A stretch of DNA of 64,000 bases. Origin: Pseudemcibacter aquimaris (GTDB lineage Bacteria > Pseudomonadota > Alphaproteobacteria > Sphingomonadales > Emcibacteraceae). The DNA is taken from positions 3,245,001-3,309,000 of the forward strand of contig NZ_CP079800.1 in NCBI RefSeq assembly GCF_028869115.1. The letters are read 5' to 3'. Of the stretch, positions 1-64,000 are shown in pieces. The notes beneath the pieces were generated by a model that was given only the letters and a program-made list of their open reading frames with translations, was not told where the DNA came from and did no database searches. The position numbers and the translations under genes were made by a program. The stretch's first letter is position 1; each line of letters opens with the position of its first letter.

Positions 1-1011
1 CGCCGCATTCAGGCAGGGCAAAAAATGAATACGGAATATAATGCAAAAGGCACACTTTTATCATTAAGTTTTCAAAAAGATTTCGACACCATGATCGTGG
101 TTCAAAGAACCGGTGACGAATACCAAGGCGGTTTAGAACCACTTGAAAGCACCATCATTACCCGCCACAGTTCAGGTATTATTGATGACAGCCTGTTTTT
201 AGCAGCACAAAGACAAGGTCTTCCGCAAGCAACCATTGTCGAGCTTATCCGTATTTTCAGTTATGACGTTGATTTCCAACGCGAGATCAGAAAAGGGGAT
301 CAGTTTGAAGTTTTTTATGAAAGAAAGATTTCCGAAGATGGCCGCCGCGTTCAGGAAGGCGACATTATATATGCGCGCCTGAATATTAAAGGAGAAGATA
401 TCCATCTTTACCGTCATACACCAGAAGGCAGCGATTATCCGGAATATTTCCATGAAGACGGACAAAGTTCTAAAAAAGCATTGATGAAAACACCGATTGA
501 AGGCGCGCGGTTGTCGTCTCATTATGGAAACCGTAAACACCCAGTGCTGGGTTATAACCGTTTGCATAAAGGAACTGATTTTTCCGCCCCAACCGGCACA
601 CCGATTATGGCCGCTGGTGACGGCGTGGTGGAAAGAGCCAGCTGGTTCGGCAGTTTTGGTAATTACGTCCGTATTCGCCATAACGGCAGTTATAAAACCA
701 TTTATGCCCATATGAGCAAATACGGTCGCGGCATTAAAAAAGGCGCGCGTGTTCAACAAGGGCAAATCATTGGATATGTCGGCGCCACTGGTCGGGTTAC
801 AGGTCGCCACCTGCATTATGAAGTTCATAAAGATGGCAAAGCCGTTAATCCAATGTCACTTAAAATGCCATCCGGTATTAAATTAAACGGTGAACCATTA
901 AAGAAATTTGAAATGTTGATAGCCAATGTCCAGGGCCGCATCAATGATACAAAGACCCATATACTTTTGGCGCGCCATGATGAAGAAACCGATACGAGCG
1001 TGGCCCCATAA
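1..1011 (+). CDS. M23-family (LytM-type) peptidoglycan endopeptidase, 5' partial
   Basis: The reading frame is open to the left edge, so the true start lies outside the window and the ATG at 25 is probably internal. Counting from that ATG, residues about 155-280 form an M23 zinc metallopeptidase domain: His181 and Asp185 (in HKGTD) and His264 (in HLHYE) fit the zinc ligands, with a YAHM strand near 227-230. The preceding region resembles the N-terminal module of MepM/YebA-type enzymes that sits between a LysM-like segment and the catalytic core. Members of this family cut peptide cross-links in peptidoglycan in the periplasm. With the active-site residues present it should be catalytic rather than a regulatory EnvC-like form. 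The next gene starts directly after its stop. Confidence 0.9.
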   Translation, partial: RRIQAGQKMNTEYNAKGTLLSLSFQKDFDTMIVVQRTGDEYQGGLEPLESTIITRHSSGIIDDSLFLAAQRQGLPQATIVELIRIFSYDVDFQREIRKGDQFEVFYERKISEDGRRVQEGDIIYARLNIKGEDIHLYRHTPEGSDYPEYFHEDGQSSKKALMKTPIEGARLSSHYGNRKHPVLGYNRLHKGTDFSAPTGTPIMAAGDGVVERASWFGSFGNYVRIRHNGSYKTIYAHMSKYGRGIKKGARVQQGQIIGYVGATGRVTGRHLHYEVHKDGKAVNPMSLKMPSGIKLNGEPLKKFEMLIANVQGRINDTKTHILLARHDEETDTSVAP

Positions 1012-1767
1012 ATGATCATTGAGGCGCTAACCCACCTTTTTACGCCTGCGCCGACATATGTCAAAAAAATGGGTTATTTAAAAGAATCAATTGCCATTGA
1101 AGCCCGCGTTAATAGATGCCGTGATGCGTGGCAACCGCATTTAGATACATGTAAAAAGCTAATCCTTCAACAAGCAGAAAAACTGGAACAAGGATCAAAT
1201 ATTATGATTCTGGGCTCCGGTGGCTTTCATGATATCCCAATGAGCGAATTATTAGCCCTTGGCCATACTATTACAGCTGTTGATATCGTACATTTGCAAA
1301 AAGTAAAAAATCGATACCCTGACATCAACTTCGTGGAACATGATGTTACCGGATTAAATCAAAAATTATTTGATGCCGTAAATAACAACAAAAGCGTTTC
1401 ACCCGCAAGTGATTGGGAACTGATCAAAACGCCAGATTTAATTATATCTTTAAATCTTCTTTCGCAGTTGCCGCTTAAAATGATTAGATATGCTGAGAAG
1501 CATTCCCATGATCTTGGCATCTTGTTTCAAGAAAATGTTATGCAGGCACATGTTGATTGGCTCAAAAAACAAAAAACAAATGTACTTTTAATATCCGATA
1601 TTGAACGGGAATATTATCATCATGAAAAATTGGTTGAAACAATCCCAACACTGCTAAAAATAGATTTACCGGATCCCATCAGTACCTGGAAATGGAATAT
1701 CGCCCCAGAAGGAGAAGCTGACCCAGAAATCAGCATAACCCATCTTGTTGGTTATTGGACATTGTAA
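1012..1767 (+). CDS. Methyltransferase-like protein of unknown function
   Basis: This 251-residue protein starts with ATG immediately after the TAA of the M23 peptidase gene, so the two are probably cotranscribed. No named family is recognised. Residues about 63-75 read IMILGSGGFHDIP, followed near 89 by an acidic strand end (AVDIVH). This resembles motif I and the acidic loop of a class I SAM-dependent Rossmann fold, and LIISLNLLSQLPL looks like the motif IV strand. There is no signal peptide or membrane segment. The substrate cannot be guessed. The fold assignment is inference from the motif pattern. Confidence 0.6.
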   Translation: MIIEALTHLFTPAPTYVKKMGYLKESIAIEARVNRCRDAWQPHLDTCKKLILQQAEKLEQGSNIMILGSGGFHDIPMSELLALGHTITAVDIVHLQKVKNRYPDINFVEHDVTGLNQKLFDAVNNNKSVSPASDWELIKTPDLIISLNLLSQLPLKMIRYAEKHSHDLGILFQENVMQAHVDWLKKQKTNVLLISDIEREYYHHEKLVETIPTLLKIDLPDPISTWKWNIAPEGEADPEISITHLVGYWTL

Positions 1768-1795
1768 TCAGGAAAAAATTAAATAGATTGCAAAA

Positions 1796-1809
1796 TTGAT
1801 ATATATCAA
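1796..1809. promoter_or_regulatory. FNR/FixK-type operator
   Basis: The sequence TTGATATATATCAA is a perfect dyad and matches the FNR/FixK/Anr consensus TTGAT-N4-ATCAA at all ten defined positions. Its centre is 65 bases before the ATG of the first DUF1538 gene. If it acts as a class II activator site centred near -41.5, transcription would begin near 1844; the -10 there (around 1832-1837) is weak, as expected of an activator-dependent promoter. No FNR/FixK gene lies in the window. Confidence 0.65.
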
Positions 1810-1867
1810 AGATTATCAGGCATTAGCCATGTTACTTAGCACCTGTATTCAGGAGAGTGAAAAGTAA

Positions 1868-2590
1868 ATGCCACAATTTTTTAAAACATTAGTTGATGCC
1901 TTAAGAGACCTTGCACCGATTGTCGGTGTGGTTCTTTTTTTCCAGCTTATTGTTTTACAACAACCATTACCGGAACCCTTTAAAATTGCTGGCGGTATGG
2001 CGGCAGTGGTGGTGGGGCTCGCGCTTTTTATTCAGGGCCTTGAATTAAGTTTATTTCCGCTTGGTGAAAATATGGCAGGGGCACTTGTACGTAAAGGCAG
2101 CATTCCTTGGCTAATTATATTTTCATTTGCGCTTGGATTTGGAACCACTGTTGCGGAACCCGCCCTTATTGCCGTTAGTCAAGAAGCCGCCCGTATCACA
2201 GCATCCGCCGGCATGATCCCCGCGACGGAAGAGGCGCAAAGCTCATACGCATTCGGGCTTCGTATGACGGTGGCCGTATCCGTTGGCATTGCCATTGTAA
2301 CGGGCGTAATCCGGATCATTAAAGGATGGCCGATACAGTATATAATCATCGGCGGTTATTTGGTGATTGTGGTGCTGACCCAATTTGCGCCAGAAAGCAT
2401 TATTGGTGTGGCATATGATAGTGGTGGCGTGACCACATCCACCATCACCGTGCCGCTCGTAACCGCGCTTGGTATCGGGTTATCAACCGTGATTAAAGGC
2501 CGGAACCCAATGATTGACGGCTTTGGGCTTATTGCCTTTGCTAGCCTGTTTCCGATCGCCTTTGTTCTTGTTTACGGGATTGTGTTTTAA
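1868..2590 (+). CDS. DUF1538 family membrane protein (first copy)
   Basis: This 240-residue, strongly hydrophobic protein has about six or seven membrane segments and belongs to DUF1538. The conserved blocks are LFPLGENMA (63-71), TTVAEP (93-98) and YDSGGVTTS (183-191). Polar Gly/Ser/Thr-rich loops between hydrophobic stretches are typical of transporters, but I know of no established substrate. An AGGAG lies 12 bases before the ATG. Its TAA overlaps the ATG of the second DUF1538 gene by one base. The pairing suggests the two act as a heteromeric membrane unit. Transport is inference. Confidence 0.85.
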
Positions 2591-3375
2591 TGGAAGAATT
2601 ACTGATCAAAATGATAACGACATTCTTACTTACGGTGCGTGATGTGGCACCGATTGGTATTTTGCTCGTTTTTTTCCAGACATTCGTTCTGAAATCCCCA
2701 GTGCCAAATTTAAAAAAGGTGGTGGTTGGGTTTATTTATGTGATTACCGGGTTGGCATTATTCCTGATCGGCCTTGAGCAGGCATTATTCCCGCTTGGGG
2801 ATATTATGGCAAAGCAATTAACCGACCCTGCCTTTATCACTGGCGGTGAAGGGGCCGACGGACAAGTATTAGAATGGTGGCAATATTACTGGGTTTATAT
2901 ATTCGCGGCTGCCATTGGTTTTTCCACCACTGTCGCGGAACCATCATTAATCGCGGTTGCGATGAAAGCAAGCGATACATCCGGTGGCACATTAAAACCA
3001 TGGGGCTTAAGGATTGCTGTGGCTATTGGTGTTGCCTTATCAATCGCGCTGGGTGCATTTAGGATCGTAACCGGTACATCACTGGCCTATTACATGATGG
3101 CGGGTTATTTATTTGTGATCGTACAAACCATTTTTGCCCCGAAAACAATTATCCCGCTTGCTTATGATAGTGGTGGTGTGACCACATCAACCGTTACCGT
3201 GCCGCTTGTCACCGCGCTGGGTCTGGGCCTCGCGTCAACTGTACCGGGACGAAGCCCGCTTGTAGACGGGTTTGGCCTGATCGCGCTTGCAAGCCTGTTC
3301 CCGATGATTACCGTTATGGGATACGCACAAATTTCACAATTTCTTCAAACACGTAATGAAAGGAGCGCACAATGA
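2590..3375 (+). CDS. DUF1538 family membrane protein (second copy)
   Basis: This 261-residue paralogue of the preceding gene keeps the same blocks: LFPLGDIMA (66-74), TTVAEP (113-118) and YDSGGVTTS (192-200), the last followed by a nearly identical [11 protein letters not shown] segment. Compared with its partner it carries an insertion around residues 78-100 (TGGEGADGQ, WWQYYW) between two membrane segments. The one-base overlap upstream and the four-base ATGA overlap with the PII-like gene downstream indicate translational coupling. The near-identical blocks in adjacent genes point to an old tandem duplication that has diverged into two subunits. Confidence 0.85.
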   Translation: MEELLIKMITTFLLTVRDVAPIGILLVFFQTFVLKSPVPNLKKVVVGFIYVITGLALFLIGLEQALFPLGDIMAKQLTDPAFITGGEGADGQVLEWWQYYWVYIFAAAIGFSTTVAEPSLIAVAMKASDTSGGTLKPWGLRIAVAIGVALSIALGAFRIVTGTSLAYYMMAGYLFVIVQTIFAPKTIIPLAYDSGGVTTSTVTVPLVTALGLGLASTVPGRSPLVDGFGLIALASLFPMITVMGYAQISQFLQTRNERSAQ

Positions 3376-3722
3376 AATTTAAATTGATTGTCGCTATGGT
3401 CGCTGATGAAAAAACGGACCAAGTCATTGAAACAGCACGAGAATTAGGGGCCACAGGCGCCACCGTTATCACCAGCGCACGCGGCGAGGGACTTACACCC
3501 GCCAAAAGCTTTTTCGGTGTAACGGTCGAAGGACAAGTTGATGTAGCCCTGTTTATTGTTGAAGAACATATGAGCAGAACAATTTTGGAAGCAATTTCGG
3601 AAGCAAGCGATTTTAAAGGCTCACAAGGATCCGGTGTTGCGTTACAATTAGACATTGAAGACGTTGTAGGCCTGGAAAGCCAGCTTGCAACCATTCAGGA
3701 TGAAATCGAGGAACAGATATGA
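3372..3722 (+). CDS. Divergent PII-like (GlnB superfamily) regulator
   Basis: This 116-residue protein has the length and N-terminal pattern of PII signalling proteins: a first beta strand (KFKLIVAMV), a helix, then GATGATVITSARGEG in the position of GITGMTVTEVKGFG. It is not a classical GlnB. The T-loop (after residue 38) is short and lacks the uridylylated tyrosine context, and the usual TGxxGDGKIF stretch is replaced by DFKGSQGSGVALQLDIEDV. An SD-like AGGAG sits just upstream inside the DUF1538 gene, and both ends overlap neighbours by ATGA. By analogy with AmtB-GlnK or SbtA-SbtB it probably binds a nucleotide and gates the DUF1538 pair. Confidence 0.75.
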   Translation: MKFKLIVAMVADEKTDQVIETARELGATGATVITSARGEGLTPAKSFFGVTVEGQVDVALFIVEEHMSRTILEAISEASDFKGSQGSGVALQLDIEDVVGLESQLATIQDEIEEQI

Positions 3723-4120
3723 CCGAAATAAAACATGAAACAGTAAAAGAAGTCATGACAACCAATCTGATTATGGTTGATGGGCTGACAACGATATCTG
3801 ATGCACTGGATATTATGCGTAAAAACGAGATCAGCTCGCTTGTGATTAACCGCAGAAACGAAAGCGATGAATATGGTTTGCTGACCGCATCGGATATCGC
3901 GAATGAAGTACTTGTGCCTGATCTAGCACCTGAACGAACGAGTGCCTATCAAGTGATGCAGAAACCTGTGCTTTGCATGCGCGCCAATATGAACATCCGT
4001 TATGCCATTCGCCTGTGTGCAAAATTCAAAGTATCCCGCGCATTGGTGATTGAAAATGACGAAGCCGTCGGTATCGTCACATTACGAGATATGGTGCTAA
4101 GATATACGGAAGAAAAGTAA
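3719..4120 (+). CDS. Tandem CBS-domain protein
   Basis: This 133-residue protein consists of two CBS domains, about residues 10-65 (VKEVMTTNLIMV start) and 75-130 (QVMQKPVLCMR start, VGIVTLRDMV end), with no other domain. CBS pairs usually bind adenosine nucleotides or SAM. As the last gene of the DUF1538-PII operon, coupled by an ATGA overlap, it likely adds a second energy or nucleotide sensor to the same membrane unit. A bidirectional hairpin terminator follows within 15 bases. Confidence 0.85.
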   Translation: MTEIKHETVKEVMTTNLIMVDGLTTISDALDIMRKNEISSLVINRRNESDEYGLLTASDIANEVLVPDLAPERTSAYQVMQKPVLCMRANMNIRYAIRLCAKFKVSRALVIENDEAVGIVTLRDMVLRYTEEK

Positions 4121-4130
4121 GTCATAATTA

Positions 4131-4157
4131 AATGCCCCGCTTAAAAAACGGGGCATT
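4131..4157. terminator. Bidirectional Rho-independent terminator
   Basis: AATGCCCCG (4131-4139) and CGGGGCATT (4149-4157) form a 9-bp stem around an A-rich loop, with T-rich sequence on both outer flanks. It separates the rightward CBS gene from the leftward clpB and can end both transcripts. Confidence 0.85.
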
Positions 4158-4162
4158 TTCAT

Positions 4163-6739
4163 TTAAACGCTCAATTCGATGCCATTTGCACCTGCTGTGC
4201 CCTTGACGGTTTGACCGTCCATAATATCTCCCGCCAAAATCATATTAGCGAGAGCGTCCTGCACATGTTGTTGGATCACACGTTTTAACGGTCTTGCGCC
4301 GTAAACCGGATCATAGCCGGTGTGGGCAAGCCAGTCTTTTGCGCTGACATCAAGCTCAAGTGAAATTTTGCGTTCTGCAAGGCGTTTTTCAAGGCCCGCG
4401 AGCTGAATATCAACGATTTTATGCATGTGTTTTTCAGCCAAACGATGGAACAGCGTAATTTCATCAAGACGGTTGATAAATTCGGGACGGAAGCTTGCCC
4501 GAACCACATTCATCACATCATCACGTACTGTATCCACATCTTCATCACTTCCTAATGCGGCGATCAGATCACTGCCGAGATTACTGGTCAGGATGATCAA
4601 CACATTACTGAAATCAACGGTGCGGCCCTGCCCGTCAGTGAGGCGGCCATCATCAAGGACTTGCAGCAAGATATTGAAAACATCACCATGGGCCTTTTCC
4701 ACCTCATCAAATAGTACCACTTGATATGGACGGCGGCGAACGGCTTCGGTCAGCACGCCCCCTTCGTCATATCCCACATATCCGGGCGGCGCACCTATCA
4801 GGCGGGCAACAGAATGTTTTTCCATAAATTCAGACATATCAATGCGCACCATGGCATTTTCATCGTCGAATAAATATTCGGCCAGCGCCTTGGTCAGTTC
4901 TGTTTTACCGACACCCGTTGGACCAAGGAAAAGAAACGAACCTATTGGGCGTGTTTCTTCCTGAAGCCCCGCACGCGCGCGGCGAACGGCCGCGGCCACC
5001 GCAGAAATGGCCTCGTCTTGTCCAATCACGCGTTTTCCAATATTGTCTTCCATGCTCAGAAGTTTTTCACGCTCGCCTTCCAGCATTTTATCAACCGGAA
5101 TACCTGTCCAGCGGCTGATCACGGCGGCAATATCGTTATCGGAAACTTCTTCTTTTAGTAACTGATTATCGTCTGCGTCGCCTTCGGTTACATTTTTAAG
5201 CTTTTCTTCCAGCTCAGGAATTTCACCGTAGGTAAGTTCACCCGCACGGGCAAGATTGCCTTCACGTTGTGCTTTTTCAAGTTCGACACGGGCAGCATCA
5301 AGACGTTCCTTGATTTTTTGATCGCCTTCGATGCGGTCTTTTTCTTTTTGCCACTGGGCTGTCATTTCTGCTGATGATTGCTCTAATTCAGAAAGTTCCT
5401 TATCCAGATTTTTCAGACGGTCTTTTGATGCGTCGTCCTTTTCTTTCTTTAAAGCTTCGCGTTCAATTTTTAACTGAATGATACGGCGGTCCAGCTCATC
5501 AAGCTCTGATGGCTTGCTATCCACTTCCATTTTAATCTTTGAGGCGGCCTCATCCATCAAATCAATGGCTTTATCAGGAAGGAAGCGATCATTGATATAA
5601 CGGTTGGAAAGGGTTGCCGCGGCAACAAGCGCGCTGTCTTTAATGCGAATACCATGATGAAGTTCGTATTTTTCCTTAAGGCCACGCAAGATAGATATGG
5701 TATCAGCCACTGTTGGCTCACCAATTAATACTGGCTGGAACCGGCGTTCAAGGGCCGCATCCTTTTCCACATATTTACGGTATTCATTAAGCGTGGTCGC
5801 ACCAATACAGTGTAACTCACCACGGGCAAGCGCTGGTTTTAACAGGTTAGAAGCATCCATTGAGCCTTCCGATGCGCCCGCGCCCACGATCGTGTGCATT
5901 TCATCAATGAAAAGTACGACAGAGCCATCTGATGCAGAGACCTCTTGCAGAACCGCCTTCAATCGTTCTTCAAATTCGCCGCGGTATTTTGCACCCGCAA
6001 CAAGCGCGCCCATATCAAGGGACATGATTTTCTTTTGGCTAAGGCTTGCGGGTACGTCACCATTCGTTATGCGTAAGGCGAGCCCTTCTGCGATGGCCGT
6101 TTTACCCACACCCGGCTCACCAATCAGCACCGGATTGTTTTTTGTGCGGCGTGATAGCACCTGAATGGTGCGACGGATTTCTTCATCGCGCCCGATCACC
6201 GGGTCAAGCTTGCCGTCCTTGGCCGCTTGTGTCAGATCGCGTGCATATTTATTCAGCGCATCATAGCCATCCTCTGCACTTGGGGAATTGGCGTTACGAC
6301 CTTTACGAATTTCATTAATGGCTGTGTTTAAGTTCTGCGCCGTTAGGCCGGATTTTTTAAGAATGTCTGCTGATTTACTGCCGGATAATAGCGTAAGCGC
6401 AAGCAGCAACCTTTCAACGGTGACATATTCATCACCGGCTTTTTTAGCAACTTCGCCCGCGCTATCAAAAAGTTTCGCGGTAAGTGCATCCATATAAAGC
6501 TGACCACCGGCACCCTCAACCTTAGGGAAACCGTTTACTTCTTTTTCCACAGCAAGTAATGCTGATGACGGGTCCGCACCCGCAGCCGTCATTAAGTTTG
6601 AACATAACCCTTCTTTATCTTCGAGCAAGATTTTTAAAATATGCTCAGGCGTAAATCTCTGATGCCCCTCTCTAAGTGCAAGATTCTGGGCGGACTGGAT
6701 AAATCCTTTTGTTCTGTCGGTAAATTTTTCAAAATCCAT
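4163..6739 (-). CDS. clpB: ATP-dependent chaperone ClpB
   Basis: ClpB is the Hsp104-type AAA+ disaggregase that works with DnaK. This 858-residue protein has the Clp N domain ([15 protein letters not shown] start), AAA-1 with Walker [14 protein letters not shown], a long coiled middle domain (charged Glu/Lys repeats), and AAA-2 with Walker [13 protein letters not shown]. The length is normal. The frame can extend 12 codons further to a TTG at 6775, but the ATG at 6739 is preferred: it gives the canonical N-terminus, has a GGAG 8 bases upstream, and the TTG would fall almost at the start of the predicted heat-shock transcript. Confidence 0.97.
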
Positions 6740-6783
6740 TTTCTCATACTCCAGAAAAGTCTTTAAATGTTTCAAGTATAATC

Positions 6784-6814
6784 TTCATATAGTGTTGTAT
6801 TTTGGCAACACAAG
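6784..6814 (-). promoter_or_regulatory. RpoH (sigma-32) type promoter of clpB
   Basis: Read on the minus strand, CTTG (6814-6811) is followed after 17 bases by ACTATAT (6793-6787), close to the alphaproteobacterial heat-shock form CTTG-N17/18-CYTATNT. It lies about 45-50 bases before the ATG of clpB, a classical RpoH target. Confidence 0.65.
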
Positions 6815-6851
6815 GGGGATGAGTATTTTTATTTGGATATCTACTAATCAT

Positions 6852-6878
6852 AAAAAAAGTCGCTGATTATTCAGCGAC
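6852..6878 (-). terminator. Rho-independent terminator of the DUF4167 gene
   Basis: On the minus strand GTCGCTGA and TCAGCGAC (plus-strand arms 6859-6866 and 6871-6878) form an 8-bp stem with a four-base loop, followed by seven Ts. The upstream arm is coding and the stop codon itself lies in the loop, so the gene ends inside its own terminator. Confidence 0.85.
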
Positions 6879-7538
6879 TTCTTCTTTGACTTCTTTTTCT
6901 TTTGCTTCTTTTGGCTTACGCGGTTTTCTCACCGCTTTTTTTCTAACTGGCTTTTCTTCTGCGGCTGGTTCATCAAGTGGCAATTCAAGCGGTTCTGGCA
7001 ATGTTTCACTTTCCGCTATCGCATCCATTTGCGGCTCTTCTTGCTTGCGCGGTTTACGCCTTTGTTTCTTTTCTGCTACTGGCTCTTCTTCTTGTGTGCC
7101 TAAATCCTCAGTCGCCTGTTCTTTATTTTCTTCTTCGCCTTCATTCATCGTCACAATATTTGACTGATTTTCGGCGGCAGCCTCTTTTTGGCGCTCACGT
7201 TCTTTTTCGCGTTCTACTTCTGCGGCGGCCTCAGCTGCGGCAATTTCAGAATAGATACTATAATAATGATGGGCGTGTTGGCCGTAATCTTCTGATAATG
7301 TGCGGTCTTTGGTACGGCATTCATGGGCAAGCTGCTTATATTTATCATAAAGCTGCTTTACATTACCGCGGATTTTTCCCGCTGGTCCGTTACTGTCGAT
7401 CTGTTTATTGGTGGTTAACGGCTGTTGCGTTTGTTTCTTTCCACCTTTTCGGCCACGTCCCCCCTGATTTCGGCCACGATTATTTGATCTGTTGTTGTGT
7501 CGTCCCGACTTCCCACGGGATTTCTGATTTGTACTCAT
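6867..7538 (-). CDS. DUF4167 domain protein
   Basis: This 223-residue, highly charged protein has an N-terminal basic Gly/Arg/Asn-rich tail (residues 1-40), the DUF4167 core at about 50-105 (IRGNVKQLYDKYKQLA, then a His-rich YGQHAHHYYSIYSE) and a long low-complexity Glu/Lys/Pro-rich C-terminus. The core is typical of alphaproteobacteria and the gene is commonly next to prmC, as here. The RGG-like N-terminus suggests RNA or ribosome association, but that is inference; no function is established to my knowledge. Confidence 0.85.
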   Translation of the reverse strand: MSTNQKSRGKSGRHNNRSNNRGRNQGGRGRKGGKKQTQQPLTTNKQIDSNGPAGKIRGNVKQLYDKYKQLAHECRTKDRTLSEDYGQHAHHYYSIYSEIAAAEAAAEVEREKERERQKEAAAENQSNIVTMNEGEEENKEQATEDLGTQEEEPVAEKKQRRKPRKQEEPQMDAIAESETLPEPLELPLDEPAAEEKPVRKKAVRKPRKPKEAKEKEVKEEVAE

Positions 7539-7748
7539 TTATTGTCTAATTCGTAGTTGGTAATATCTTGTTCATTCTCTTGGGAATTTATAATACAAGA
7601 AACCATAAAGGTATCTTTAGTCCCTATCATATTTATTCAAGAATTTTGGAGTTATATAACTGAATCACCTGTTCAGTATCCACGCTCTCATTTGCGTGTG
7701 GAGACTTTAGCGTGCCTTAATGTAAATGCCAAGGGCTTTTTCGTTTTT

Positions 7749-8603
7749 TTAAGGTTTTGATATTTTTAATGCCCTGTCCCTGGCCCCAAGATCCTGAAAC
7801 GTATCAATATCGGAATATCCCTGTTCAGAAAAAATATCGCTTACCTTCGCTGCCTGTTTATGTCCAATCTCCAGTACGATGAAGCCATCATCATTCAAAT
7901 AAGGGGCAATTTCTGCTGCAATCTTTTTATAATCATCCAGCCCATCTTCACCGGCAAATAATGCTGTATCCGGTTCATGGGTTTTGACTTCAGGGGAAAG
8001 GTTCGGCTTTTCAATTAATCCAATATAAGGGGGGTTTGAAATGATAACATCAAATTTCTGATCATCCGGAACATTTGAAAACCAATTACTTTTTATAAGT
8101 TCAGTGCGGTTTTCTAAACCAAGATTAACAGTATTCTCGTGCGCTACTTTTAATGCGGCATCTGATGCATCCACACCTACGCCACGTGCATTTTTATATT
8201 CTGAAAGCAATGTTAATAAAAGACAACCTGTTCCAGTGCCCAAATCCAATATTTTCAATGGTTTGGTTTTGTCTTTTTCCGATTTTAACACCACATCGAT
8301 TAATGTTTCACTGTCGGGCCTTGGTGTTAACGTGTCCTTGGTTACTTTAAAAATCAGCGACCAAAATTCCTTTTCACCGAATATTTGTGACATGGGAATT
8401 CGTGCTTCACGTAATGAAACCAGCTTTTCGGTTTTGGAAACTTCCTGGATACTTAATGCCCGCCCACCATCAAGGGCAAAATCAATCTGCTTTACCCCAG
8501 CGCCTTCAACAATCAAAAGACGCGCGTCCAGTTCCGCTTCTTCTATTCCCGCGTTACGAAGGCGCGCTTCAATTTCTTTCTTGAAAGTGGCAAGCGTAAC
8601 CAC
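7749..8603 (-). CDS. prmC: Release factor glutamine N5-methyltransferase PrmC
   Basis: PrmC methylates the glutamine of the GGQ motif in release factors, so it acts on the product of the adjacent prfA. With the GTG at 8603 as start (284 residues), the N-terminal substrate-recruiting helices are followed by PRPDSE (94-99), SAM motif I ILDLGTGTGC (118-127) and the catalytic NPPY (190-193). The frame extends to a TTG at 8624 inside prfA, but the GTG follows the prfA stop directly, has GGAAGG five bases upstream, and gives the usual N-terminus. The 210 bases downstream hold no convincing gene. Confidence 0.95.
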   Translation of the reverse strand: MVTLATFKKEIEARLRNAGIEEAELDARLLIVEGAGVKQIDFALDGGRALSIQEVSKTEKLVSLREARIPMSQIFGEKEFWSLIFKVTKDTLTPRPDSETLIDVVLKSEKDKTKPLKILDLGTGTGCLLLTLLSEYKNARGVGVDASDAALKVAHENTVNLGLENRTELIKSNWFSNVPDDQKFDVIISNPPYIGLIEKPNLSPEVKTHEPDTALFAGEDGLDDYKKIAAEIAPYLNDDGFIVLEIGHKQAAKVSDIFSEQGYSDIDTFQDLGARDRALKISKP

Positions 8604-8604
8604 A

Positions 8605-9684
8605 CTAGCCTTCCATGGCGGCAAGTTGGGCTGCCTGATCTTCTGTAATCAGTGATGTGATGACTTCTTCAAGCCCTTCACCATCCAGAATGCTATCAAG
8701 CTTATATAGCGTCAGATTAATACGGTGATCCGTTAATCGCCCTTGCGGGAAATTATATGTTCTGATCCGCGCAGAACGATCACCAGATCCGATCTGGTCC
8801 TTACGGTCAGCGGCGCGCTCTGCATCGCGGGCTTCTTTTTCCGCAGCATAAACGCGTGACATCAAAACCTTCATCGCTTTGGCTTTGTTTTTATGCTGGG
8901 ATTTTTCATCTTGCTGCTGCACGGTGATGCCCGTTGGAATATGAACAATACGCACCGCACTATCGGTGGTATTCACCGATTGCCCACCCGGGCCACTGGC
9001 GCGGAAAATATCAATCCGAAGATCTTTATCCTCTAACTTAATGTCAATTTCTTCAACTTCCGGCATAACGGCAACGGTGGCGGCTGATGTATGAATGCGC
9101 CCTTGTGTTTCCGTATCTGGAACCCGCTGTACACGGTGGCCGCCTGCTTCATATTTCATTTTGGCAAAAACACCCGGGCCGCTTATTGAAACCACAACCT
9201 CTTTAAACCCGCCAGCATCACTTGATGATGAACTTACTGTTTCAAAACGCCAACCCTGAATGGCGGCATATTTTTGATACATACGGAATAAATCACCTGC
9301 AAATAGTGCTGCTTCATCACCGCCGGTACCCGCGCGAATTTCAAGCATGGCGTTTTTATCATCATCCACATCTTTCGGCAGAAGCATCAATTGAACCTGA
9401 TGTTCCATTTCGGGTAGCGCTTCTTTTAATTCCTGAAGTTCCATTTCCGCAAGCTCACGCATTTCAGCGTCCGTTTCATCAGATACAAGCATTTCACCCA
9501 GGTCTTCGATTTCCTGAATGGCATCCATGTAATCTTTGGCTTTTTTCACTACAGGTGTCAGATCACTATATTCTCGGGAAATTTTTACAAATTCATCTGA
9601 TGACAGCTCTTCGCCACCCGACATCATATGTTCAAGTTCTTCGTGACGGGTGATAAACTGGTCCAGTCTTTCGCGTGGAATCAT
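8605..9684 (-). CDS. prfA: Peptide chain release factor 1
   Basis: RF1 reads UAA and UAG stop codons and triggers peptide release. The 359-residue protein is of normal length. It has the GGQ tripeptide at 233-235 (in SGPGGQSVN), and the anticodon-like P-x-T at 189-191 (PDT) that marks RF1 rather than RF2. Its ATG overlaps the TGA of hisS (ATGA), so prfA is translationally coupled to hisS, and its TAG abuts the GTG start of prmC. Confidence 0.97.
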   Translation of the reverse strand: MIPRERLDQFITRHEELEHMMSGGEELSSDEFVKISREYSDLTPVVKKAKDYMDAIQEIEDLGEMLVSDETDAEMRELAEMELQELKEALPEMEHQVQLMLLPKDVDDDKNAMLEIRAGTGGDEAALFAGDLFRMYQKYAAIQGWRFETVSSSSSDAGGFKEVVVSISGPGVFAKMKYEAGGHRVQRVPDTETQGRIHTSAATVAVMPEVEEIDIKLEDKDLRIDIFRASGPGGQSVNTTDSAVRIVHIPTGITVQQQDEKSQHKNKAKAMKVLMSRVYAAEKEARDAERAADRKDQIGSGDRSARIRTYNFPQGRLTDHRINLTLYKLDSILDGEGLEEVITSLITEDQAAQLAAMEG

Positions 9685-10934
9685 TTTGTGTTCCCTTTAA
9701 TATATTCAGAAAGAACATCAAGGCTGACTTCTTCCTGTGATCCTTCATCAAGGTTTTTCACCATGGCGACATTTCTTGCAAGCTCTTCTTCACCAAGAAG
9801 CACGGCAAACCTTGCATTTTGTTTATTGGCACGTTTCATACGTTTACCAACATTGCCTTTATAGGCCATATCAACAACAATGCCGGATGATCTTAAATCA
9901 TGTGCCACCTTCACAGCCGGCGTTTGTGCATCCGCACCAACAGGTGTCACCACAACCGGGCGGTTCGGCTTTATCAGCAAATCTTCAGAAATCAGTTCCG
10001 AAAGACGTTCCATCCCCGCAGCCCATCCGATACCGGCCGTTTTTGGCCCGCCCATCATTTCCATAAGACCGTCATAACGGCCGCCGGCAAGCACCGTGCC
10101 CTGCGCACCAAGCTGGTCTGTTGTAAATTCAAATGCCGTATGACAGTAATAATCAAGGCCACGCACAAGACGGTCATTAATCACATACTTAATGCCAAGG
10201 GCTTCAACCCCGTCAATAACGGTTTTAAAGAAATCCTTTGTATGGTCATTATAATAATCAGCAATGCGCGGCGCATTCGCGACCAATTCACGGTCGCCTT
10301 CGTCTTTACTATCGAGGATACGCATCGGATTTTTATCAAGACGTTTTAGGCTGTCTTCGCTAAGTTTATCCTTAAATCCTGTGAAATATTCAACCAGCGC
10401 ATCGCGGTAACCAATACGGCTTTCCGGATCACCAAGGCTATTAAGTTCAAGCGTAATATGTTCACCGATACCCAGTTCATTTAACAGATCAGATGCAATC
10501 GCGAGCACTTCGATATCTGCTTGCGGTTCTTCCACGCCAAGAATTTCAATATCCATTTGATGGAATTGGCGCATGCGTCCTTTTTGCGGGCGCTCATAAC
10601 GGAAAATCGGGCCAAAACTATAAAATTTACAAGGCATCGATTGCTGAAGGCCATTTGACATAAAGGCACGCGCGATCCCCGCCGTATATTCAGGGCGTAA
10701 GGTAATCTCTTCACCGCTACGGTCTTCAAAAGTATACATTTCCTTTGAAACCACATCGGATGTTTCACCGAGCGTACGTTTAAATGTTTCAGTAAATTCG
10801 AAAATCGGCGTGTCTATTTCATGATGGCTATAACGTTCCGCGATAGCTTTAAAAATTTCAAAAATAGTACGGAACCTGATGGCTTTGTCGCCTAAAATAT
10901 CGTGTGTTCCGCGTACCGGTTGAAGCCGCGCCAC
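9681..10934 (-). CDS. hisS: Histidyl-tRNA synthetase
   Basis: This class II synthetase charges tRNA-His. The 417-residue protein starts LQPVRGTHD after GTG-Ala-Arg, carries motif 2 around FRYERPQKGRMRQFHQMD, the histidine-specific RGLDYY segment and motif 3 near GGRYDGLM and AAGMERL, then an anticodon-binding domain. The start is GTG at 10934 with GGGAG seven bases upstream. It lies 20 bases after ispG and overlaps prfA, forming an ispG-hisS-prfA-prmC run. Confidence 0.97.
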   Translation of the reverse strand: MARLQPVRGTHDILGDKAIRFRTIFEIFKAIAERYSHHEIDTPIFEFTETFKRTLGETSDVVSKEMYTFEDRSGEEITLRPEYTAGIARAFMSNGLQQSMPCKFYSFGPIFRYERPQKGRMRQFHQMDIEILGVEEPQADIEVLAIASDLLNELGIGEHITLELNSLGDPESRIGYRDALVEYFTGFKDKLSEDSLKRLDKNPMRILDSKDEGDRELVANAPRIADYYNDHTKDFFKTVIDGVEALGIKYVINDRLVRGLDYYCHTAFEFTTDQLGAQGTVLAGGRYDGLMEMMGGPKTAGIGWAAGMERLSELISEDLLIKPNRPVVVTPVGADAQTPAVKVAHDLRSSGIVVDMAYKGNVGKRMKRANKQNARFAVLLGEEELARNVAMVKNLDEGSQEEVSLDVLSEYIKGNTK

Positions 10935-10954
10935 TTTTTCTCTCCCAAAATGCT

Positions 10955-12064
10955 CTATGAGTTTTGATTTTCTGCTTCCAGTTCAGCCGCTTTGGCCTCT
11001 ACCAGTTCAACAATATGGTCAATAATTTGTTCATCGTCAATCTTATGATCAGACATGCCGTTCAAATAAACCATGTGATTGCCGTTGCCACCGCCCGTTA
11101 GGCCGATGTCTGTTTCTTTGGCCTCACCCGGGCCGTTCACGACACAGCCAATAATGCTAAGTGACATTGGCGTTGAAATATGATCAAGACGTTTTTCTAA
11201 TGTCTCAACAGTTTGAATGACATTGTAAGCCTGTCTTGCACAAGACGGGCAAGAAATAATACGCACGCCACGGTGACGCAAATCAAGGCTTTTCAAAATA
11301 TCAAAGCCAACCTTGATTTCCTCAACCGGGTCAGCGGACAGTGACACACGAATTGTATCCCCGATGCCGGACCACAGCAGCATACCCATACCAATGGATG
11401 ATTTTACCGTCCCTGCCCTTAAACCGCCGGCTTCCGTGATACCAACATGAAGCGGGTAATCACAAGCGTCCGCAAGCCCTTGATATGCGGCCACCGCCAA
11501 AAAGACATCGGATGCTTTAACGCTGATTTTAAATTCATGAAAATCATTGTCCTCAAGAATGCGGGCATGTTCAAGGGCGCTTTCCACCATCGCATCCGGG
11601 CAAGGCTCACCGTATTTTTCAAGCAAATGTTTTTCAAGTGATCCGGCATTAACACCAATGCGCATGGAACAATTATGATCCTTGGCCGCCTGAACCACTT
11701 CGCGGACACGTTCCGGGCTACCGATATTACCCGGGTTGATCCGTAAACAAGCGGCCCCTGCCTCTGCGGCTTCAATGCCGCGGCGGTAATGGAAATGAAT
11801 GTCAGCGACAATCGGCACTGTCACATTATCAATGATTTCTTTTAACGCTTTTGTTGATCCTTCATCAGGGCACGACACACGAACAATATCTGCACCCGCT
11901 TCTTCAAGCGCATGAATTTGTTCAACCGTCGCCTTAACATCTGTGGTGAGTGTATTGGTCATCGACTGAACTGTGATCGGCGCATCACCACCAACAGGTA
12001 TATTGCCCACCATAATCTGGCGGCTTTTACGTCTCATGATGTCGCGGTAAGGGCGAATGCTCAT
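10955..12064 (-). CDS. ispG: 4-hydroxy-3-methylbut-2-enyl diphosphate synthase IspG (GcpE)
   Basis: IspG is a [4Fe-4S] enzyme of the MEP isoprenoid pathway that converts MEcPP to HMBPP. The 369-residue protein has the TIM-barrel N-terminal half (TVQSMTNT near 31-38) and the cluster ligands Cys272, Cys275 and Cys307, with the Glu314 (GPGEA) that often completes the set. No clear SD precedes the ATG. A large terminator-like hairpin lies only 27 bases upstream, so the gene may be expressed by readthrough or from a short leader. Confidence 0.96.
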
Positions 12065-12091
12065 TTGAATACTTTCAATTTACGGAGACAT

Positions 12092-12146
12092 AAAAAAAAT
12101 CTCCTGACAATCCTTGGCCCTTTAATACCAAGGAAAGAGGAGATTT
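12092..12146 (-). terminator. Two-tier hairpin with U-tract between rodZ-like gene and ispG
   Basis: On the minus strand an outer 9-bp stem (plus-strand arms 12097-12105 and 12138-12146, AAATCTCCT/AGGAGATTT) encloses an inner 6-bp stem (12112-12117 and 12128-12133, CCTTGG/CCAAGG), and a run of Ts follows (12092-12099 as As on plus). It has the form of an intrinsic terminator for the rodZ-like transcript, or of an attenuator in an ispG leader. Confidence 0.7.
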
Positions 12147-12178
12147 GAAATTAATTTATTGCGTTACGAACTAAAAAA

Positions 12179-12964
12179 TTACCTTAGCATCGTAAGTTCT
12201 AGTAATTTTTCCGAATGCAGCGATAAATCCTGAATAATTTCACCCGTATTACCCAGTGATTCTAGCTTTTCCCCACCAATTAAAACTGATAATGCGGCAG
12301 CATTATTTGTCATTAATTTAAGATTGTCTGCACTTGGGGCGATATAATCTTCGCCTTTAGTCAATATACGCTCGATTACAGTGTCACCTTTATGATCAGA
12401 AATTCTGACCCAAACATCATCATTAGCTTGTAACTTAATGCTTGTTTCTTTTGCGGTAATAATGTTTGTCCCTGCGGCCGGCGCCACTTCTGACATCTTC
12501 GTTGCTGTTTTCGTTACTTCGTTCGCAACGTCAAATGAACTATCAATTTCTTCTGCATCAAGCGTGCTTGTTGCCAATACCCCTGAAATCATCGCCACAC
12601 AAACGGATGAAACACCCATTAGTCTTTTTAATGAAAAATATGACGGTCTTTCAACTTCCGGAAAAGCAAGCACAACTGTTTGCTTTGATCCTGCATATTC
12701 CGCTTCATAACGGGTAATGACCTCTTTTGTATCAAGACCTAAAAATTTCGCATAATTTTTGAGGTTGCCTGTCGCATAACAAGCAGACGGGAATTAATCA
12801 AAATCCCCCTCTTCTAATGCCTTTAATAGATGAGGACGAATACATAACTCATTTGCAATGACTTCAAGATCGCTCGTCTTATGTTCAAGACGCGTGTCTC
12901 GTAGCAGCACCCCGACCGGGCGCTTAAATTGCGGCTTTATACTATCAATACTTTTTTCTTCCAC
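12179..12964 (-). pseudogene. RodZ-like HTH/DUF4115 protein gene with in-frame stop
   Basis: One continuous reading frame from a GTG at 12964 to the stop at 12179 encodes a RodZ-type protein (cytoskeletal bridge for MreB): an N-terminal HTH_25 domain (RPVGVLLRDTRLEH, IRPHLLKALEEGDFD, YATGNLKNYAKFLGLD), a hydrophobic segment (VCVAMISGVLAT) and a C-terminal DUF4115 domain (VWVRISDHKGDTVIE). A TAA at 12796-12794 interrupts the HTH after residue 56, exactly where the family continues DFDxLP; the frame resumes without shift (FPSACYATGN). A C-to-T change of CAA (Gln) would explain it. Downstream a GTG at 12673 could start a 164-residue protein lacking the HTH. Location before ispG is usual for this gene. 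Confidence 0.8.
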
Positions 12965-13183
12965 CTTTTTTCCCCAGCTCCACCAACTGTCTGATTTTTA
13001 TCAAACTTATTTCTGCGTTTTCTTTGTCGTTTCTTTATTTTTATATAACGACTTTTCTTATATTTTTTTCCGCAGAGGCTCTCTTAATTTCCCCAAGGAA
13101 ATGAAAGTCAACATCACTTTAATGCGATGAGTCAACTAAAAAGTGCAACATATGGTAAATAAAAGGTAAATTTTTATAAAATG

Positions 13184-15448
13184 CTAGATTTTTATGCCAT
13201 GATCGCGGGCAAAAGTCTCTAAAAGGCCGCGTAAGCTATGGTCAGAACGACTCAGCAACTCATCTACATATGCCTCTACATCTGATAAATTCATGCTTCT
13301 GATCATCATTTTTACCGGGCCAACGGCCGCTGGGGCAACGGATAGACGCCTAAACCCGATTGCGATTAATGCAAGCGCACCGACAGTCTTTCCACCGATC
13401 TCACCACATAGGGTTAAAAGCACATCATGTTCATCACATTTATCAACAATAAGTTTCAACATATTAAGTGCTGGTGGTGCGATGGTGTCATAACGATTAT
13501 TCAGTTTCGGATTATCACGGTCCCCGGCATAGAAAAACTGCATCAGGTCGTTACTGCCAATGGATACAAAATCCACAAGCGGTAATAAATGATCAAGCTG
13601 CCAAACCAGGCTTGGTACTTCAAGCATGGTACCAACTTTAATATCCACTGGCATCGGACGGTTGTTTTTACGGTGACGTTCCAGCTCTTTATCAAGAATT
13701 GATTTAGCTTTTTTAAATTCGGCCACATTGGTAATCATCGGGAACATGACGTGTAGTACGGTTCCCTCTGCCGCGGTAATAAGCGCTCTTAACTGATAGC
13801 GAAGTAATGCCGGACGGTCCAATGCGATACGAATGGCGCGCCATCCAAGGGCCGGATTATCTTCTTTGTCCCTTTTTAAGAACGAAACATCCTTGTCACC
13901 ACCGATATCAAGTGTACGGAACGTTACAGTTTTATCACCTGCCTCTTCGATGATTGAACGGTAAAAATCCGCCTGCGGCTGAATACGTGGCAATGTTTCA
14001 CTGATCATAAACTGAAATTCAGTTCTGAATAAACCAACGCCATTGGCGCCCGTGCGGTGCATTCCTTTAATATCAATGGCAAGGCCACCATTGACCACAA
14101 GATCAATTTCTACGCCGTCTTTGGTAACGGCACGCTTGTCACGCAAACCTTCATAACTGGCAAGAAGTTCCTGACGGTCGGCGATTGCATCACGGTAACT
14201 TTCAAGAATTTCCGGTGGCGGTGCCACATAAACTTCGCCATCCAAGCCATGAACAATGATTTGAACGCCTTCATCAATATCCATCAAGGCTTGTTCGACC
14301 TGCCCGATCATAGGAATGCCTAATGCACGCGCAACAATCGCAACATGGGATGTGGTTGCACCGCCTTGCAAGATAACCGCTTGCAATTTATCCCTGTCGT
14401 AATCAAGCAGCTCAGCCGGCCCCATACTATGGGCAATCACCACTGCATTATCCGGTAAGTCTTTTTGCGCGGCCGTTCCCGCCATGCCCATCAAATGACG
14501 AATAAGCCTGTTCGCCAGATCATCAAGATCACTTAATCGGTCACGCAAGTACGGGTCTTCCGTTTTCATCATACGTGAACGGTTTTCGATCTGGATTTTC
14601 TCAACCGCAGCTTCCGCCGTCAGACCACTATCGATGGCATTTTCAATTTTTGTCCGCCAGCCCTTATCACGAGCGAAAAGCTTATAAACATCAAGAATTT
14701 CACGGTGTTCGCCGTGATGAACAATATCTTCTGCAGACATGATTTCATCAAGCTGCTTATTCAGGCTTTCAAAACCTTGCGCGAGTCTTGTTTTTTGCTG
14801 TTCATATTCTTCGGATAGATGCTGAATAATTTCAACGCGTGGCTCATGCATGACAACCACACCTTCGGCGAGACCTTCCGCAAAGACCTGACCTTCAAAC
14901 CGTGAAATAATCGCACGGTCCATATTACCGTCATTCTGATCTTCTGATGTGATCAGGTCACCACTAACCACAAGTTCCGCCAGAACCATGGCCACCGTTT
15001 GAAGCGCTTCTTCTTCTTCCTCGGAATAATAACGGCTCGCTTTATTCTGTACGACCAGTACACCGACGGCACGGCCGCTTCTTAAAATCGGTACCGCCAT
15101 GAAGGATTTATAAATCTCTTCACCGGTTTCCGGGCGGTAAGCAAATTTCGGATGGCTTTGCGCATCACTTAAATTCAGTGATGTTCCCGTTGACGCCACA
15201 AGACCCACAAGACCCTCGCCAACACGAAGACGGGTTTGGTGAACCGCTTCTTTATTTAGACCTTCTGTCGCAAATAGTTCAAGAATATCGCCGCCACGAA
15301 TGAAATAGGCCGAACAAACCTCGGCAATCATGTTGTCCGCAACAAGATGCACGACATTATTCAGACGAACTTCCGCATCGTCTGTGCTTGCCATTATCTC
15401 ATGTAATTGCCTCATCATAAGACGGGGCGTGTTCTTAATGGGGGTCAA
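13184..15448 (-). CDS. ptsP: GAF-domain phosphoenolpyruvate-protein phosphotransferase (EI-Ntr)
   Basis: EI-Ntr is the first enzyme of the nitrogen PTS phosphorelay and passes phosphate from PEP to NPr. The 754-residue protein has an N-terminal GAF domain (about 15-155), the EI N-terminal domain with the phosphohistidine loop GGATTSHVAIVA, and the PEP-utilising barrel with GSNDLMQFFYAGDRDN and the active-site LTLCGE. It starts with TTG at 15448: a strong AGGAGG lies five bases upstream, which decides the start over the ATG at residue 11. NPr and EIIA-Ntr are not in the window. The 219 bases between this stop and the rodZ-like start hold no gene that I can support. Confidence 0.95.
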   Translation of the reverse strand: MTPIKNTPRLMMRQLHEIMASTDDAEVRLNNVVHLVADNMIAEVCSAYFIRGGDILELFATEGLNKEAVHQTRLRVGEGLVGLVASTGTSLNLSDAQSHPKFAYRPETGEEIYKSFMAVPILRSGRAVGVLVVQNKASRYYSEEEEEALQTVAMVLAELVVSGDLITSEDQNDGNMDRAIISRFEGQVFAEGLAEGVVVMHEPRVEIIQHLSEEYEQQKTRLAQGFESLNKQLDEIMSAEDIVHHGEHREILDVYKLFARDKGWRTKIENAIDSGLTAEAAVEKIQIENRSRMMKTEDPYLRDRLSDLDDLANRLIRHLMGMAGTAAQKDLPDNAVVIAHSMGPAELLDYDRDKLQAVILQGGATTSHVAIVARALGIPMIGQVEQALMDIDEGVQIIVHGLDGEVYVAPPPEILESYRDAIADRQELLASYEGLRDKRAVTKDGVEIDLVVNGGLAIDIKGMHRTGANGVGLFRTEFQFMISETLPRIQPQADFYRSIIEEAGDKTVTFRTLDIGGDKDVSFLKRDKEDNPALGWRAIRIALDRPALLRYQLRALITAAEGTVLHVMFPMITNVAEFKKAKSILDKELERHRKNNRPMPVDIKVGTMLEVPSLVWQLDHLLPLVDFVSIGSNDLMQFFYAGDRDNPKLNNRYDTIAPPALNMLKLIVDKCDEHDVLLTLCGEIGGKTVGALALIAIGFRRLSVAPAAVGPVKMMIRSMNLSDVEAYVDELLSRSDHSLRGLLETFARDHGIKI

Positions 15449-15486
15449 ATTACCCTCCTTAAAGCGACTAAAGCTCCCTATTTACT

Positions 15487-16494
15487 TTAAGCCAGTTGTT
15501 GTGCAGCCTGTTCTACCAGATTTTCTATTATTTCGGAAACAGGTTGTATTTTTTTGACCATGCCGACGCTTTGTCCGGCCATGACAGAACCACTTTCAAC
15601 ATCACCATCAATGACCGCTTTCTTCAGCGCGCCTGCCCAGTAATGCTCAATTTCAAGCTGGGCAGCTTCCATTTCCAATTCCCCAGCTTGGTATTTATTA
15701 ATAACTTCGCGCTGTACATCCAGAAATTCTTCTGATGCTGCATTTTTAAGAGCGCGAACCGGAATAACCGGAAAACGTTTATCGATTTGAACTGACGTCA
15801 CGGCGTCACGGGCATTACTGCGCATGAACATTTTTTTGAAGTTTTCGTGGGCAATGCTTTCTTCAGCGCAGACAAACATGGTGCCAAGTTGCGCACCCGC
15901 CGCCCCCATTCTTAGGTATGATGCCATTACTTCACCACGGCCAATGCCGCCTGCGACAAACACCGGAACGTCCGTAATATGCGGTAAGATTTCCTGTGCC
16001 AATACGGATGTTGAAACAGGGCCAATATGACCGCCTGCTTCTGATCCCTCAACAACAAGGGCATCAACACCACTACGGATCAGTTTCTTAGCCAGAATTA
16101 AGGCCGGTGCGAAACAAATAACTTTTGCGCCTCCCTCTTTAATTTTTTTGATACTATCGCCAGACGGAATACCGCCCGCAAGAACAATAAATTTCACATT
16201 TTGCGCTAATGTGGCATCAATCAATTCATCGATTTGCGGATGCATCGTAATCAGATTAACGCCAAACGGCTTATCTGTTTTTGCATGTGTTTCTTCGATC
16301 ACTTTTGTAAGCAGGTCAGGTGTCATGCTGCCGCACGCGATCACGCCAAAACCACCCGCATTTGAAAGGGCACTGACAAGATTGCTTTCTGATAGCCAGC
16401 TCATTGCGCCGCCCATGATAGCATATTCGGTCCCGAGGAAGTCCGTTCCACGTTTCCAAAGCTCTTTTAATTTTGCATGACCTTCTGCGCTCAT
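15487..16494 (-). CDS. Nitronate monooxygenase / enoyl-ACP reductase FabK-like flavoprotein
   Basis: This 335-residue FMN-binding TIM-barrel protein belongs to the 2-nitropropane dioxygenase/FabK family: GGAMSW near the start, NAGGFGVIA, FGVNLI, the glycine-rich EGSEAGGHIG and the phosphate-binding VAGGIGRGEVMASYLRMGAAG. It could oxidise nitronates or act as a FabK-like reductase; sequence alone does not decide. It has a good GAGG close to the ATG. It lies 38 bases upstream of ptsP and 45 bases after lysC on the same strand. Confidence 0.85.
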   Translation of the reverse strand: MSAEGHAKLKELWKRGTDFLGTEYAIMGGAMSWLSESNLVSALSNAGGFGVIACGSMTPDLLTKVIEETHAKTDKPFGVNLITMHPQIDELIDATLAQNVKFIVLAGGIPSGDSIKKIKEGGAKVICFAPALILAKKLIRSGVDALVVEGSEAGGHIGPVSTSVLAQEILPHITDVPVFVAGGIGRGEVMASYLRMGAAGAQLGTMFVCAEESIAHENFKKMFMRSNARDAVTSVQIDKRFPVIPVRALKNAASEEFLDVQREVINKYQAGELEMEAAQLEIEHYWAGALKKAVIDGDVESGSVMAGQSVGMVKKIQPVSEIIENLVEQAAQQLA

Positions 16495-16539
16495 GTCCTC
16501 ACCCCTTACTGATTTGTGATATAGTTTTATGCGATGACT

Positions 16540-17757
16540 TTATTCTGCGTCAAGACCATAAGCCGTATGAAGCGCGCGAACAGCAAGTTCTGTATATTCT
16601 GCATCAATCAACACACTGATTTTAATTTCAGATGTTGAAATAACTTGAATATTAATGCCTTTGTCCGCAAGCGTTTTAAACATTGTTGCCGCAACACCCG
16701 CATGTGAACGCATGCCAACGCCAACAACAGAAATTTTTACAACATTGTCGTCGGTGACAATATTTTCAAATTCAATATTTTCTGCTTTTTCAAGAACTTC
16801 CTTGGATTTCTCAAGATCTGATTCAACCACAGTAAAAGTCAGGTCGGTTTTTTTGCCGTCTTCCGTTTCGTTCTGAATGATCATATCCACATTAACGTTA
16901 CTATCCGCCAATAGGGTGAATACATCACTGGCAATACCCGGCTTGTTTTTAACGCCAACAACAATCACCTGGGCTTCATTTTTGGCATATGTGATGCCGC
17001 TTACAACTTGATTTTCCACAATTTCATCCTCATCAACAACCAGTGTTCCTGGCTTATCTTCAAAACTTGATAGTACCTGTACACGTACGCCGTGGTTCAT
17101 CGCCATCGCAACAGAACGTGTTTGCAGGACCTTGGCGCCTAATGATGCCATTTCAAGCATTTCTTCATATGTAATTTTATCGAGCTTTCTCGCTTTCGGC
17201 ACAATACGTGGATCCGTTGTGTAAACCCCGTCCACATCCGTATAAATGTCACAGCGATCCGCATTAAGCGCTGCTGCCATAGCAACCGCCGATGTATCTG
17301 ATCCACCACGACCAAGCGTCGTGATACGGTTATCATCAGAAATACCCTGGAAACCGGCCATTACACAAACAACACCATCTTCAAGGCGGCTAATGATTTC
17401 TTCTGTGCCAATGTCTTCAATACGGGCAGCGCCGTGAACCTTATTTGTTTTCATTGGCATTTGCCAACCAAGCCATGATCTGGCCGGAATGCCCATATCC
17501 TGTAGGGCAATTGCAAGCAGGCCTGATGTAATCTGTTCACCGGCTGATACGACCGTGTCATATTCACGGGCATCATGCATTGGTGAAATCCCTTCTACAT
17601 AGCCAACAAGACGGTCAGTTGTGCCCGCCATCGCAGAAACAAAAACCGATACCTGATTGCCAGCATCAACTTCTTTTTTTACGCGATTAGCGACATTACG
17701 AATTCGATCGAGGTCCGCAACGGATGTTCCCCCAAACTTCATAACAATTCGTGCCAT
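16540..17757 (-). CDS. lysC: Aspartate kinase
   Basis: Aspartokinase phosphorylates aspartate at the head of lysine, threonine and methionine synthesis. The 405-residue protein has the KFGGTSV start, the catalytic kinase half with GRGGSDTSAVA, YTDVDGVYTTDP, and two C-terminal ACT domains (near 265-330 and 340-400) for feedback control. Length and domains match the LysC class without a fused dehydrogenase. It is divergent from ubiG across about 137 bases. Confidence 0.96.
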   Translation of the reverse strand: MARIVMKFGGTSVADLDRIRNVANRVKKEVDAGNQVSVFVSAMAGTTDRLVGYVEGISPMHDAREYDTVVSAGEQITSGLLAIALQDMGIPARSWLGWQMPMKTNKVHGAARIEDIGTEEIISRLEDGVVCVMAGFQGISDDNRITTLGRGGSDTSAVAMAAALNADRCDIYTDVDGVYTTDPRIVPKARKLDKITYEEMLEMASLGAKVLQTRSVAMAMNHGVRVQVLSSFEDKPGTLVVDEDEIVENQVVSGITYAKNEAQVIVVGVKNKPGIASDVFTLLADSNVNVDMIIQNETEDGKKTDLTFTVVESDLEKSKEVLEKAENIEFENIVTDDNVVKISVVGVGMRSHAGVAATMFKTLADKGINIQVISTSEIKISVLIDAEYTELAVRALHTAYGLDAE

Positions 17758-17894
17758 AAGTATTCTCTTAAAATTTGCTTATCTAAAAATATAAAATAAT
17801 TATGCGCCTTACATATATGCTTATAGGTGCTTGAAGCAAGGGCGGACTTGTATATATTATGGTTTTATTCGTTTTTTTATCAAATGAGACCGTT

Positions 17895-18662
17895 ATGGCT
17901 TCCGAAAATACAAAATTTGCCTCAAAATCCGTCAATCCTGACGAAATTGCCCATTTTTCCTCCATGGCAGAAACATGGTGGGACCCAAATGGGCCGTTTA
18001 AACCGCTTCATAAACTTAATCCGACGCGAATCAAATTCGTAAAAGAACAAATTTGCAAGCATTTTGACAGGGACTCTAATGCGGAAAAACCACTAGAAGG
18101 CCTTAGAATTCTGGATATTGGTTGCGGTGGCGGCCTGTTATGTGAACCCATGACCCGTTTGGGGGCCACCATGGTTGGTGCGGATGCTGCCGAAAAAAAT
18201 ATCAAGACGGCCAGTATTCATGCAGAACAAATGGGACTAGACATAGATTACAGGCACATCACAGCAGAAGAGCTCGCGGACGCCAGTGAAAAATTCGACG
18301 TGATCCTGAATATGGAAGTGATCGAACATGTCGCCGATATTCCATCGTTCCTAGGGGCGTGCCACACCTTATTAAAGGATAATGGCTGTATGACATTATC
18401 CACCCTGAACCGCACATTAAAATCATGGACGATGGCCATTGCCGGTGCCGAGTATATCTTAAGATGGCTTCCTGTCGGTACCCACGACTGGAAAAAATTC
18501 ATTAAGCCATCTGAATTATGCGAAATGAATAAGCAAGCCGGTTTCACCATTAACACTATAGAAGGCATGGTGTTTAACCCACTTAGTGGAACATGGTCAT
18601 TAAGCGATCATGATTTTTCCGTTAATTATGTGGCACTTGCGGTGAAATCAAACAATGGATAA
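17895..18662 (+). CDS. ubiG: Ubiquinone biosynthesis O-methyltransferase UbiG
   Basis: UbiG carries out both O-methylations of ubiquinone synthesis. The 255-residue protein begins MASENTKFASKSVNPDEIAH with the family hallmark HFSSMAETWWDPNGPFKPLH, followed by SAM motif I LDIGCGGGLL and NMEVIEHV. The frame extends 12 codons upstream to 17859, but those residues are hydrophobic and foreign to the family, so ATG 17895 is taken. The last eight bases overlap fdhD. Confidence 0.95.
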   Translation: MASENTKFASKSVNPDEIAHFSSMAETWWDPNGPFKPLHKLNPTRIKFVKEQICKHFDRDSNAEKPLEGLRILDIGCGGGLLCEPMTRLGATMVGADAAEKNIKTASIHAEQMGLDIDYRHITAEELADASEKFDVILNMEVIEHVADIPSFLGACHTLLKDNGCMTLSTLNRTLKSWTMAIAGAEYILRWLPVGTHDWKKFIKPSELCEMNKQAGFTINTIEGMVFNPLSGTWSLSDHDFSVNYVALAVKSNNG

Positions 18663-19452
18663 CCCGTCAAACCATAAACCCATGCGCATCTGGTCGCCGG
18701 ATGGGGAAAAAAATGAAACCCGCCCCTTAAGCGATGAGGTGCCAGTGGTACTGGAATATAATTGCGTGACTTTTGCCGTTATGATGGCTTCGCCAACGGA
18801 CCTTGTTGATTATTCATATGGATTTAGCCTAACGGAAGGCATTATCGAAAAACCCAGTGATGTTATTTACGCACAAATCAAAGATGCGCCTAAGGGTAAA
18901 GTCGCGGCTATCGAAATCAATGCCCATGCGTTCCACCGCCTGGAAACATATAACCGTACTCTTTCTGGCAGAACAGGATGCGGATTATGCGGTGTGGAAA
19001 AACTGGATCAAGCCATAAAACCGCTTGATAAAGTTGTCTCAGACACAAAAATATCCCCCGCAACTATTCATGAAGCGATGCAAAAGCTTAAATCAGAACA
19101 ACATCTTAATAAAGAAACAGGTGCCCTTCATGCAGCTGCATTCACGGATAAAGACGGCAACATCATAGCCACACGCGAGGATATCGGTCGTCATAATGCG
19201 CTTGATAAATTGATTGGCCATTTAATCAGGGAAAATATTAATCCCGCGGATGGGTTTGCAATGATCACGAGCCGTTGCAGCTTCGAAATGGTGCAAAAAT
19301 GCGCAATAGCCGGTATTCCTGTTATCGCAGCCGTATCAGCGACGACAGAATTAGCACGTAATCTTGCAGAAGAAGCAGGTATAAGCCTTGCCACATTCGT
19401 CAGAAAAGATGGGCTTAATATTGTAACGGATTCTGAAAACAGGATTTCTTAA
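18655..19452 (+). CDS. fdhD: Formate dehydrogenase accessory sulfurtransferase FdhD
   Basis: FdhD transfers sulfur from IscS to the bis-MGD cofactor of formate dehydrogenases. The 265-residue protein has the catalytic CxxC at Cys109-Cys112 (TGCGLCGVE), the GALHAAAF segment, and DIGRHNALDK followed by SRCSFEMVQK. No formate dehydrogenase gene lies in the window, so a target enzyme is expected elsewhere. It overlaps ubiG by eight bases and shares the palindromic TTAA at its stop with the convergent mobA. Confidence 0.95.
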   Translation: MDNPSNHKPMRIWSPDGEKNETRPLSDEVPVVLEYNCVTFAVMMASPTDLVDYSYGFSLTEGIIEKPSDVIYAQIKDAPKGKVAAIEINAHAFHRLETYNRTLSGRTGCGLCGVEKLDQAIKPLDKVVSDTKISPATIHEAMQKLKSEQHLNKETGALHAAAFTDKDGNIIATREDIGRHNALDKLIGHLIRENINPADGFAMITSRCSFEMVQKCAIAGIPVIAAVSATTELARNLAEEAGISLATFVRKDGLNIVTDSENRIS

Positions 19453-20027
19453 AAGAGGCTTTCTGCTTTTTTAAGATCTTCCGGCCTATTGATATTAAAA
19501 AACGGGTCACGCGGTTCATTCCATTCACAAATTGCATATTCAATATTATCAATGAACTTCATTAATTTTCGCTCGCCCTGATCAAGTGCTTCAGTAACCT
19601 GATCCAGAAGACTGACATACCAACGGGCTACAACCGGATGCAATCTGCCATTTGAAGCAGCGATCACCAATGGATTACCTTCAAGACTTTGAAGCCGTGA
19701 CGTCAAATTTTCTGGGATAAACGGTGTATCACAAGCAACTGTAATAACTGAATTATATCCTTTTTCCTTGGCATACTCTAACGCCGCCTGTATGCCGCCC
19801 AGTGGGCCAAGGTTTGGCTTTTGATCCCTAATAACCGTTAGTGAAACATCAATTTCTTTATTGCAATTAAACAATATTTTGGACGCCTGCGGTTCAATGC
19901 GGGCAATAATATGATCTAAAATAGGCCTTTCGCCTAACATCAACGTATATTTATCGACCCCGCCCATACGGCTTGATCCGCCCCCTGCGAGTATCACATA
20001 TAAGGGGCGTTGGTCTTGGTTTGACAT
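19449..20027 (-). CDS. mobA: Molybdenum cofactor guanylyltransferase MobA
   Basis: MobA adds GMP to molybdopterin to make the bis-MGD cofactor used by formate dehydrogenase and other DMSO-reductase family enzymes. The 192-residue protein has the nucleotidyltransferase signature LAGGGSSRMGGVDK near the N-terminus and ACDTPF in the middle. The frame extends 18 codons upstream into the DUF1178 gene, but the ATG at 20027 yields the standard start. The stop codons of mobA and fdhD share the same TTAA. Confidence 0.93.
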   Translation of the reverse strand: MSNQDQRPLYVILAGGGSSRMGGVDKYTLMLGERPILDHIIARIEPQASKILFNCNKEIDVSLTVIRDQKPNLGPLGGIQAALEYAKEKGYNSVITVACDTPFIPENLTSRLQSLEGNPLVIAASNGRLHPVVARWYVSLLDQVTEALDQGERKLMKFIDNIEYAICEWNEPRDPFFNINRPEDLKKAESLF

Positions 20028-20037
20028 GATTAATGAA

Positions 20038-20544
20038 TTAGCTGTCGAGCTTGCCAGAACCCGGCACAGGTAAAATTTCAATGCCTTCTTCGATCAGCTC
20101 TTCCGTTTCGCGGACGGTAGTTTCACCGTAAATGCCACGTTTTTCACTATCACCATAGTGAATTTTTCGGGCTTCTTCAGCGAAATTGTCACCGACATAT
20201 TCGCATGATTGTTCCACCTGTTTGCGGAATTTCGACATGGTGTTATGCATATGATCTAAAGCACGCTTCACATCTTCCGGGCTAACATGATCACCGGTTG
20301 GGGCATGGGCGCTTACCATCACATTTCGATTTCCTTCCGCAGGGGATAATTCATCAAAATGGGAAGACTCGTTATTTGATTTTGGTGAGATATTAGGCGC
20401 CATCAGCGATTTAGATACATTTGTATTACCGCATAAAGGGCATTCAATCAGGTGGTTTTCCACTTGTTTTTCATATGCCTCGTTATTTTGAAACCATGCT
20501 TCAAAAACATGACCTTCACTGCATTTAATATCAAATAAAATCAT
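20038..20544 (-). CDS. DUF1178 family protein
   Basis: This 168-residue protein starts MILFDIKCSEGHVFEAWF and has a zinc-ribbon-like pair Cys8/His11 and CPLCGN (35-40), the hallmark of DUF1178, found widely in proteobacteria beside a nitrilase-like gene and grxC as here. Function is not established. The rest is helical and charged, with a conserved VGDNFAEEARKIHYGD segment. It ends 11 bases before mobA. Confidence 0.88.
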   Translation of the reverse strand: MILFDIKCSEGHVFEAWFQNNEAYEKQVENHLIECPLCGNTNVSKSLMAPNISPKSNNESSHFDELSPAEGNRNVMVSAHAPTGDHVSPEDVKRALDHMHNTMSKFRKQVEQSCEYVGDNFAEEARKIHYGDSEKRGIYGETTVRETEELIEEGIEILPVPGSGKLDS

Positions 20545-20615
20545 AATATTTCTAACTATTTAAGTGGAAAATCCACATAATTGGCCAACTTTTATTAAAT
20601 GGGACAACTATTTAA

Positions 20616-21449
20616 TTATCCCTTTATAACAATTTTTTTGTCATGGGTCAAAGAAGCAATCCGCTTTCTAGCAGACGAAACTTCCTCAAGATCAATTTCT
20701 ATAACCTCTGTGCCTTGCTCACCCTTAAGATCTGCTAAAACCTCGCCCCATGGACTAACAACCAATGAATGACCATAAGTTTTACGTCCATTGCGGTGAT
20801 CGCCAACCTGTGCCGGCGCGATCACAAAGGCACCATTTTCAATGGCGCGCGCCTTAAGCAATGTATGCCAATGCGCCTTACCCGTTACATAAGTAAAAGC
20901 AGACGGAACAGTCAATATTTCCGCACCAGCCTGCGCAAGACTTCTGTAAAGATGCGGAAACCGCAGATCATAACAAATCGACAAGCCAACTTTACACCAA
21001 GGCGCCTTAACAAGTACCGCTTCTTCACCAGCCTGATAAGCGTTTGATTCCCGGTATGCCTTATCACCCGGAATATCCACATCAAACATATGAATTTTAT
21101 CATATGTTGCCTGTTTCTTGCCATCCGGCGAAAAAACAAAACAGCGGTTCGCGGCCTTGTCACCGTTTCTAATCGCAATGGAACCAATCATGAGCCACAC
21201 GCCCAGCTCTTTTGCAAGCGCTGCAAAACGTGGCCAAGAGTCGTCTTGATCTTCCGGCACAACTTTTTCCATGACTTGCTTTGTGCCAAAATCCAGTAAT
21301 GTCGTCATTTCGGGCGTTAGAATAAAATCCGCACCCTTTGCCGCCGCATCCCGAATTAACTTTTCGGCAAGCCGTACGTTTTCTTCGATGACCTCGTTAG
21401 AGGTCATCTGCACAATGCCGATTTTTAATTTTCTGCTTACTTCAGACAT
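20616..21449 (-). CDS. Carbon-nitrogen hydrolase (Nit1-like amidase)
   Basis: This 277-residue nitrilase-superfamily protein keeps the catalytic triad Glu47 (TPEMTT), Lys118 (DKIHMFDV) and Cys159 (SICYDLRFP). The closest known group is Nit1/omega-amidase-like, proposed to hydrolyse deaminated glutathione. That would fit its neighbour grxC, but the exact substrate is inference. It lies between DUF1178 and grxC on the same strand with short gaps (71 and 32 bases). Confidence 0.9.
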   Translation of the reverse strand: MSEVSRKLKIGIVQMTSNEVIEENVRLAEKLIRDAAAKGADFILTPEMTTLLDFGTKQVMEKVVPEDQDDSWPRFAALAKELGVWLMIGSIAIRNGDKAANRCFVFSPDGKKQATYDKIHMFDVDIPGDKAYRESNAYQAGEEAVLVKAPWCKVGLSICYDLRFPHLYRSLAQAGAEILTVPSAFTYVTGKAHWHTLLKARAIENGAFVIAPAQVGDHRNGRKTYGHSLVVSPWGEVLADLKGEQGTEVIEIDLEEVSSARKRIASLTHDKKIVIKG

Positions 21450-21481
21450 ATCGTCAGATTATCAGACGAAATAAAATTAGG

Positions 21482-21739
21482 CTATTGATTTAAAAGCGCG
21501 TCAAGATGACCTGCGCGATCAAGCGCATAAAGATCATCACATCCACCAATCAGGTCGCCATCAATAAAAATCTGTGGAACTGTTTGTGCACCATTAGTGC
21601 GCTTTTCCATTTCTTTTTTAATCTCATCAGAAGACCAGATATTAAATTCCTGAAATTCTTTGCCTTTTTTACCAAGAAGCTGCTTTGCCATGGTGCAATA
21701 CCCACATCCCGGGCGTGTATAAATTACTACATCAGTCAT
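21482..21739 (-). CDS. grxC: Glutaredoxin 3
   Basis: This 85-residue dithiol glutaredoxin starts MTDVVIYTRPGCGYC with active-site Cys12 and Cys15 and has the TVPQIF cis-proline loop and GGCDDL glutathione-binding segment. The frame extends 22 codons upstream to 21805 but that tail (hydrophobic, Asn-rich) is not part of the fold; the ATG at 21739 is taken. It lies 76 bases downstream of comF in the same direction. Confidence 0.95.
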   Translation of the reverse strand: MTDVVIYTRPGCGYCTMAKQLLGKKGKEFQEFNIWSSDEIKKEMEKRTNGAQTVPQIFIDGDLIGGCDDLYALDRAGHLDALLNQ

Positions 21740-21815
21740 ACGAACATCCAAAAAATAATTAAAAAGTTGGTTGATATATAGGTTGATTGCCGCAGTTTTC
21801 AACAAGGAAGCTGAA

Positions 21816-22595
21816 TTATTTTAAGGATTGCGGCGCGATCACGCGAAACACGGTCAATATATTAACGGATCCGGCACCCGCTTTTTTAAGAACCCTTGCA
21901 CAATTTTCAACCGTCGCACCCGTCGTGTAAACATCATCAATTAAAAGAATATTTTTATCCTTGATATCCTTTTTGACTTTCATCCGAAATGCGCCCGATA
22001 CATTTTTCTGGCGTTTGTTCAAATTACCTTGTTGGGGAGGGGTATTTTTGGTTCTGATTAATAATTCCGGCTCGTGTTTTAATCCGGCGTCAAACGCCAA
22101 CCTCGCTGACAATAAGGCTGATTGATTATAGCGCCTGTTTAACAGGCGTCTCTTATGAAGCGGGACGGGGGCAACAATATCCGACTGTTCAATAAGATCC
22201 TTTCCAGCCATCTGCAAAAGTTTCGTAAAATAACGGGCATATTCGGTTCGGTCATTATGTTTAAACCCGATCACCATATCACGGCTCTCATCATCATAAC
22301 GTAGTGCGGAAATGGCCCGGTCAAAATGACGTGGTCCTTTTGCACAAACCCCACATAAAGTTTCACCGACCAGAGAATAATCAACTGTCGCATCAATACC
22401 GAATGGATATCCACAACACGCGCATTTATTCCCCGTCAAAAACTGAAGCTCTTTCCAGCAATCCGGACAAATACTATGGGCGACATCAACGCGAGATGCA
22501 CATTTCAAGCATTTTGGCGGTAAAATAAGGTCAAGCACCACGGTGCCACAGGATTTTATTACGGGAAAAATTCTTTTTATCCCCCGTTTGAACAT
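21816..22595 (-). CDS. ComF family phosphoribosyltransferase-like protein
   Basis: The protein has an N-terminal double zinc-finger (CLKC, CPDC, CACCG, CGVC) and a C-terminal PRTase domain with the PRPP loop ILLIDDVYTTGAT. ComF-family proteins serve DNA uptake in competent species; in many alphaproteobacteria the gene is retained without a known competence role. Starts at 22688, 22628 and 22595 are all possible. The first two leave no promoter room against the divergent gene at 22638, so ATG 22595 (259 residues) is favoured, with moderate certainty on the start. Confidence 0.88.
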   Translation of the reverse strand: MFKRGIKRIFPVIKSCGTVVLDLILPPKCLKCASRVDVAHSICPDCWKELQFLTGNKCACCGYPFGIDATVDYSLVGETLCGVCAKGPRHFDRAISALRYDDESRDMVIGFKHNDRTEYARYFTKLLQMAGKDLIEQSDIVAPVPLHKRRLLNRRYNQSALLSARLAFDAGLKHEPELLIRTKNTPPQQGNLNKRQKNVSGAFRMKVKKDIKDKNILLIDDVYTTGATVENCARVLKKAGAGSVNILTVFRVIAPQSLK

Positions 22596-22637
22596 TTGTT
22601 GCTTTTCGTTACCCCGTAAAAATGTCATATAGTCATT

Positions 22638-23561
22638 ATGACTGAAGAAACTGATGATAAAAAGACCCTTTTTAAACCTGCCGCACAAGAAGCGCAGATT
22701 TTTAATCGCGGTTTACTTAAATTAAGGCGCGATCAGGCCGCAAAAAATTTTGATAATCACGATTTTTTAAACCGTGAAATCACGTTACGCCAATTGGACA
22801 ACCTTGACGATATCAAAAGGGAATTTAAACTGGTGCTGAATATGGGCGGCCATCAGGAACCCATGCAATCATACTTCAAAGATAGTACCGTCCTTAACAC
22901 AGACCTATCAGATAAAATGCTGAACAAGTCACCCTTTCATAATATTCAGGCAGATGAAGAATTTATTCCCGTCAAACCGGGATGTCTTGATCTGGTGTTT
23001 AGCATCTTAAACCTTCATTCGATCAATGACCTTCCCGGAACGCTCATTCAAATATTACATAGCCTTAAGCCCGATGGTTTATTCGTCGGCGCGGCATTTG
23101 GCGGTGAAACATTACATGAATTACGCGCTTCAATGATGAAAGCAGATATGGATGCGCTTGGTGGCATAAGACCGCATGTTTCGCCATTCATGGATGTTCG
23201 TGACGCTGGCGGTTTATTACAAAGGGCAGGGTTCGCGCTACCGGTGGTAAGCACGGAACGTATTACCGTGAATTATGACAATGCCTTTAAATTGATGAAA
23301 GAATTAAAAGGAATGGCAGAAAATAATATCCTGGCAAAAACATTTAAAGGACTGACCAAACCATCCCTGATGATGAAGGTCGCGGAACATTACCAAAATG
23401 ATTTTGCAGATATTAATGGACGCATCCCTGCAACATTCGACATATTATATTTTAAAGGATGGGCCCCCCACGAAAGTCAGCAAAAACCATTAAAACCAGG
23501 CAGTGCTAAGATGTCACTCACTGATGCCCTTGGTAAATTTCCGCCAAAGGAACCATCATAA
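22638..23561 (+). CDS. BioC/NDUFAF5-like methyltransferase-fold protein
   Basis: This 307-residue protein has the opening of the alphaproteobacterial NDUFAF5-like group (IFNRGLLKLRRDQAAKNFDN) and a class I methyltransferase-type core with a degenerate motif I (VLNMGGHQEP) and SILNLHSINDLP. The mitochondrial relative NDUFAF5 hydroxylates an arginine of a complex I subunit, so a role in complex I assembly is possible; a BioC-type methyltransferase is the alternative. Its stop overlaps the convergent mutT end by six bases. Confidence 0.75.
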   Translation: MTEETDDKKTLFKPAAQEAQIFNRGLLKLRRDQAAKNFDNHDFLNREITLRQLDNLDDIKREFKLVLNMGGHQEPMQSYFKDSTVLNTDLSDKMLNKSPFHNIQADEEFIPVKPGCLDLVFSILNLHSINDLPGTLIQILHSLKPDGLFVGAAFGGETLHELRASMMKADMDALGGIRPHVSPFMDVRDAGGLLQRAGFALPVVSTERITVNYDNAFKLMKELKGMAENNILAKTFKGLTKPSLMMKVAEHYQNDFADINGRIPATFDILYFKGWAPHESQQKPLKPGSAKMSLTDALGKFPPKEPS

Positions 23562-24008
23562 AAAATCACGGATCATTGCGATCAATGGTTCATCCGCTGG
23601 CGGCATCGGATAATCTTTAAGTTCTGATATTTTCACCCATTTCAAATTCTGGCCTTCTTGGGGGGTGACAAAACCGGACCATTTACGGCATAAAAACACC
23701 GGCATCAACAGATGAAAGTCATCATAGCTGTGCGATGCAAATGTGAATGCCGCAAGACATGATTCACTGGTATCAATACCAAGTTCTTCCTTAAGTTCAC
23801 GGATGAGGGCGCGTTCCGGTGTTTCACCGGGCTCAACCTTACCACCGGGAAATTCCCATAGTCCCGCCATGTTTTTGCCTTCTGGGCGCTGCGCGATCAA
23901 TATACGCCCGTCCATATCAACCATCACCACCGCAGATACGGTAATTAATTTTACCGGGTCAGTGGACCAACCACCGGGGGGATCAGGGCAGAAATCTTCA
24001 TAATTCAT
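23556..24008 (-). CDS. mutT: MutT-type Nudix hydrolase (8-oxo-dGTP diphosphatase)
   Basis: This 150-residue protein has a complete Nudix box at about 56-78 (GGKVEPGETPERALIREL then KEELGI) and the WEFPGGK entry typical of MutT, which sanitises oxidised dGTP. A GTG lies one codon upstream at 24011, but the ATG at 24008 has AGGA seven bases before it. It is next to argJ and a GNAT gene, all leftward. Confidence 0.9.
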   Translation of the reverse strand: MNYEDFCPDPPGGWSTDPVKLITVSAVVMVDMDGRILIAQRPEGKNMAGLWEFPGGKVEPGETPERALIRELKEELGIDTSESCLAAFTFASHSYDDFHLLMPVFLCRKWSGFVTPQEGQNLKWVKISELKDYPMPPADEPLIAMIRDFL

Positions 24009-24022
24009 CACTTATTCCTATT

Positions 24023-24559
24023 TCATAAATCGCGCACATAATATTCACTACAGCTTGTTCCATGGCCGCAGCGCGCAACAGTGCTTGGTGGGGTGCCCAG
24101 ATGGATAAACCCTTGTCTTTCAAGCAATTTTCTGGAACCAATATTTTCGCTTGCTGTTTGTGCCGTCAGCCTTTTCACTTCACCGCGTTCTTTAAGCCAT
24201 GAAATTACAGCACCCGTCATTTCATTTGCATAGCCTTTGCCCCAGAAATCAGTTCCAATGCAATATCCGATTTCGCATTCTTCGTCGCTCATGGAAAAAA
24301 GTTTGAAACTGCCGATACATTTCATAGATGCTTTTTCAATAACCGAAAAATTAATCTTATCTGCTTTCATAAAATCAGCGCGTTCGATTTCGATAAATTC
24401 TTCACCGTCTTTTCGGGTATAAGGAAAGGGAACATTCTTTGAAAGCCACTGTGTAACGTCCCAATTGCCCATGATCGAAACCAATTGATCAAGATCATCA
24501 TTGCAAAATCGCCGCAAAATCAATCGGTCCGTTTCTATTTGAAACTCTGGGTCCAGCAT
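24023..24559 (-). CDS. RimJ/RimL-type GNAT acetyltransferase
   Basis: This 178-residue GNAT-fold protein shows ETDRLILRRF at the start, EIGYCIGTDFWGKGYANEM (acetyl-CoA loop region) and ENIGSRKLLERQGF near the end, the pattern of the RimJ/RimL group of N-acetyltransferases. The substrate is unknown. It starts in a one-base TAATG overlap with the argJ stop, so it is coupled to argJ. Confidence 0.88.
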   Translation of the reverse strand: MLDPEFQIETDRLILRRFCNDDLDQLVSIMGNWDVTQWLSKNVPFPYTRKDGEEFIEIERADFMKADKINFSVIEKASMKCIGSFKLFSMSDEECEIGYCIGTDFWGKGYANEMTGAVISWLKERGEVKRLTAQTASENIGSRKLLERQGFIHLGTPPSTVARCGHGTSCSEYYVRDL

Positions 24560-25785
24560 TAGCTTCTATAATCCGCATTGATGGTAATATATTCATGGGT
24601 CAAATCACATGTCCAGACGGTCGCTTTGCCGTCTGCAATCCCCACATCCACGTTTATATCGATCTCTTCGCCCTTAAGGTGCTCGGTACATTTATCTTCA
24701 TCATATCCGGGTACGGCCATACCATTTTCAGTGACTTTTTGTCCGCCAATATGAATATCCAACTTGTCACGGTCCGCCATTTCACCCGCCTTACCGACTG
24801 CCATAACAATACGGCCCCAGTTCGCATCCTCGCCAGCAATGGCCGTTTTCACCAGCGGCGAATTGGCAATCGACATGGCAATATTTTTTGCAGCCCCATC
24901 ATGTTCCGCACCAGATACAGAAATACTGACGAATTTACTGGCTCCTTCACCGTCACGGACGATTTGATGGGAAAGGTCCAACATCAAATCAGACAACTTT
25001 TCTTTAAAGTCGTCTAAACGTGGGTCATTAATATCAGAAATGCTGTTTTCTTTACCTGTGGCAAATAACAGTACTGTATCCGATGTGGAAGTATCACTAT
25101 CAACCGTAATACTGTTAAAGCTTGTATTACTGGTATCCGTGAGCAGGGCTTGCAATACATCCTGATCAATAGCCGCATCGGTAAAAGCGAATCCAAGCAT
25201 AGTTGCCATATCCGGTGCAATCATGCCCGATCCTTTGGCAATACCATTGATCGTAACCTGCTTTCCATCAATCATCGCCGTTCTTGTGGCAACTTTTTCA
25301 AAAGTATCCGTGGTTAAAATGGCCCCTGCTGCTTGCTGCCAATGATCAGGGCCAAGCTTATTAACCGCACCATCAATATGATCATTGATCAGTTTCGCGT
25401 CCAGCACTTCACCGATCACACCTGTTGACGCGACATAGACCTCTTCAGGGTCACACCCCAATGTTTTAGCCGCCTTTTCAACATTTGACTTCATGGCGGC
25501 ATCCCCACTTTTACCTGTAAACGCGTTGGAATTCCCCGCATTCACAAGCACGGCTTTTGCTTGCTTTCCTGATTTCAAAATATCACGGCACCATCCAACC
25601 GGGGCCGAATAACATTTTGATGTTGTAAAAACCCCCGCAACCGCCGCGCCATTCGGCATGGAAACCAGCAACAAATCATCACGGCCCTTATATTTCATTT
25701 CTGTTGCAGCCGTGCTTAAAAGCACGCCATCAAGGGCAGGGAGAGAGGGATTCTCTTTTGGTGCTAAGGGTGACTTTTTTGTCAT
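24559..25785 (-). CDS. argJ: Bifunctional ornithine acetyltransferase / N-acetylglutamate synthase
   Basis: ArgJ recycles the acetyl group in arginine synthesis. The 408-residue precursor shows the self-cleavage motif KGSGMIAPDMATML, cut before the Thr after Ala, giving alpha and beta chains. LVNAGNSNAFTGK (alpha) and GEDANWGRI (beta) are typical. Length is normal. It is divergent from secA across 206 bases and leads an argJ-GNAT-mutT run. Confidence 0.96.
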   Translation of the reverse strand: MTKKSPLAPKENPSLPALDGVLLSTAATEMKYKGRDDLLLVSMPNGAAVAGVFTTSKCYSAPVGWCRDILKSGKQAKAVLVNAGNSNAFTGKSGDAAMKSNVEKAAKTLGCDPEEVYVASTGVIGEVLDAKLINDHIDGAVNKLGPDHWQQAAGAILTTDTFEKVATRTAMIDGKQVTINGIAKGSGMIAPDMATMLGFAFTDAAIDQDVLQALLTDTSNTSFNSITVDSDTSTSDTVLLFATGKENSISDINDPRLDDFKEKLSDLMLDLSHQIVRDGEGASKFVSISVSGAEHDGAAKNIAMSIANSPLVKTAIAGEDANWGRIVMAVGKAGEMADRDKLDIHIGGQKVTENGMAVPGYDEDKCTEHLKGEEIDINVDVGIADGKATVWTCDLTHEYITINADYRS

Positions 25786-25896
25786 AAATTATACCGTTAT
25801 TATCATTCAAATTATCAATATCCCTCTATATAGGCCCTGAAAAGTTGCAATGTCCATATTTTCTCTTAAAAATATCAATTATATAGCCATCAAACA

Positions 25897-25925
25897 TTGA
25901 CAGATGGGGCGGACAATCTTATGTG
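25897..25925 (+). promoter_or_regulatory. Sigma-70-type promoter of secA
   Basis: A perfect -35 TTGACA (25897-25902) is followed after 17 bases by TATGTG (25920-25925). It lies 67 bases before the ATG of secA, which has its own AGGA at 25981-25984. Confidence 0.55.
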
Positions 25926-25991
25926 TCTACACATATCAATTGATCAATAAATAGGCGCCTGCGTTACATGAGCGCCATATAGGAAAAAATA

Positions 25992-28730
25992 ATGCTGGGA
26001 CTTTCCAAGATTGCCAAAAAGTTATTTGGTACAGCAAACGACCGTTATCTTAAGGGGCTAGAGCCTAGAATTAATGCCATTAATGCGATGGAACCTGAAA
26101 TTCAGGCACTTTCTGATGACGAATTAAAAGGCAAGACCGCAGAGTTTCGCGCGCGCCTTGAAAAGGGCGAAAAACTTGATAGCTTGCTTGTTGAGGCATT
26201 CGCGGTTGTCCGTGAAGCAGCCGTGCGCACATTAGGTCAACGTCATTATGACGTACAGTTGATCGGTGGTATTGTTCTTCATGAAGGTCAGATTTCAGAA
26301 ATGAAAACAGGTGAGGGTAAAACACTTGTTTCCACACTCGCCGGATATCTGAACGCGTTACCGGGTAAGGGCGTCCATATTGTGACGGTGAATGATTACC
26401 TTGCCAGCCGCGACGCAGAATGGATGGGGCAGGTCTATCGTTTCCTTGGTATGACTGTGGGCTGTATCGTTCCAAATATTCCTGATCATGACAGAAAAGC
26501 CGCTTATGACTGTGATGTCACCTATGCAACCAACAATGAACTGGGATTTGATTATCTGCGCGATAATATGAAATTCCATGCCAGTGCCATGGCGCAGCGC
26601 GCGCCGCATTTTGCCATCGTTGACGAGGTTGACAGTATCCTGATCGACGAAGCCAGAACACCACTGATTATTTCCGGACCAACAGAGGATAAATCGGAAC
26701 TTTATGTTTCCATCGATAAGATCATCCCTGAATTAAATGATGATGATTACGAACTTGATGAAAAAAGCCGTAATATTTCCCTGACGGAAGAGGGCATGGA
26801 ACATCTTGAGGATGTTCTGAAAAAAGCGGGCATCATCAAAACAGATAATCTATATGATTATGGCAACGTTGCTGTGGTTCATCATGTTAATCAGGCGCTA
26901 AAAGCGCATAAATTATTCCAGGCCGAAAAAGATTACATCGTAAAAGATGGCGATATCGTTCTGATCGATGAATTTACTGGCCGTATGATGGATGGACGAC
27001 GCCTTTCAGAAGGCCTGCACCAAGCAATTGAAGCCAAAGAAGGCGTTGAAATCCGCACAGAAAACCAAACGCTTGCGTCCGTAACATTCCAGAATTATTT
27101 CCGTCTTTATGAAAAACTGTCCGGTATGACCGGTACAGCCGCAACAGAAGCCGCGGAATTCGGTGATATTTACGGTCTGGGTGTAATTGAAATTCCAACA
27201 CATATCGGTATTAACCGTATTGATGACCACGATGAAATTTACCGCACAGCAGCGGAAAAATATAACGCCATCGTTGATTGCATCGAAGAATGCCATAAAT
27301 CCAAACAACCAATTCTTGTTGGTACCGTCAGCATTGAAAAATCAGAATATCTTTCTGATATGCTGAAAAAACGCAAAATCAAACACAATGTTCTTAATGC
27401 GAAATACCACGAAGAAGAAGCCTTTATCGTTAGTCAGGCTGGCCGTGAAGGCGCCGTAACCATCGCCACCAACATGGCGGGCCGTGGTACGGATATTCAG
27501 CTTGGCGGTAACCTTGAAATGCGCGTCGAGCGAGAGGTCACTGAACAAGACGAAGCGAAACGCGCAAAACTGATCGAAAAGATCGAAGCAGAAATCGCGG
27601 AAGAAAAAACACGCGTTAAAGAAGCAGGCGGTCTTTTTGTTCTGGGTACTGAACGTCACGAAAGCCGCCGCATTGATAATCAGCTACGCGGTCGTTCCGG
27701 CCGTCAGGGTGACCCGGGTTATTCGAAGTTCTATTTAAGTATGGAAGATGACCTGATGCGCATTTTCGGCGGCGAACGTATGGACAGCTGGATGCAAAAA
27801 CTTGGTTTTGAAGAAGGCGAATCCCTTGTTCACCCGTGGCTTAACCGTGCCGTTGAAAAATCACAGGAAAAGGTTGAAACACGAAACTATGATATTCGTA
27901 AAAACCTTCTGAAATTTGATAATGTGATGAATGATCAACGCCGCGCTATTTATGATCAGCGCCGCGAAGTTATGACAGAAGATAATCTGGACGAAACCAT
28001 TGCAGATATGCGTGAACATTTGGTGGATGATCTTATCGGCAATCACATTCCAGCAAAAAGTTATCCGGAAGATTGGGATATCAAGGGTCTTTCAATCGAA
28101 TCAAAACGTGTCTTTACCACAGATTTCGGTATGGAAGAGTGGGCCGAGGAAGAAGGCATTGATGACGAAGCCTTCGCAGACCGTATGGTTGAAGAAGCAG
28201 ATAAATTCATGGCCAAGCGCACAGCAGAAATCGGCCCTGAAATTATGCGTCAATTAGAGCGCACCATTCTACTGCAATCCATCGATAGCCATTGGAAAGA
28301 GCACCTTTCCCAACTTGATCATTTGCGTCAGGTCGTACAGCTTCGTGCTTATGGTCAGCGTAACCCGCTTGATGAATATAAAACGGAAGCCTTTTCTATG
28401 TTTGAAGACATGTTGACCGGGACCCGTGATAATGTTGCGATGTTACTGGCTCACGTTGAACTGCGCCGTGAAGAACCGGTTCCTGATCTCGCCGAACCTG
28501 ACATGGACAATATGAGCGAAAGCCACCCAGGAAGCAGTGCATCACAAGCACCCGCCGGTGGCGGCAACCCTGGTGCATGGACAAAAACACCACGCAATTC
28601 ACCTTGCCCATGTGGAAGCGGTAAAAAGTATAAACACTGTCATGGTGCGGTTATGCCAAAAGTAGGCCGTAATGACCCATGTCCATGCGGAAGCGGCAAG
28701 AAATATAAGCACTGCCACGGTGCTTTCTAA
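25992..28730 (+). CDS. secA: Preprotein translocase ATPase SecA
   Basis: SecA drives Sec-dependent export through SecYEG and receives SecB-delivered substrates (secB is at 39742). The 912-residue protein has the DEAD motor ([21 protein letters not shown]), the preprotein cross-linking domain, the second motor domain ([18 protein letters not shown]) and the scaffold. The C-terminus is unusual: two complete SEC-C zinc motifs in tandem, Cys872/874/883-His884 and Cys897/899/908-His909, 25 residues apart. Most SecA proteins have one. Confidence 0.98.
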
Positions 28731-28760
28731 AAAAAGCATTCTAAAATAAGTCACAAAAAA

Positions 28761-28790
28761 AGCGCTGATGAATTTCAGCGCTTTTTCTTT
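28761..28790. terminator. Bidirectional terminator between secA and accA
   Basis: AGCGCTGA (28761-28768) pairs with TCAGCGCT (28775-28782) around a six-base loop. Ts follow on the right and As precede on the left, so it can end both convergent transcripts. Confidence 0.88.
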
Positions 28791-28807
28791 AACTGTATGT
28801 GTAAGAT

Positions 28808-29761
28808 TTAAAGCCCAACATTCCCCATGTTAAGGAACTTTTCACTACGCAGTTCTTTAATCTTATCTGCACTGATGGCTGAAAATTCCATTAAGGCATT
28901 ATCAATCGCTTTCCCAACAGATTTCATCGTCTTATCATGATCGCGGTGCGCGCCGCCAATTGGCTCTGGAATAACTTCATCAACCACTTCAAGTTTATGA
29001 AGGTCATGTGCCGTAATCTTAAGCGCATTTGCCGCGTCTTCTGCTTTTTCATTGGTGCGCCATAGGATGGATGCGCATCCTTCTGGTGAAATAACGCTGT
29101 AAACCGCATGTTCCATCATCAGAACCTTATTACCAACCGCAAGTGCCACCGCACCACCAGAACCACCTTCACCAATAATCACGCTAATAAACGGCACTTT
29201 AACGGCAAGGCAGGCTTCAGTTGAACGGGCAATGGCTTCTGCTTGACCGCGTTCTTCGGCACCAACGCCCGGATATGCACCAGCCGTATCAACAAAAGTC
29301 ACAATCGGAATATTGAATTGATCCGCCAGTTCAAACAGACGAATGGCTTTACGGAAACCTTCCGGTCTTGCCATGCCGAAATTATGCTTGATGCGGCTTT
29401 CAGTGTCGTTGCCTTTTTCATGACCAACCACCATTACCGTCTGACCGTTAAAACGACCAATACCACCAATGATCGCATGATCGTCGGCAAAGCCACGGTC
29501 GCCAGATAACGGCATAAAATCAGTAAACAGGTTTTCAATGTAATCCGATAAATGTGGTCTGTCCGGATGGCGAGCCACTTTAATTTTATCCCATGAAGAA
29601 AGTTTCGCATATGTATCACGAAGAAGTTTATCCAGCTTCTTTTCAAGTCGCGTTACTTCTTCTGCGATGTTAATCTCATCACCGCTTTCAAGGCTCTTCA
29701 TATCACGAATACGGCTTTCAAGCTCGGCGATTGATTTTTCAAAATCCAAATATGTTTGCAT
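28808..29761 (-). CDS. accA: Acetyl-CoA carboxylase carboxyltransferase subunit alpha
   Basis: AccA, with AccD, transfers carboxyl from biotin to acetyl-CoA to make malonyl-CoA. The 317-residue protein starts MQTYLDFEKSIAELES and has HPDRPHLSDYI, GDRGFADDHAI, GRFNGQ, VTFVDTAGAYPGVGAEERGQ and GEGGSGGAVALA. It is complete and of normal length. It follows xerD on the same strand after 93 bases. Confidence 0.97.
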   Translation of the reverse strand: MQTYLDFEKSIAELESRIRDMKSLESGDEINIAEEVTRLEKKLDKLLRDTYAKLSSWDKIKVARHPDRPHLSDYIENLFTDFMPLSGDRGFADDHAIIGGIGRFNGQTVMVVGHEKGNDTESRIKHNFGMARPEGFRKAIRLFELADQFNIPIVTFVDTAGAYPGVGAEERGQAEAIARSTEACLAVKVPFISVIIGEGGSGGAVALAVGNKVLMMEHAVYSVISPEGCASILWRTNEKAEDAANALKITAHDLHKLEVVDEVIPEPIGGAHRDHDKTMKSVGKAIDNALMEFSAISADKIKELRSEKFLNMGNVGL

Positions 29762-29854
29762 TTAATATGACTTTACTCTTATTTTCGCAAAAAATTCCTT
29801 ATACCCTTATGTCAGATAAAAGGCGATAAAAAAATGACCCTAAATCCCCATCCT

Positions 29855-30781
29855 TTATTTGCCCGCAAGTGGATGTTTGCTCTGCACGAGTGATTTCAAC
29901 CGCTCTTCAAGCACATGCGTATATATTTGTGTGGTGCTGATATCTGCGTGTCCAAGCATTTTTTGTACGGCACGCAAATCCGCGCCATTAGATAATAAGT
30001 GAGTCGCAAATGCATGACGCACTACATGCGGGGATAATCTGTTGGGCATAATGCCGGCCTCAACACCAAGCGCTTTTAATTCCTTGGCGAAATATTGTCT
30101 GGTCAAATGCCCGCTTTTGCCGCGCGACGGGAAAAGCCATTTTTTATTATCCGCAAATTTTAATTTACCGCTCGAATCTTTTGCCGTTTTTAAGGCGGTC
30201 ATGTAGTTCTGAACAGCATTTAAGGCCCTCTCGCTTAGGGGAACGAGCCTTTCTTTTTCCCCTTTACCAATCACATAAATATAGGGCTCACCGCTTCTAA
30301 ATGCATTTAATGGTAAATTGACAAGTTCGGAAACCCGAAGTCCTGTTGCGTATAAAAGCTCTAATAACGCAAGCAGCCTTAAATCATTCACATGGCCGGA
30401 TTTTTCTGCTTTATTGCTTGCTTCATCTAATAATGTTGAAACTTCATCTTCGCTTAAGAGCTTGGGAAGCGACCTTCCTGTCTTGGGACTATCCAGATCA
30501 AGCGCAGGATTATCGCCCCTTAACCCTTCTGCATATAGGAATTTATAAAACTGTCTTAGACAACTTAATTTTCTGGCGGCCGTACTGGCTGCAAAATCCT
30601 GTTTTTCAAGTAACGACAGATATTTTTTAAGGTCGTCAGATGAAGCACCCTTTAATGAACAGCCCGTCATTTCCACAAAAAGTTCAAGGTCGCGGCGGTA
30701 ACTTTCAAGGGTGTTTATGGATGCCGCCCGTTCGGTCAAAATCATTTCCAGAAATACATCTATCAGATTTTGATCGTTCAT
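29855..30781 (-). CDS. xerD: Tyrosine recombinase XerD
   Basis: XerD, with XerC, resolves chromosome dimers at dif. The 308-residue protein has the SAM-like core-binding domain and all six catalytic residues: Arg149, Lys173, His252, Arg255, His278 and Tyr287 (IYTHV). A TTG two codons earlier (30787) is in frame, but ATG 30781 has TAGGA at a good distance. It begins 21 bases after the large exported protein gene, suggesting cotranscription. It is housekeeping, not part of a mobile element. Confidence 0.93.
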   Translation of the reverse strand: MNDQNLIDVFLEMILTERAASINTLESYRRDLELFVEMTGCSLKGASSDDLKKYLSLLEKQDFAASTAARKLSCLRQFYKFLYAEGLRGDNPALDLDSPKTGRSLPKLLSEDEVSTLLDEASNKAEKSGHVNDLRLLALLELLYATGLRVSELVNLPLNAFRSGEPYIYVIGKGEKERLVPLSERALNAVQNYMTALKTAKDSSGKLKFADNKKWLFPSRGKSGHLTRQYFAKELKALGVEAGIMPNRLSPHVVRHAFATHLLSNGADLRAVQKMLGHADISTTQIYTHVLEERLKSLVQSKHPLAGK

Positions 30782-30802
30782 ATGCAATCCTAAAACGGAT
30801 GA

Positions 30803-32824
30803 TTAAAAATCGTTGGCGACCAAAGCTTCCAGCGCAACTGCTCGTGCTTCTTGTTCAAGACCAAAACTTCTAAGCAGTCTAATAACTGTGCTAACACCCG
30901 CTGCATCAAGTTTTCCCGGTCCGTCTTCACCCATGGCAATTAAACTAAGAATGATGGCTTCTGCGGGTTTATTCTCACCAACGGCACGTACCATTTCCCG
31001 CCAAACACCAAGTGATATCGGACGCGTTCCTTCAAGTGAATTATTGCTAATCAGTTCTTGCCATTTAGCATCACCCACACTGTGGCCAAGTGCTTCCGCC
31101 ACCGAATAAAAAAGCGTCGCGCGCCCTTCGCGGTTTTCAGGGGACAGAACCATTTGACCGTTCCACCATAAATCAAGAATATCGGCTGACCATGGAACCT
31201 CGTTGATATCACCGGAAAGCACAGCCAAAGGCCAAATGTTGATTAAGGCCGTCGTTGCTTCTGCATCACCTCTAACGGCAAGGCGGCGCACAAATTCGTA
31301 CCATTCGTAAGCACGGTCAGCTTCGCCAGCCAAAAGCAAGCCACGCGTAATTTGATGGGCATAACCCGTCAGCCTAGAACTTGGTACAATTGATTTTAGT
31401 GCTTCCGCGTTAAGGGCCGCTTTGCGGCTCATATCATTATTCAAAGCCGCCTTATTCCAGATAACATCCAGTATGGCGACCCGCTCAAAATCATTCATTT
31501 GACGTTCCGCCGCCTGATAAAGCAGCACATCCGCAAGCGGACGATCATCAAATTCTGCCATTCTGACGGCATTCTGATATTCAATCTCGGAAAATTCCTG
31601 ACCGTCATATATGCTTTTTAAAGTTTCAAGTGAAAGACCGCCGGAAAGATTGCTTTTAATTGCAGCTTGAAATCTATTTTCCTGATTTACATTAGGATTA
31701 ATCACCATGGCGCTGATGATCAAGGCAGAACTATTTTCAATTAGCTGCGCGTCGATTGTCTGATCCAACATGGACAGCATTGTATAATTTAGCGGATCAA
31801 GCGATGTAATCCCTGTACTTAAAAACGGAAGGCGCATGTCCGGCTCTTCCATCAGTTTATTGGCCAGATCAATAAAAATAAAATCAGCGTTATCCTGTTC
31901 AGCCAGCATATCAAGCGCGATTTGCGCGCCCATTTGATCTTCTTCCATAATGCGGCAGAAAACAGTCATTTTTGACCAGAATACATCATCCTGGCTCATG
32001 CCCTGTCCGGATTGCATGGATGAAAAGGTTGAAACAGCAAGTGAATTACCGGACCGTCTTCTAGTTTCCTGAAAATCTGCTGCCATCTGACACGCACCCA
32101 GATAATCACCACCAAGAAGCAAAATCTCCGTATTTTGAATGCTGTTTTTCAGGGTTTCTTCCGGTAAGGCCTGTACAAACATCACCAGATCTTCGAGGTT
32201 GCCGCGTTCAATTAATTTATTCAGGCGTAAATTAATAAAATCTTTTAATAATGCCTCATCAAAAGGCTGTGGTTCAGTCATGAAATCATTTACAGCCATC
32301 ATATTTTCTGTTTCATCAACAAGCGGTACCCCTGTCGGTGCGGTTGTTACAGAAAGTAATAGCTTTCTTGCAATTTCATCCATCACTGGTGAATGCGACG
32401 GCAATGTTAATGATTTCAACAGTACATCAATTTTTTCAATCGATGACGGTTGCCAGATATTCTTATCTAGTCCTGAATATCCATTTGATAAAATGCCAAA
32501 TGCCGCCGGGTCATCATCCTGTTCATCGGGAATTTCCACTTCAGGAAGAACATCAATATTTCCGTCTATTTCTTGCGTGGATACGGATTGAACATTGTTA
32601 AGGCGTTCTTCTGCGGATCTTGAAATTTCAACATCATCGGGAAAATAGGGCCCCGGCAGTCCAGAAGGAAACAATATGGAACGGGGATCCGTTTCCGCCT
32701 CGCTTCTTTCCTGAATAGCAGACCTAACATCAACGCCTGTTTCCTGTGCAAACACAGGGGACATAAATGACGTTGCTATAGCGGTTATCAATAAGGATGA
32801 TTTTAGGGCGTTTTGATTGAACAT
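30803..32824 (-). CDS. Large exported protein of unknown function
   Basis: This 673-residue protein has a clear signal peptide (LLITAIATSFMSPVFAQE, likely cleaved after the VFA). The mature part is acidic and largely helical, without strong membrane segments, and suggests a helical-repeat (TPR/HEAT-like) scaffold. I recognise no named family. The position between xerD and aroK, next to a tiny membrane protein gene, is one I associate with alphaproteobacteria. The frame starts at a TTG (32830) two codons before the ATG at 32824; either is possible. A role in the periplasm or envelope is inference from the signal peptide. Confidence 0.8.
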   Translation of the reverse strand: MFNQNALKSSLLITAIATSFMSPVFAQETGVDVRSAIQERSEAETDPRSILFPSGLPGPYFPDDVEISRSAEERLNNVQSVSTQEIDGNIDVLPEVEIPDEQDDDPAAFGILSNGYSGLDKNIWQPSSIEKIDVLLKSLTLPSHSPVMDEIARKLLLSVTTAPTGVPLVDETENMMAVNDFMTEPQPFDEALLKDFINLRLNKLIERGNLEDLVMFVQALPEETLKNSIQNTEILLLGGDYLGACQMAADFQETRRRSGNSLAVSTFSSMQSGQGMSQDDVFWSKMTVFCRIMEEDQMGAQIALDMLAEQDNADFIFIDLANKLMEEPDMRLPFLSTGITSLDPLNYTMLSMLDQTIDAQLIENSSALIISAMVINPNVNQENRFQAAIKSNLSGGLSLETLKSIYDGQEFSEIEYQNAVRMAEFDDRPLADVLLYQAAERQMNDFERVAILDVIWNKAALNNDMSRKAALNAEALKSIVPSSRLTGYAHQITRGLLLAGEADRAYEWYEFVRRLAVRGDAEATTALINIWPLAVLSGDINEVPWSADILDLWWNGQMVLSPENREGRATLFYSVAEALGHSVGDAKWQELISNNSLEGTRPISLGVWREMVRAVGENKPAEAIILSLIAMGEDGPGKLDAAGVSTVIRLLRSFGLEQEARAVALEALVANDF

Positions 32825-32839
32825 CGGCAAAGGATTTCC

Positions 32840-32980
32840 TTAATTCGGGAACATATCATCCGGAAGTGTTTTTTCGACACGCTCGCTTGGTGCCGGGATA
32901 TCGGCTGTCATCAGGTAAATGCCTGCGCCGACAATGCCAACTACTATTAAAATAATCAGAACTAGCCACAATTTTGCCAT
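32840..32980 (-). CDS. Small (46-residue) single-pass membrane protein
   Basis: A short gene runs from ATG 32980 to TAA 32842-32840. It encodes MAKLWLVLIILIVVGIVGAG then IYLMTADIPAPSERVEK and ends DDMFPN. An N-terminal transmembrane helix is followed by a short soluble tail with an IPAPS-x-x-VEK motif that I associate with small alphaproteobacterial proteins at this locus. A GAGG lies 11 bases upstream. The stop is 15 bases before the ATG of the large exported protein, so the two are probably one operon. Function unknown. Confidence 0.75.
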   Translation of the reverse strand: MAKLWLVLIILIVVGIVGAGIYLMTADIPAPSERVEKTLPDDMFPN

Positions 32981-33137
32981 TGGTATATTGACCTCAGTAA
33001 TATATTAAAAGAATGAATATAAATAAGACACCATACTAACCGTGTCGCGGTCATTGGTAAAGTGCACTTTAAAACTTAAGGAAAAATATGTTTATTTAAT
33101 GGCTAATCCCGTTAAACGCATGTAAACAGAAAACATA

Positions 33138-33815
33138 ATGAATAGTTTTAATAGAAAAAGAAGAAAAAACCTTGCGCCGCGACTGAGATACCCGCTGAGA
33201 AAAAGTATTGCACTCGTCGGGCTTATGGGCAGTGGCAAAACAACCGTTGGTGTGCGCCTTGCAAGACGTCTTCATTTGAAATTTATGGATAGTGATCAGG
33301 AAATTGAAAAAGCCGCCGGTCACACCGTCAGTGAAATTTTTGAAAAATTTGGCGAGGAAGATTTCAGAAAAGGCGAAAGACGGGTTATCAACCGCCTTGT
33401 CAATCAAGATAAGAAAATTGTCTTGGGTACAGGCGGCGGTGCATTTATGGACAAAAAAACCAGAGGCAGGCTTAAACGCCAAACCATCGTCATCTGGTTA
33501 AAAGTAGATGTGGATTTACTGGTTGAACGCACTTCGAAACGGGATACAAGACCGCTACTTCGAAAAGGAAACCCCAGAAAAATTCTCACCAATCTGGCAA
33601 ATGAACGCTATCCGGTATATGAAGAAGCACATATTGTCGTTGAAAGCGGGCAAGGCCCCCACGATAAAGTGGTTAATGATATCATTTGGAAACTGAATAA
33701 ATATCTGGCCATTGAGAAAAAGAAATATCAACGCCGCATGGCCCGCAAAAAAGCGCGCATGGCGAAAGAAGCAGAAAAATCAGGCGAACAAAAAAATGAA
33801 AACAACAACAGTTGA
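33138..33815 (+). CDS. aroK: Shikimate kinase
   Basis: AroK phosphorylates shikimate in the aromatic pathway. The 225-residue protein has the P-loop GLMGSGKTT at 28-36, DSDQEIE, FRKGERR, and GTGGGAF. It is longer than the usual 170-190 residues: about 22 basic residues precede the core, and a charged Lys/Arg/Glu C-terminal tail of about 30 residues follows. The tail-coding region overlaps aroB by 20 bases. Confidence 0.94.
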   Translation: MNSFNRKRRKNLAPRLRYPLRKSIALVGLMGSGKTTVGVRLARRLHLKFMDSDQEIEKAAGHTVSEIFEKFGEEDFRKGERRVINRLVNQDKKIVLGTGGGAFMDKKTRGRLKRQTIVIWLKVDVDLLVERTSKRDTRPLLRKGNPRKILTNLANERYPVYEEAHIVVESGQGPHDKVVNDIIWKLNKYLAIEKKKYQRRMARKKARMAKEAEKSGEQKNENNNS

Positions 33816-34890
33816 TCTGGGAAATCGCAGTTACGATATTTTAATCGGTGAAAATCTATTAGATTCTGCCGCGGATCACGTTCGCCCACACTTAAACCGC
33901 AATAAAACGGTTATTATTACTGATGAGAATGTCGCCAGATATCAACTTTCAAGACTTGAAAAAAGTTTTGATGATAATGGCATCGATTATGAAACGATTA
34001 TTTTACCTGCTGGCGAAACCACAAAATCATTCAGTATGCTGGAAACCCTGTTGGATCAATTACTGTCTTTAAGACTTGAGCGAAAAGACACCATCATTGC
34101 CTTTGGTGGCGGGGTTATTGGCGACCTTGTTGGCTTTGCTGCAAGCGTTTATCAACGCGGCATTGATTTCATTCAAATCCCGACCACTTTACTTGCGCAG
34201 GTGGATAGTTCCGTTGGCGGCAAAACAGGCATTAACACCAAGGCTGGTAAAAATCTTGTGGGCGCTTTTCATCAACCGAAACTGGTTCTGATTGATGTTA
34301 CAACACTGAAAACATTGGAACACCGCCATGTTATCGCCGGATACGCCGAAGTTGTGAAATACGGCCTGATTAATGATGCTGATTTTTTCAGCTGGCTTGA
34401 AAAAAATGGTAAAGAACTTGTTGAAGGTTCAAGTGAATTACGCACAGAAGCCATTTTGAAAAGCTGCGAAGCAAAAGCGAACGTTGTTGCCGAAGATGAA
34501 AAAGAAAAAGGCGCCAGAGCACTATTAAATCTAGGGCATACTTTCGGCCACGCGTTAGAGGCAGAAAACGGTTACAATGATGCATTATTCCACGGTGAAG
34601 CGGTGGCCATGGGCATGATCATGGCATTTGATTTATCCGTGAAAATGGGGCTTTGCAGTGGTAATGATGCCGATAGAGTAAGAAATCATTTTGACGAGAT
34701 CGGCGCCCAAAAGGCATCAACATTTGATTTTGACGTTTCAAAATTGCTTCATCATATGAAAGGCGATAAAAAAATGTCAGACGGCAAACTGACATTTGTA
34801 ATCGCAAACGGTATTGGCAAATCATTCCTTTCAAACAATGTTGATATGGATGATGTGCGTGATATCCTGAAAGACGCGCTTAAAGGATAA
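33796..34890 (+). CDS. aroB: 3-dehydroquinate synthase
   Basis: AroB converts DAHP to 3-dehydroquinate using NAD and a divalent metal. The 364-residue protein starts MKTTTVDLGNRSYDILIG and has FGGGVIGDLVGFAAS, IPTTLLAQVDSSVGGKTGIN, AGYAEVVKYG, and the metal-binding LNLGHTFGHALE. The frame runs 28 codons further upstream within the aroK tail, but the ATG at 33796 is the family start. It is coupled to aroK and 4 bases ahead of the corC-like gene. Confidence 0.96.
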   Translation: MKTTTVDLGNRSYDILIGENLLDSAADHVRPHLNRNKTVIITDENVARYQLSRLEKSFDDNGIDYETIILPAGETTKSFSMLETLLDQLLSLRLERKDTIIAFGGGVIGDLVGFAASVYQRGIDFIQIPTTLLAQVDSSVGGKTGINTKAGKNLVGAFHQPKLVLIDVTTLKTLEHRHVIAGYAEVVKYGLINDADFFSWLEKNGKELVEGSSELRTEAILKSCEAKANVVAEDEKEKGARALLNLGHTFGHALEAENGYNDALFHGEAVAMGMIMAFDLSVKMGLCSGNDADRVRNHFDEIGAQKASTFDFDVSKLLHHMKGDKKMSDGKLTFVIANGIGKSFLSNNVDMDDVRDILKDALKG

Positions 34891-34894
34891 CCCC

Positions 34895-36166
34895 ATGGAA
34901 ACGGAATTAATTTCCGCCGTCATTGCTATTGTCTTTCTAATCGTTTTTTCCGGTTTCTTTTCTGGTTCTGAAACTTCGCTTACTGCTACATCCGCATCCA
35001 ATATGCACAAAATGTCAAAAGAGGGCGATGAGCGGGCAGGGCTGGTTGAAAAGCTAATTTCTGATCCAGAAAGCCTGATCGGCGCTATTCTTCTTGGGAA
35101 TAATCTGGTTAATATTCTGGCGTCTGCGCTTGCCACATATATTTTCATCGAACTATTTGGTGAATTGGGCGTGGTTTATGCCACCTTTGCCATGACAGCG
35201 GTTGTGCTTATTTTCGCGGAAGTCATGCCAAAAACATATGCTATTTCCAACCCGGAAAAAGTGGCCATTAAAGTCGCCCCAATTATCAATGTTTTTGTAA
35301 TTGTTCTATCCCCTATCGTCAGGCTTATTCAATTAATAGCCCGCGCAACCCTTAGGCTTTTTGGTATTAACACAAGAGACAACCAAAAAGTACTAACACC
35401 ACATGATGAAATTCGCGGCGCCATTGATCTTCAGGCACATGAAGGCGGCATTGTAAAAGAGCATAAAGATATGCTTGCGGGTATATTGGATCTCGAGGAA
35501 ATTTCAGTTGAAGATGTAATGGTCCACCGCAAGAATGTGGAAACCATCAATGCAGATGATGATATTGACGATATTTTCTTACAAATCGTCAGCAGCCCTT
35601 ATACAAGACTTCCTGTTTGGCGCGATGATCCGGATAACATTATCGGGATTGTCCATGCGAAAGATGTGCTTAGGACAACCCGCAGAAATAAAGGTGAATT
35701 ATGCAATGATTCACTGAACGATATTATTTCGGAACCTTGGTTTGTTCCGGAAACAACCACACTTCGTGACCAGTTAAAAATGTTTCTCGCACAAAATGCC
35801 CATTTTGCCATCGTGGTTGATGAATATGGGGCGCTAATGGGGGTTATATCACTGGAAGATATTCTGGAAGAAATCGTTGGCGATATTGCCGATGAACATG
35901 ACACATTAAACAGTGACGTGACCGTTTTAAAATCTGGCGCTATTGTTGCAGAAGGGCTTACCCCTATTCGCGATTTAAACAGGCAGTTTAACTGGAGCCT
36001 TAGTGATGAAGAAGCCACAACAATCGCCGGATATATTATTGATGAAGCTGAAATCATTCCTCTTCCAGGCCAGGAATATAAAATCGGCGATTTTAATTTT
36101 GAAATATTAAAACGAAAAAGAAATCAGATTACCTTGGTAAAAATTCATCCGCCGCTCGCCGAATAA
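34895..36166 (+). CDS. CNNM/CorC-type membrane transporter-like protein
   Basis: This 423-residue protein has an N-terminal DUF21 (CNNM) membrane domain with about four hydrophobic segments and GFFSGSETSLTA at the start, a CBS pair in the middle (VMVHRKNVETI and HFAIVVDEYGALMGVISLEDI), and a C-terminal CorC_HlyC domain. Such proteins are linked to Mg2+/Co2+ efflux and often labelled hemolysin-like; hemolysis is not implied. Its stop abuts the stop of the convergent XRE gene with no spacer. Confidence 0.9.
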   Translation: METELISAVIAIVFLIVFSGFFSGSETSLTATSASNMHKMSKEGDERAGLVEKLISDPESLIGAILLGNNLVNILASALATYIFIELFGELGVVYATFAMTAVVLIFAEVMPKTYAISNPEKVAIKVAPIINVFVIVLSPIVRLIQLIARATLRLFGINTRDNQKVLTPHDEIRGAIDLQAHEGGIVKEHKDMLAGILDLEEISVEDVMVHRKNVETINADDDIDDIFLQIVSSPYTRLPVWRDDPDNIIGIVHAKDVLRTTRRNKGELCNDSLNDIISEPWFVPETTTLRDQLKMFLAQNAHFAIVVDEYGALMGVISLEDILEEIVGDIADEHDTLNSDVTVLKSGAIVAEGLTPIRDLNRQFNWSLSDEEATTIAGYIIDEAEIIPLPGQEYKIGDFNFEILKRKRNQITLVKIHPPLAE

Positions 36167-36523
36167 TCACTCTTTCGACTTAACTATTTCAAGCATTTCT
36201 TCAATTTTTTCCTGATCAAGATCACGAATATTTCGGCTTAATAGATTTACAAGTTCTGTTGCCTCTACGCTTAACCCCGATGTATCCACTGACACTTTTG
36301 GATGAGAGATTCTAGCCAAATTTTCCAGTTCTTCTGCCTCATCCCAAATGATGTTAAAAAAGCTGATGATCTGTTGAATAAGCGGCCAAGACGGTCTGCC
36401 GCGATGCCCATGTTCAAGCGCAGAAAGGTACGCCGGACTGATGGCGAGCTTCTTGGCCATTTGTTTCTGGCTGATACCGCGCTCTTTTCTAAGCTCTCTC
36501 ACTCGTTCACCAAATGGGGTCAT
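36167..36523 (-). CDS. XRE-family helix-turn-helix regulator
   Basis: This 118-residue protein starts MTPFGERVRELRKERGISQ with a standard XRE HTH (QKQMAKKLAISPAYLSALEHG) and a short helical C-terminus. The frame extends 35 codons into the smr gene, but the ATG at 36523 overlaps the smr stop as ATGA and gives the normal start. Target genes are unknown. Translational coupling to smr-mltA suggests it belongs to the same transcript. Confidence 0.88.
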   Translation of the reverse strand: MTPFGERVRELRKERGISQKQMAKKLAISPAYLSALEHGHRGRPSWPLIQQIISFFNIIWDEAEELENLARISHPKVSVDTSGLSVEATELVNLLSRNIRDLDQEKIEEMLEIVKSKE

Positions 36524-37074
36524 GATATCCTCTTTAACACAACATAAAGTGCACCTGTTCCACCGTCTGAGGCAAGCGCATCCTGAAAAGAAACCACCAT
36601 ATGGCGCATGGAACCACCCGATAACCACATGGGTACTTCCCGTTTTAAAACACCGTGGCTATTTTCAAAATCACTAAACCGGTAAGCATCATAATCTTTT
36701 TTTACCCCTCCTTTTCCAGTCACCACAAGAACCACTCTTTTGCCGTTACGTTGGGAACGCTCAAGAAAGTGATATAATTTTTCATGGGCCTGAGCACAGG
36801 TCATACCATGAAGATCGATTTTGCCCTCTGGTTTTGCGCGTTTGTTTTTAAGTTTCTTGGACCAGTTGCTATCTTTTTCATGCAAACTCTCATGATTTGA
36901 AAGCGTTGATACCTTTTGATCCAGCTTTACTTTCTTTTTCGGGATTTTAATTTCAAATCGTTTTCCCTGATCAGTAGGCGTAGGAATTTTCACACGATCA
37001 GAAAGCCGTTTCACATCTTTCGTATAAACTTTCCAAAGATGTTTTTCCTCGTCCGTGAGGTCACGGCGCGCCAT
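36520..37074 (-). CDS. Smr-domain protein
   Basis: This 184-residue protein has a basic N-terminus and a C-terminal Smr domain (about 90-180) with KIDLHGMTCAQAHEKL and LVVTGKGG, the LDxHG and TGxG signatures of MutS2-type Smr endonucleases. Its substrate could be DNA or stalled-ribosome mRNA; this is unresolved. It sits between mltA and an XRE gene, overlapping each by one to four bases, an arrangement common in alphaproteobacteria. Confidence 0.9.
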   Translation of the reverse strand: MARRDLTDEEKHLWKVYTKDVKRLSDRVKIPTPTDQGKRFEIKIPKKKVKLDQKVSTLSNHESLHEKDSNWSKKLKNKRAKPEGKIDLHGMTCAQAHEKLYHFLERSQRNGKRVVLVVTGKGGVKKDYDAYRFSDFENSHGVLKREVPMWLSGGSMRHMVVSFQDALASDGGTGALYVVLKRIS

Positions 37075-38276
37075 TATCCATTCGTCCCGGAAAGAATATC
37101 AGCCGCCACTTTTTTAGGCACGAGCAGATAATACATTCCACGGTCTTTCATTGGCCCCGCTTTTAATTCAGCCTCATCACCAATGCCCCAATAAACATCG
37201 CCGCGAACTTTTCCTTTAATGGCACCGCCCGTATCCTGCGCAATTACAAGTCTTTTTAAATGGGGAACCTGTTCCATTGTTTCATTATCTGTTGCCGTTT
37301 CTTGATAAGTCTCTAACCAAAGCGGCATACCAAGGGGAATGTGGCTTCTATCAACGGCAAGTGACCTGCCGGGGGTTAACCCAACACCAAGGCTGCCAAC
37401 CGGTTTATCGGTCTTTCTTTCCTGAAAAAACACATAAGACGGGTTTTTCCACATCAGCTCATCTGATTTTTCCGGGTTCTTCATCATCCAGTCGAGGATT
37501 GCCTGTAGCGACATATCTTCACGCGCAACATCACCGCTTTCGATTAAAAACTGACCAATGGCGCGGTATGGTCGACCATTACGTTGCGCATATCCCATAT
37601 GCATAATCTCACCTGATTCTAATTCGATAAAACCTGAACCCTGAATTTGTAAAAAGAAACTATCCTCTTCTTTTTCAAGCCAAACGAGCTCAAGATTCTG
37701 ATCATTCAATGCGCCCTGGGCTATTTCTTTGCGGTCTTTATAGGGAACAAATTTGCCATTTTCCACTTCGCCGATAATCGAACGCCCCTTTAAACGCTGA
37801 TCAAAATCACCAAGGTTTAAGGCCTGTAGATCATTTGGAATAGCATAAAGCGGCGCACTATATTGTTCTGATCTGGTTTTTGACCCCTTATAGAGCGGGG
37901 CATAATATCCAGTGAAAAGTCCTTCTTCCTCTTTCATAAATGAAAGAGCGGTGAAATGACTTTCAAAAAAGGCCCGCGCATCAATCGCATTCGCATTTTC
38001 AAGCAGGCTTGCCGCCTCACATGCCGGTTTCCAGTCTGCGGCCAAACCAAACCCGTTATATTCTCGGGTGTCAGGATATCTTAAAAGACGTGTGCAGGAT
38101 ATTTGAAAGGATTGGAATGCTTTATCATGTTCATCATCATTCCAACCATTTAATTGGGCAAGTGGAATTTCACGATATTCCTGTTCAGGGGGCGGCAAAG
38201 GAACAGGCACAAATAGGATATAAAGCGAAACAACAAAAAGTCCGAGCAATACGGCCAGTGCTGAGAACTGCTTCAT
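37074..38276 (-). CDS. mltA: Membrane-bound lytic murein transglycosylase A
   Basis: MltA cleaves glycan strands of peptidoglycan with formation of 1,6-anhydro ends. The 400-residue protein has an N-terminal hydrophobic anchor (VLLGLFVVSLYILFVP), the MltA barrel domain with FTGYYAPLYKGS, FLQIQGSGFIEL, and the 3D domain with VIAQDTGGAIKG, VYWG and the catalytic Asp region. There is no obvious lipobox Cys in the first residues, so it appears anchored by a helix. It lies 14 bases after tim44. Confidence 0.93.
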   Translation of the reverse strand: MKQFSALAVLLGLFVVSLYILFVPVPLPPPEQEYREIPLAQLNGWNDDEHDKAFQSFQISCTRLLRYPDTREYNGFGLAADWKPACEAASLLENANAIDARAFFESHFTALSFMKEEEGLFTGYYAPLYKGSKTRSEQYSAPLYAIPNDLQALNLGDFDQRLKGRSIIGEVENGKFVPYKDRKEIAQGALNDQNLELVWLEKEEDSFFLQIQGSGFIELESGEIMHMGYAQRNGRPYRAIGQFLIESGDVAREDMSLQAILDWMMKNPEKSDELMWKNPSYVFFQERKTDKPVGSLGVGLTPGRSLAVDRSHIPLGMPLWLETYQETATDNETMEQVPHLKRLVIAQDTGGAIKGKVRGDVYWGIGDEAELKAGPMKDRGMYYLLVPKKVAADILSGTNG

Positions 38277-38290
38277 AATTTATTTGATCC

Positions 38291-39004
38291 TTATGCTTCG
38301 CTGGTTGAAACTAATGTCCAGTTCGGGTCATTGCGTTTTACATCACGGCAGAATGTCCAAACATCAACAATAGGCACAACTTTTTCTGGGTCACCTTCTA
38401 CAACATTACCGTCTTCATCTTTAATAACGATGGTCATGTGGCTGCTGTATTTAACCGTAAGTTCCGCCATTGAACCTTGAATGCTGGCATCAATAAGTTC
38501 GATTTTTTCAACGTCTTCTAATTTGTTTTCAAATGTCTTTCCGTCATCCTTCATGGATTTTATGGCATCTTCAAACTGGCCAAATACATCACGGTTTAAG
38601 AATGTTTTTAATGTTTTACTATCCCCAGTCCAAAAGGCGTTTAAAATCATACCGTAAGCATATTCAGCGCCATCAATGAAAAGCGGCAAAGTAAAACTGC
38701 GATCAAATTTACAGATTTTTTCCAGTGTCCCATAAAACGGTGATGTTTTCTTTACGCCAACATCAAATGCTGGCTCAGGGGCTGGTTTTTCATTTTCATC
38801 ATTTAAGCCAGACCTAATCGGAATAACATTTTCATCATTTCTTGATCTATCCGGACGGTTATCCTTAAAAGGATTATTCTGTTTTTTTTCATCCTTGCCG
38901 TCATAACCATCACGTCGCCCTAATGTTCGGCGTAATTGCAAGATGATAAAGCCGGCCACAAAGGCAAGTATAATAAGTGATAAACTTTCTGAATCGTTGT
39001 TCAT
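38291..39004 (-). CDS. Tim44/TimA family membrane-anchored protein
   Basis: This 237-residue protein has one N-terminal transmembrane helix (LSLIILAFVAGFIILQL), a charged linker (30-85) and a C-terminal Tim44-like domain with YAYGMILNAFWTGDSKTLK and a WTFCRDVKRNDPNW ending. It is the alphaproteobacterial relative of mitochondrial Tim44. The bacterial role is not firmly set. Divergent from fxsA, with mltA and smr following, the usual order. Confidence 0.9.
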   Translation of the reverse strand: MNNDSESLSLIILAFVAGFIILQLRRTLGRRDGYDGKDEKKQNNPFKDNRPDRSRNDENVIPIRSGLNDENEKPAPEPAFDVGVKKTSPFYGTLEKICKFDRSFTLPLFIDGAEYAYGMILNAFWTGDSKTLKTFLNRDVFGQFEDAIKSMKDDGKTFENKLEDVEKIELIDASIQGSMAELTVKYSSHMTIVIKDEDGNVVEGDPEKVVPIVDVWTFCRDVKRNDPNWTLVSTSEA

Positions 39005-39134
39005 TCTCTATCCTGAAAATATGTAGGACCGCATAAATTTGCGTCCATCCCTTGGCGTTTCAATTTTTAATACTATATTAGATAAACCATCATGTATATA
39101 TAATGAAACACTATTTCAACATTATGGATTATTT

Positions 39135-39623
39135 ATGCCATTAATATTTTTAATTACCTTTGTTACGGTAATCTATATGGAGTTTATCGTTTTTGCTGAA
39201 GTTGCCGATGGAATCGGTACTTTTTCGGCACTGCTTCTTACGATTTTGACAGCCGTTCTTGGAATTTACATCATCAGACAAGAAGGCATTAAAGTTCTTC
39301 TGAATATGAAGCAAACCGTTGACCAAGGTGAAAGCCCAGTTAAAGAATTAATTCACGGGTTTTTCCTGGCTGTTGCCGGTTTCTTTTTTCTACTTCCTGG
39401 TTTCATTACGGATTCTATCGCCATACTTTTTGCCATCGCACCCATAAGAGCCTTTTTGGGGGATATGATGGTGCAAGCCGGCAAAAGAAACTATCAAAAT
39501 AAGCCGCGGTCTTCATTTTCCGGCGGCATTATCATTGATGGTGAATTTGAAGAAGCCCCAAAAGAAGAAACAGAAACACAAGAAACAATAAGCGAAGACA
39601 AAAGAAAAGATGATGATATTTAA
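39135..39623 (+). CDS. fxsA: FxsA family cytoplasmic membrane protein
   Basis: This 162-residue protein has three hydrophobic segments (FLITFVTVIYMEFIVFAEV; FSALLLTILTAVLGIYII; FFLAVAGFFFLLPGFITD) and the LLPGFITD signature of FxsA, named for suppressing F-plasmid exclusion of phage T7 in E. coli when overproduced. The C-terminus is charged. The frame extends upstream to 39039, but ATG 39135 gives the compact family form. Confidence 0.88.
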   Translation: MPLIFLITFVTVIYMEFIVFAEVADGIGTFSALLLTILTAVLGIYIIRQEGIKVLLNMKQTVDQGESPVKELIHGFFLAVAGFFFLLPGFITDSIAILFAIAPIRAFLGDMMVQAGKRNYQNKPRSSFSGGIIIDGEFEEAPKEETETQETISEDKRKDDDI

Positions 39624-39741
39624 TCATACTTTTTCAAAAATATTAATTTAACCGCAGTTTTCGGCGGCTAATGCTTGTATAAAATATAAAAGCATGTTAG
39701 CAGACGAAAGATTTTAGAAATTTTATTTAGGAACAGACAAC

Positions 39742-40254
39742 ATGTCAGATACTACAGAACAAAATGAAGCACCACTAGAAGAAGGTGAAGTGCAAATCAG
39801 CATTCTTGGTCAATATATCAAAGACCTTTCATTTGAAAACCCAACACCGGCGCAAACAATTCAAAAGCTTGCAACGGAAAAGCCATCAATGAACATCAAC
39901 GTAAATCTAAACGCCGCTCAAATCGGTGAAGATGTTTATGAAGTGGACCTAAAGATTACAGCAACTGCCGTTTCAAACGACGAAACAGCATTTGTTGCTG
40001 AGCTTCTTTATTCCGGTCTTTTCGGCATTAAAGGATTACCTGAAGATCAGCTTCAGCCGTTCCTGATGATCGAAGCACCACGTCAGATTTTCCCATTTGC
40101 ACGTCGCATTCTTTCTGATGTTACACGTGATGGCGGTTTCCCACCATTAATGCTTGAGCCAATTGATTTTGCGGGCCTTTATCAGCAACAAATGCAACAA
40201 GCGGCTGCGCAGCAAGGTGAAGCACCTGCAGAAGATGATATCGTTGTAAATTAA
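39742..40254 (+). CDS. secB: Protein-export chaperone SecB
   Basis: SecB keeps preproteins unfolded and hands them to SecA. The 170-residue protein has the typical QYIKDLSFENP near the start and APRQIFPFARRILSDVTRDGGFPPLMLEPIDF at the end of the fold, with an acidic tail. It is of normal length. A 12-bp terminator hairpin follows. The upstream gap (39624-39741) contains a possible ATGCTT/AAGCAT stem but no clear element. Confidence 0.96.
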   Translation: MSDTTEQNEAPLEEGEVQISILGQYIKDLSFENPTPAQTIQKLATEKPSMNINVNLNAAQIGEDVYEVDLKITATAVSNDETAFVAELLYSGLFGIKGLPEDQLQPFLMIEAPRQIFPFARRILSDVTRDGGFPPLMLEPIDFAGLYQQQMQQAAAQQGEAPAEDDIVVN

Positions 40255-40278
40255 TATATTTACAGCACCTGAAATTTT

Positions 40279-40310
40279 AAAGGGCTCCTTTTACTCAAGG
40301 GGCCTTTTTT
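40279..40310 (+). terminator. Rho-independent terminator of secB
   Basis: A 12-bp stem with two G-U wobbles (40279-40290 with 40297-40308) closes a TTACTC loop, and the right arm runs into a T-tract (40305-40310). Confidence 0.85.
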
Positions 40311-40322
40311 AATGGCTGATTT

Positions 40323-40997
40323 TTACCAGAGATTATTTTCAATTTTTGAAATAAATTCTTTATGACGAGCAAGCTCTTCCTCGCTTGCCGCGTGGGCACG
40401 TGGCTCTCTAAAGTTTCGAACCACATCCACCGTTTCTGTTGCAGCTGCTTTCTTTTTTTCTTCAGCCATAAGGCCCAAGCCCGTTTGACGTCCCCCCATA
40501 AGTTCCAGATACACATCCGCAAGCAGTTCAGCGTCAAGAAGCGCGCCATGTTTCACACGGTTTGAATTATCAATAGAAAAACGCTTACAAAGCGCATCAA
40601 GAGTATTATTCGCACCCGGAAATTTACGCCGCGCGATTGCCAATGTGTCAACAGCCCTTGTCGCCGGATAGGGTTTAAACCCAAGGTTTTCCATTTCCCA
40701 ATTGATGAACTTCATATCAAATTCAGCATTATGAGCCACGAGGTTCATGTCACCGCAAAAATCCCTGAAATCAGCGACAATTTCACTGAATGTCGGTTTA
40801 TCAGCAAGAAACTCTTCAGTAAGACCATGAACATTCACGGCGGCCGTCGGCATATCGCGTTCCGGATTGATATAAACATGATACACTTCGCCCGTTGGCA
40901 GATAATCATCAACAACCACACAGCCAATCTCAACGACCCGGTCACCATTAAAAGGGTCAAAACCTGTTGTTTCTGTATCAAATACAACTTCACGCAT
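40323..40997 (-). CDS. dnaQ: DNA polymerase III epsilon subunit
   Basis: DnaQ is the 3'-5' proofreading exonuclease of the replicative polymerase. The 224-residue protein has the DEDDh residues Asp7 and Glu9 (VFDTETTG), the ExoII segment HNAEFDMKFINWE and ExoIII HGALLDAELLADVY. The short C-terminal tail should bind the alpha subunit. It overlaps coaE by eight bases and ends the ppsR-maf-aroE-coaE-dnaQ operon beside oriC. Confidence 0.95.
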   Translation of the reverse strand: MREVVFDTETTGFDPFNGDRVVEIGCVVVDDYLPTGEVYHVYINPERDMPTAAVNVHGLTEEFLADKPTFSEIVADFRDFCGDMNLVAHNAEFDMKFINWEMENLGFKPYPATRAVDTLAIARRKFPGANNTLDALCKRFSIDNSNRVKHGALLDAELLADVYLELMGGRQTGLGLMAEEKKKAAATETVDVVRNFREPRAHAASEEELARHKEFISKIENNLW

Positions 40998-41586
40998 TGG
41001 AAAGGCTCACTTTTTCAAGAATTTCTTTTACTTGTCTTTCAGCATAGTCAAAACCCTGATCACTTTGAACAATAAAATCTGCCTTTTCGCGTTTTTCATT
41101 ATCAGGAACCTGTTTTGATAATATTTCTGCAAACCTTTTTTCGGTCATATCTGGCCTTGCAAGAACACGTTCTCTTTGAACACTCGCTGGCGCAGAAACC
41201 ACAACCACATAATCACATAATGTTTCATATGATTTTTCATAAAGTAGCGGGATATCAAACACGACCACATCATGACCATCTATTTTGGCCATTTCCACAA
41301 ATTCATCTCTTTTATTAGAAACCATCGGATGAATGATTTTTTCAAGTTTTATTAAAGCGCCATCGTCGCCAAAAACGCGCTTGCCTAACTCTTTTCGGTC
41401 AATTTGATTATTATTTTTAACCCCTGGGAAAGCATCCTCAACCAGATCAACCGCCTCACCATCAATACCCATTAGTTCATGCACGATTGCATCACTATCA
41501 AAAACGGGGACACCCAAATCACGAAACATTCTGGCTGTTTCGGATTTTCCCATGCCGATTGACCCTGTGAGGCCCAGTTTGATCAT
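40990..41586 (-). CDS. coaE: Dephospho-CoA kinase
   Basis: CoaE carries out the last step of coenzyme A synthesis. The 198-residue protein starts MIKLGLTGSIGMGKSETARM with the P-loop at 8-15, then FDSDAIVHEL, VFDIPLLYE and VLARPDMTEKRF. It is complete. It starts 3 bases after aroE ends and overlaps dnaQ. Confidence 0.95.
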   Translation of the reverse strand: MIKLGLTGSIGMGKSETARMFRDLGVPVFDSDAIVHELMGIDGEAVDLVEDAFPGVKNNNQIDRKELGKRVFGDDGALIKLEKIIHPMVSNKRDEFVEMAKIDGHDVVVFDIPLLYEKSYETLCDYVVVVSAPASVQRERVLARPDMTEKRFAEILSKQVPDNEKREKADFIVQSDQGFDYAERQVKEILEKVSLSNA

Positions 41587-41589
41587 TTC

Positions 41590-42438
41590 TTATTGTCCTT
41601 TCAGAGCTTCCAGTAAATGATTATTGAGCGCTTCATCCACAATCGGCTTTTTGCCAAACCATGCTTCAAAACCGGGTACAGCTTGGTGCAATAGCATGCC
41701 AAGACCATCAACCGTTTCATTACCACGTTCTTTCGCGCTTTTAAGCAGTTCCGTTTCAAGCGGGGCATAAACAATATCGTAAACGGTTGCTGATGTCGGT
41801 AAATTTTCAAGCGAAATTTCAAGCGGGCGTTGACCAGTCATGCCCAGTGTCGTGACATTGGTGAGAAGCGCAGCACCCTTTAACGCAAAATCGCGGTCTT
41901 CCCAATCTATAACTTTAATACGGTCATCACCAATTTCAGCTGCCAGTGCTTCGGCGCGGGATTTCGTACGGTTGGTAATACGAATTTCCGGCACACCATC
42001 ATCTAGCAGACTAACAAGAACCGCACGGGCCGCACCACCAGCCCCCAATATTACCGCAGGGCCATTACCTGCTTTCCACTGATTTGATGATTGTTTTAAA
42101 TGCATTAGGTAACCAATACCATCCGTATTTGCACCAATCATTTTACCGTCTTTAAAATAAACCGTATTTACGGCACCAATTTTTTTCGCACTTTCATCCA
42201 CAATATCAACAAGACCTAACGCTTGTTCTTTATGGGGAACGGTTAGATTAACCCCGCTTATACCATTTTCAGATAAGTTTAATAGAAAGTTTGGCAGTTC
42301 ATCCGCGGTCACGTGAAAGGCTTTATATTCACCATTGATGCCGTATTTATTAAGCCAAAAGCCATGCAATTTTGGCGAAAGACTGTGTGATATCGGGTCC
42401 CCAACAACACCAGCAATTAATTTATTATTTTCAGTCAT
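41590..42438 (-). CDS. aroE: Shikimate dehydrogenase
   Basis: AroE reduces 3-dehydroshikimate with NADPH. The 282-residue protein has GVVGDPISHSLSPKLH at the N-terminus, NLTVPHK with the catalytic Lys, NTDGIG, and the nucleotide-binding ILGAGGAARAVL. It overlaps maf by eight bases. The other shikimate genes aroK and aroB are at 33138-34890. Confidence 0.96.
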   Translation of the reverse strand: MTENNKLIAGVVGDPISHSLSPKLHGFWLNKYGINGEYKAFHVTADELPNFLLNLSENGISGVNLTVPHKEQALGLVDIVDESAKKIGAVNTVYFKDGKMIGANTDGIGYLMHLKQSSNQWKAGNGPAVILGAGGAARAVLVSLLDDGVPEIRITNRTKSRAEALAAEIGDDRIKVIDWEDRDFALKGAALLTNVTTLGMTGQRPLEISLENLPTSATVYDIVYAPLETELLKSAKERGNETVDGLGMLLHQAVPGFEAWFGKKPIVDEALNNHLLEALKGQ

Positions 42439-43024
42439 TTATAATTTTTAAGTCCCGTAATTTCTTAAGTAATGGCAATAAGGGCAATCCCAATATGTCA
42501 TAATATTCCCCTTTTATTTCAGAGAATAACTGAATACCAATATCTTCCATATAATAACAGCCAACCGAATGAATTAAAGCATCACCTGCTTTTTCCATAT
42601 AGTCATTCAGAAATGCTTCGCTAAAATCTCGCATGGTTAGTTCCGGTTCGCAGGTATAAACCCAGATAATTTTGTCTGCTTTGGCAAGTACAATAGATGT
42701 GGTTAGGGTATGTTTTTTCCCACGGAAAAATTCAAGATGTTCTTTGGCCTCATTCTTATCTCTTGCTTTACTGAATAAATGCCCATCACAGGAAAGAATT
42801 TGATCTGCACCTAAAATGAAATCTTCGGGATGATCTTTTAAAACATATAACGCTTTTTCAGATGCCAATCTTTCCGCGATGTTTCGGACATTATCGCCTG
42901 TGCTTAACATTTCTTCTTTAATTGATTGTTCATCAATTGGCGCAGGTTTTGTTTCAAATGAAAGACCCGTATTTTCAAGTATCTTTTTTCGCGAAGCGCT
43001 TTTTGATGCAAGAATAAGCCCCAT
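42431..43024 (-). CDS. Maf-family nucleotide pyrophosphatase
   Basis: This 197-residue protein starts MGLILASKSASRKKILE, the Maf signature, and carries GADQILSCDG and the YCNVEGCY-like segment IHSVGCYYMEDIG. Maf proteins hydrolyse noncanonical or pyrimidine nucleoside triphosphates and affect septum formation. The start overlaps the ppsR stop (TAATG). The combination maf-aroE-coaE-dnaQ next to oriC matches other alphaproteobacteria. Confidence 0.93.
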   Translation of the reverse strand: MGLILASKSASRKKILENTGLSFETKPAPIDEQSIKEEMLSTGDNVRNIAERLASEKALYVLKDHPEDFILGADQILSCDGHLFSKARDKNEAKEHLEFFRGKKHTLTTSIVLAKADKIIWVYTCEPELTMRDFSEAFLNDYMEKAGDALIHSVGCYYMEDIGIQLFSEIKGEYYDILGLPLLPLLKKLRDLKIIND

Positions 43025-43857
43025 TATTTTTTTGCTGCCATTTCTTCATCATATTTATTTTTAAGGTTTATGATCGCTACTGATGTTTCCTCAATCGATC
43101 TGCGCGTGACATCAATCACCGGCCATCCCATTTTAGTAAATAACCGGCGCGATTCTTTCACTTCTTCCTTCACCAGGTCTTCATCAACATAATCTGTGGT
43201 TTTAGTTTCCTTTAATGTGAGGAGCCTGTTTCTACGGATTTGAACCAATCTATCTACGCTATTCACAAGACCGACAATAAACTTTCCTTCTGCTTTTGCT
43301 CTCTCAAGGTCTTGTGGTAACGGCAATCCCGGCACGATCGGAATATTTGCCGCCCGATAACCACGGTTCGCAAGATAAATACAGGTCGGTGTTTTTGAAG
43401 TTCTGGAAACACCAACCAGAATAATATCTGCATCCATCAAATTATCGGCAATCTGTCCATCATCATGGGCAAGCGTATATTGAATAGCATCAATGCGGTC
43501 AAAGTATTCATCATCCATTTGATGCTGAAGCCCCGGACGTTCGGATGGTTTTTCACCCACATGACGGCCTAATTCACGGATAATACCGTGAAGAACGGAA
43601 ATATAGCGCCAGCCATGTTTTTTACAGCTGTCCACCAACACTTTTTCAATTTCATGATCCACCAGTGTAAACATAACAACACCTGGGTTTTCTTCCATTT
43701 CAGCAATAATTCTTGCCATATGGCGGGCCGTTCTGATCATTGGCCAATAATGTTTTACGGTTTCAATACCAGGAAACTGCGCGAGTGCTGCTTTAGCAAC
43801 CTGTTCTAGTGTGTCGCCGGTGGAATCAGATACAAGATGAAGATGGATTTTTTTCAT
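43024..43857 (-). CDS. ppsR: Pyruvate phosphate dikinase / PEP synthase regulatory protein
   Basis: This 277-residue DUF299 protein is a kinase/pyrophosphorylase that controls PEP synthase or PPDK by reversible threonine phosphorylation. It has HLVSDSTGDTLEQVAKA at the start and the P-loop-like GVSRTSKTPTCIYLA with the IPIVPG segment. It is the homologue of the gene that flanks oriC opposite hemE in Rickettsia (RP001). Its target dikinase is not in the window. It leads the leftward operon away from oriC. Confidence 0.92.
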   Translation of the reverse strand: MKKIHLHLVSDSTGDTLEQVAKAALAQFPGIETVKHYWPMIRTARHMARIIAEMEENPGVVMFTLVDHEIEKVLVDSCKKHGWRYISVLHGIIRELGRHVGEKPSERPGLQHQMDDEYFDRIDAIQYTLAHDDGQIADNLMDADIILVGVSRTSKTPTCIYLANRGYRAANIPIVPGLPLPQDLERAKAEGKFIVGLVNSVDRLVQIRRNRLLTLKETKTTDYVDEDLVKEEVKESRRLFTKMGWPVIDVTRRSIEETSVAIINLKNKYDEEMAAKK

Positions 43858-44206
43858 AAGAGTACTTTGCTTAAAAATGAATAACGTGAATAACGGGGAT
43901 AAGTGTGTAATTTTTCACATTCATAAATTTTACTACCCGCAATTCATATTTGATACGTTTTTTTTCCTTTGTGAATAATTGTTATTCTGGTCATTTATAA
44001 CTTTTAAATTAATCATCAATATTTGTTTATTTTATAGGGATTTTCATATATTAAAAGTGTGATTTTATACTGTTGATAATTACCTTAATATATTGTTGAT
44101 AACTTTTAATCCACAATATCCACAGGAACAATTAACCACTACATCCTTTTATATATAAATAATATATAAGTAGTATTGTTCGTGTATAACTTTTAAGAAT
44201 GAAAAT
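43858..44206. other. Probable chromosomal replication origin (oriC)
   Basis: This 349-base gene-free region between divergent ppsR and hemE is very AT-rich. It contains one perfect DnaA box (TGTGAATAA at 43970-43978, minus-strand TTATTCACA), a TTTTTCACA (43911-43919), two TGTTGATAA (44071-44079 and 44094-44102), adjacent TAATCCACA (44107-44115) and ATATCCACA (44116-44124), and CGTGTATAA (44181-44189), the last five each one base from TTATNCACA. Long A/T runs could serve as unwinding element. Position between hemE and the RP001/ppsR gene is the known oriC place in Caulobacter and Rickettsia. No clear CtrA or IHF site was found. Confidence 0.85.
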
Positions 44207-45244
44207 ATGACTGATAATAAGCTATTCATTAAAACTCTTCGTGGTGAAAAAACTGATCGTGTTCCTTTTTGGTTTATGAGACAAGCCGGAAGATATTTAC
44301 CAGAATATATGAAACTTCGTAAAGAAGCAGGATCATTTCTTGATCTTTGTTATAATTCTGATTTTGCAACTGAAGTCACACTTCAACCCATTAGAAGATT
44401 TAATATGGATGCAGCCATATTATTTTCCGATATTCTGGTCATCCCGCACGCGCTGGGACAGGATTTGGCTTTCAAACAAGGTGAAGGTCCGGTTCTCACC
44501 CCTGTAGATAATCTTGAAAAGCTTGAAGCATTATCAACATCTAAGCTTCATGACCACCTAAGCCCTGTTTATAAAACGGTTTCTAACCTTTCAAAGGCAT
44601 TACCTGATCATGTGGCGTTAATTGGTTTTGCAGGGGCGCCATGGACGGTTGCCACCTATATGGTCAACGGTAAAGGATCAAAAGATCAGGCAGAAACCCG
44701 TTTAATGGCCTATCAAGACCGTGAGACATTCTCCAAGCTTATAGATCTACTTGTATCATCAACATCAGAATATCTGATTGAGCAGGTCAATAACGGCGCA
44801 GAAGCGCTACAAATTTTTGATAGTTGGTCCGGCACGCTTCCTGCTGATGAATTTATCAAATGGTGTGTGGAACCGGTTCAAAAAATTGTTGAAAATATCC
44901 GCACTGTTCATCCTGATGTTCCAATTATTGGCTTCCCAAAAGGGGCAGGTGCCAAGATTAAGAATTTCATTAAGAAAACCAAGGTCAATGCTGTCAGTAT
45001 TGATACATCAACATCATGCACATGGGTGCGTGATGTGGTTCAGCCGCTGTGTACTGTTCAGGGGAATTTAGATCCATTATTGCTTGTAAGTGGAGGAAAA
45101 CCACTAGAAAATGCAGTTTATAACATTTTAGATCATCTAAAAGACGGCTCACACGTATTTAATTTAGGACACGGCATTATCCCGCAAACGCCGCCGGAAA
45201 ATGTAAAAATGGTGTCTGATATTATTTTAAATTATAGAAGATAA
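44207..45244 (+). CDS. hemE: Uroporphyrinogen decarboxylase
   Basis: HemE removes four carboxyl groups from uroporphyrinogen III. The 345-residue protein has PFWFMRQAGRYLPEY near the N-terminus with the substrate-binding Arg, ILFSDILVIPHALG, GFAGAPWTVATYM and the C-terminal FNLGHGIIPQTPPENV. It is the first gene right of oriC and leads hemE-hemH-hemJ, with hemH 6 bases later. Confidence 0.97.
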   Translation: MTDNKLFIKTLRGEKTDRVPFWFMRQAGRYLPEYMKLRKEAGSFLDLCYNSDFATEVTLQPIRRFNMDAAILFSDILVIPHALGQDLAFKQGEGPVLTPVDNLEKLEALSTSKLHDHLSPVYKTVSNLSKALPDHVALIGFAGAPWTVATYMVNGKGSKDQAETRLMAYQDRETFSKLIDLLVSSTSEYLIEQVNNGAEALQIFDSWSGTLPADEFIKWCVEPVQKIVENIRTVHPDVPIIGFPKGAGAKIKNFIKKTKVNAVSIDTSTSCTWVRDVVQPLCTVQGNLDPLLLVSGGKPLENAVYNILDHLKDGSHVFNLGHGIIPQTPPENVKMVSDIILNYRR

Positions 45245-45250
45245 AATTCT

Positions 45251-46216
45251 ATGAGCAAAAAATGTGCTGTTGTTATGTTTAACTTGGGTGGTCCGGATAA
45301 TCTGGACGCCGTGAAGCCGTTTTTATTTAATTTATTTTATGATCCGGCGATTATTTCTGTGCCAAATCCACTTCGGTGGATGATCGCAAAGACCATTTCC
45401 AGTAGACGGGCACCAATTGCGCGCAACATTTACCGTGAAATCGGCAATAAATCACCGATCCTTGAGGAAACGGAAAAGCAACGCGTTAAGCTTGAAAATA
45501 TTCTAAATAATGAGCAAGAAGATGAATATAAATGTTTCATCTTTATGCGTTATTGGAAACCTTTTGCCAAAGATGTGGTGAAACAGGTTAAAGAATATAA
45601 CCCGGATGAAATTATTCTTTTGCCACTTTACCCACAATATAGCATCACGACCACTGGAACCGGCATTATTGAATGGAATAAATGCGCCAAAAAAGAAGGG
45701 CTGATCAGCCCATATCGTGTGATTAAAGAATATCCTGATCATAAGTTTTTCGTAGAAACAATGGCGGATATGATCCGGGAAAAACTTGCAAATGTTGATG
45801 ATAAAAATGCATATAGGCTTTTATTATCTGCGCATGGTTTGCCAAAGAAAACCATTGAAAATGGCGATCCATATCAAACACAGGTTGAACAAACCTGTGC
45901 TGCATTGATGGAAGTTTTAAAGGATCAAAATCTTGATCATGTGGTCTGTTATCAAAGCCGCGTTGGCCCGCTAGAATGGATCGGTCCATCAACAGAAGAT
46001 GAAATTGAACGCGCTGGTGTTGACGGTAAAAATATCATCATGGTGCCTGTTGCGTTTGTGTCCGAACATTCAGAAACGCTTGTTGAGCTTGATATTGAAT
46101 ATAAAGAGCTTGCGGATGAAGCAGGCATCAAAGATTATGTCCGTATTGACACAGTTCAAGACCGTGATAAGTTCATTGACGGACTTGCAAGCCTTGTGAC
46201 GGAGCACAGAATTTAA
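45251..46216 (+). CDS. hemH: Ferrochelatase
   Basis: HemH inserts ferrous iron into protoporphyrin IX. The 321-residue protein has VVMFNLGGPDNLDAV at the start, LPLYPQYSITTTGT, LLSAHGLPKK with the catalytic His, and VPVAFVSEHSETLVELDIEY. Its TAA shares the base at 46216 with the hemJ ATG, so they are coupled. Length is normal for a bacterial ferrochelatase. Confidence 0.96.
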   Translation: MSKKCAVVMFNLGGPDNLDAVKPFLFNLFYDPAIISVPNPLRWMIAKTISSRRAPIARNIYREIGNKSPILEETEKQRVKLENILNNEQEDEYKCFIFMRYWKPFAKDVVKQVKEYNPDEIILLPLYPQYSITTTGTGIIEWNKCAKKEGLISPYRVIKEYPDHKFFVETMADMIREKLANVDDKNAYRLLLSAHGLPKKTIENGDPYQTQVEQTCAALMEVLKDQNLDHVVCYQSRVGPLEWIGPSTEDEIERAGVDGKNIIMVPVAFVSEHSETLVELDIEYKELADEAGIKDYVRIDTVQDRDKFIDGLASLVTEHRI

Positions 46217-46674
46217 TGATCGAAACATTAATTGAATTTTTTCAGGACTATTATTACTGGCTTCTGGCGCTTCATATCATTTCATTTATCAGCTGGATGG
46301 CAGGTATGTTTTATTTGCCACGCCTTTTTGTTTATCACACACGCTTAGAGGTGGGGTCCGATGCATCAGAAATGTTCAAGGAAATGGAAAGAAAGCTGCT
46401 CAGGATTATTATAAATCCAGCAATGATTGCCACTTGGGTGTTTGGTCTTGCGTTATCATTTGGACAGGATAGCTGGAACGCGGGCGGATGGTTTTATGTT
46501 AAATTTGCCGCTGTGCTCGCGATGTCAGGGTTCCATGGATACTTGTCATATTGGCGCCGCGCCTTTTACCGTGATCAAAATGAGAAGTCAGAAAAGTTTT
46601 TCCGCATGGTCAATGAAGTGCCAACTTTACTGATGTTTTTGATTGTATTTATGGTGATTTTAAAGCCATTTTAA
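46216..46674 (+). CDS. hemJ: Protoporphyrinogen oxidase HemJ
   Basis: HemJ is a membrane heme protein that oxidises protoporphyrinogen IX, the step before ferrochelatase. The 152-residue protein has four hydrophobic segments, including YWLLALHIISFISWMAG with the conserved His and Trp, FYLPRLFVYH and YWRRAFYRDQN. The pairing with hemH supports this role in place of HemG or HemY. About 150 bases without a gene precede rho. Confidence 0.92.
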   Translation: MIETLIEFFQDYYYWLLALHIISFISWMAGMFYLPRLFVYHTRLEVGSDASEMFKEMERKLLRIIINPAMIATWVFGLALSFGQDSWNAGGWFYVKFAAVLAMSGFHGYLSYWRRAFYRDQNEKSEKFFRMVNEVPTLLMFLIVFMVILKPF

Positions 46675-46824
46675 GAGGTTAATTTTTTATCTTTGCTTGT
46701 ATACAAAAATAGTTTATCATAAGCGAATAATCGCAAATGATTATATCTTCCTATTATTTTAATCAAAATTCTTGAAAATTCTCACACTACCGCATTTCTA
46801 ATCATAACATTTTGGATATCTCCT

Positions 46825-48081
46825 ATGAATCTATTGGACCTTAAAAAGAAATCCCCCGCAGACATTTTATCACTTGCTGAAGAAAATGATGTTGAAAATG
46901 CCAGCAACATGCGCAAGCAGGATATGATGTTTGCCATTCTTAAAGCTTATGCATCACGGGGAGAGGAAATTTCCGGCGGCGGTGTTGTAGAAGTATTACA
47001 GGATGGATTTGGGTTTTTAAGATCACCAGAATCAAATTATCTACCGGGCCCTGATGATATTTACGTCAGCCCGAGCCAGATTAAACGTTTTGGTCTAAGA
47101 ACAGGTGACACGGTAGAAGGTTTGATCCGTGCACCGAAAGATGGCGAGCGTTATTTCGCACTTCTTAAAGTTTCTGCGGTAAATTATAAAGACCCTGATG
47201 CTGGAAAACACAAAGTTCACTTTGATAGTCTTACGCCGCTTCATCCAGACCGGAAATTTAAACTGGACCGTGATGATCCAACCATTAAAGACAAATCAAC
47301 ACGTGTTATTGATCTTGTGGCACCAATTGGATTTGGTCAGCGTGGTGTGATTGTGGCGCCGCCAAGAACTGGTAAAACGGTATTGATGCAGAATGTTGCA
47401 CATGCCATTAAAGAAAATCATCCGGATGTGTTTTTGATCGTTCTTCTTATTGATGAACGCCCGGAAGAGGTAACCGACATGCGCCGCTCTGTTAAAGGGG
47501 AAGTTGTAAGTTCAACATTTGATGAACCAGCGAGCCGTCACGTTCAAGTGGCTGAAATGGTTATTGAAAAAGCAAAACGACTTGTTGAAAATAAATATGA
47601 TGTCGTAATTTTGCTAGATAGTATTACTCGACTTGCACGTGCATATAACACGGTTATTCCAAGCTCCGGTAAAGTGCTTACCGGTGGTGTTGATGCCAAT
47701 GCGCTTCAACGTCCGAAACGTTTCTTTGGTGCAGCGCGTAATGTTGAAGAGGGGGGCTCTTTAACAATCATCGCAACAGCGCTTATTGACACCGGAAGCC
47801 GTATGGATGAGGTTATCTTTGAGGAATTTAAAGGTACAGGTAACTCTGAGATTGTTCTTGACCGTAAGGTTAGTGATAAACGTATCTTCCCAGCGATTGA
47901 TATTACCAAGTCCGGTACACGTAAGGAAGAATTACTTCTTGATGCTGGAACGCTCGCGAAGATGTATGTTCTTCGCCGTATCTTGATGCCAATGGGATCT
48001 GTTGATGCGATTGAATTCCTTCTTAATAAACTTAAAGATACTAAGGATAATGAAGAGTTTTACAGTTCGATGAATAACTAA
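46825..48081 (+). CDS. rho: Transcription termination factor Rho
   Basis: Rho is the RNA-dependent hexameric ATPase that ends transcription. The 418-residue protein has the N-terminal helix bundle ([20 protein letters not shown]), the RNA-binding cold-shock fold with [20 protein letters not shown], Walker [10 protein letters not shown], and Walker [17 protein letters not shown]. It is of standard length. Location near mnmE and oriC is common in alphaproteobacteria. An intrinsic terminator follows. Confidence 0.97.
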
Positions 48082-48092
48082 ACTATGCGCTA

Positions 48093-48120
48093 AAGGCCCA
48101 ATATTATTGGGCCTTTTTTT
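48093..48120 (+). terminator. Rho-independent terminator of rho
   Basis: AAGGCCCAAT (48093-48102) and ATTGGGCCTT (48106-48115) form a 10-bp stem with a three-base loop, followed by a run of Ts. Confidence 0.92.
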
Positions 48121-48189
48121 ATTGCTCGCATTTTTAGGATTTCTTTGCTTTAATCAGAAAAATTTCAAAATATTTAGGGAATATTTTTT

Positions 48190-49656
48190 ATGTCAGATAA
48201 TAATACTGCACGCGAACCAAGTTTTGTGGATGCTCTCATCCCGGTTGTTTCCTTGGTGTGTATGCTTGCTATATCCGTATATTTATATGGGGACGGATCA
48301 TCATCGGGGGCTAATCAGATCGCCCTTATTCTTGCATCATGTATTACATTGATCATCGGTAAAAAGAATGGTTTCGAATGGCGCGAAATTGAAAAAGCCA
48401 TTAAAGAAGGGATCGGCAATACGTTCGGTGCCATATTGATTTTGCTTTCGGTGGGGATGCTTATTGGTTCCTGGATTATATCGGGGACTGTGCCGGCTAT
48501 GATTTATTATGGTCTTCAAATCATTAACCCGAATGTCTTTTATTTCACCGCCTGTATATTATCTGCGGTTGCCGCCATCAGTATCGGTAGTAGTTGGACT
48601 GTTGCGGGAACCATTGGTATTGGTCTAATCGGTATCGCAGCTGGCCTTGGCCTTGAGCCGGAAATTACAGCGGGTGCAATTATTTCAGGTGCTTATTTCG
48701 GTGATAAAATGTCACCATTATCAGATACTACAAACCTTGCGCCGGCAGTTGCGGGTACGGATCTATTCACCCATATCCAACATATGATCTGGACGACATT
48801 CCCATCAATTGCTATTGCGCTCGTTCTTTATCTGATCCTTGGTTTTACTGGTGAAATTAATGATTCAGCCATTAGTCTCGATGCTCAATTATCACTTATT
48901 GAACAAAATTTTGATATCGGGCTTTATTTATTATTACCGCTTGTTGTTGTCTTTTATTTGGCGATGAAAAAATACCCAGCGTTCCCATCACTTGTAATTG
49001 GTGCGCTTGTTGGTGTTTTCTTTGCGCTTATTTTCCAGCAGGATGTGATTATCAAGTTTGCGGATGCAGATGATGTTGAAGGTATCTTTGTTGTTATTAA
49101 AGGTATCTGGACTGCATTATTCGATGGTTTCACCGCTGATACTGGTGATACAGCGATGGATGAGCTTCTAACCCGTGGCGGTATGTCGAGCATGCTTAAT
49201 ACAATCTGGCTTGTGATGTGTGCTATTGTGTTTGGCTCTATCCTTGAAAAACTAGGCCTTCTTAAGAAGCTGGTTGTTGGTCTTATTGGTATGGCGAAAA
49301 CAACTGGTTCGCTTATTTTGGTGACGGCGCTGACTTGTATCGGTGTTAACATCATGGCAGCGGATCAATATATCGCAATCGTTCTTCCGGGCCGTATGTA
49401 CCGACTTGAATTTAAGAAACGTAACCTGGCGGCGAAAAATCTTTCTCGTGCGCTTGAGGATACTGGAACAGTGACGTCGGTTCTTATTCCATGGAATACA
49501 TGTGGTGCGTTCTTCTCTGGTACACTTGGGATTGCGACGCTTGCATATGCGCCATATTGTTTCTTTAACCTGATTAGTCCGTTTGTATCAGTGATGTATG
49601 GTTACATGAATGTAAAGATTGCACCGATTAATCCTGATGAGGTAATGGCCGAATAA
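48190..49656 (+). CDS. NhaC-family Na+/H+ antiporter
   Basis: This 488-residue protein has about 11-12 membrane segments and the NhaC pattern: IGSSWTVAGTIGIGLIGIA, ISGAYFGDKMSPLSDTTNLA, and VTSVLIPWNTCGAFFSGTLG. NhaC-type antiporters exchange Na+ for H+ (and sometimes malate or lactate with cations). It stands alone between the rho terminator and the convergent ogt. The need for sodium handling would fit a marine or saline habitat, which is inference. Confidence 0.9.
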   Translation: MSDNNTAREPSFVDALIPVVSLVCMLAISVYLYGDGSSSGANQIALILASCITLIIGKKNGFEWREIEKAIKEGIGNTFGAILILLSVGMLIGSWIISGTVPAMIYYGLQIINPNVFYFTACILSAVAAISIGSSWTVAGTIGIGLIGIAAGLGLEPEITAGAIISGAYFGDKMSPLSDTTNLAPAVAGTDLFTHIQHMIWTTFPSIAIALVLYLILGFTGEINDSAISLDAQLSLIEQNFDIGLYLLLPLVVVFYLAMKKYPAFPSLVIGALVGVFFALIFQQDVIIKFADADDVEGIFVVIKGIWTALFDGFTADTGDTAMDELLTRGGMSSMLNTIWLVMCAIVFGSILEKLGLLKKLVVGLIGMAKTTGSLILVTALTCIGVNIMAADQYIAIVLPGRMYRLEFKKRNLAAKNLSRALEDTGTVTSVLIPWNTCGAFFSGTLGIATLAYAPYCFFNLISPFVSVMYGYMNVKIAPINPDEVMAE

Positions 49657-49673
49657 TCACGGCCAGCCGAAAA

Positions 49674-50153
49674 CTAAAACGGTAAGCTTAAATTATCATC
49701 CAAATTATTAAAGGTATCTTCTAATTCTAGAAGGTACCTTTTTGTTGAAATGCCTTCGCCGCCGGAAAAACCGGTTAACTTTCCATTTTTCCCCATGACG
49801 CGGTGGCATGGAATAATGATTGGGATGGGGTTTGCACCACAGGCAAGACCCACAGCACGTGCATGTGAATTTAAACGGTCGGATATTTCCCCGTAAGTTA
49901 AAATCTGACCATAAGGAATTTCAGACATAATTTTCCAGACATTTTTCTGAAATTCAGTGCCATGTGGTTTTAAGGGCAGATCAAATTCAACCTCTTCACC
50001 ATCAAAATAATCATCAAGCATTTTTTTTGCTCTGAGCAATAATTCATTTTCTTCCTGAAATGGCGACCATCCCCAATCAACGGAAACGATGACACCATCT
50101 TCTTCGCTGATGGTCAGCTCGCCAACAGGACTATGTAGTGATAGTTGAGTCAT
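49674..50153 (-). CDS. ogt: Methylated-DNA--protein-cysteine methyltransferase
   Basis: This protein removes methyl groups from O6-methylguanine by suicide transfer to a cysteine. The 159-residue protein has the active-site PCHRVM with Cys116, preceded by the helix-turn-helix arginine region (VWKIMSEIPYGQILTYGEI; ARAVG) and GFSGGEG after it. It lacks the AdaA/AraC fusion. It is the only leftward gene between oriC and the suf operon. The 275 bases upstream to mnmE hold no gene that I can support. Confidence 0.93.
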   Translation of the reverse strand: MTQLSLHSPVGELTISEEDGVIVSVDWGWSPFQEENELLLRAKKMLDDYFDGEEVEFDLPLKPHGTEFQKNVWKIMSEIPYGQILTYGEISDRLNSHARAVGLACGANPIPIIIPCHRVMGKNGKLTGFSGGEGISTKRYLLELEDTFNNLDDNLSLPF

Positions 50154-50428
50154 GAATTTTATACACCTATTATTAGAAAAAATGACCTTTAAATTATTTG
50201 CGCGAAACTGGCGCTACTTTACAAAATATTTATTTAAAAACAATAACTTATAAAAAGACAACTTTAATATTTGATTATTTTTTGGGCTCTCTAACGGCCA
50301 AGAGAATAAAAGATCGTATATTGGGACCTTCTTCTTTGTCATAGAGTCCTGTTTTTTTGATGATTTATCCTCTTTCATCCGTTATAGCATAGTGCATAAT
50401 TTTTTGAAGATGATTGGTGAAATTTAAA

Positions 50429-51769
50429 ATGACAATTTTTGCATTATCAAGTGGAAAGGGAAAGGCGGGCGTCAGTGTCATTCGTGTGTCGGGTCCTGAA
50501 ACCAAAAACGCCATTTTAAAATTGACCAATTCTGAAAAATGTCCTGATGCGAGAAAGGCATCACTCAAATGGTTTTATGATCCGGTGACGGGTTCGCGTC
50601 TTGATCATGGTTTGGTGATTTATTTTCCTGGTCCAAATAGCTTTACAGGAGAGGATGTTGCCGAATTTCATATTCATGGTGGCTATGCCGTTGTTGCCGG
50701 ATTTTTAGAAGCACTTTCAAATATTGATGGATTAAGACCAGCCGAGGCAGGGGAATTTACCCGCCGTGCATTTGATAATGGTAAAATGGATTTAACGGCC
50801 GCGGAGGGCTTAGCGGACCTGATCAATTCAGAAACAGAAGGACAAAGACGCCAAGCGCTTCGTCAAATGGATGGTAATTTGGCTGAACTTTATGAAGGGT
50901 GGCGCCATGAATTGATCTCTGCGATGGCATACTTAGAGGCGGATATTGATTTTGCGGATGAAGAAATCCCAGATGATGTGACCGAAAGAATTCGTCCGAT
51001 TGTTGAAAAATTATATCAAGATATTAATAAGCATCTTGCTGATGGGTACCGGGGGGAACGATTAAGACACGGACTTCAGGTGGTGATATTAGGTGCGCCA
51101 AATGCCGGTAAATCGACACTTCTTAATTATCTTTCGAAACGCGAAGTGGCTATTGTTTCTGATATAGCGGGCACGACACGTGATACGCTTGAGGTTCATT
51201 TGGATATTTCAGGGTACCCAGTTAGCATTATTGATACGGCGGGGATCAGATCAACCGATGACACTATCGAGGTAGAAGGCATTAAACGCGCCGTAAAACG
51301 TGCCGAAGATGCTGATTTAAAAATCATCATTATAGATGGTTCAGATAATAAAGAAATTGATCCGCAAATGTTAAGCCATATGGATGGTGAAACAATGGTC
51401 ATTATCAATAAATCTGATTTGGGACAGTCTGATACGGGTAATAATTTACCGGAAAATATCATTGGAAAATGGAATCTTTCTGTGAAAGCAGGGGATGGCT
51501 TAGACAACTTTATGAGAGCCTTTGAAGGTGAAGTTGATAAACGCATGGGACTATCAGATACACCGTCACTGACCCGCACACGCCATAGACAGAACCTTCA
51601 GAATGCACTTGAACATATGGATAGGTTCCTAAATGCAGGGCATTTTGAATTAGAACTCTTAAGCGAAGATCTACGTATGGCAGCACGGGATATTGGAAAA
51701 ATCACTGGATATGTCGATGTAGAAGATATTCTGGAAAAGATTTTTACTGAGTTTTGCATCGGTAAATAG
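50429..51769 (+). CDS. mnmE: tRNA modification GTPase MnmE
   Basis: MnmE, with MnmG, makes the cmnm5 or related group on U34 of tRNA wobble position. The 446-residue protein starts MTIFALSSGKGKAGVSVIRV, contains the folate-binding N-terminal domain, the G domain with GAPNAGKST, DIAGTTRD and DTAGI, and a C-terminal FCIGK motif with the catalytic Cys. A TTG five codons earlier (50414) is in frame; ATG 50429 gives the family start. A parS site lies between it and mnmG. Confidence 0.96.
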   Translation: MTIFALSSGKGKAGVSVIRVSGPETKNAILKLTNSEKCPDARKASLKWFYDPVTGSRLDHGLVIYFPGPNSFTGEDVAEFHIHGGYAVVAGFLEALSNIDGLRPAEAGEFTRRAFDNGKMDLTAAEGLADLINSETEGQRRQALRQMDGNLAELYEGWRHELISAMAYLEADIDFADEEIPDDVTERIRPIVEKLYQDINKHLADGYRGERLRHGLQVVILGAPNAGKSTLLNYLSKREVAIVSDIAGTTRDTLEVHLDISGYPVSIIDTAGIRSTDDTIEVEGIKRAVKRAEDADLKIIIIDGSDNKEIDPQMLSHMDGETMVIINKSDLGQSDTGNNLPENIIGKWNLSVKAGDGLDNFMRAFEGEVDKRMGLSDTPSLTRTRHRQNLQNALEHMDRFLNAGHFELELLSEDLRMAARDIGKITGYVDVEDILEKIFTEFCIGK

Positions 51770-51781
51770 CTTTTTCAAGAG

Positions 51782-51797
51782 TGTTTCACGTGAAACA
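51782..51797. other. parS: parS centromere site
   Basis: TGTTTCACGTGAAACA is the exact 16-bp chromosomal parS palindrome bound by ParB. It is in the gap between mnmE and mnmG, about 7.6 kb from the origin region. Confidence 0.95.
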
Positions 51798-51862
51798 CTT
51801 TGACTTTAAGATCGCGAATCCGTACATTCCGCCATACTTTTTAAAGCAGGGTAAATGAGAAT

Positions 51863-53743
51863 ATGACTTCATATGATGTAATTGTAATCGGGGGCGGGCA
51901 TGCAGGATGCGAAGCGGCAGCGGCATCTGCGCGGCTCGGCGCGAATACATTACTTATAACTCATAAACTAGAAACCATTGGTGAAATGTCATGTAATCCA
52001 GCGATTGGTGGTCTTGGTAAAGGACATTTGGTTCGTGAAATTGATGCCTTAGATGGTATTATGGGCAAAATTGCTGATGCGTCTGGCATTCAATTTAGAA
52101 TGCTAAATCGCCGTAAAGGACCGGCAGTTCGCGGCCCAAGGTGTCAATCGGATAGAAGTTTATACCGTAGTGCAATGCAGGAATTGTTATCTGATTTTGA
52201 AAATTTAAACATTAAAGCGGCGGCTGTAGAAGACTTAATTATTGAAAATGAGAATGTTATTGCCGGCGTGGTTACGGGTGATGGCGAAGAAATCCCATGT
52301 AAAAAAGTAATCCTGACTACAGGTACTTTCTTACGTGGCATGATCCATATCGGTGATAAACGCATACCGGCTGGTCGTAAATCAATCAGAAGCGAAGATG
52401 AGCCCCCAGCACTTGGGTTATCAGATACGCTTGAAAGATTTGGATTTACTCTAGAACGTTTAAAGACAGGCACACCAGCACGATTAAATGGCAAAACAAT
52501 TGATTGGTCAGTATGCCAAACACAGCCTGGAGATACACCGCCAACACCATTTTCATTTATGAATAGAGAAATATCAGTCCCACAAATTGATTGTCATATC
52601 ACCCATACCAATGAAAAAACACATCAGATTATCAAAGACAACTTGCATAAATCTGCGATGTATTCTGGACATATCGAGGGGACAGGTCCGCGTTACTGTC
52701 CATCAATCGAGGATAAAGTCGTCCGCTTTGCCGACAAAACATCACACCAAATATTCCTTGAGCCGGAAGGACTGGACACAGATACAGTTTATCCAAATGG
52801 CATTTCAACGTCACTTCCAGAAGATGTTCAGGAAGCCTATATCAAATCCATTAAAGGTCTTGAGAATGTTGAAATTTTACAGCCGGGATATGCGATTGAA
52901 TATGATTATGTGAACCCACAGGAATTGCTAGCGACACTAGAAACCAAGAAAATAAATGGTTTATTCCTCGCTGGACAAATCAATGGCACCACCGGATATG
53001 AAGAGGCGGCAGCGCAAGGTTTGATGGCCGGTATTAATGCTGCGCGCACTTCACAAGGTAAAGATATATTTATGCTTGACCGTGCGGATGCATATATTGG
53101 TGTGATGATTGATGATTTGGTGACGAAGGGAACCAAAGAACCATACCGTATGTTTACATCTCGCGCGGAATACCGTCTTAAATTACGGGCCGATAATGCA
53201 GATCAACGTCTGACGCAGCTTGGTATCGATATCGGGCTTGTTAAAGAAGAGCGGAAAAGCTTTTATGAAAATAAGATGTCTATGATGGCTAAGTTTGGTG
53301 AATTGATGGATTCACTGGAAATAAGCCCAAATGAAGCCGCAAAGCATGGATTAAAAATCAATAAGGATGGTGTCAAAAGATCGGCCAAAACATTGTTGTC
53401 TTACCCGACAATTACGTTTGAACAGATTGCTGTTATTTGGCCAGAGCTAAAAGAAATTCCATCTGATATACTGGAACAGATTGAAATTGATGCCACCTAT
53501 AGCGGATACCTCGAAAGACAAGAGGCTGATATTCTTGCATTTAGAAAAGACGAAAATCTAACGCTTCCTCTTGATCTTGATTATAAATCCATTGGCGGTT
53601 TATCAAATGAAGTCCGTGAAAAACTTGATCAGGCAAAACCAGCAACACTGGGTGCAGCGGCCCGTATTTCAGGGGTTACGCCAGCTGCACTTACCGCGTT
53701 ATTACGATATGTAAAACGCAAAGATAAAAAGGCAATCGCCTGA
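51863..53743 (+). CDS. mnmG: tRNA uridine 5-carboxymethylaminomethyl modification enzyme MnmG
   Basis: MnmG (GidA) is the FAD protein partner of MnmE in wobble uridine modification. The 626-residue protein starts with the Rossmann motif [14 protein letters not shown], has [30 protein letters not shown], the active-site cysteine segment with RYCPSIEDK, and [15 protein letters not shown]. It is of normal length and overlaps rsmG by one base (TGATG). Confidence 0.97.
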
Positions 53744-54351
53744 TGAATGCAAAAGAGTTTCAACAAAAAACAGATGTTTCACGTGAAACACTTGAGAAAT
53801 TTATCACATATGCAGAGATGCTTGATAAATGGCAAAAGTCAATAAATCTGGTTAGTAATACAACATTATCTGATAAATGGCTGCGTCATTTTTATGATAG
53901 TGCGCAGCTAATGGAAATGATTGAACCAGATGAAAATAGGAAAATTCTTGATCTTGGTAGCGGTGCTGGCTTTCCCGGCTTGGTGATTTCATTGATGGGG
54001 GCGGGGGAAGTTCATCTTGTCGAAGGTGTTGGGAAAAAGTGTTCTTTTATGAAACAAGTTGTCCGGGCAACAGGAATGAATGCCATCGTTCACAATGAAC
54101 GTATCGAACAAATGGATCCGTTTACAGTTGATCTGATTACATCGCGTGCTTGTGCAGATTTAGAAAAACTACTTGATTTGACATCGGCCTTTATCGGTGA
54201 AAAAACGCAGTGTTTGTTTTTAAAAGGGGAAAAGGCAGATCAGGAAATATCGGACGCACAAAAAAAATGGCAGTTTGATGTGAAAAAAACTGCGAGTAAA
54301 TCTGAAGAATCAGGTATCATCCTCGAATTAAGTAATATAAAAAGAAAATAG
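53743..54351 (+). CDS. rsmG: 16S rRNA (guanine527-N7)-methyltransferase RsmG
   Basis: RsmG methylates G527 of 16S rRNA. The 202-residue protein has WQKSINLVSNT, SAM motif I ILDLGSGAGFPGLV, and SRACADLEKLLDL. The VSRET peptide near residue 12 is encoded by a parS site embedded in the gene. It is between mnmG and parA with 32 bases before parA. Confidence 0.96.
   Translation: MNAKEFQQKTDVSRETLEKFITYAEMLDKWQKSINLVSNTTLSDKWLRHFYDSAQLMEMIEPDENRKILDLGSGAGFPGLVISLMGAGEVHLVEGVGKKCSFMKQVVRATGMNAIVHNERIEQMDPFTVDLITSRACADLEKLLDLTSAFIGEKTQCLFLKGEKADQEISDAQKKWQFDVKKTASKSEESGIILELSNIKRK
53775..53790. other. parS: parS centromere site inside rsmG
   Basis: A second perfect TGTTTCACGTGAAACA lies within rsmG, where it encodes VSRET. 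It is about 2.0 kb from the first site and 0.6 kb from parA. Confidence 0.95.
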
Positions 54352-54383
54352 ATTAAGAAATATAGAGTGGAGTATTTCCGGGG

Positions 54384-55199
54384 ATGACAGCAAAAGGACT
54401 TTCAACGGCCAATAAACAACCCGAAATTATTGCCGTTGCCAACCAAAAGGGAGGGGTTGGCAAAACCACGACAGCCATTAATCTGGCCACAGCACTCGCT
54501 GCTATTAAAAAAGATGTATTGATCATCGATATGGACCCGCAAGGTAACGCGAGTACGGGGCTTGGTCGGGAACGCAATGAACGTGAATGCAGCAGTTATG
54601 AAGTAATTATGGGGGAAGCATCGTTAGCGGAAGCAATCGTTGATACAATTGTGCCAGGTTTGCATTTGGTACCATCAACGATTGATCTAACGGGTGCGGA
54701 ACTGGAACTTGTACATCAGGAACAGCGTACATTTAGATTACGTCGTGCTTTCCGTGATCCTGTTTTGGAAAATTATGATTATGTATTGATTGATTGCCCA
54801 CCGTCATTAAACCTGCTGACATTAAACACATTGGCGGCATCCCATTCTGTGATTGTACCACTTCAATGTGAATTTTTTGCACTTGAAGGGTTGAGCTTAC
54901 TGCTTCAAACAATTGAAACAGTGAAGACGAACTTTAATCCGAGCCTTGAAATGGGTGGGGTTATTTTAACCATGTATGACAAACGTAATAACCTGACGGA
55001 ACAGGTGGCGATTGATGTAAGAAGCTATCTGGGCGATGTTGTCTTTGATACGGTGATCCCCCGAAATGTTCGTGTTTCAGAAGCGCCATCACATGGTAAG
55101 CCAGTGCTTTTATATGATCTTAAATGTTCCGGAAGTCAGGCTTATCTCGAACTCGCGTCAGAATTATTAAAACGTCATAAAGCGAAAAAAGCAGCATAA
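54384..55199 (+). CDS. parA: Chromosome partitioning ATPase ParA
   Basis: ParA is the Walker-type ATPase that moves ParB-parS complexes. The 271-residue protein has the deviant Walker A QKGGVGKTTT at 21-30, DMDPQGNASTGLG and DCPPSLNLLTLNTLAA. It lacks the long HTH of plasmid type Ia ParA, so it is the chromosomal form. It is cotranscribed with parB. Confidence 0.97.
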   Translation: MTAKGLSTANKQPEIIAVANQKGGVGKTTTAINLATALAAIKKDVLIIDMDPQGNASTGLGRERNERECSSYEVIMGEASLAEAIVDTIVPGLHLVPSTIDLTGAELELVHQEQRTFRLRRAFRDPVLENYDYVLIDCPPSLNLLTLNTLAASHSVIVPLQCEFFALEGLSLLLQTIETVKTNFNPSLEMGGVILTMYDKRNNLTEQVAIDVRSYLGDVVFDTVIPRNVRVSEAPSHGKPVLLYDLKCSGSQAYLELASELLKRHKAKKAA

Positions 55200-55235
55200 A
55201 TAAATTTATATTATATATTAAGGACTTAATTGAAA

Positions 55236-56162
55236 ATGGCTGGTAAAAAGACAACCAAAAAAGCAGCATCAAAAACAGGACTAGGAAGAGGGCTTTCATC
55301 ACTGATGGATACCCGTGAAACGGCCTATGATAAAATTCAGCCTGCTGCCACCACACAAGAAACGGCACCAAGATCATCAAGAGTTATTCCTATCGAGTTT
55401 CTTGTTGCCAATGAATATCAGCCACGAATTCATTTTGATGATGATAAAGCAAAAGAATTACAAGAATCTGTAAAATCAAAAGGCATCCTTCAACCAATCT
55501 TGGTGCGTAAAAAAGCACAAGATAGTTATGAGATTATCGCCGGGGAAAGACGCTGGCGCGCGGCACAAGCGGCAGGACTTCATGAAGTGCCTGCGGTCGT
55601 TAAGGAAATGACTGATGAAGAGGCACTAGAAGTCGCCATCATTGAAAATATTCAACGCCATGATTTAAACCCGATTGAAGAAGCGCTTGGTTATAAACGT
55701 TTGATGGATGAATTTGCACATACACAAAATGCACTCGGTAAAGCTGTCGGCAAAAGCCGCAGTCATGTTGCCAATATTTTAAGATTGCTTGCCCTTCCTG
55801 AATCTGTTCAAGCCTTTATGCGTGATGGGAAGTTAAGCATGGGTCATGCCCGTGCTCTTATCACTGCTGTGGATCCTGCATCACTTGCGAAATTGGTTGT
55901 GAAAGACGGGCTTAGTGTTCGTCAAACGGAAACTCTTGCCAAGGCCGTTAAAACCGGTGGCGTTCAACCATCTATGGGACAATCTAAACCCGGTGCATCT
56001 AAGGATGTTGATACGATCGCATTTGAGAAAGAATTATCAGCAAGCATTGGTTTAAAAGTCGAAATTGATGGCAAGGGTGGTGAGTCGGGTGTTTTAAAAA
56101 TCCATTATCGGACGTTAGAACAACTTGATGATATTTGTGCAAAAATTAATAATGATTCTTAA
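55236..56162 (+). CDS. parB: Chromosome partitioning protein ParB
   Basis: ParB binds parS and spreads as a CTP-dependent clamp. The 308-residue protein has the ParA-contact GLGRGLSSLMD near the start, IPIEFLVANEYQPR, CTP-box GERRWRAAQAAG, and the HTH region with GKAVGKSRSHVANILRLLALP. A TTG two codons earlier is in frame; ATG 55236 with AGGA 11 bases upstream is taken. Confidence 0.97.
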   Translation: MAGKKTTKKAASKTGLGRGLSSLMDTRETAYDKIQPAATTQETAPRSSRVIPIEFLVANEYQPRIHFDDDKAKELQESVKSKGILQPILVRKKAQDSYEIIAGERRWRAAQAAGLHEVPAVVKEMTDEEALEVAIIENIQRHDLNPIEEALGYKRLMDEFAHTQNALGKAVGKSRSHVANILRLLALPESVQAFMRDGKLSMGHARALITAVDPASLAKLVVKDGLSVRQTETLAKAVKTGGVQPSMGQSKPGASKDVDTIAFEKELSASIGLKVEIDGKGGESGVLKIHYRTLEQLDDICAKINNDS

Positions 56163-56168
56163 CAATTC

Positions 56169-56187
56169 TAAGAATGATTCTTAATAA
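56169..56187. promoter_or_regulatory. Inverted repeat resembling an Irr iron-control element
   Basis: TAAGAATGATTCTTA is a perfect 7-bp dyad (56169-56183). Around it, CTAAGAA-TGA-TTCTTAA agrees with the Irr ICE form TTTAGAA-N3-TTCTAAA at 11 of 14 positions. AATGATTCTTAA also recurs at 56151-56162 and 56173-56184. It could affect the suf genes downstream, or be a weak end signal of parB; there is no T-tract. Confidence 0.4.
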
Positions 56188-56240
56188 AAGCCCTTATTTT
56201 CTGCCATTTTCTAAAAAAGACTAATTTAGTCGTATTTATG

Positions 56241-56271
56241 TTGACAAAATCGGAAATCCGCATCATTTAAT
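56241..56271 (+). promoter_or_regulatory. suf operon promoter with overlapping dyad
   Basis: A perfect -35 TTGACA (56241-56246) precedes an AT-rich -10 region (about 56264-56271, best TTTAAT). The palindrome CGGA-AA-TCCG (56251-56260) lies between them, where a repressor would block polymerase. It is a candidate operator for the adjacent Rrf2 regulator. Confidence 0.5.
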
Positions 56272-56305
56272 AATTCGTATTTATTATTTGTTGTGTGGAT
56301 GACTG

Positions 56306-56758
56306 ATGATCAAACTTTCTAATCTCGCGGATTATGCCGTTGTGCTGATGAGCACGATTGCTGCACGTCCGGACGAGAATTTCACAGCAGCAGTATTAAA
56401 TGAAGACACAAAAGTACCACTTCCGACAGTGAGTAAAATTCTTGGAAAAATGGCAAAAGCAAACTTGCTCATTTCCCACCGAGGTGTGGGGGGTGGTTTT
56501 TCTCTGAATAAAGAAGTGGAAATTAGTATCGCGGATATCATTGAAGCGGTTGATGGGCCGGTCCAACTTACAAATTGTTTAAGTGAAGAAGAGCATAATT
56601 GTGATTATGTACCGGTTTGTGCAACCCGTGGAAAATGGGACAAGATCAACAAAGCTGTTTACGAGGCACTTGATAATGTTCCGCTTTCTGAAATGGTGCC
56701 AAGTAAGTACGACTTCTTTACTGAAGAAGAAAAAAAGAAATTAAGAAAACAAGGGTAA
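56306..56758 (+). CDS. Rrf2-family SUF operon regulator (IscR-like)
   Basis: This 150-residue protein has an Rrf2 winged helix (LADYAVVLMSTIAA; VSKILGKMAKANLLISHRGVGGGF) and three cysteines at 91, 99 and 105 in the position that binds an Fe-S cluster in IscR. It heads the suf operon (sufB starts 10 bases after its stop), the place of the SUF-system regulator in alphaproteobacteria. It probably senses cluster supply and controls its own operon. Confidence 0.92.
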   Translation: MIKLSNLADYAVVLMSTIAARPDENFTAAVLNEDTKVPLPTVSKILGKMAKANLLISHRGVGGGFSLNKEVEISIADIIEAVDGPVQLTNCLSEEEHNCDYVPVCATRGKWDKINKAVYEALDNVPLSEMVPSKYDFFTEEEKKKLRKQG

Positions 56759-56767
56759 AGTACCGAT

Positions 56768-58222
56768 ATGGTAAGTACACTGGAAACAAGACAAACCGTT
56801 GAAGAAGTCGGCAGCGACTATAAATACGGATTTGTCACGGACATCGAAATGGTTAAGGCCCCAAAAGGTCTTAATGAAGATGTCATCAGGTTTATATCTG
56901 CTAAAAAAGAAGAGCCGGAATGGCTGCTTGATTGGCGCCTTAAGTCATACCAAAAATGGCTAAAAATGGAAGAGCCGGATTGGGCGATGCTTGATTATGA
57001 AAAACCTGATTTTCAGGATATTCATTATTATGCAGCACCAAAATCACAAGAAGACAGACCAAAAAGTCTGGATGAAGTGGATCCGGAACTACTCGCCACA
57101 TATGAAAAGCTTGGTATTTCACTTCAGGAACAAGAGGTTCTTGCCGGTGTTGCGGTTGATGTGGTTTTTGACAGTGTTTCTGTGGCAACCACTTTCCGTG
57201 AAACATTAAAAGAAAAGGGCGTTATTTTCTGCTCTATTTCAGAGGCGGCAATTGATTACCCAGAATTGATGCAGAAATATCTGGGTTCAGTGGTGCCAGC
57301 TGCGGATAACTTTTACGCGGCCCTTAATAGCGCGGTCTTCACAGACGGGACATTCGTTTATATTCCAAAAGGTGTGCGTTGCCCGATGGAGCTAAGCACA
57401 TATTTCAGAATTAACGAAGCCAACACAGGACAGTTCGAAAGAACACTAATCATTGCCGATGATGATAGCTATGTATCTTACTTAGAAGGGTGTACGGCAC
57501 CGATGCGTGATGAAAACCAGCTTCATGCGGCGGTTGTTGAAATTGTTGTTCTTGAAAATGCCGAAGTCAAATATTCGACGGTACAAAACTGGTATCCGGG
57601 CGATAAAGAAGGTAAAGGTGGCATTTACAATTTCGTGACCAAGCGAGCGGCATGTCGCGGCACAAATTCAAAAGTTTCATGGACGCAAGTGGAAACAGGT
57701 TCAGCTGTCACATGGAAATACCCAAGCTGTATTTTACAAGGTGATAATTCGGTTGGTGAATTTTATTCCGTGGCGATTACCAATAATTACCAACAAGCCG
57801 ATACTGGCACAAAAATGATCCATATTGGTAAAAACACATCAAGCACGATTATTTCAAAAGGAATATCGGCAGGTAAGGCGCAGAACATTTACCGCGGTCT
57901 TGTGAAGGTTATGCCCAATGCGGAAAACACACGAAACTTTACACAATGTGACAGCTTACTAATCGGTGATAGATGCGGTGCACATACGGTGCCTTATATC
58001 GAAACCAAAAACCCGACGGCACAGGTTGAACATGAAGCAACAACATCAAAGATCAGTGATGAGCAATTATTCTATTGTCTTCAACGCGGACTTGATGTTG
58101 AAGAATCCGTATCACTGATTGTGAATGGGTTCTGTAAAGAAGTGATGCAGCAATTACCGATGGAATTCGCGGTAGAAGCACAAAAATTATTAGGTATTAG
58201 TCTGGAAGGAAGCGTCGGTTAA
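56768..58222 (+). CDS. sufB: Fe-S cluster scaffold subunit SufB
   Basis: SufB, with SufC and SufD, is the scaffold on which Fe-S clusters are built. The 484-residue protein has the N-terminal [51 protein letters not shown] and [17 protein letters not shown] with its conserved Cys and Glu. It is complete and of family length. sufC follows after 18 bases. Confidence 0.97.
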
Positions 58223-58240
58223 AAGGCGCTAAGAATAAAA

Positions 58241-58996
58241 ATGATTGAAATTAAAAATTTACATGTCGAAGTTGATGGCAAAAAAATCCTTAAAGGATTG
58301 AACCTTAATATTAACCCGGGTGAAGTTCATGCGATTATGGGCCCAAATGGTGCCGGTAAATCCACACTATCTTATGCCATTTGCGGTAAAGAAGGGTACG
58401 AGATCACTGAAGGGTCGATTACATTTCAAGGAAAAGATTTTCTTGAATTAGAAGCAAATGAACGCGCCGCGGAAGGGGTGTTTCTTGGTTTCCAATATCC
58501 GGTGGAAATTCCGGGTGTATCAAACATGAATTTCTTAAAAACCGCGGTAAATTCAATTCGTAAATATAAAGGCGAAGATGAACTTGCGGCCGTTGATTTC
58601 TTAAAACTAGTCCGTTCGAAAGCGGCTGAACTTGAAATGGATGCGGAAATGTTAAAGCGTCCCGTCAATGTTGGTTTTTCCGGTGGTGAGAAAAAACGTA
58701 ATGAAATGGTTCAAATGGCTGTTCTTGATCCAATTTTTTCCGTACTAGACGAAACGGATAGTGGTCTTGATATCGATGCGCTTCGTATTGTGGCCGAAGG
58801 CATTAACCGCATGCGTGGTCCGGAAAAATCTATTTTAGTGATTACCCATTATCAACGCCTGCTTGATTATGTGGTGCCGGATTATGTTCATGTGCTGGCG
58901 GACGGTAAAATCGTAAAATCCGGTGATAAGACATTGGCGCACCAGCTTGAAAAAGAAGGTTACGCCGGCCTTGGTATCGATGAGAACGCAGCATAG
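58241..58996 (+). CDS. sufC: Fe-S assembly ATPase SufC
   Basis: SufC is the ABC-type ATPase of the SufBCD complex. The 251-residue protein has Walker A GPNGAGKSTLS, the signature NVGFSGGEKKRNE and Walker B ILDPIFSVLDETDSG-like SVLDETDSGLDI, then VITHYQRLL. It is soluble, without transporter partners. It lies between sufB and sufD. Confidence 0.97.
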   Translation: MIEIKNLHVEVDGKKILKGLNLNINPGEVHAIMGPNGAGKSTLSYAICGKEGYEITEGSITFQGKDFLELEANERAAEGVFLGFQYPVEIPGVSNMNFLKTAVNSIRKYKGEDELAAVDFLKLVRSKAAELEMDAEMLKRPVNVGFSGGEKKRNEMVQMAVLDPIFSVLDETDSGLDIDALRIVAEGINRMRGPEKSILVITHYQRLLDYVVPDYVHVLADGKIVKSGDKTLAHQLEKEGYAGLGIDENAA

Positions 58997-59007
58997 GATT
59001 AGTTAAA

Positions 59008-60309
59008 ATGACGCAAAAAAATCATTTTGATGTGGATCAGTATGCTGACGCGCTTTCAAAGCATGGCTTTGAGGGGCCGAATTGGTTAAATGATTTACGT
59101 AATAAATCACTGGATGCTTTTTTGGATGTTGGTTTACCAGGTCCAAAGGTGGAAGAATGGAAATATACCAATCTTTCATCCATTAAATCCAAATCATATG
59201 CTGTTTCACAGGTTGTAGCAGGTAATGACGCATTATCCGCCAAAATCCAAGAAGCACATTTAAAAGATATTCAAGGATCAAAAGTTGTTTTTGTTGATGG
59301 ATATTTTAATGATCAATATTCAGATGTTTCAGAAGAAGAGGGATTATCATTATTACCTTTAAATGATTTTCTTAAAGCAAAACCTAAAGAAGCGGAAGAA
59401 TTACTTAAAGTATCAGATGAGGATAGCAGCCTTGCAAACCTGAATAGTGCTTTAATGACAGACGGTTATGTGATTAATGTTGCGCAAAACATTAAGTTGT
59501 CTAAGCCAATTCAAATTATTCATGTGGCGACAGAAAACTCTGATGCTAAAGCTTTGAGAAATAAGAACTTTATTTCCATGTCTAATGGCTCATCAGCACA
59601 AATTATTGAAACATTTATCGGTGATAATAATGCAGATATCTGGACGCAGGACATCAATAAAATAACGGTTGCTGAAAAAGCATCCTTGGAAATTTTTCAA
59701 ATTCAGACGCAGGGCAATGAAACCATCCACATGGCAGAAAGTCATGTTGAGGTTGCGGAAGATGCTGACTTCAAACATTATTCATTGAATGTTGGCGCCA
59801 AATTAAGTCGTACAGAAATTAAGCCAACTTTAACAGGGTTGCACGGCAATGTGGATCTTCGTGGTGCGTTTCTTGGTCGTGATGGTGTTAGCCACGATGT
59901 GTTCACGCACATGAAACATTTGGTTCCAGAATGTGAAAGTGATCAAATTTACCGTGGCGTTCTTGATAAGGGTGGTAAATCAGCCTTTCAGGGTAAAGTA
60001 TATGTAGCGCAAGACGCGCAACTGACAAATGCGGAACAGTCCAATAAAAATTTGCTGCTTGACCGTGATGCGGAAGCAAACAGTAAACCGGAACTGCTTA
60101 TTTATGCGGATGATGTGAAATGTGCGCATGGGGCAACGGTTGGGGAACTTGATAAAGAAGCGCTCTTTTATTTAAATTCTCGCGGTATGGATCAGGAAGC
60201 GGCGAAAGGTTTACTGGTCGAAGCATTCATCGCCGAAGTTTATGATGACGTTTCAATTGATGCCGTGCGTGAAAAATATCTTGAACTTGCGCGTGGATGG
60301 CTTGGGTAA
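59008..60309 (+). CDS. sufD: Fe-S assembly protein SufD
   Basis: SufD pairs with SufB and SufC. The 433-residue protein has PGPKVEEWKYTNL near residue 45, a beta-helix core and the C-terminal ADDVKCAHGATVGELDKEALFYLNSRGM, the SufD signature. Conserved His-containing DVKCAHGA is present. It begins 11 bases after sufC and sufS follows after 9 bases. Confidence 0.96.
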   Translation: MTQKNHFDVDQYADALSKHGFEGPNWLNDLRNKSLDAFLDVGLPGPKVEEWKYTNLSSIKSKSYAVSQVVAGNDALSAKIQEAHLKDIQGSKVVFVDGYFNDQYSDVSEEEGLSLLPLNDFLKAKPKEAEELLKVSDEDSSLANLNSALMTDGYVINVAQNIKLSKPIQIIHVATENSDAKALRNKNFISMSNGSSAQIIETFIGDNNADIWTQDINKITVAEKASLEIFQIQTQGNETIHMAESHVEVAEDADFKHYSLNVGAKLSRTEIKPTLTGLHGNVDLRGAFLGRDGVSHDVFTHMKHLVPECESDQIYRGVLDKGGKSAFQGKVYVAQDAQLTNAEQSNKNLLLDRDAEANSKPELLIYADDVKCAHGATVGELDKEALFYLNSRGMDQEAAKGLLVEAFIAEVYDDVSIDAVREKYLELARGWLG

Positions 60310-60318
60310 ATTGGGGCA

Positions 60319-61554
60319 ATGAATATCATGACATCACATAATTATAACGTTGAAGCAGTGCGCGAAGATTTTCCGATATTTAAAAGGGAAATTCACGGTA
60401 AGCCGTTAACTTTCCTTGATACAGCGGCGAGTGCGCAAAAACCGCAAGCGGTGATTGATGTAATTAAAGGGTGCTATTCAAATGAATACGCCAATATTCA
60501 TCGTGGCGCTTATCAATTATCTGCTGAGCTAACGACCAAATATGAAGCGGCCCGTGACAATGTTTCCGGTCATATAAACGCGAGCACAGAAGAAACAATC
60601 TTTGTTCGTGGTGCGACCGAAGGGATCAATCTTGTCGCGCAAAGCTGGGGTAGGGATAACCTATCCGAAGGTGATGAGATAATCCTAAGCCACATGGAGC
60701 ATCATTCGAATATCGTTCCATGGCAAATTCTGCGCGATCAAAAAGGGTTTGATATTAAAGTAAGCCCAATTGATGAAAATGGTAATTTCTTGATGGAAGA
60801 ATATGAAAAACTTCTATCGGAAAAAACGAAACTGGTTGCCATAACCCATATATCAAATGCGCTCGGTACCATTACACCGATAAAAGAAATCATAAAAATG
60901 GCACATGATGTTGGTGCAGTTGTTCTTGTGGATGGCTGTCAGGCCATGCCGCATATGCAGGTTGATGTTAAAGAACTTGATGCTGATTTTTATGTCTTTT
61001 CCGGACATAAAATTTATGGTCCAACGGGGGTTGGCATACTTTACGGTAAAGAAGAATTGCTTGACGCCATGACGCCATATCAAGGTGGCGGTGAAATGAT
61101 CCGCTCAGTAACATTTGAAAAAACCACTTATAACGAGCTGCCCCATAAATTTGAAGCCGGAACCCCGAATATTGTTGGTGGCATCGGCATGTCAGCGGCC
61201 ATTGATTATATGAATGTGCTTGGATTTGATAATATCCATGACCATGAACAAGCTTTGCTTGAATATGGTCTTGAAAAAATTAAAGAAGTAGACGGTCTTG
61301 AACTTAGGGGTAAGGCTGACCATATGGCGGGTATACTTTCATTTACAATGGAAAGCGCGCATCCACATGATATCGGTACAATACTTGATCAGGATGGCAT
61401 CGCGATCAGAACCGGGCACCACTGTGCCCAGCCGATTATGGATTTTATGGATGTACCGGCAACGGCGCGTGCATCATTTGGATTATATAACACCAAAGAA
61501 GATATTGACCGATTGGTTGATGGGCTTCATAAGGTGAACAGGATTTTTGCTTAA
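60319..61554 (+). CDS. sufS: SufS-type cysteine desulfurase
   Basis: SufS takes sulfur from cysteine for cluster assembly using PLP. The 411-residue protein has DTAASAQKPQAVID, HRGAYQLS, the PLP-lysine segment FSGHKIYGPTG, and the catalytic Cys in RTGHHCAQPIM. It is a group II desulfurase. Its usual sulfur-acceptor partner SufE or SufU is not in this operon. The ATG at 60319 has GGGG close upstream; the ATG three codons later is also possible. Confidence 0.96.
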   Translation: MNIMTSHNYNVEAVREDFPIFKREIHGKPLTFLDTAASAQKPQAVIDVIKGCYSNEYANIHRGAYQLSAELTTKYEAARDNVSGHINASTEETIFVRGATEGINLVAQSWGRDNLSEGDEIILSHMEHHSNIVPWQILRDQKGFDIKVSPIDENGNFLMEEYEKLLSEKTKLVAITHISNALGTITPIKEIIKMAHDVGAVVLVDGCQAMPHMQVDVKELDADFYVFSGHKIYGPTGVGILYGKEELLDAMTPYQGGGEMIRSVTFEKTTYNELPHKFEAGTPNIVGGIGMSAAIDYMNVLGFDNIHDHEQALLEYGLEKIKEVDGLELRGKADHMAGILSFTMESAHPHDIGTILDQDGIAIRTGHHCAQPIMDFMDVPATARASFGLYNTKEDIDRLVDGLHKVNRIFA

Positions 61555-61566
61555 AGGGTATAAATA

Positions 61567-61995
61567 ATGAGCTTTCTAGACGGGTTTTTGAACGAAAGAC
61601 CAGGCGACAAAGAAGAAGAAAAGAAAACACCACAAGAAGAGTCTAAGACGACTTCTGAAAATCGTGGTGAACCTATTTCTGCGGAAGAGAAAAAAGCGCT
61701 GGAAATGAAGGCAGCAGATGCCCTTCGTGAAATTTATGATCCTGAAATTCCGGTCAATATTTATGAACTTGGCCTTATATACGATATTGACGTGGATAAT
61801 TATGCGGATGTGGTTGTTACCATGACGCTTACATCACCACATTGCCCTGTTGCTGAATCCATGCCGGGTGAAGTGGAATACCGCGTCCGCGAAGTAGAAG
61901 GTGTCGGCGATGTTAAAGTGGCCCTTGTTTGGGAGCCGCCATGGGATATGTCAATGATGTCAGAAGCAGCACGTCTTGAAATGGGCTTTATGTAA
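61567..61995 (+). CDS. SUF-associated DUF59 (MIP18-family) protein SufT
   Basis: This 142-residue protein has a charged N-terminal extension (about 1-38) and a DUF59/MIP18 domain with EIYDPEIPVNIYELGLIYDI, TLTSPHCPVAESMP and WEPPWDMSMMSEAARLEMG. Proteins of this type (SufT) support Fe-S maturation. It is the last suf gene here and its stop abuts the stop of the convergent patatin gene; no sufA follows. Confidence 0.92.
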   Translation: MSFLDGFLNERPGDKEEEKKTPQEESKTTSENRGEPISAEEKKALEMKAADALREIYDPEIPVNIYELGLIYDIDVDNYADVVVTMTLTSPHCPVAESMPGEVEYRVREVEGVGDVKVALVWEPPWDMSMMSEAARLEMGFM

Positions 61996-64000
61996 TTAAA
62001 GCGCATCTATGCGTTTTTGCAGCTCGTTAAATAAATCCGGTATTTCATGAAGATGTTCTTTTTCGGCCTCTAAAATGGCTCTAAAGGCTCGCTTTTTCAT
62101 ATTCATGATATTGAATTTTTCAGAAATACCTTCTTGTTCGGCTTGATGATACAGCAGATCAATTAAACGTTCCGCACCATTTAACCTGCCCCAAAGATAG
62201 TCATTTTCCCTGTCTTCACGACTGAAAAAGGCACCAAAACTTTTCATGGCCGTGCCTTTTAACGGCATTTCGAGGGCATCGGACTTTAGAACAAGATCAT
62301 CATTTGGACTGATGCGATTTACAAGAATTTCATTAAATTCACCAACGGATTTTGAACCATTTATGGAAAATGTAATCACGTCCCAAAATGCAAAACCCAA
62401 ATAATTGGTTAGCAGTTTTCTTTTAAACCCGTCGTCCCAGGAATTGTTTAACTGCGATGAAATCAACTGATCGGTTTCAAGTCTGACGTTATCAAGATTA
62501 ATATTCGTATTTAGAATATCTAATAATTGCTCAATATCTGGGCTAATTGACCTTATTTGTTTCATGTTTTCAGCACAATCAAGATCATCATTAATATCAA
62601 GTGATTTAATTTTTTCTACCGTCTCTATTAATGTTGAAAGAGTGTCTTCATCAAAGCGGCTTTCAATACTCGTGGGCTTAATATTTTCCAAAATATGATA
62701 AAGGGCCATTTTTGCGGCATCGAGCTCATGAACATGATCAGGGTTTATTGAATATTGACTGTTAAGTTCCTGGATTAAAAAATGAAGTCGTCTTTTTTGG
62801 TAATTAACATCAAAATCAATAATGAACTTGGTCCATTCAGGAATATTTTCAAAAGACTGGTCTTTTTTAATGAATGATTTGGTCCAGTTAAACAGACCTT
62901 TCTTTTCTTCTGCACCATAAAGCAGACTTTCCCCTTGGGTGTTTTTCATAACCCAACATTGAATTGCGGAAAACACGATTCTTTTTTCTTTGCTGCGTGG
63001 GGCAATATTGCATAGGGACGATATAATTTTGGTCAGGTCAGCAACTGTGCTTCTTATTTTTAGGCGGGCATAGGCTTCATATGAATAACCGGCTTCTGTT
63101 ACGGCGCGGGCACTGGCAATGTTACGCCATGATTCCAAATCTTTAAAGGTCGTTGATGTACTGATTTTCTTCGGTGAAATTTCAAACACAAGTTTTTCAA
63201 CACTGGGCCTAACGCTATCGACAACTGATTTGATGGTGGACACTTCTTGGTTATGAATGTGAATTTCTTCTAAGTCATCATGCATCGGTTCATTCATTGG
63301 AATGTCCGACAGTGCCCCTTTTAAAGTGTTGAGCATGGTTGGCGGCGCGCCGTTTGGTTTAATTTTCAACCGCTCTGGGTTTGGATCAACATAAATAACA
63401 CGTCTGCTTACCTCGCGAAATGCTGGTCTGTCGTGGATCGCATTTAAGGCCTGATCAAACGGTTTGTTGTTTAATATGCTGCCATCAAGAAAAGATGTCA
63501 TTTCGGGATCAAGTCCCGCACTTTGGTATTCTTTGAAATTATTCTTTATAAAGTCGTCTTTATTTAGCCAACTTGAGCCTTGTTCTTTAAAGAAATGTTC
63601 TGTTTCCCTGATCTGCGCAGGTGGGAATGCCCCTGGGAAACAAGATGTGGCCCGTGCAGCAAAAGAAAGCGATGCAAGTCCATCATCATCAAAATCACTT
63701 TTAAATTTTGAAAGGCTTTTATCTGCGGCGGTCTTTAAATAGCTGAATTTTAAATTATGACGATGTTCTAATTCTGAAATAATAGGCGGGTCATTTAAAA
63801 GCATGGACCTTTTGTAGCCATAAAAGTCGGTTAATGTGACGAAAAGATCCAGTTCATGTCCGCGTGGCAATAGGGACTGGAAATTCACTTTTCCCATGCC
63901 CTTTAATCCACCATAAACAAGCCCCACCAGATGTTTACCGTCAAAAGGTGGTTTCAAATCCCAAATGTTCAGAAGCGCGGGTAATTTTTCTTTCACTTGT
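61996..64000 (-). CDS. Patatin-like phospholipase (DUF3376-type), 5' partial
   Basis: The frame is open to the right edge, so the N-terminus with the oxyanion hole and GxSxG serine lies outside the window; the GTG at 63996 is not a credible start. What is visible (over 660 residues) includes the end of a patatin domain with FAARATSCFPGAFPPAQI and the DG of the Ser-Asp dyad in SFLDGSILNNKPFDQALNAI, then a long helical C-terminal region that looks like DUF3376 of the patatin-related family. Such proteins hydrolyse lipids; no transport or immunity partners are visible. Family placement is from motif recognition. Confidence 0.78.
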   Translation of the reverse strand, partial: QVKEKLPALLNIWDLKPPFDGKHLVGLVYGGLKGMGKVNFQSLLPRGHELDLFVTLTDFYGYKRSMLLNDPPIISELEHRHNLKFSYLKTAADKSLSKFKSDFDDDGLASLSFAARATSCFPGAFPPAQIRETEHFFKEQGSSWLNKDDFIKNNFKEYQSAGLDPEMTSFLDGSILNNKPFDQALNAIHDRPAFREVSRRVIYVDPNPERLKIKPNGAPPTMLNTLKGALSDIPMNEPMHDDLEEIHIHNQEVSTIKSVVDSVRPSVEKLVFEISPKKISTSTTFKDLESWRNIASARAVTEAGYSYEAYARLKIRSTVADLTKIISSLCNIAPRSKEKRIVFSAIQCWVMKNTQGESLLYGAEEKKGLFNWTKSFIKKDQSFENIPEWTKFIIDFDVNYQKRRLHFLIQELNSQYSINPDHVHELDAAKMALYHILENIKPTSIESRFDEDTLSTLIETVEKIKSLDINDDLDCAENMKQIRSISPDIEQLLDILNTNINLDNVRLETDQLISSQLNNSWDDGFKRKLLTNYLGFAFWDVITFSINGSKSVGEFNEILVNRISPNDDLVLKSDALEMPLKGTAMKSFGAFFSREDRENDYLWGRLNGAERLIDLLYHQAEQEGISEKFNIMNMKKRAFRAILEAEKEHLHEIPDLFNELQKRIDAL

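Follow-up and report, generated by a model that had tools for sequence, protein, structure and literature searches.

What do two related membrane proteins do when they are encoded in a single tightly packed operon together with two small sensor-like proteins? The question is raised by four genes of the window, that is, the whole 64,000-nucleotide stretch of Pseudemcibacter aquimaris DNA analysed in this study (Table 1). The answer towards which we lean, with slightly better than even confidence, is a heterodimeric monovalent cation/proton antiporter of the UmpAB type with two cytoplasmic regulators of its own, the two sensor-like proteins probably switching the transporter on and off. It builds on the genes, their order, their co-occurrence, an architecture rule, a predicted PII fold and the loss of GlnB residues, all observed here, and on antiport and heterodimer formation as established for a relative, UmpAB of Halomonas (PMC5484666). 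We infer that the window proteins carry Na+/K+ and that sensor and transporter make contact, and infer likewise the ligands and the sign of the regulation.

The first-pass annotation had described four coupled genes overlapping by 1-4 bases, and this was confirmed: the four reading frames all lie on the forward strand, the two DUF1538 genes meeting in TAATG (a 1-base overlap at 2590) and each of the following junctions (3372-3375 and 3719-3722) consisting of ATGA, a 4-base overlap. Its further description, two diverged DUF1538 paralogues followed by a PII-like gene and a tandem CBS gene, was borne out as well. The membrane proteins are 49% identical, both contain the motifs TTVAEP and YDSGGVTTS, and at 223 and 222.8 bits both exceed the PF07556 cut-off of 22.6 bits; the PF00543 and PF00571 matches of the two small proteins also lie above the curated cut-offs. 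The putative terminator hairpin sits between the operon and a convergent gene that is of ClpB type according to Pfam, and was absent from the output of a terminator scan with a loop limit of 8 bases. Promoter-like matches were not above shuffled sequence (6 found, 5.7 expected). A reading frame of 251 aa (window 1012-1767) directly precedes the operon in the same orientation; it has no Pfam match above cut-off, its weakest hint being a methyltransferase profile (E 0.21).

Table 1. Features of the operon (window coordinates) and the three single chains with three PII domains (locus coordinates).
Feature	Position	Strand	Basis or remark
Putative ribosome-binding stretch AGGAGAGTG, 5' of the first gene	1851..1859	+	predicted from sequence
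UmpA-like DUF1538 membrane protein, 240 aa	1868..2590	+	PF07556 223 bits; NCBIfam UmpA model 358.7 bits
UmpB-like DUF1538 membrane protein, 261 aa	2590..3375	+	PF07556 222.8 bits; NCBIfam UmpB model 330.1 bits; AlphaFold2 pLDDT 92.7
PII-like protein, 116 aa	3372..3722	+	PF00543 35.7 bits; model resembles PII structures, best E 1.3e-5
Tandem CBS-domain protein, 133 aa	3719..4120	+	PF00571 72.6 bits, two stretches; CBS-CP12 5nmu nearest, E 3.5e-19
Hairpin GCCCCG...CGGGGC with T-rich tail, putative terminator	4130..4158		RNA fold -15.4 kcal/mol on 4125-4165
Three-PII single chain	L173:6501-7643	+	beside fused DUF1538
Three-PII single chain	L182:3324-4433	-	beside fused DUF1538
Three-PII single chain	L186:3388-4533	-	beside fused DUF1538

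As to what the pair may carry, the membrane family had been annotated as one without a known substrate, a view that is outdated and can be rejected. Meng et al. (2017; PMC5484666) showed a DUF1538 pair from Halomonas zhaodongensis, UmpAB, to be a two-component Na+(Li+,K+)/H+ antiporter. Both umpAB genes were required together for tolerance of 0.2 M NaCl, the heterodimer of UmpA and UmpB was seen by co-immunoprecipitation, and antiport, assayed in antiporter-deficient Escherichia coli and in everted vesicles from that host, had its optimum at pH 9 (PMC5484666). The two genes alone were active in E. coli, where no Halomonas sensor gene was present (PMC5484666); a word search for PII or CBS found no mention in that article.

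Like UmpAB, the window pair consists of two adjacent DUF1538 paralogues whose stop and start codons overlap by one base, and it belongs to the same family by PF07556 and by the best NCBIfam models, each of the diverged genes being best matched by one of the two. The difference is that both window proteins fall below the equivalog cut-offs of these UmpA and UmpB models (NF041627 and NF041628), with 358.7 bits against 490 and 330.1 bits against 500, respectively. No genome passed the UmpA equivalog cut-off in three sets of 34, 370 and 20 genomes, and this cut-off is therefore narrow. Of 370 genomes sampled from one class of the phylum, probably the Gammaproteobacteria, 128 (98 of 273 genera) have a match to the UmpA model as such.

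The structure of UmpB, predicted with high confidence (pLDDT 92.7, pTM 0.84), is all-helical, with helix breaks at TTVAEP and YDSGG. Six residues (E117, D193, D226, T199, T203 and P205 in UmpB numbering) are invariant to two decimals amongst 243 DUF1538 sequences, and the acidic residues at the helix breaks, E117 of TTVAEP and D193 of YDSGG, are the likely ion and proton sites. A Foldseek search of the UmpB model against solved structures in the PDB gave no match at E 0.001, the best being E 0.65.

The four-gene arrangement is not a matter of chance, since the same neighbours recur in loci of several phyla, and the possibility of a local oddity of one genome was ruled out by this recurrence. 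In a set of 41 loci (36 from DUF1538-positive genomes, representing 35 of 41 genera, four from relatives, and the window), a PII gene adjoins the DUF1538 pair in 38 and a CBS gene in 29. The proposed link between sensors and transporter has strong support from gene order and from co-occurrence, with the CBS gene less constant than the PII gene; nor are DUF1538 pairs mostly without sensors, as far as PII is concerned. A fixed four-gene unit was rejected, CBS being dispensable (missing in 12 of the 41 loci). Neither sensor lies beside the pair in three loci that have room on the contig (L059, L061 and L064). The genomes of L059 and L064 carry a PII-CBS pair on another contig (L198 and L199), and that of L061 has a PII-like gene on another contig (L200) as well as a further DUF1538, a fused one accompanied by two PII genes (L211). 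In L075, as in one half of L066, the sensors precede the pair.

Wider sampling gave a similar picture for PII. A set of 80 named loci comprises the best matches found with the UmpB of the window and so leans towards close relatives; 79 of these have PII next to the pair and 76 have CBS there. Two were counted as PII-positive with the PII inside an over-extended reading frame, L085 stops at a contig end, and two repeat loci of the first set (L098 = L042, L081 = L077). DUF1538 was found in 10 of 247 genomes (one below cut-off) of a sample centred on Bacteroidota and in 7 of 148 genomes of one centred on Desulfobacterota, both phylum names being deduced from the named loci around which the samples were drawn. 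All eight loci fetched from the former have PII and none has CBS; five of six from the latter have PII, the sixth (L183) being cut by a contig end. Seven of nine plasmid records with a match were fetched, five of them from Bacillota, and all seven contain PII. A 4-base overlap joins the PII and CBS genes in 64 of the 80 loci in which their junction was measured. No conserved fifth gene was found in the fetched flanks, no other neighbour cluster occurring in more than 15 of 144 loci, and no constant replacement gene follows PII in ten loci without CBS (reading frames judged by eye). A search for fused relatives on viral contigs returned one partial locus only.

The two genes also keep company across genomes. 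Of 397 genomes sampled across the phylum of the window, 88 have DUF1538, 90 an operon-type PII (matching a profile of the operon PII-like proteins at E 1e-10) and 87 both; by genus the figures are 41 and 42 of 232. DUF1538 only was found in G005 and operon-type PII only in G022, G105 and G109, i.e. in 3 of the 309 genomes without DUF1538. Fisher's exact test gives p 5e-83, which is not a true probability as the genomes are related. The best PII match reaches only 44-61 bits in 11 of the 87 shared genomes; in the four of these that were fetched (G013, G060, G061 and G380) it adjoins a fused DUF1538 gene (L210, L209, L207 and L208, respectively). In G084 and G116 the PII match lies on a different contig from the DUF1538 pair. 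Operon-type PII copies without an adjoining DUF1538 were also recorded (L195, L196, L197 and L200-L206), the one in L205 having a DUF1538 pair about 3.5 kb away (see L065). Genes that are dus-like and ntrB/ntrC-like, named from sequence alone, follow the PII copy in L196, L197 and L203, and three of the genomes with standalone copies (G041, G097 and G117) have a DUF1538 operon without CBS.

When 150 loci were compared (at least the two duplicates above included, and eight, L193, L194 and L207-L212, chosen on account of an earlier PII or DUF1538 match), a limited number of architectures was distinguished. A separate pair is accompanied by one PII and CBS in 102 loci, by one PII without CBS in 12 (and in two more cut by contig ends) and by two PII domains in three. 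Fused pairs shorter than 560 aa occur with one PII and CBS (five loci) or with two PII domains (10 loci), and fused pairs of at least 560 aa with two PII genes (eight loci) or a single chain of three PII domains (three loci). Three loci, plus two at contig ends, have no sensor. All 107 CBS-bearing loci have one PII each, and 23 of the 24 loci with at least two PII domains are without an adjoining CBS. The one exception, L066 (2296-6487), is explained by two DUF1538 clusters lying side by side on one strand with one CBS, so that no single cluster combines CBS with several PII domains; the order there is fused pair, PII and CBS, then PII and a separate pair.

An approximate tree was built from 101 PII domains and the genome's own glnB; many of its supports are low. 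Where a system has two PII domains, the first and the second mostly separate by position. Single PII proteins cluster with second domains from two of the Bacillota proteins (support 0.99), and the remaining three Bacillota second domains with those of Bacteroidota. The tree suggests that CBS may have replaced a first PII. Five Bacillota plasmid records (L164, L166, L167, L168 and L169) encode a fused DUF1538 pair and then a tandem PII protein of 217-229 aa (the reading frame in L169 being 305 aa). A relative in the window's own genus (L076) has a fused DUF1538 of 597 aa with two PII genes and no CBS; set beside the window, it places both architecture types within one genus.

The three-PII chains (369-381 aa) adjoin fused DUF1538 proteins of 626-713 aa. 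In hhalign comparisons each domain matches the profile of single PII proteins (96.8, 96.7 and 94.8% probability). Pfam recognises a single domain in one of the chains, a sub-threshold match in another and nothing in the remaining one, so that the triple-PII reading rests on the profile comparison. These chains are possible covalent PII pseudo-trimers.

The PII-like protein of the operon belongs to the PII superfamily both by its PF00543 score (35.7 bits against a cut-off of 25) and by its predicted fold (mean pLDDT 79.3), which matches PII structures with a best E of 1.3e-5; the protein is probably a trimer. Confidence in the model is lowest at the short T-loop, where residues 41-45 lie below pLDDT 50, and a T-loop plug therefore receives no support from the model. 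Aligned with the glnB product of the same genome, the operon protein has a T-loop five residues shorter, lacks equivalents of Tyr51, Lys58 and Arg101/103, and reads GSGV for GDGK and VGLE for IRIR. The T-loop residues Tyr51 and Lys58, the B-loop GDGK and Arg101/Arg103 are the marker positions of canonical GlnB/GlnK; the lost residues serve uridylylation and the contacts with 2-oxoglutarate and ATP phosphates. Given their loss, the operon PII is not expected to behave like GlnB: it should show neither GlnB-like uridylylation nor 2-oxoglutarate reading and should bind ATP phosphates differently, if at all. Since a separate glnB lies beside glnA in the same genome and the key residues are missing, a canonical GlnB/GlnK was ruled out. 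Eight residues of its own (R37, G38, G40, F47, G49, G86, G88 and A90) are each conserved in at least 93% of 119 sequences.

The second sensor contains two PF00571 stretches, and its nearest solved relative over the whole CBS pair is cyanobacterial CBS-CP12 (5nmu; E 3.5e-19 with the single sequence, 1.7e-35 with the profile), a protein that binds AMP. In site 1 the ribose-type aspartate D59 is conserved in 92% of 117 sequences; site 2 is variable among relatives.

Put together, UmpA and UmpB would form the transport unit, and the PII-like protein would dock on its cytoplasmic face as a brake or gate. A second input, most likely the adenylate level (AMP, ADP, ATP or a cyclic adenine nucleotide), would be supplied by the CBS pair; both sensors would be of an adenine-nucleotide type. 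Other lineages would obtain the second input from a second PII domain in place of CBS. In the simplest mode the brake would be applied or released by the adenylate state. Since the Halomonas pair was active in E. coli without the donor's sensors, sensors are not needed for transport and should modulate it. Precedents for PII-type proteins acting on transporters are SbtA-SbtB and AmtB-GlnK (PMC8352866), and gating of either kind is plausible here by analogy. Points that speak against this reading are the scores of the window proteins below the UmpA and UmpB cut-offs, the sensor-free activity of Halomonas UmpAB, the twelve split-pair loci with one PII and no CBS, the three loci with neither sensor beside the pair, the standalone PII-like copies and the low model confidence at the T-loop.

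The substrate is one point at which a different account may be given. The DUF1538 pair could be a sensor-gated transporter of something else (e.g. ammonium, bicarbonate or some other anion, or else a small metabolite), with the Na+(K+)/H+ exchange seen in E. coli as a side activity. Regulators of the PII type are best known from ammonium and bicarbonate transporters (PMC8352866), and the authors of the UmpAB study also reported Na+/H+ antiport for other, unrelated families, UPF0118 and RDD, so that antiport by UmpAB may be a side activity; nor is the substrate fixed by fold, UmpB having no significant relative in the PDB. Set against this, monovalent cation/proton antiport is the only activity of the family found to have been measured (PMC5484666), cable-bacteria authors tied UmpAB homologues to salinity adaptation in two papers, and a machine-learning study placed DUF1538 in its table of pH-adaptation genes. 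On balance a substrate of this other sort seems rather unlikely to us.

The direction of control might also be reversed, the membrane pair serving as a receptor that captures or releases the PII-like and CBS proteins, which would then act on other targets. Canonical GlnK both gates AmtB and is sequestered by it, and some of the PII-like copies away from DUF1538 lie by the dus-like and ntrB/ntrC-like genes of L196, L197 and L203. Such copies are few, however (3 of 309 genomes without DUF1538), and the neighbour clusters of the 144 loci include no conserved third target gene near the operon, which makes this account improbable. It is still harder to credit that the four genes are merely expressed together under one physiological condition, their proteins making no contact. 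Against it stand an almost obligate pairing across several phyla, the overlap of the reading frames and architectures that change together (a fused pair with two PII domains, a long fused pair with two or three), all of which favour physical coupling; co-expression by itself appears very improbable. A regulated antiporter of the UmpAB type is the reading retained here.

Antiport, PII brakes and CBS sensors are each already known. No description of the near-obligate sensor link, the exchange of CBS for a second PII or the three-PII chains was found in the open-licence literature among the matches listed, nor any paper on PII control of an antiporter among those matches. PII and CBS as words in DUF1538 papers gave nothing relevant, one PII match being the numeral ii (PMC13255231 was searched for DUF1538 only). 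Should the antiporter reading hold, the cation/proton antiport by which cytoplasmic pH and K+/Na+ are set would be under post-translational PII-type control in a large share of bacteria; the transport of ammonium and of bicarbonate is already known to be controlled by PII. How two sensor inputs combine could then be studied in natural variants, namely the CBS/second-PII exchange and the triple-PII chains. A broader proposal, which we offer tentatively and hold to be possible though somewhat doubtful, is that DUF1538 represents a transporter class with a so far unsolved fold and a modular two-input sensor head (PII with CBS, PII with PII, or a covalent three-PII chain as a natural single-chain pseudo-trimer). 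This head would read two metabolite signals and gate alkali-cation/proton exchange, tying together pH, K+/Na+ and energy state.

Compared with known systems, the operon shares with SbtA-SbtB a transporter gene followed by a PII-like gene; it differs in its unrelated membrane protein and in the addition of a second sensor. Only some SbtB proteins share the C-terminal CGPxGC R-loop; the window PII contains no cysteine and hence no such loop, and the membrane genes that it adjoins are DUF1538. With AmtB-GlnK it has in common that a membrane protein and a PII protein are encoded together, but the transporter is another one and the PII lacks equivalents of Tyr51, Lys58, GDGK and Arg101/103. CPII of Thiomonas is amongst the fold matches of the operon PII (5d4o, E 5.5e-5) and comes from a carboxysome-operon context, as opposed to the DUF1538 operon here. 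CBS-CP12 of cyanobacteria differs in its CP12 tail, which is absent from the window protein, the 133 aa chain stopping right after the second CBS domain. By analogy, the operon would work like SbtA-SbtB and AmtB-GlnK, yet be a member of neither.
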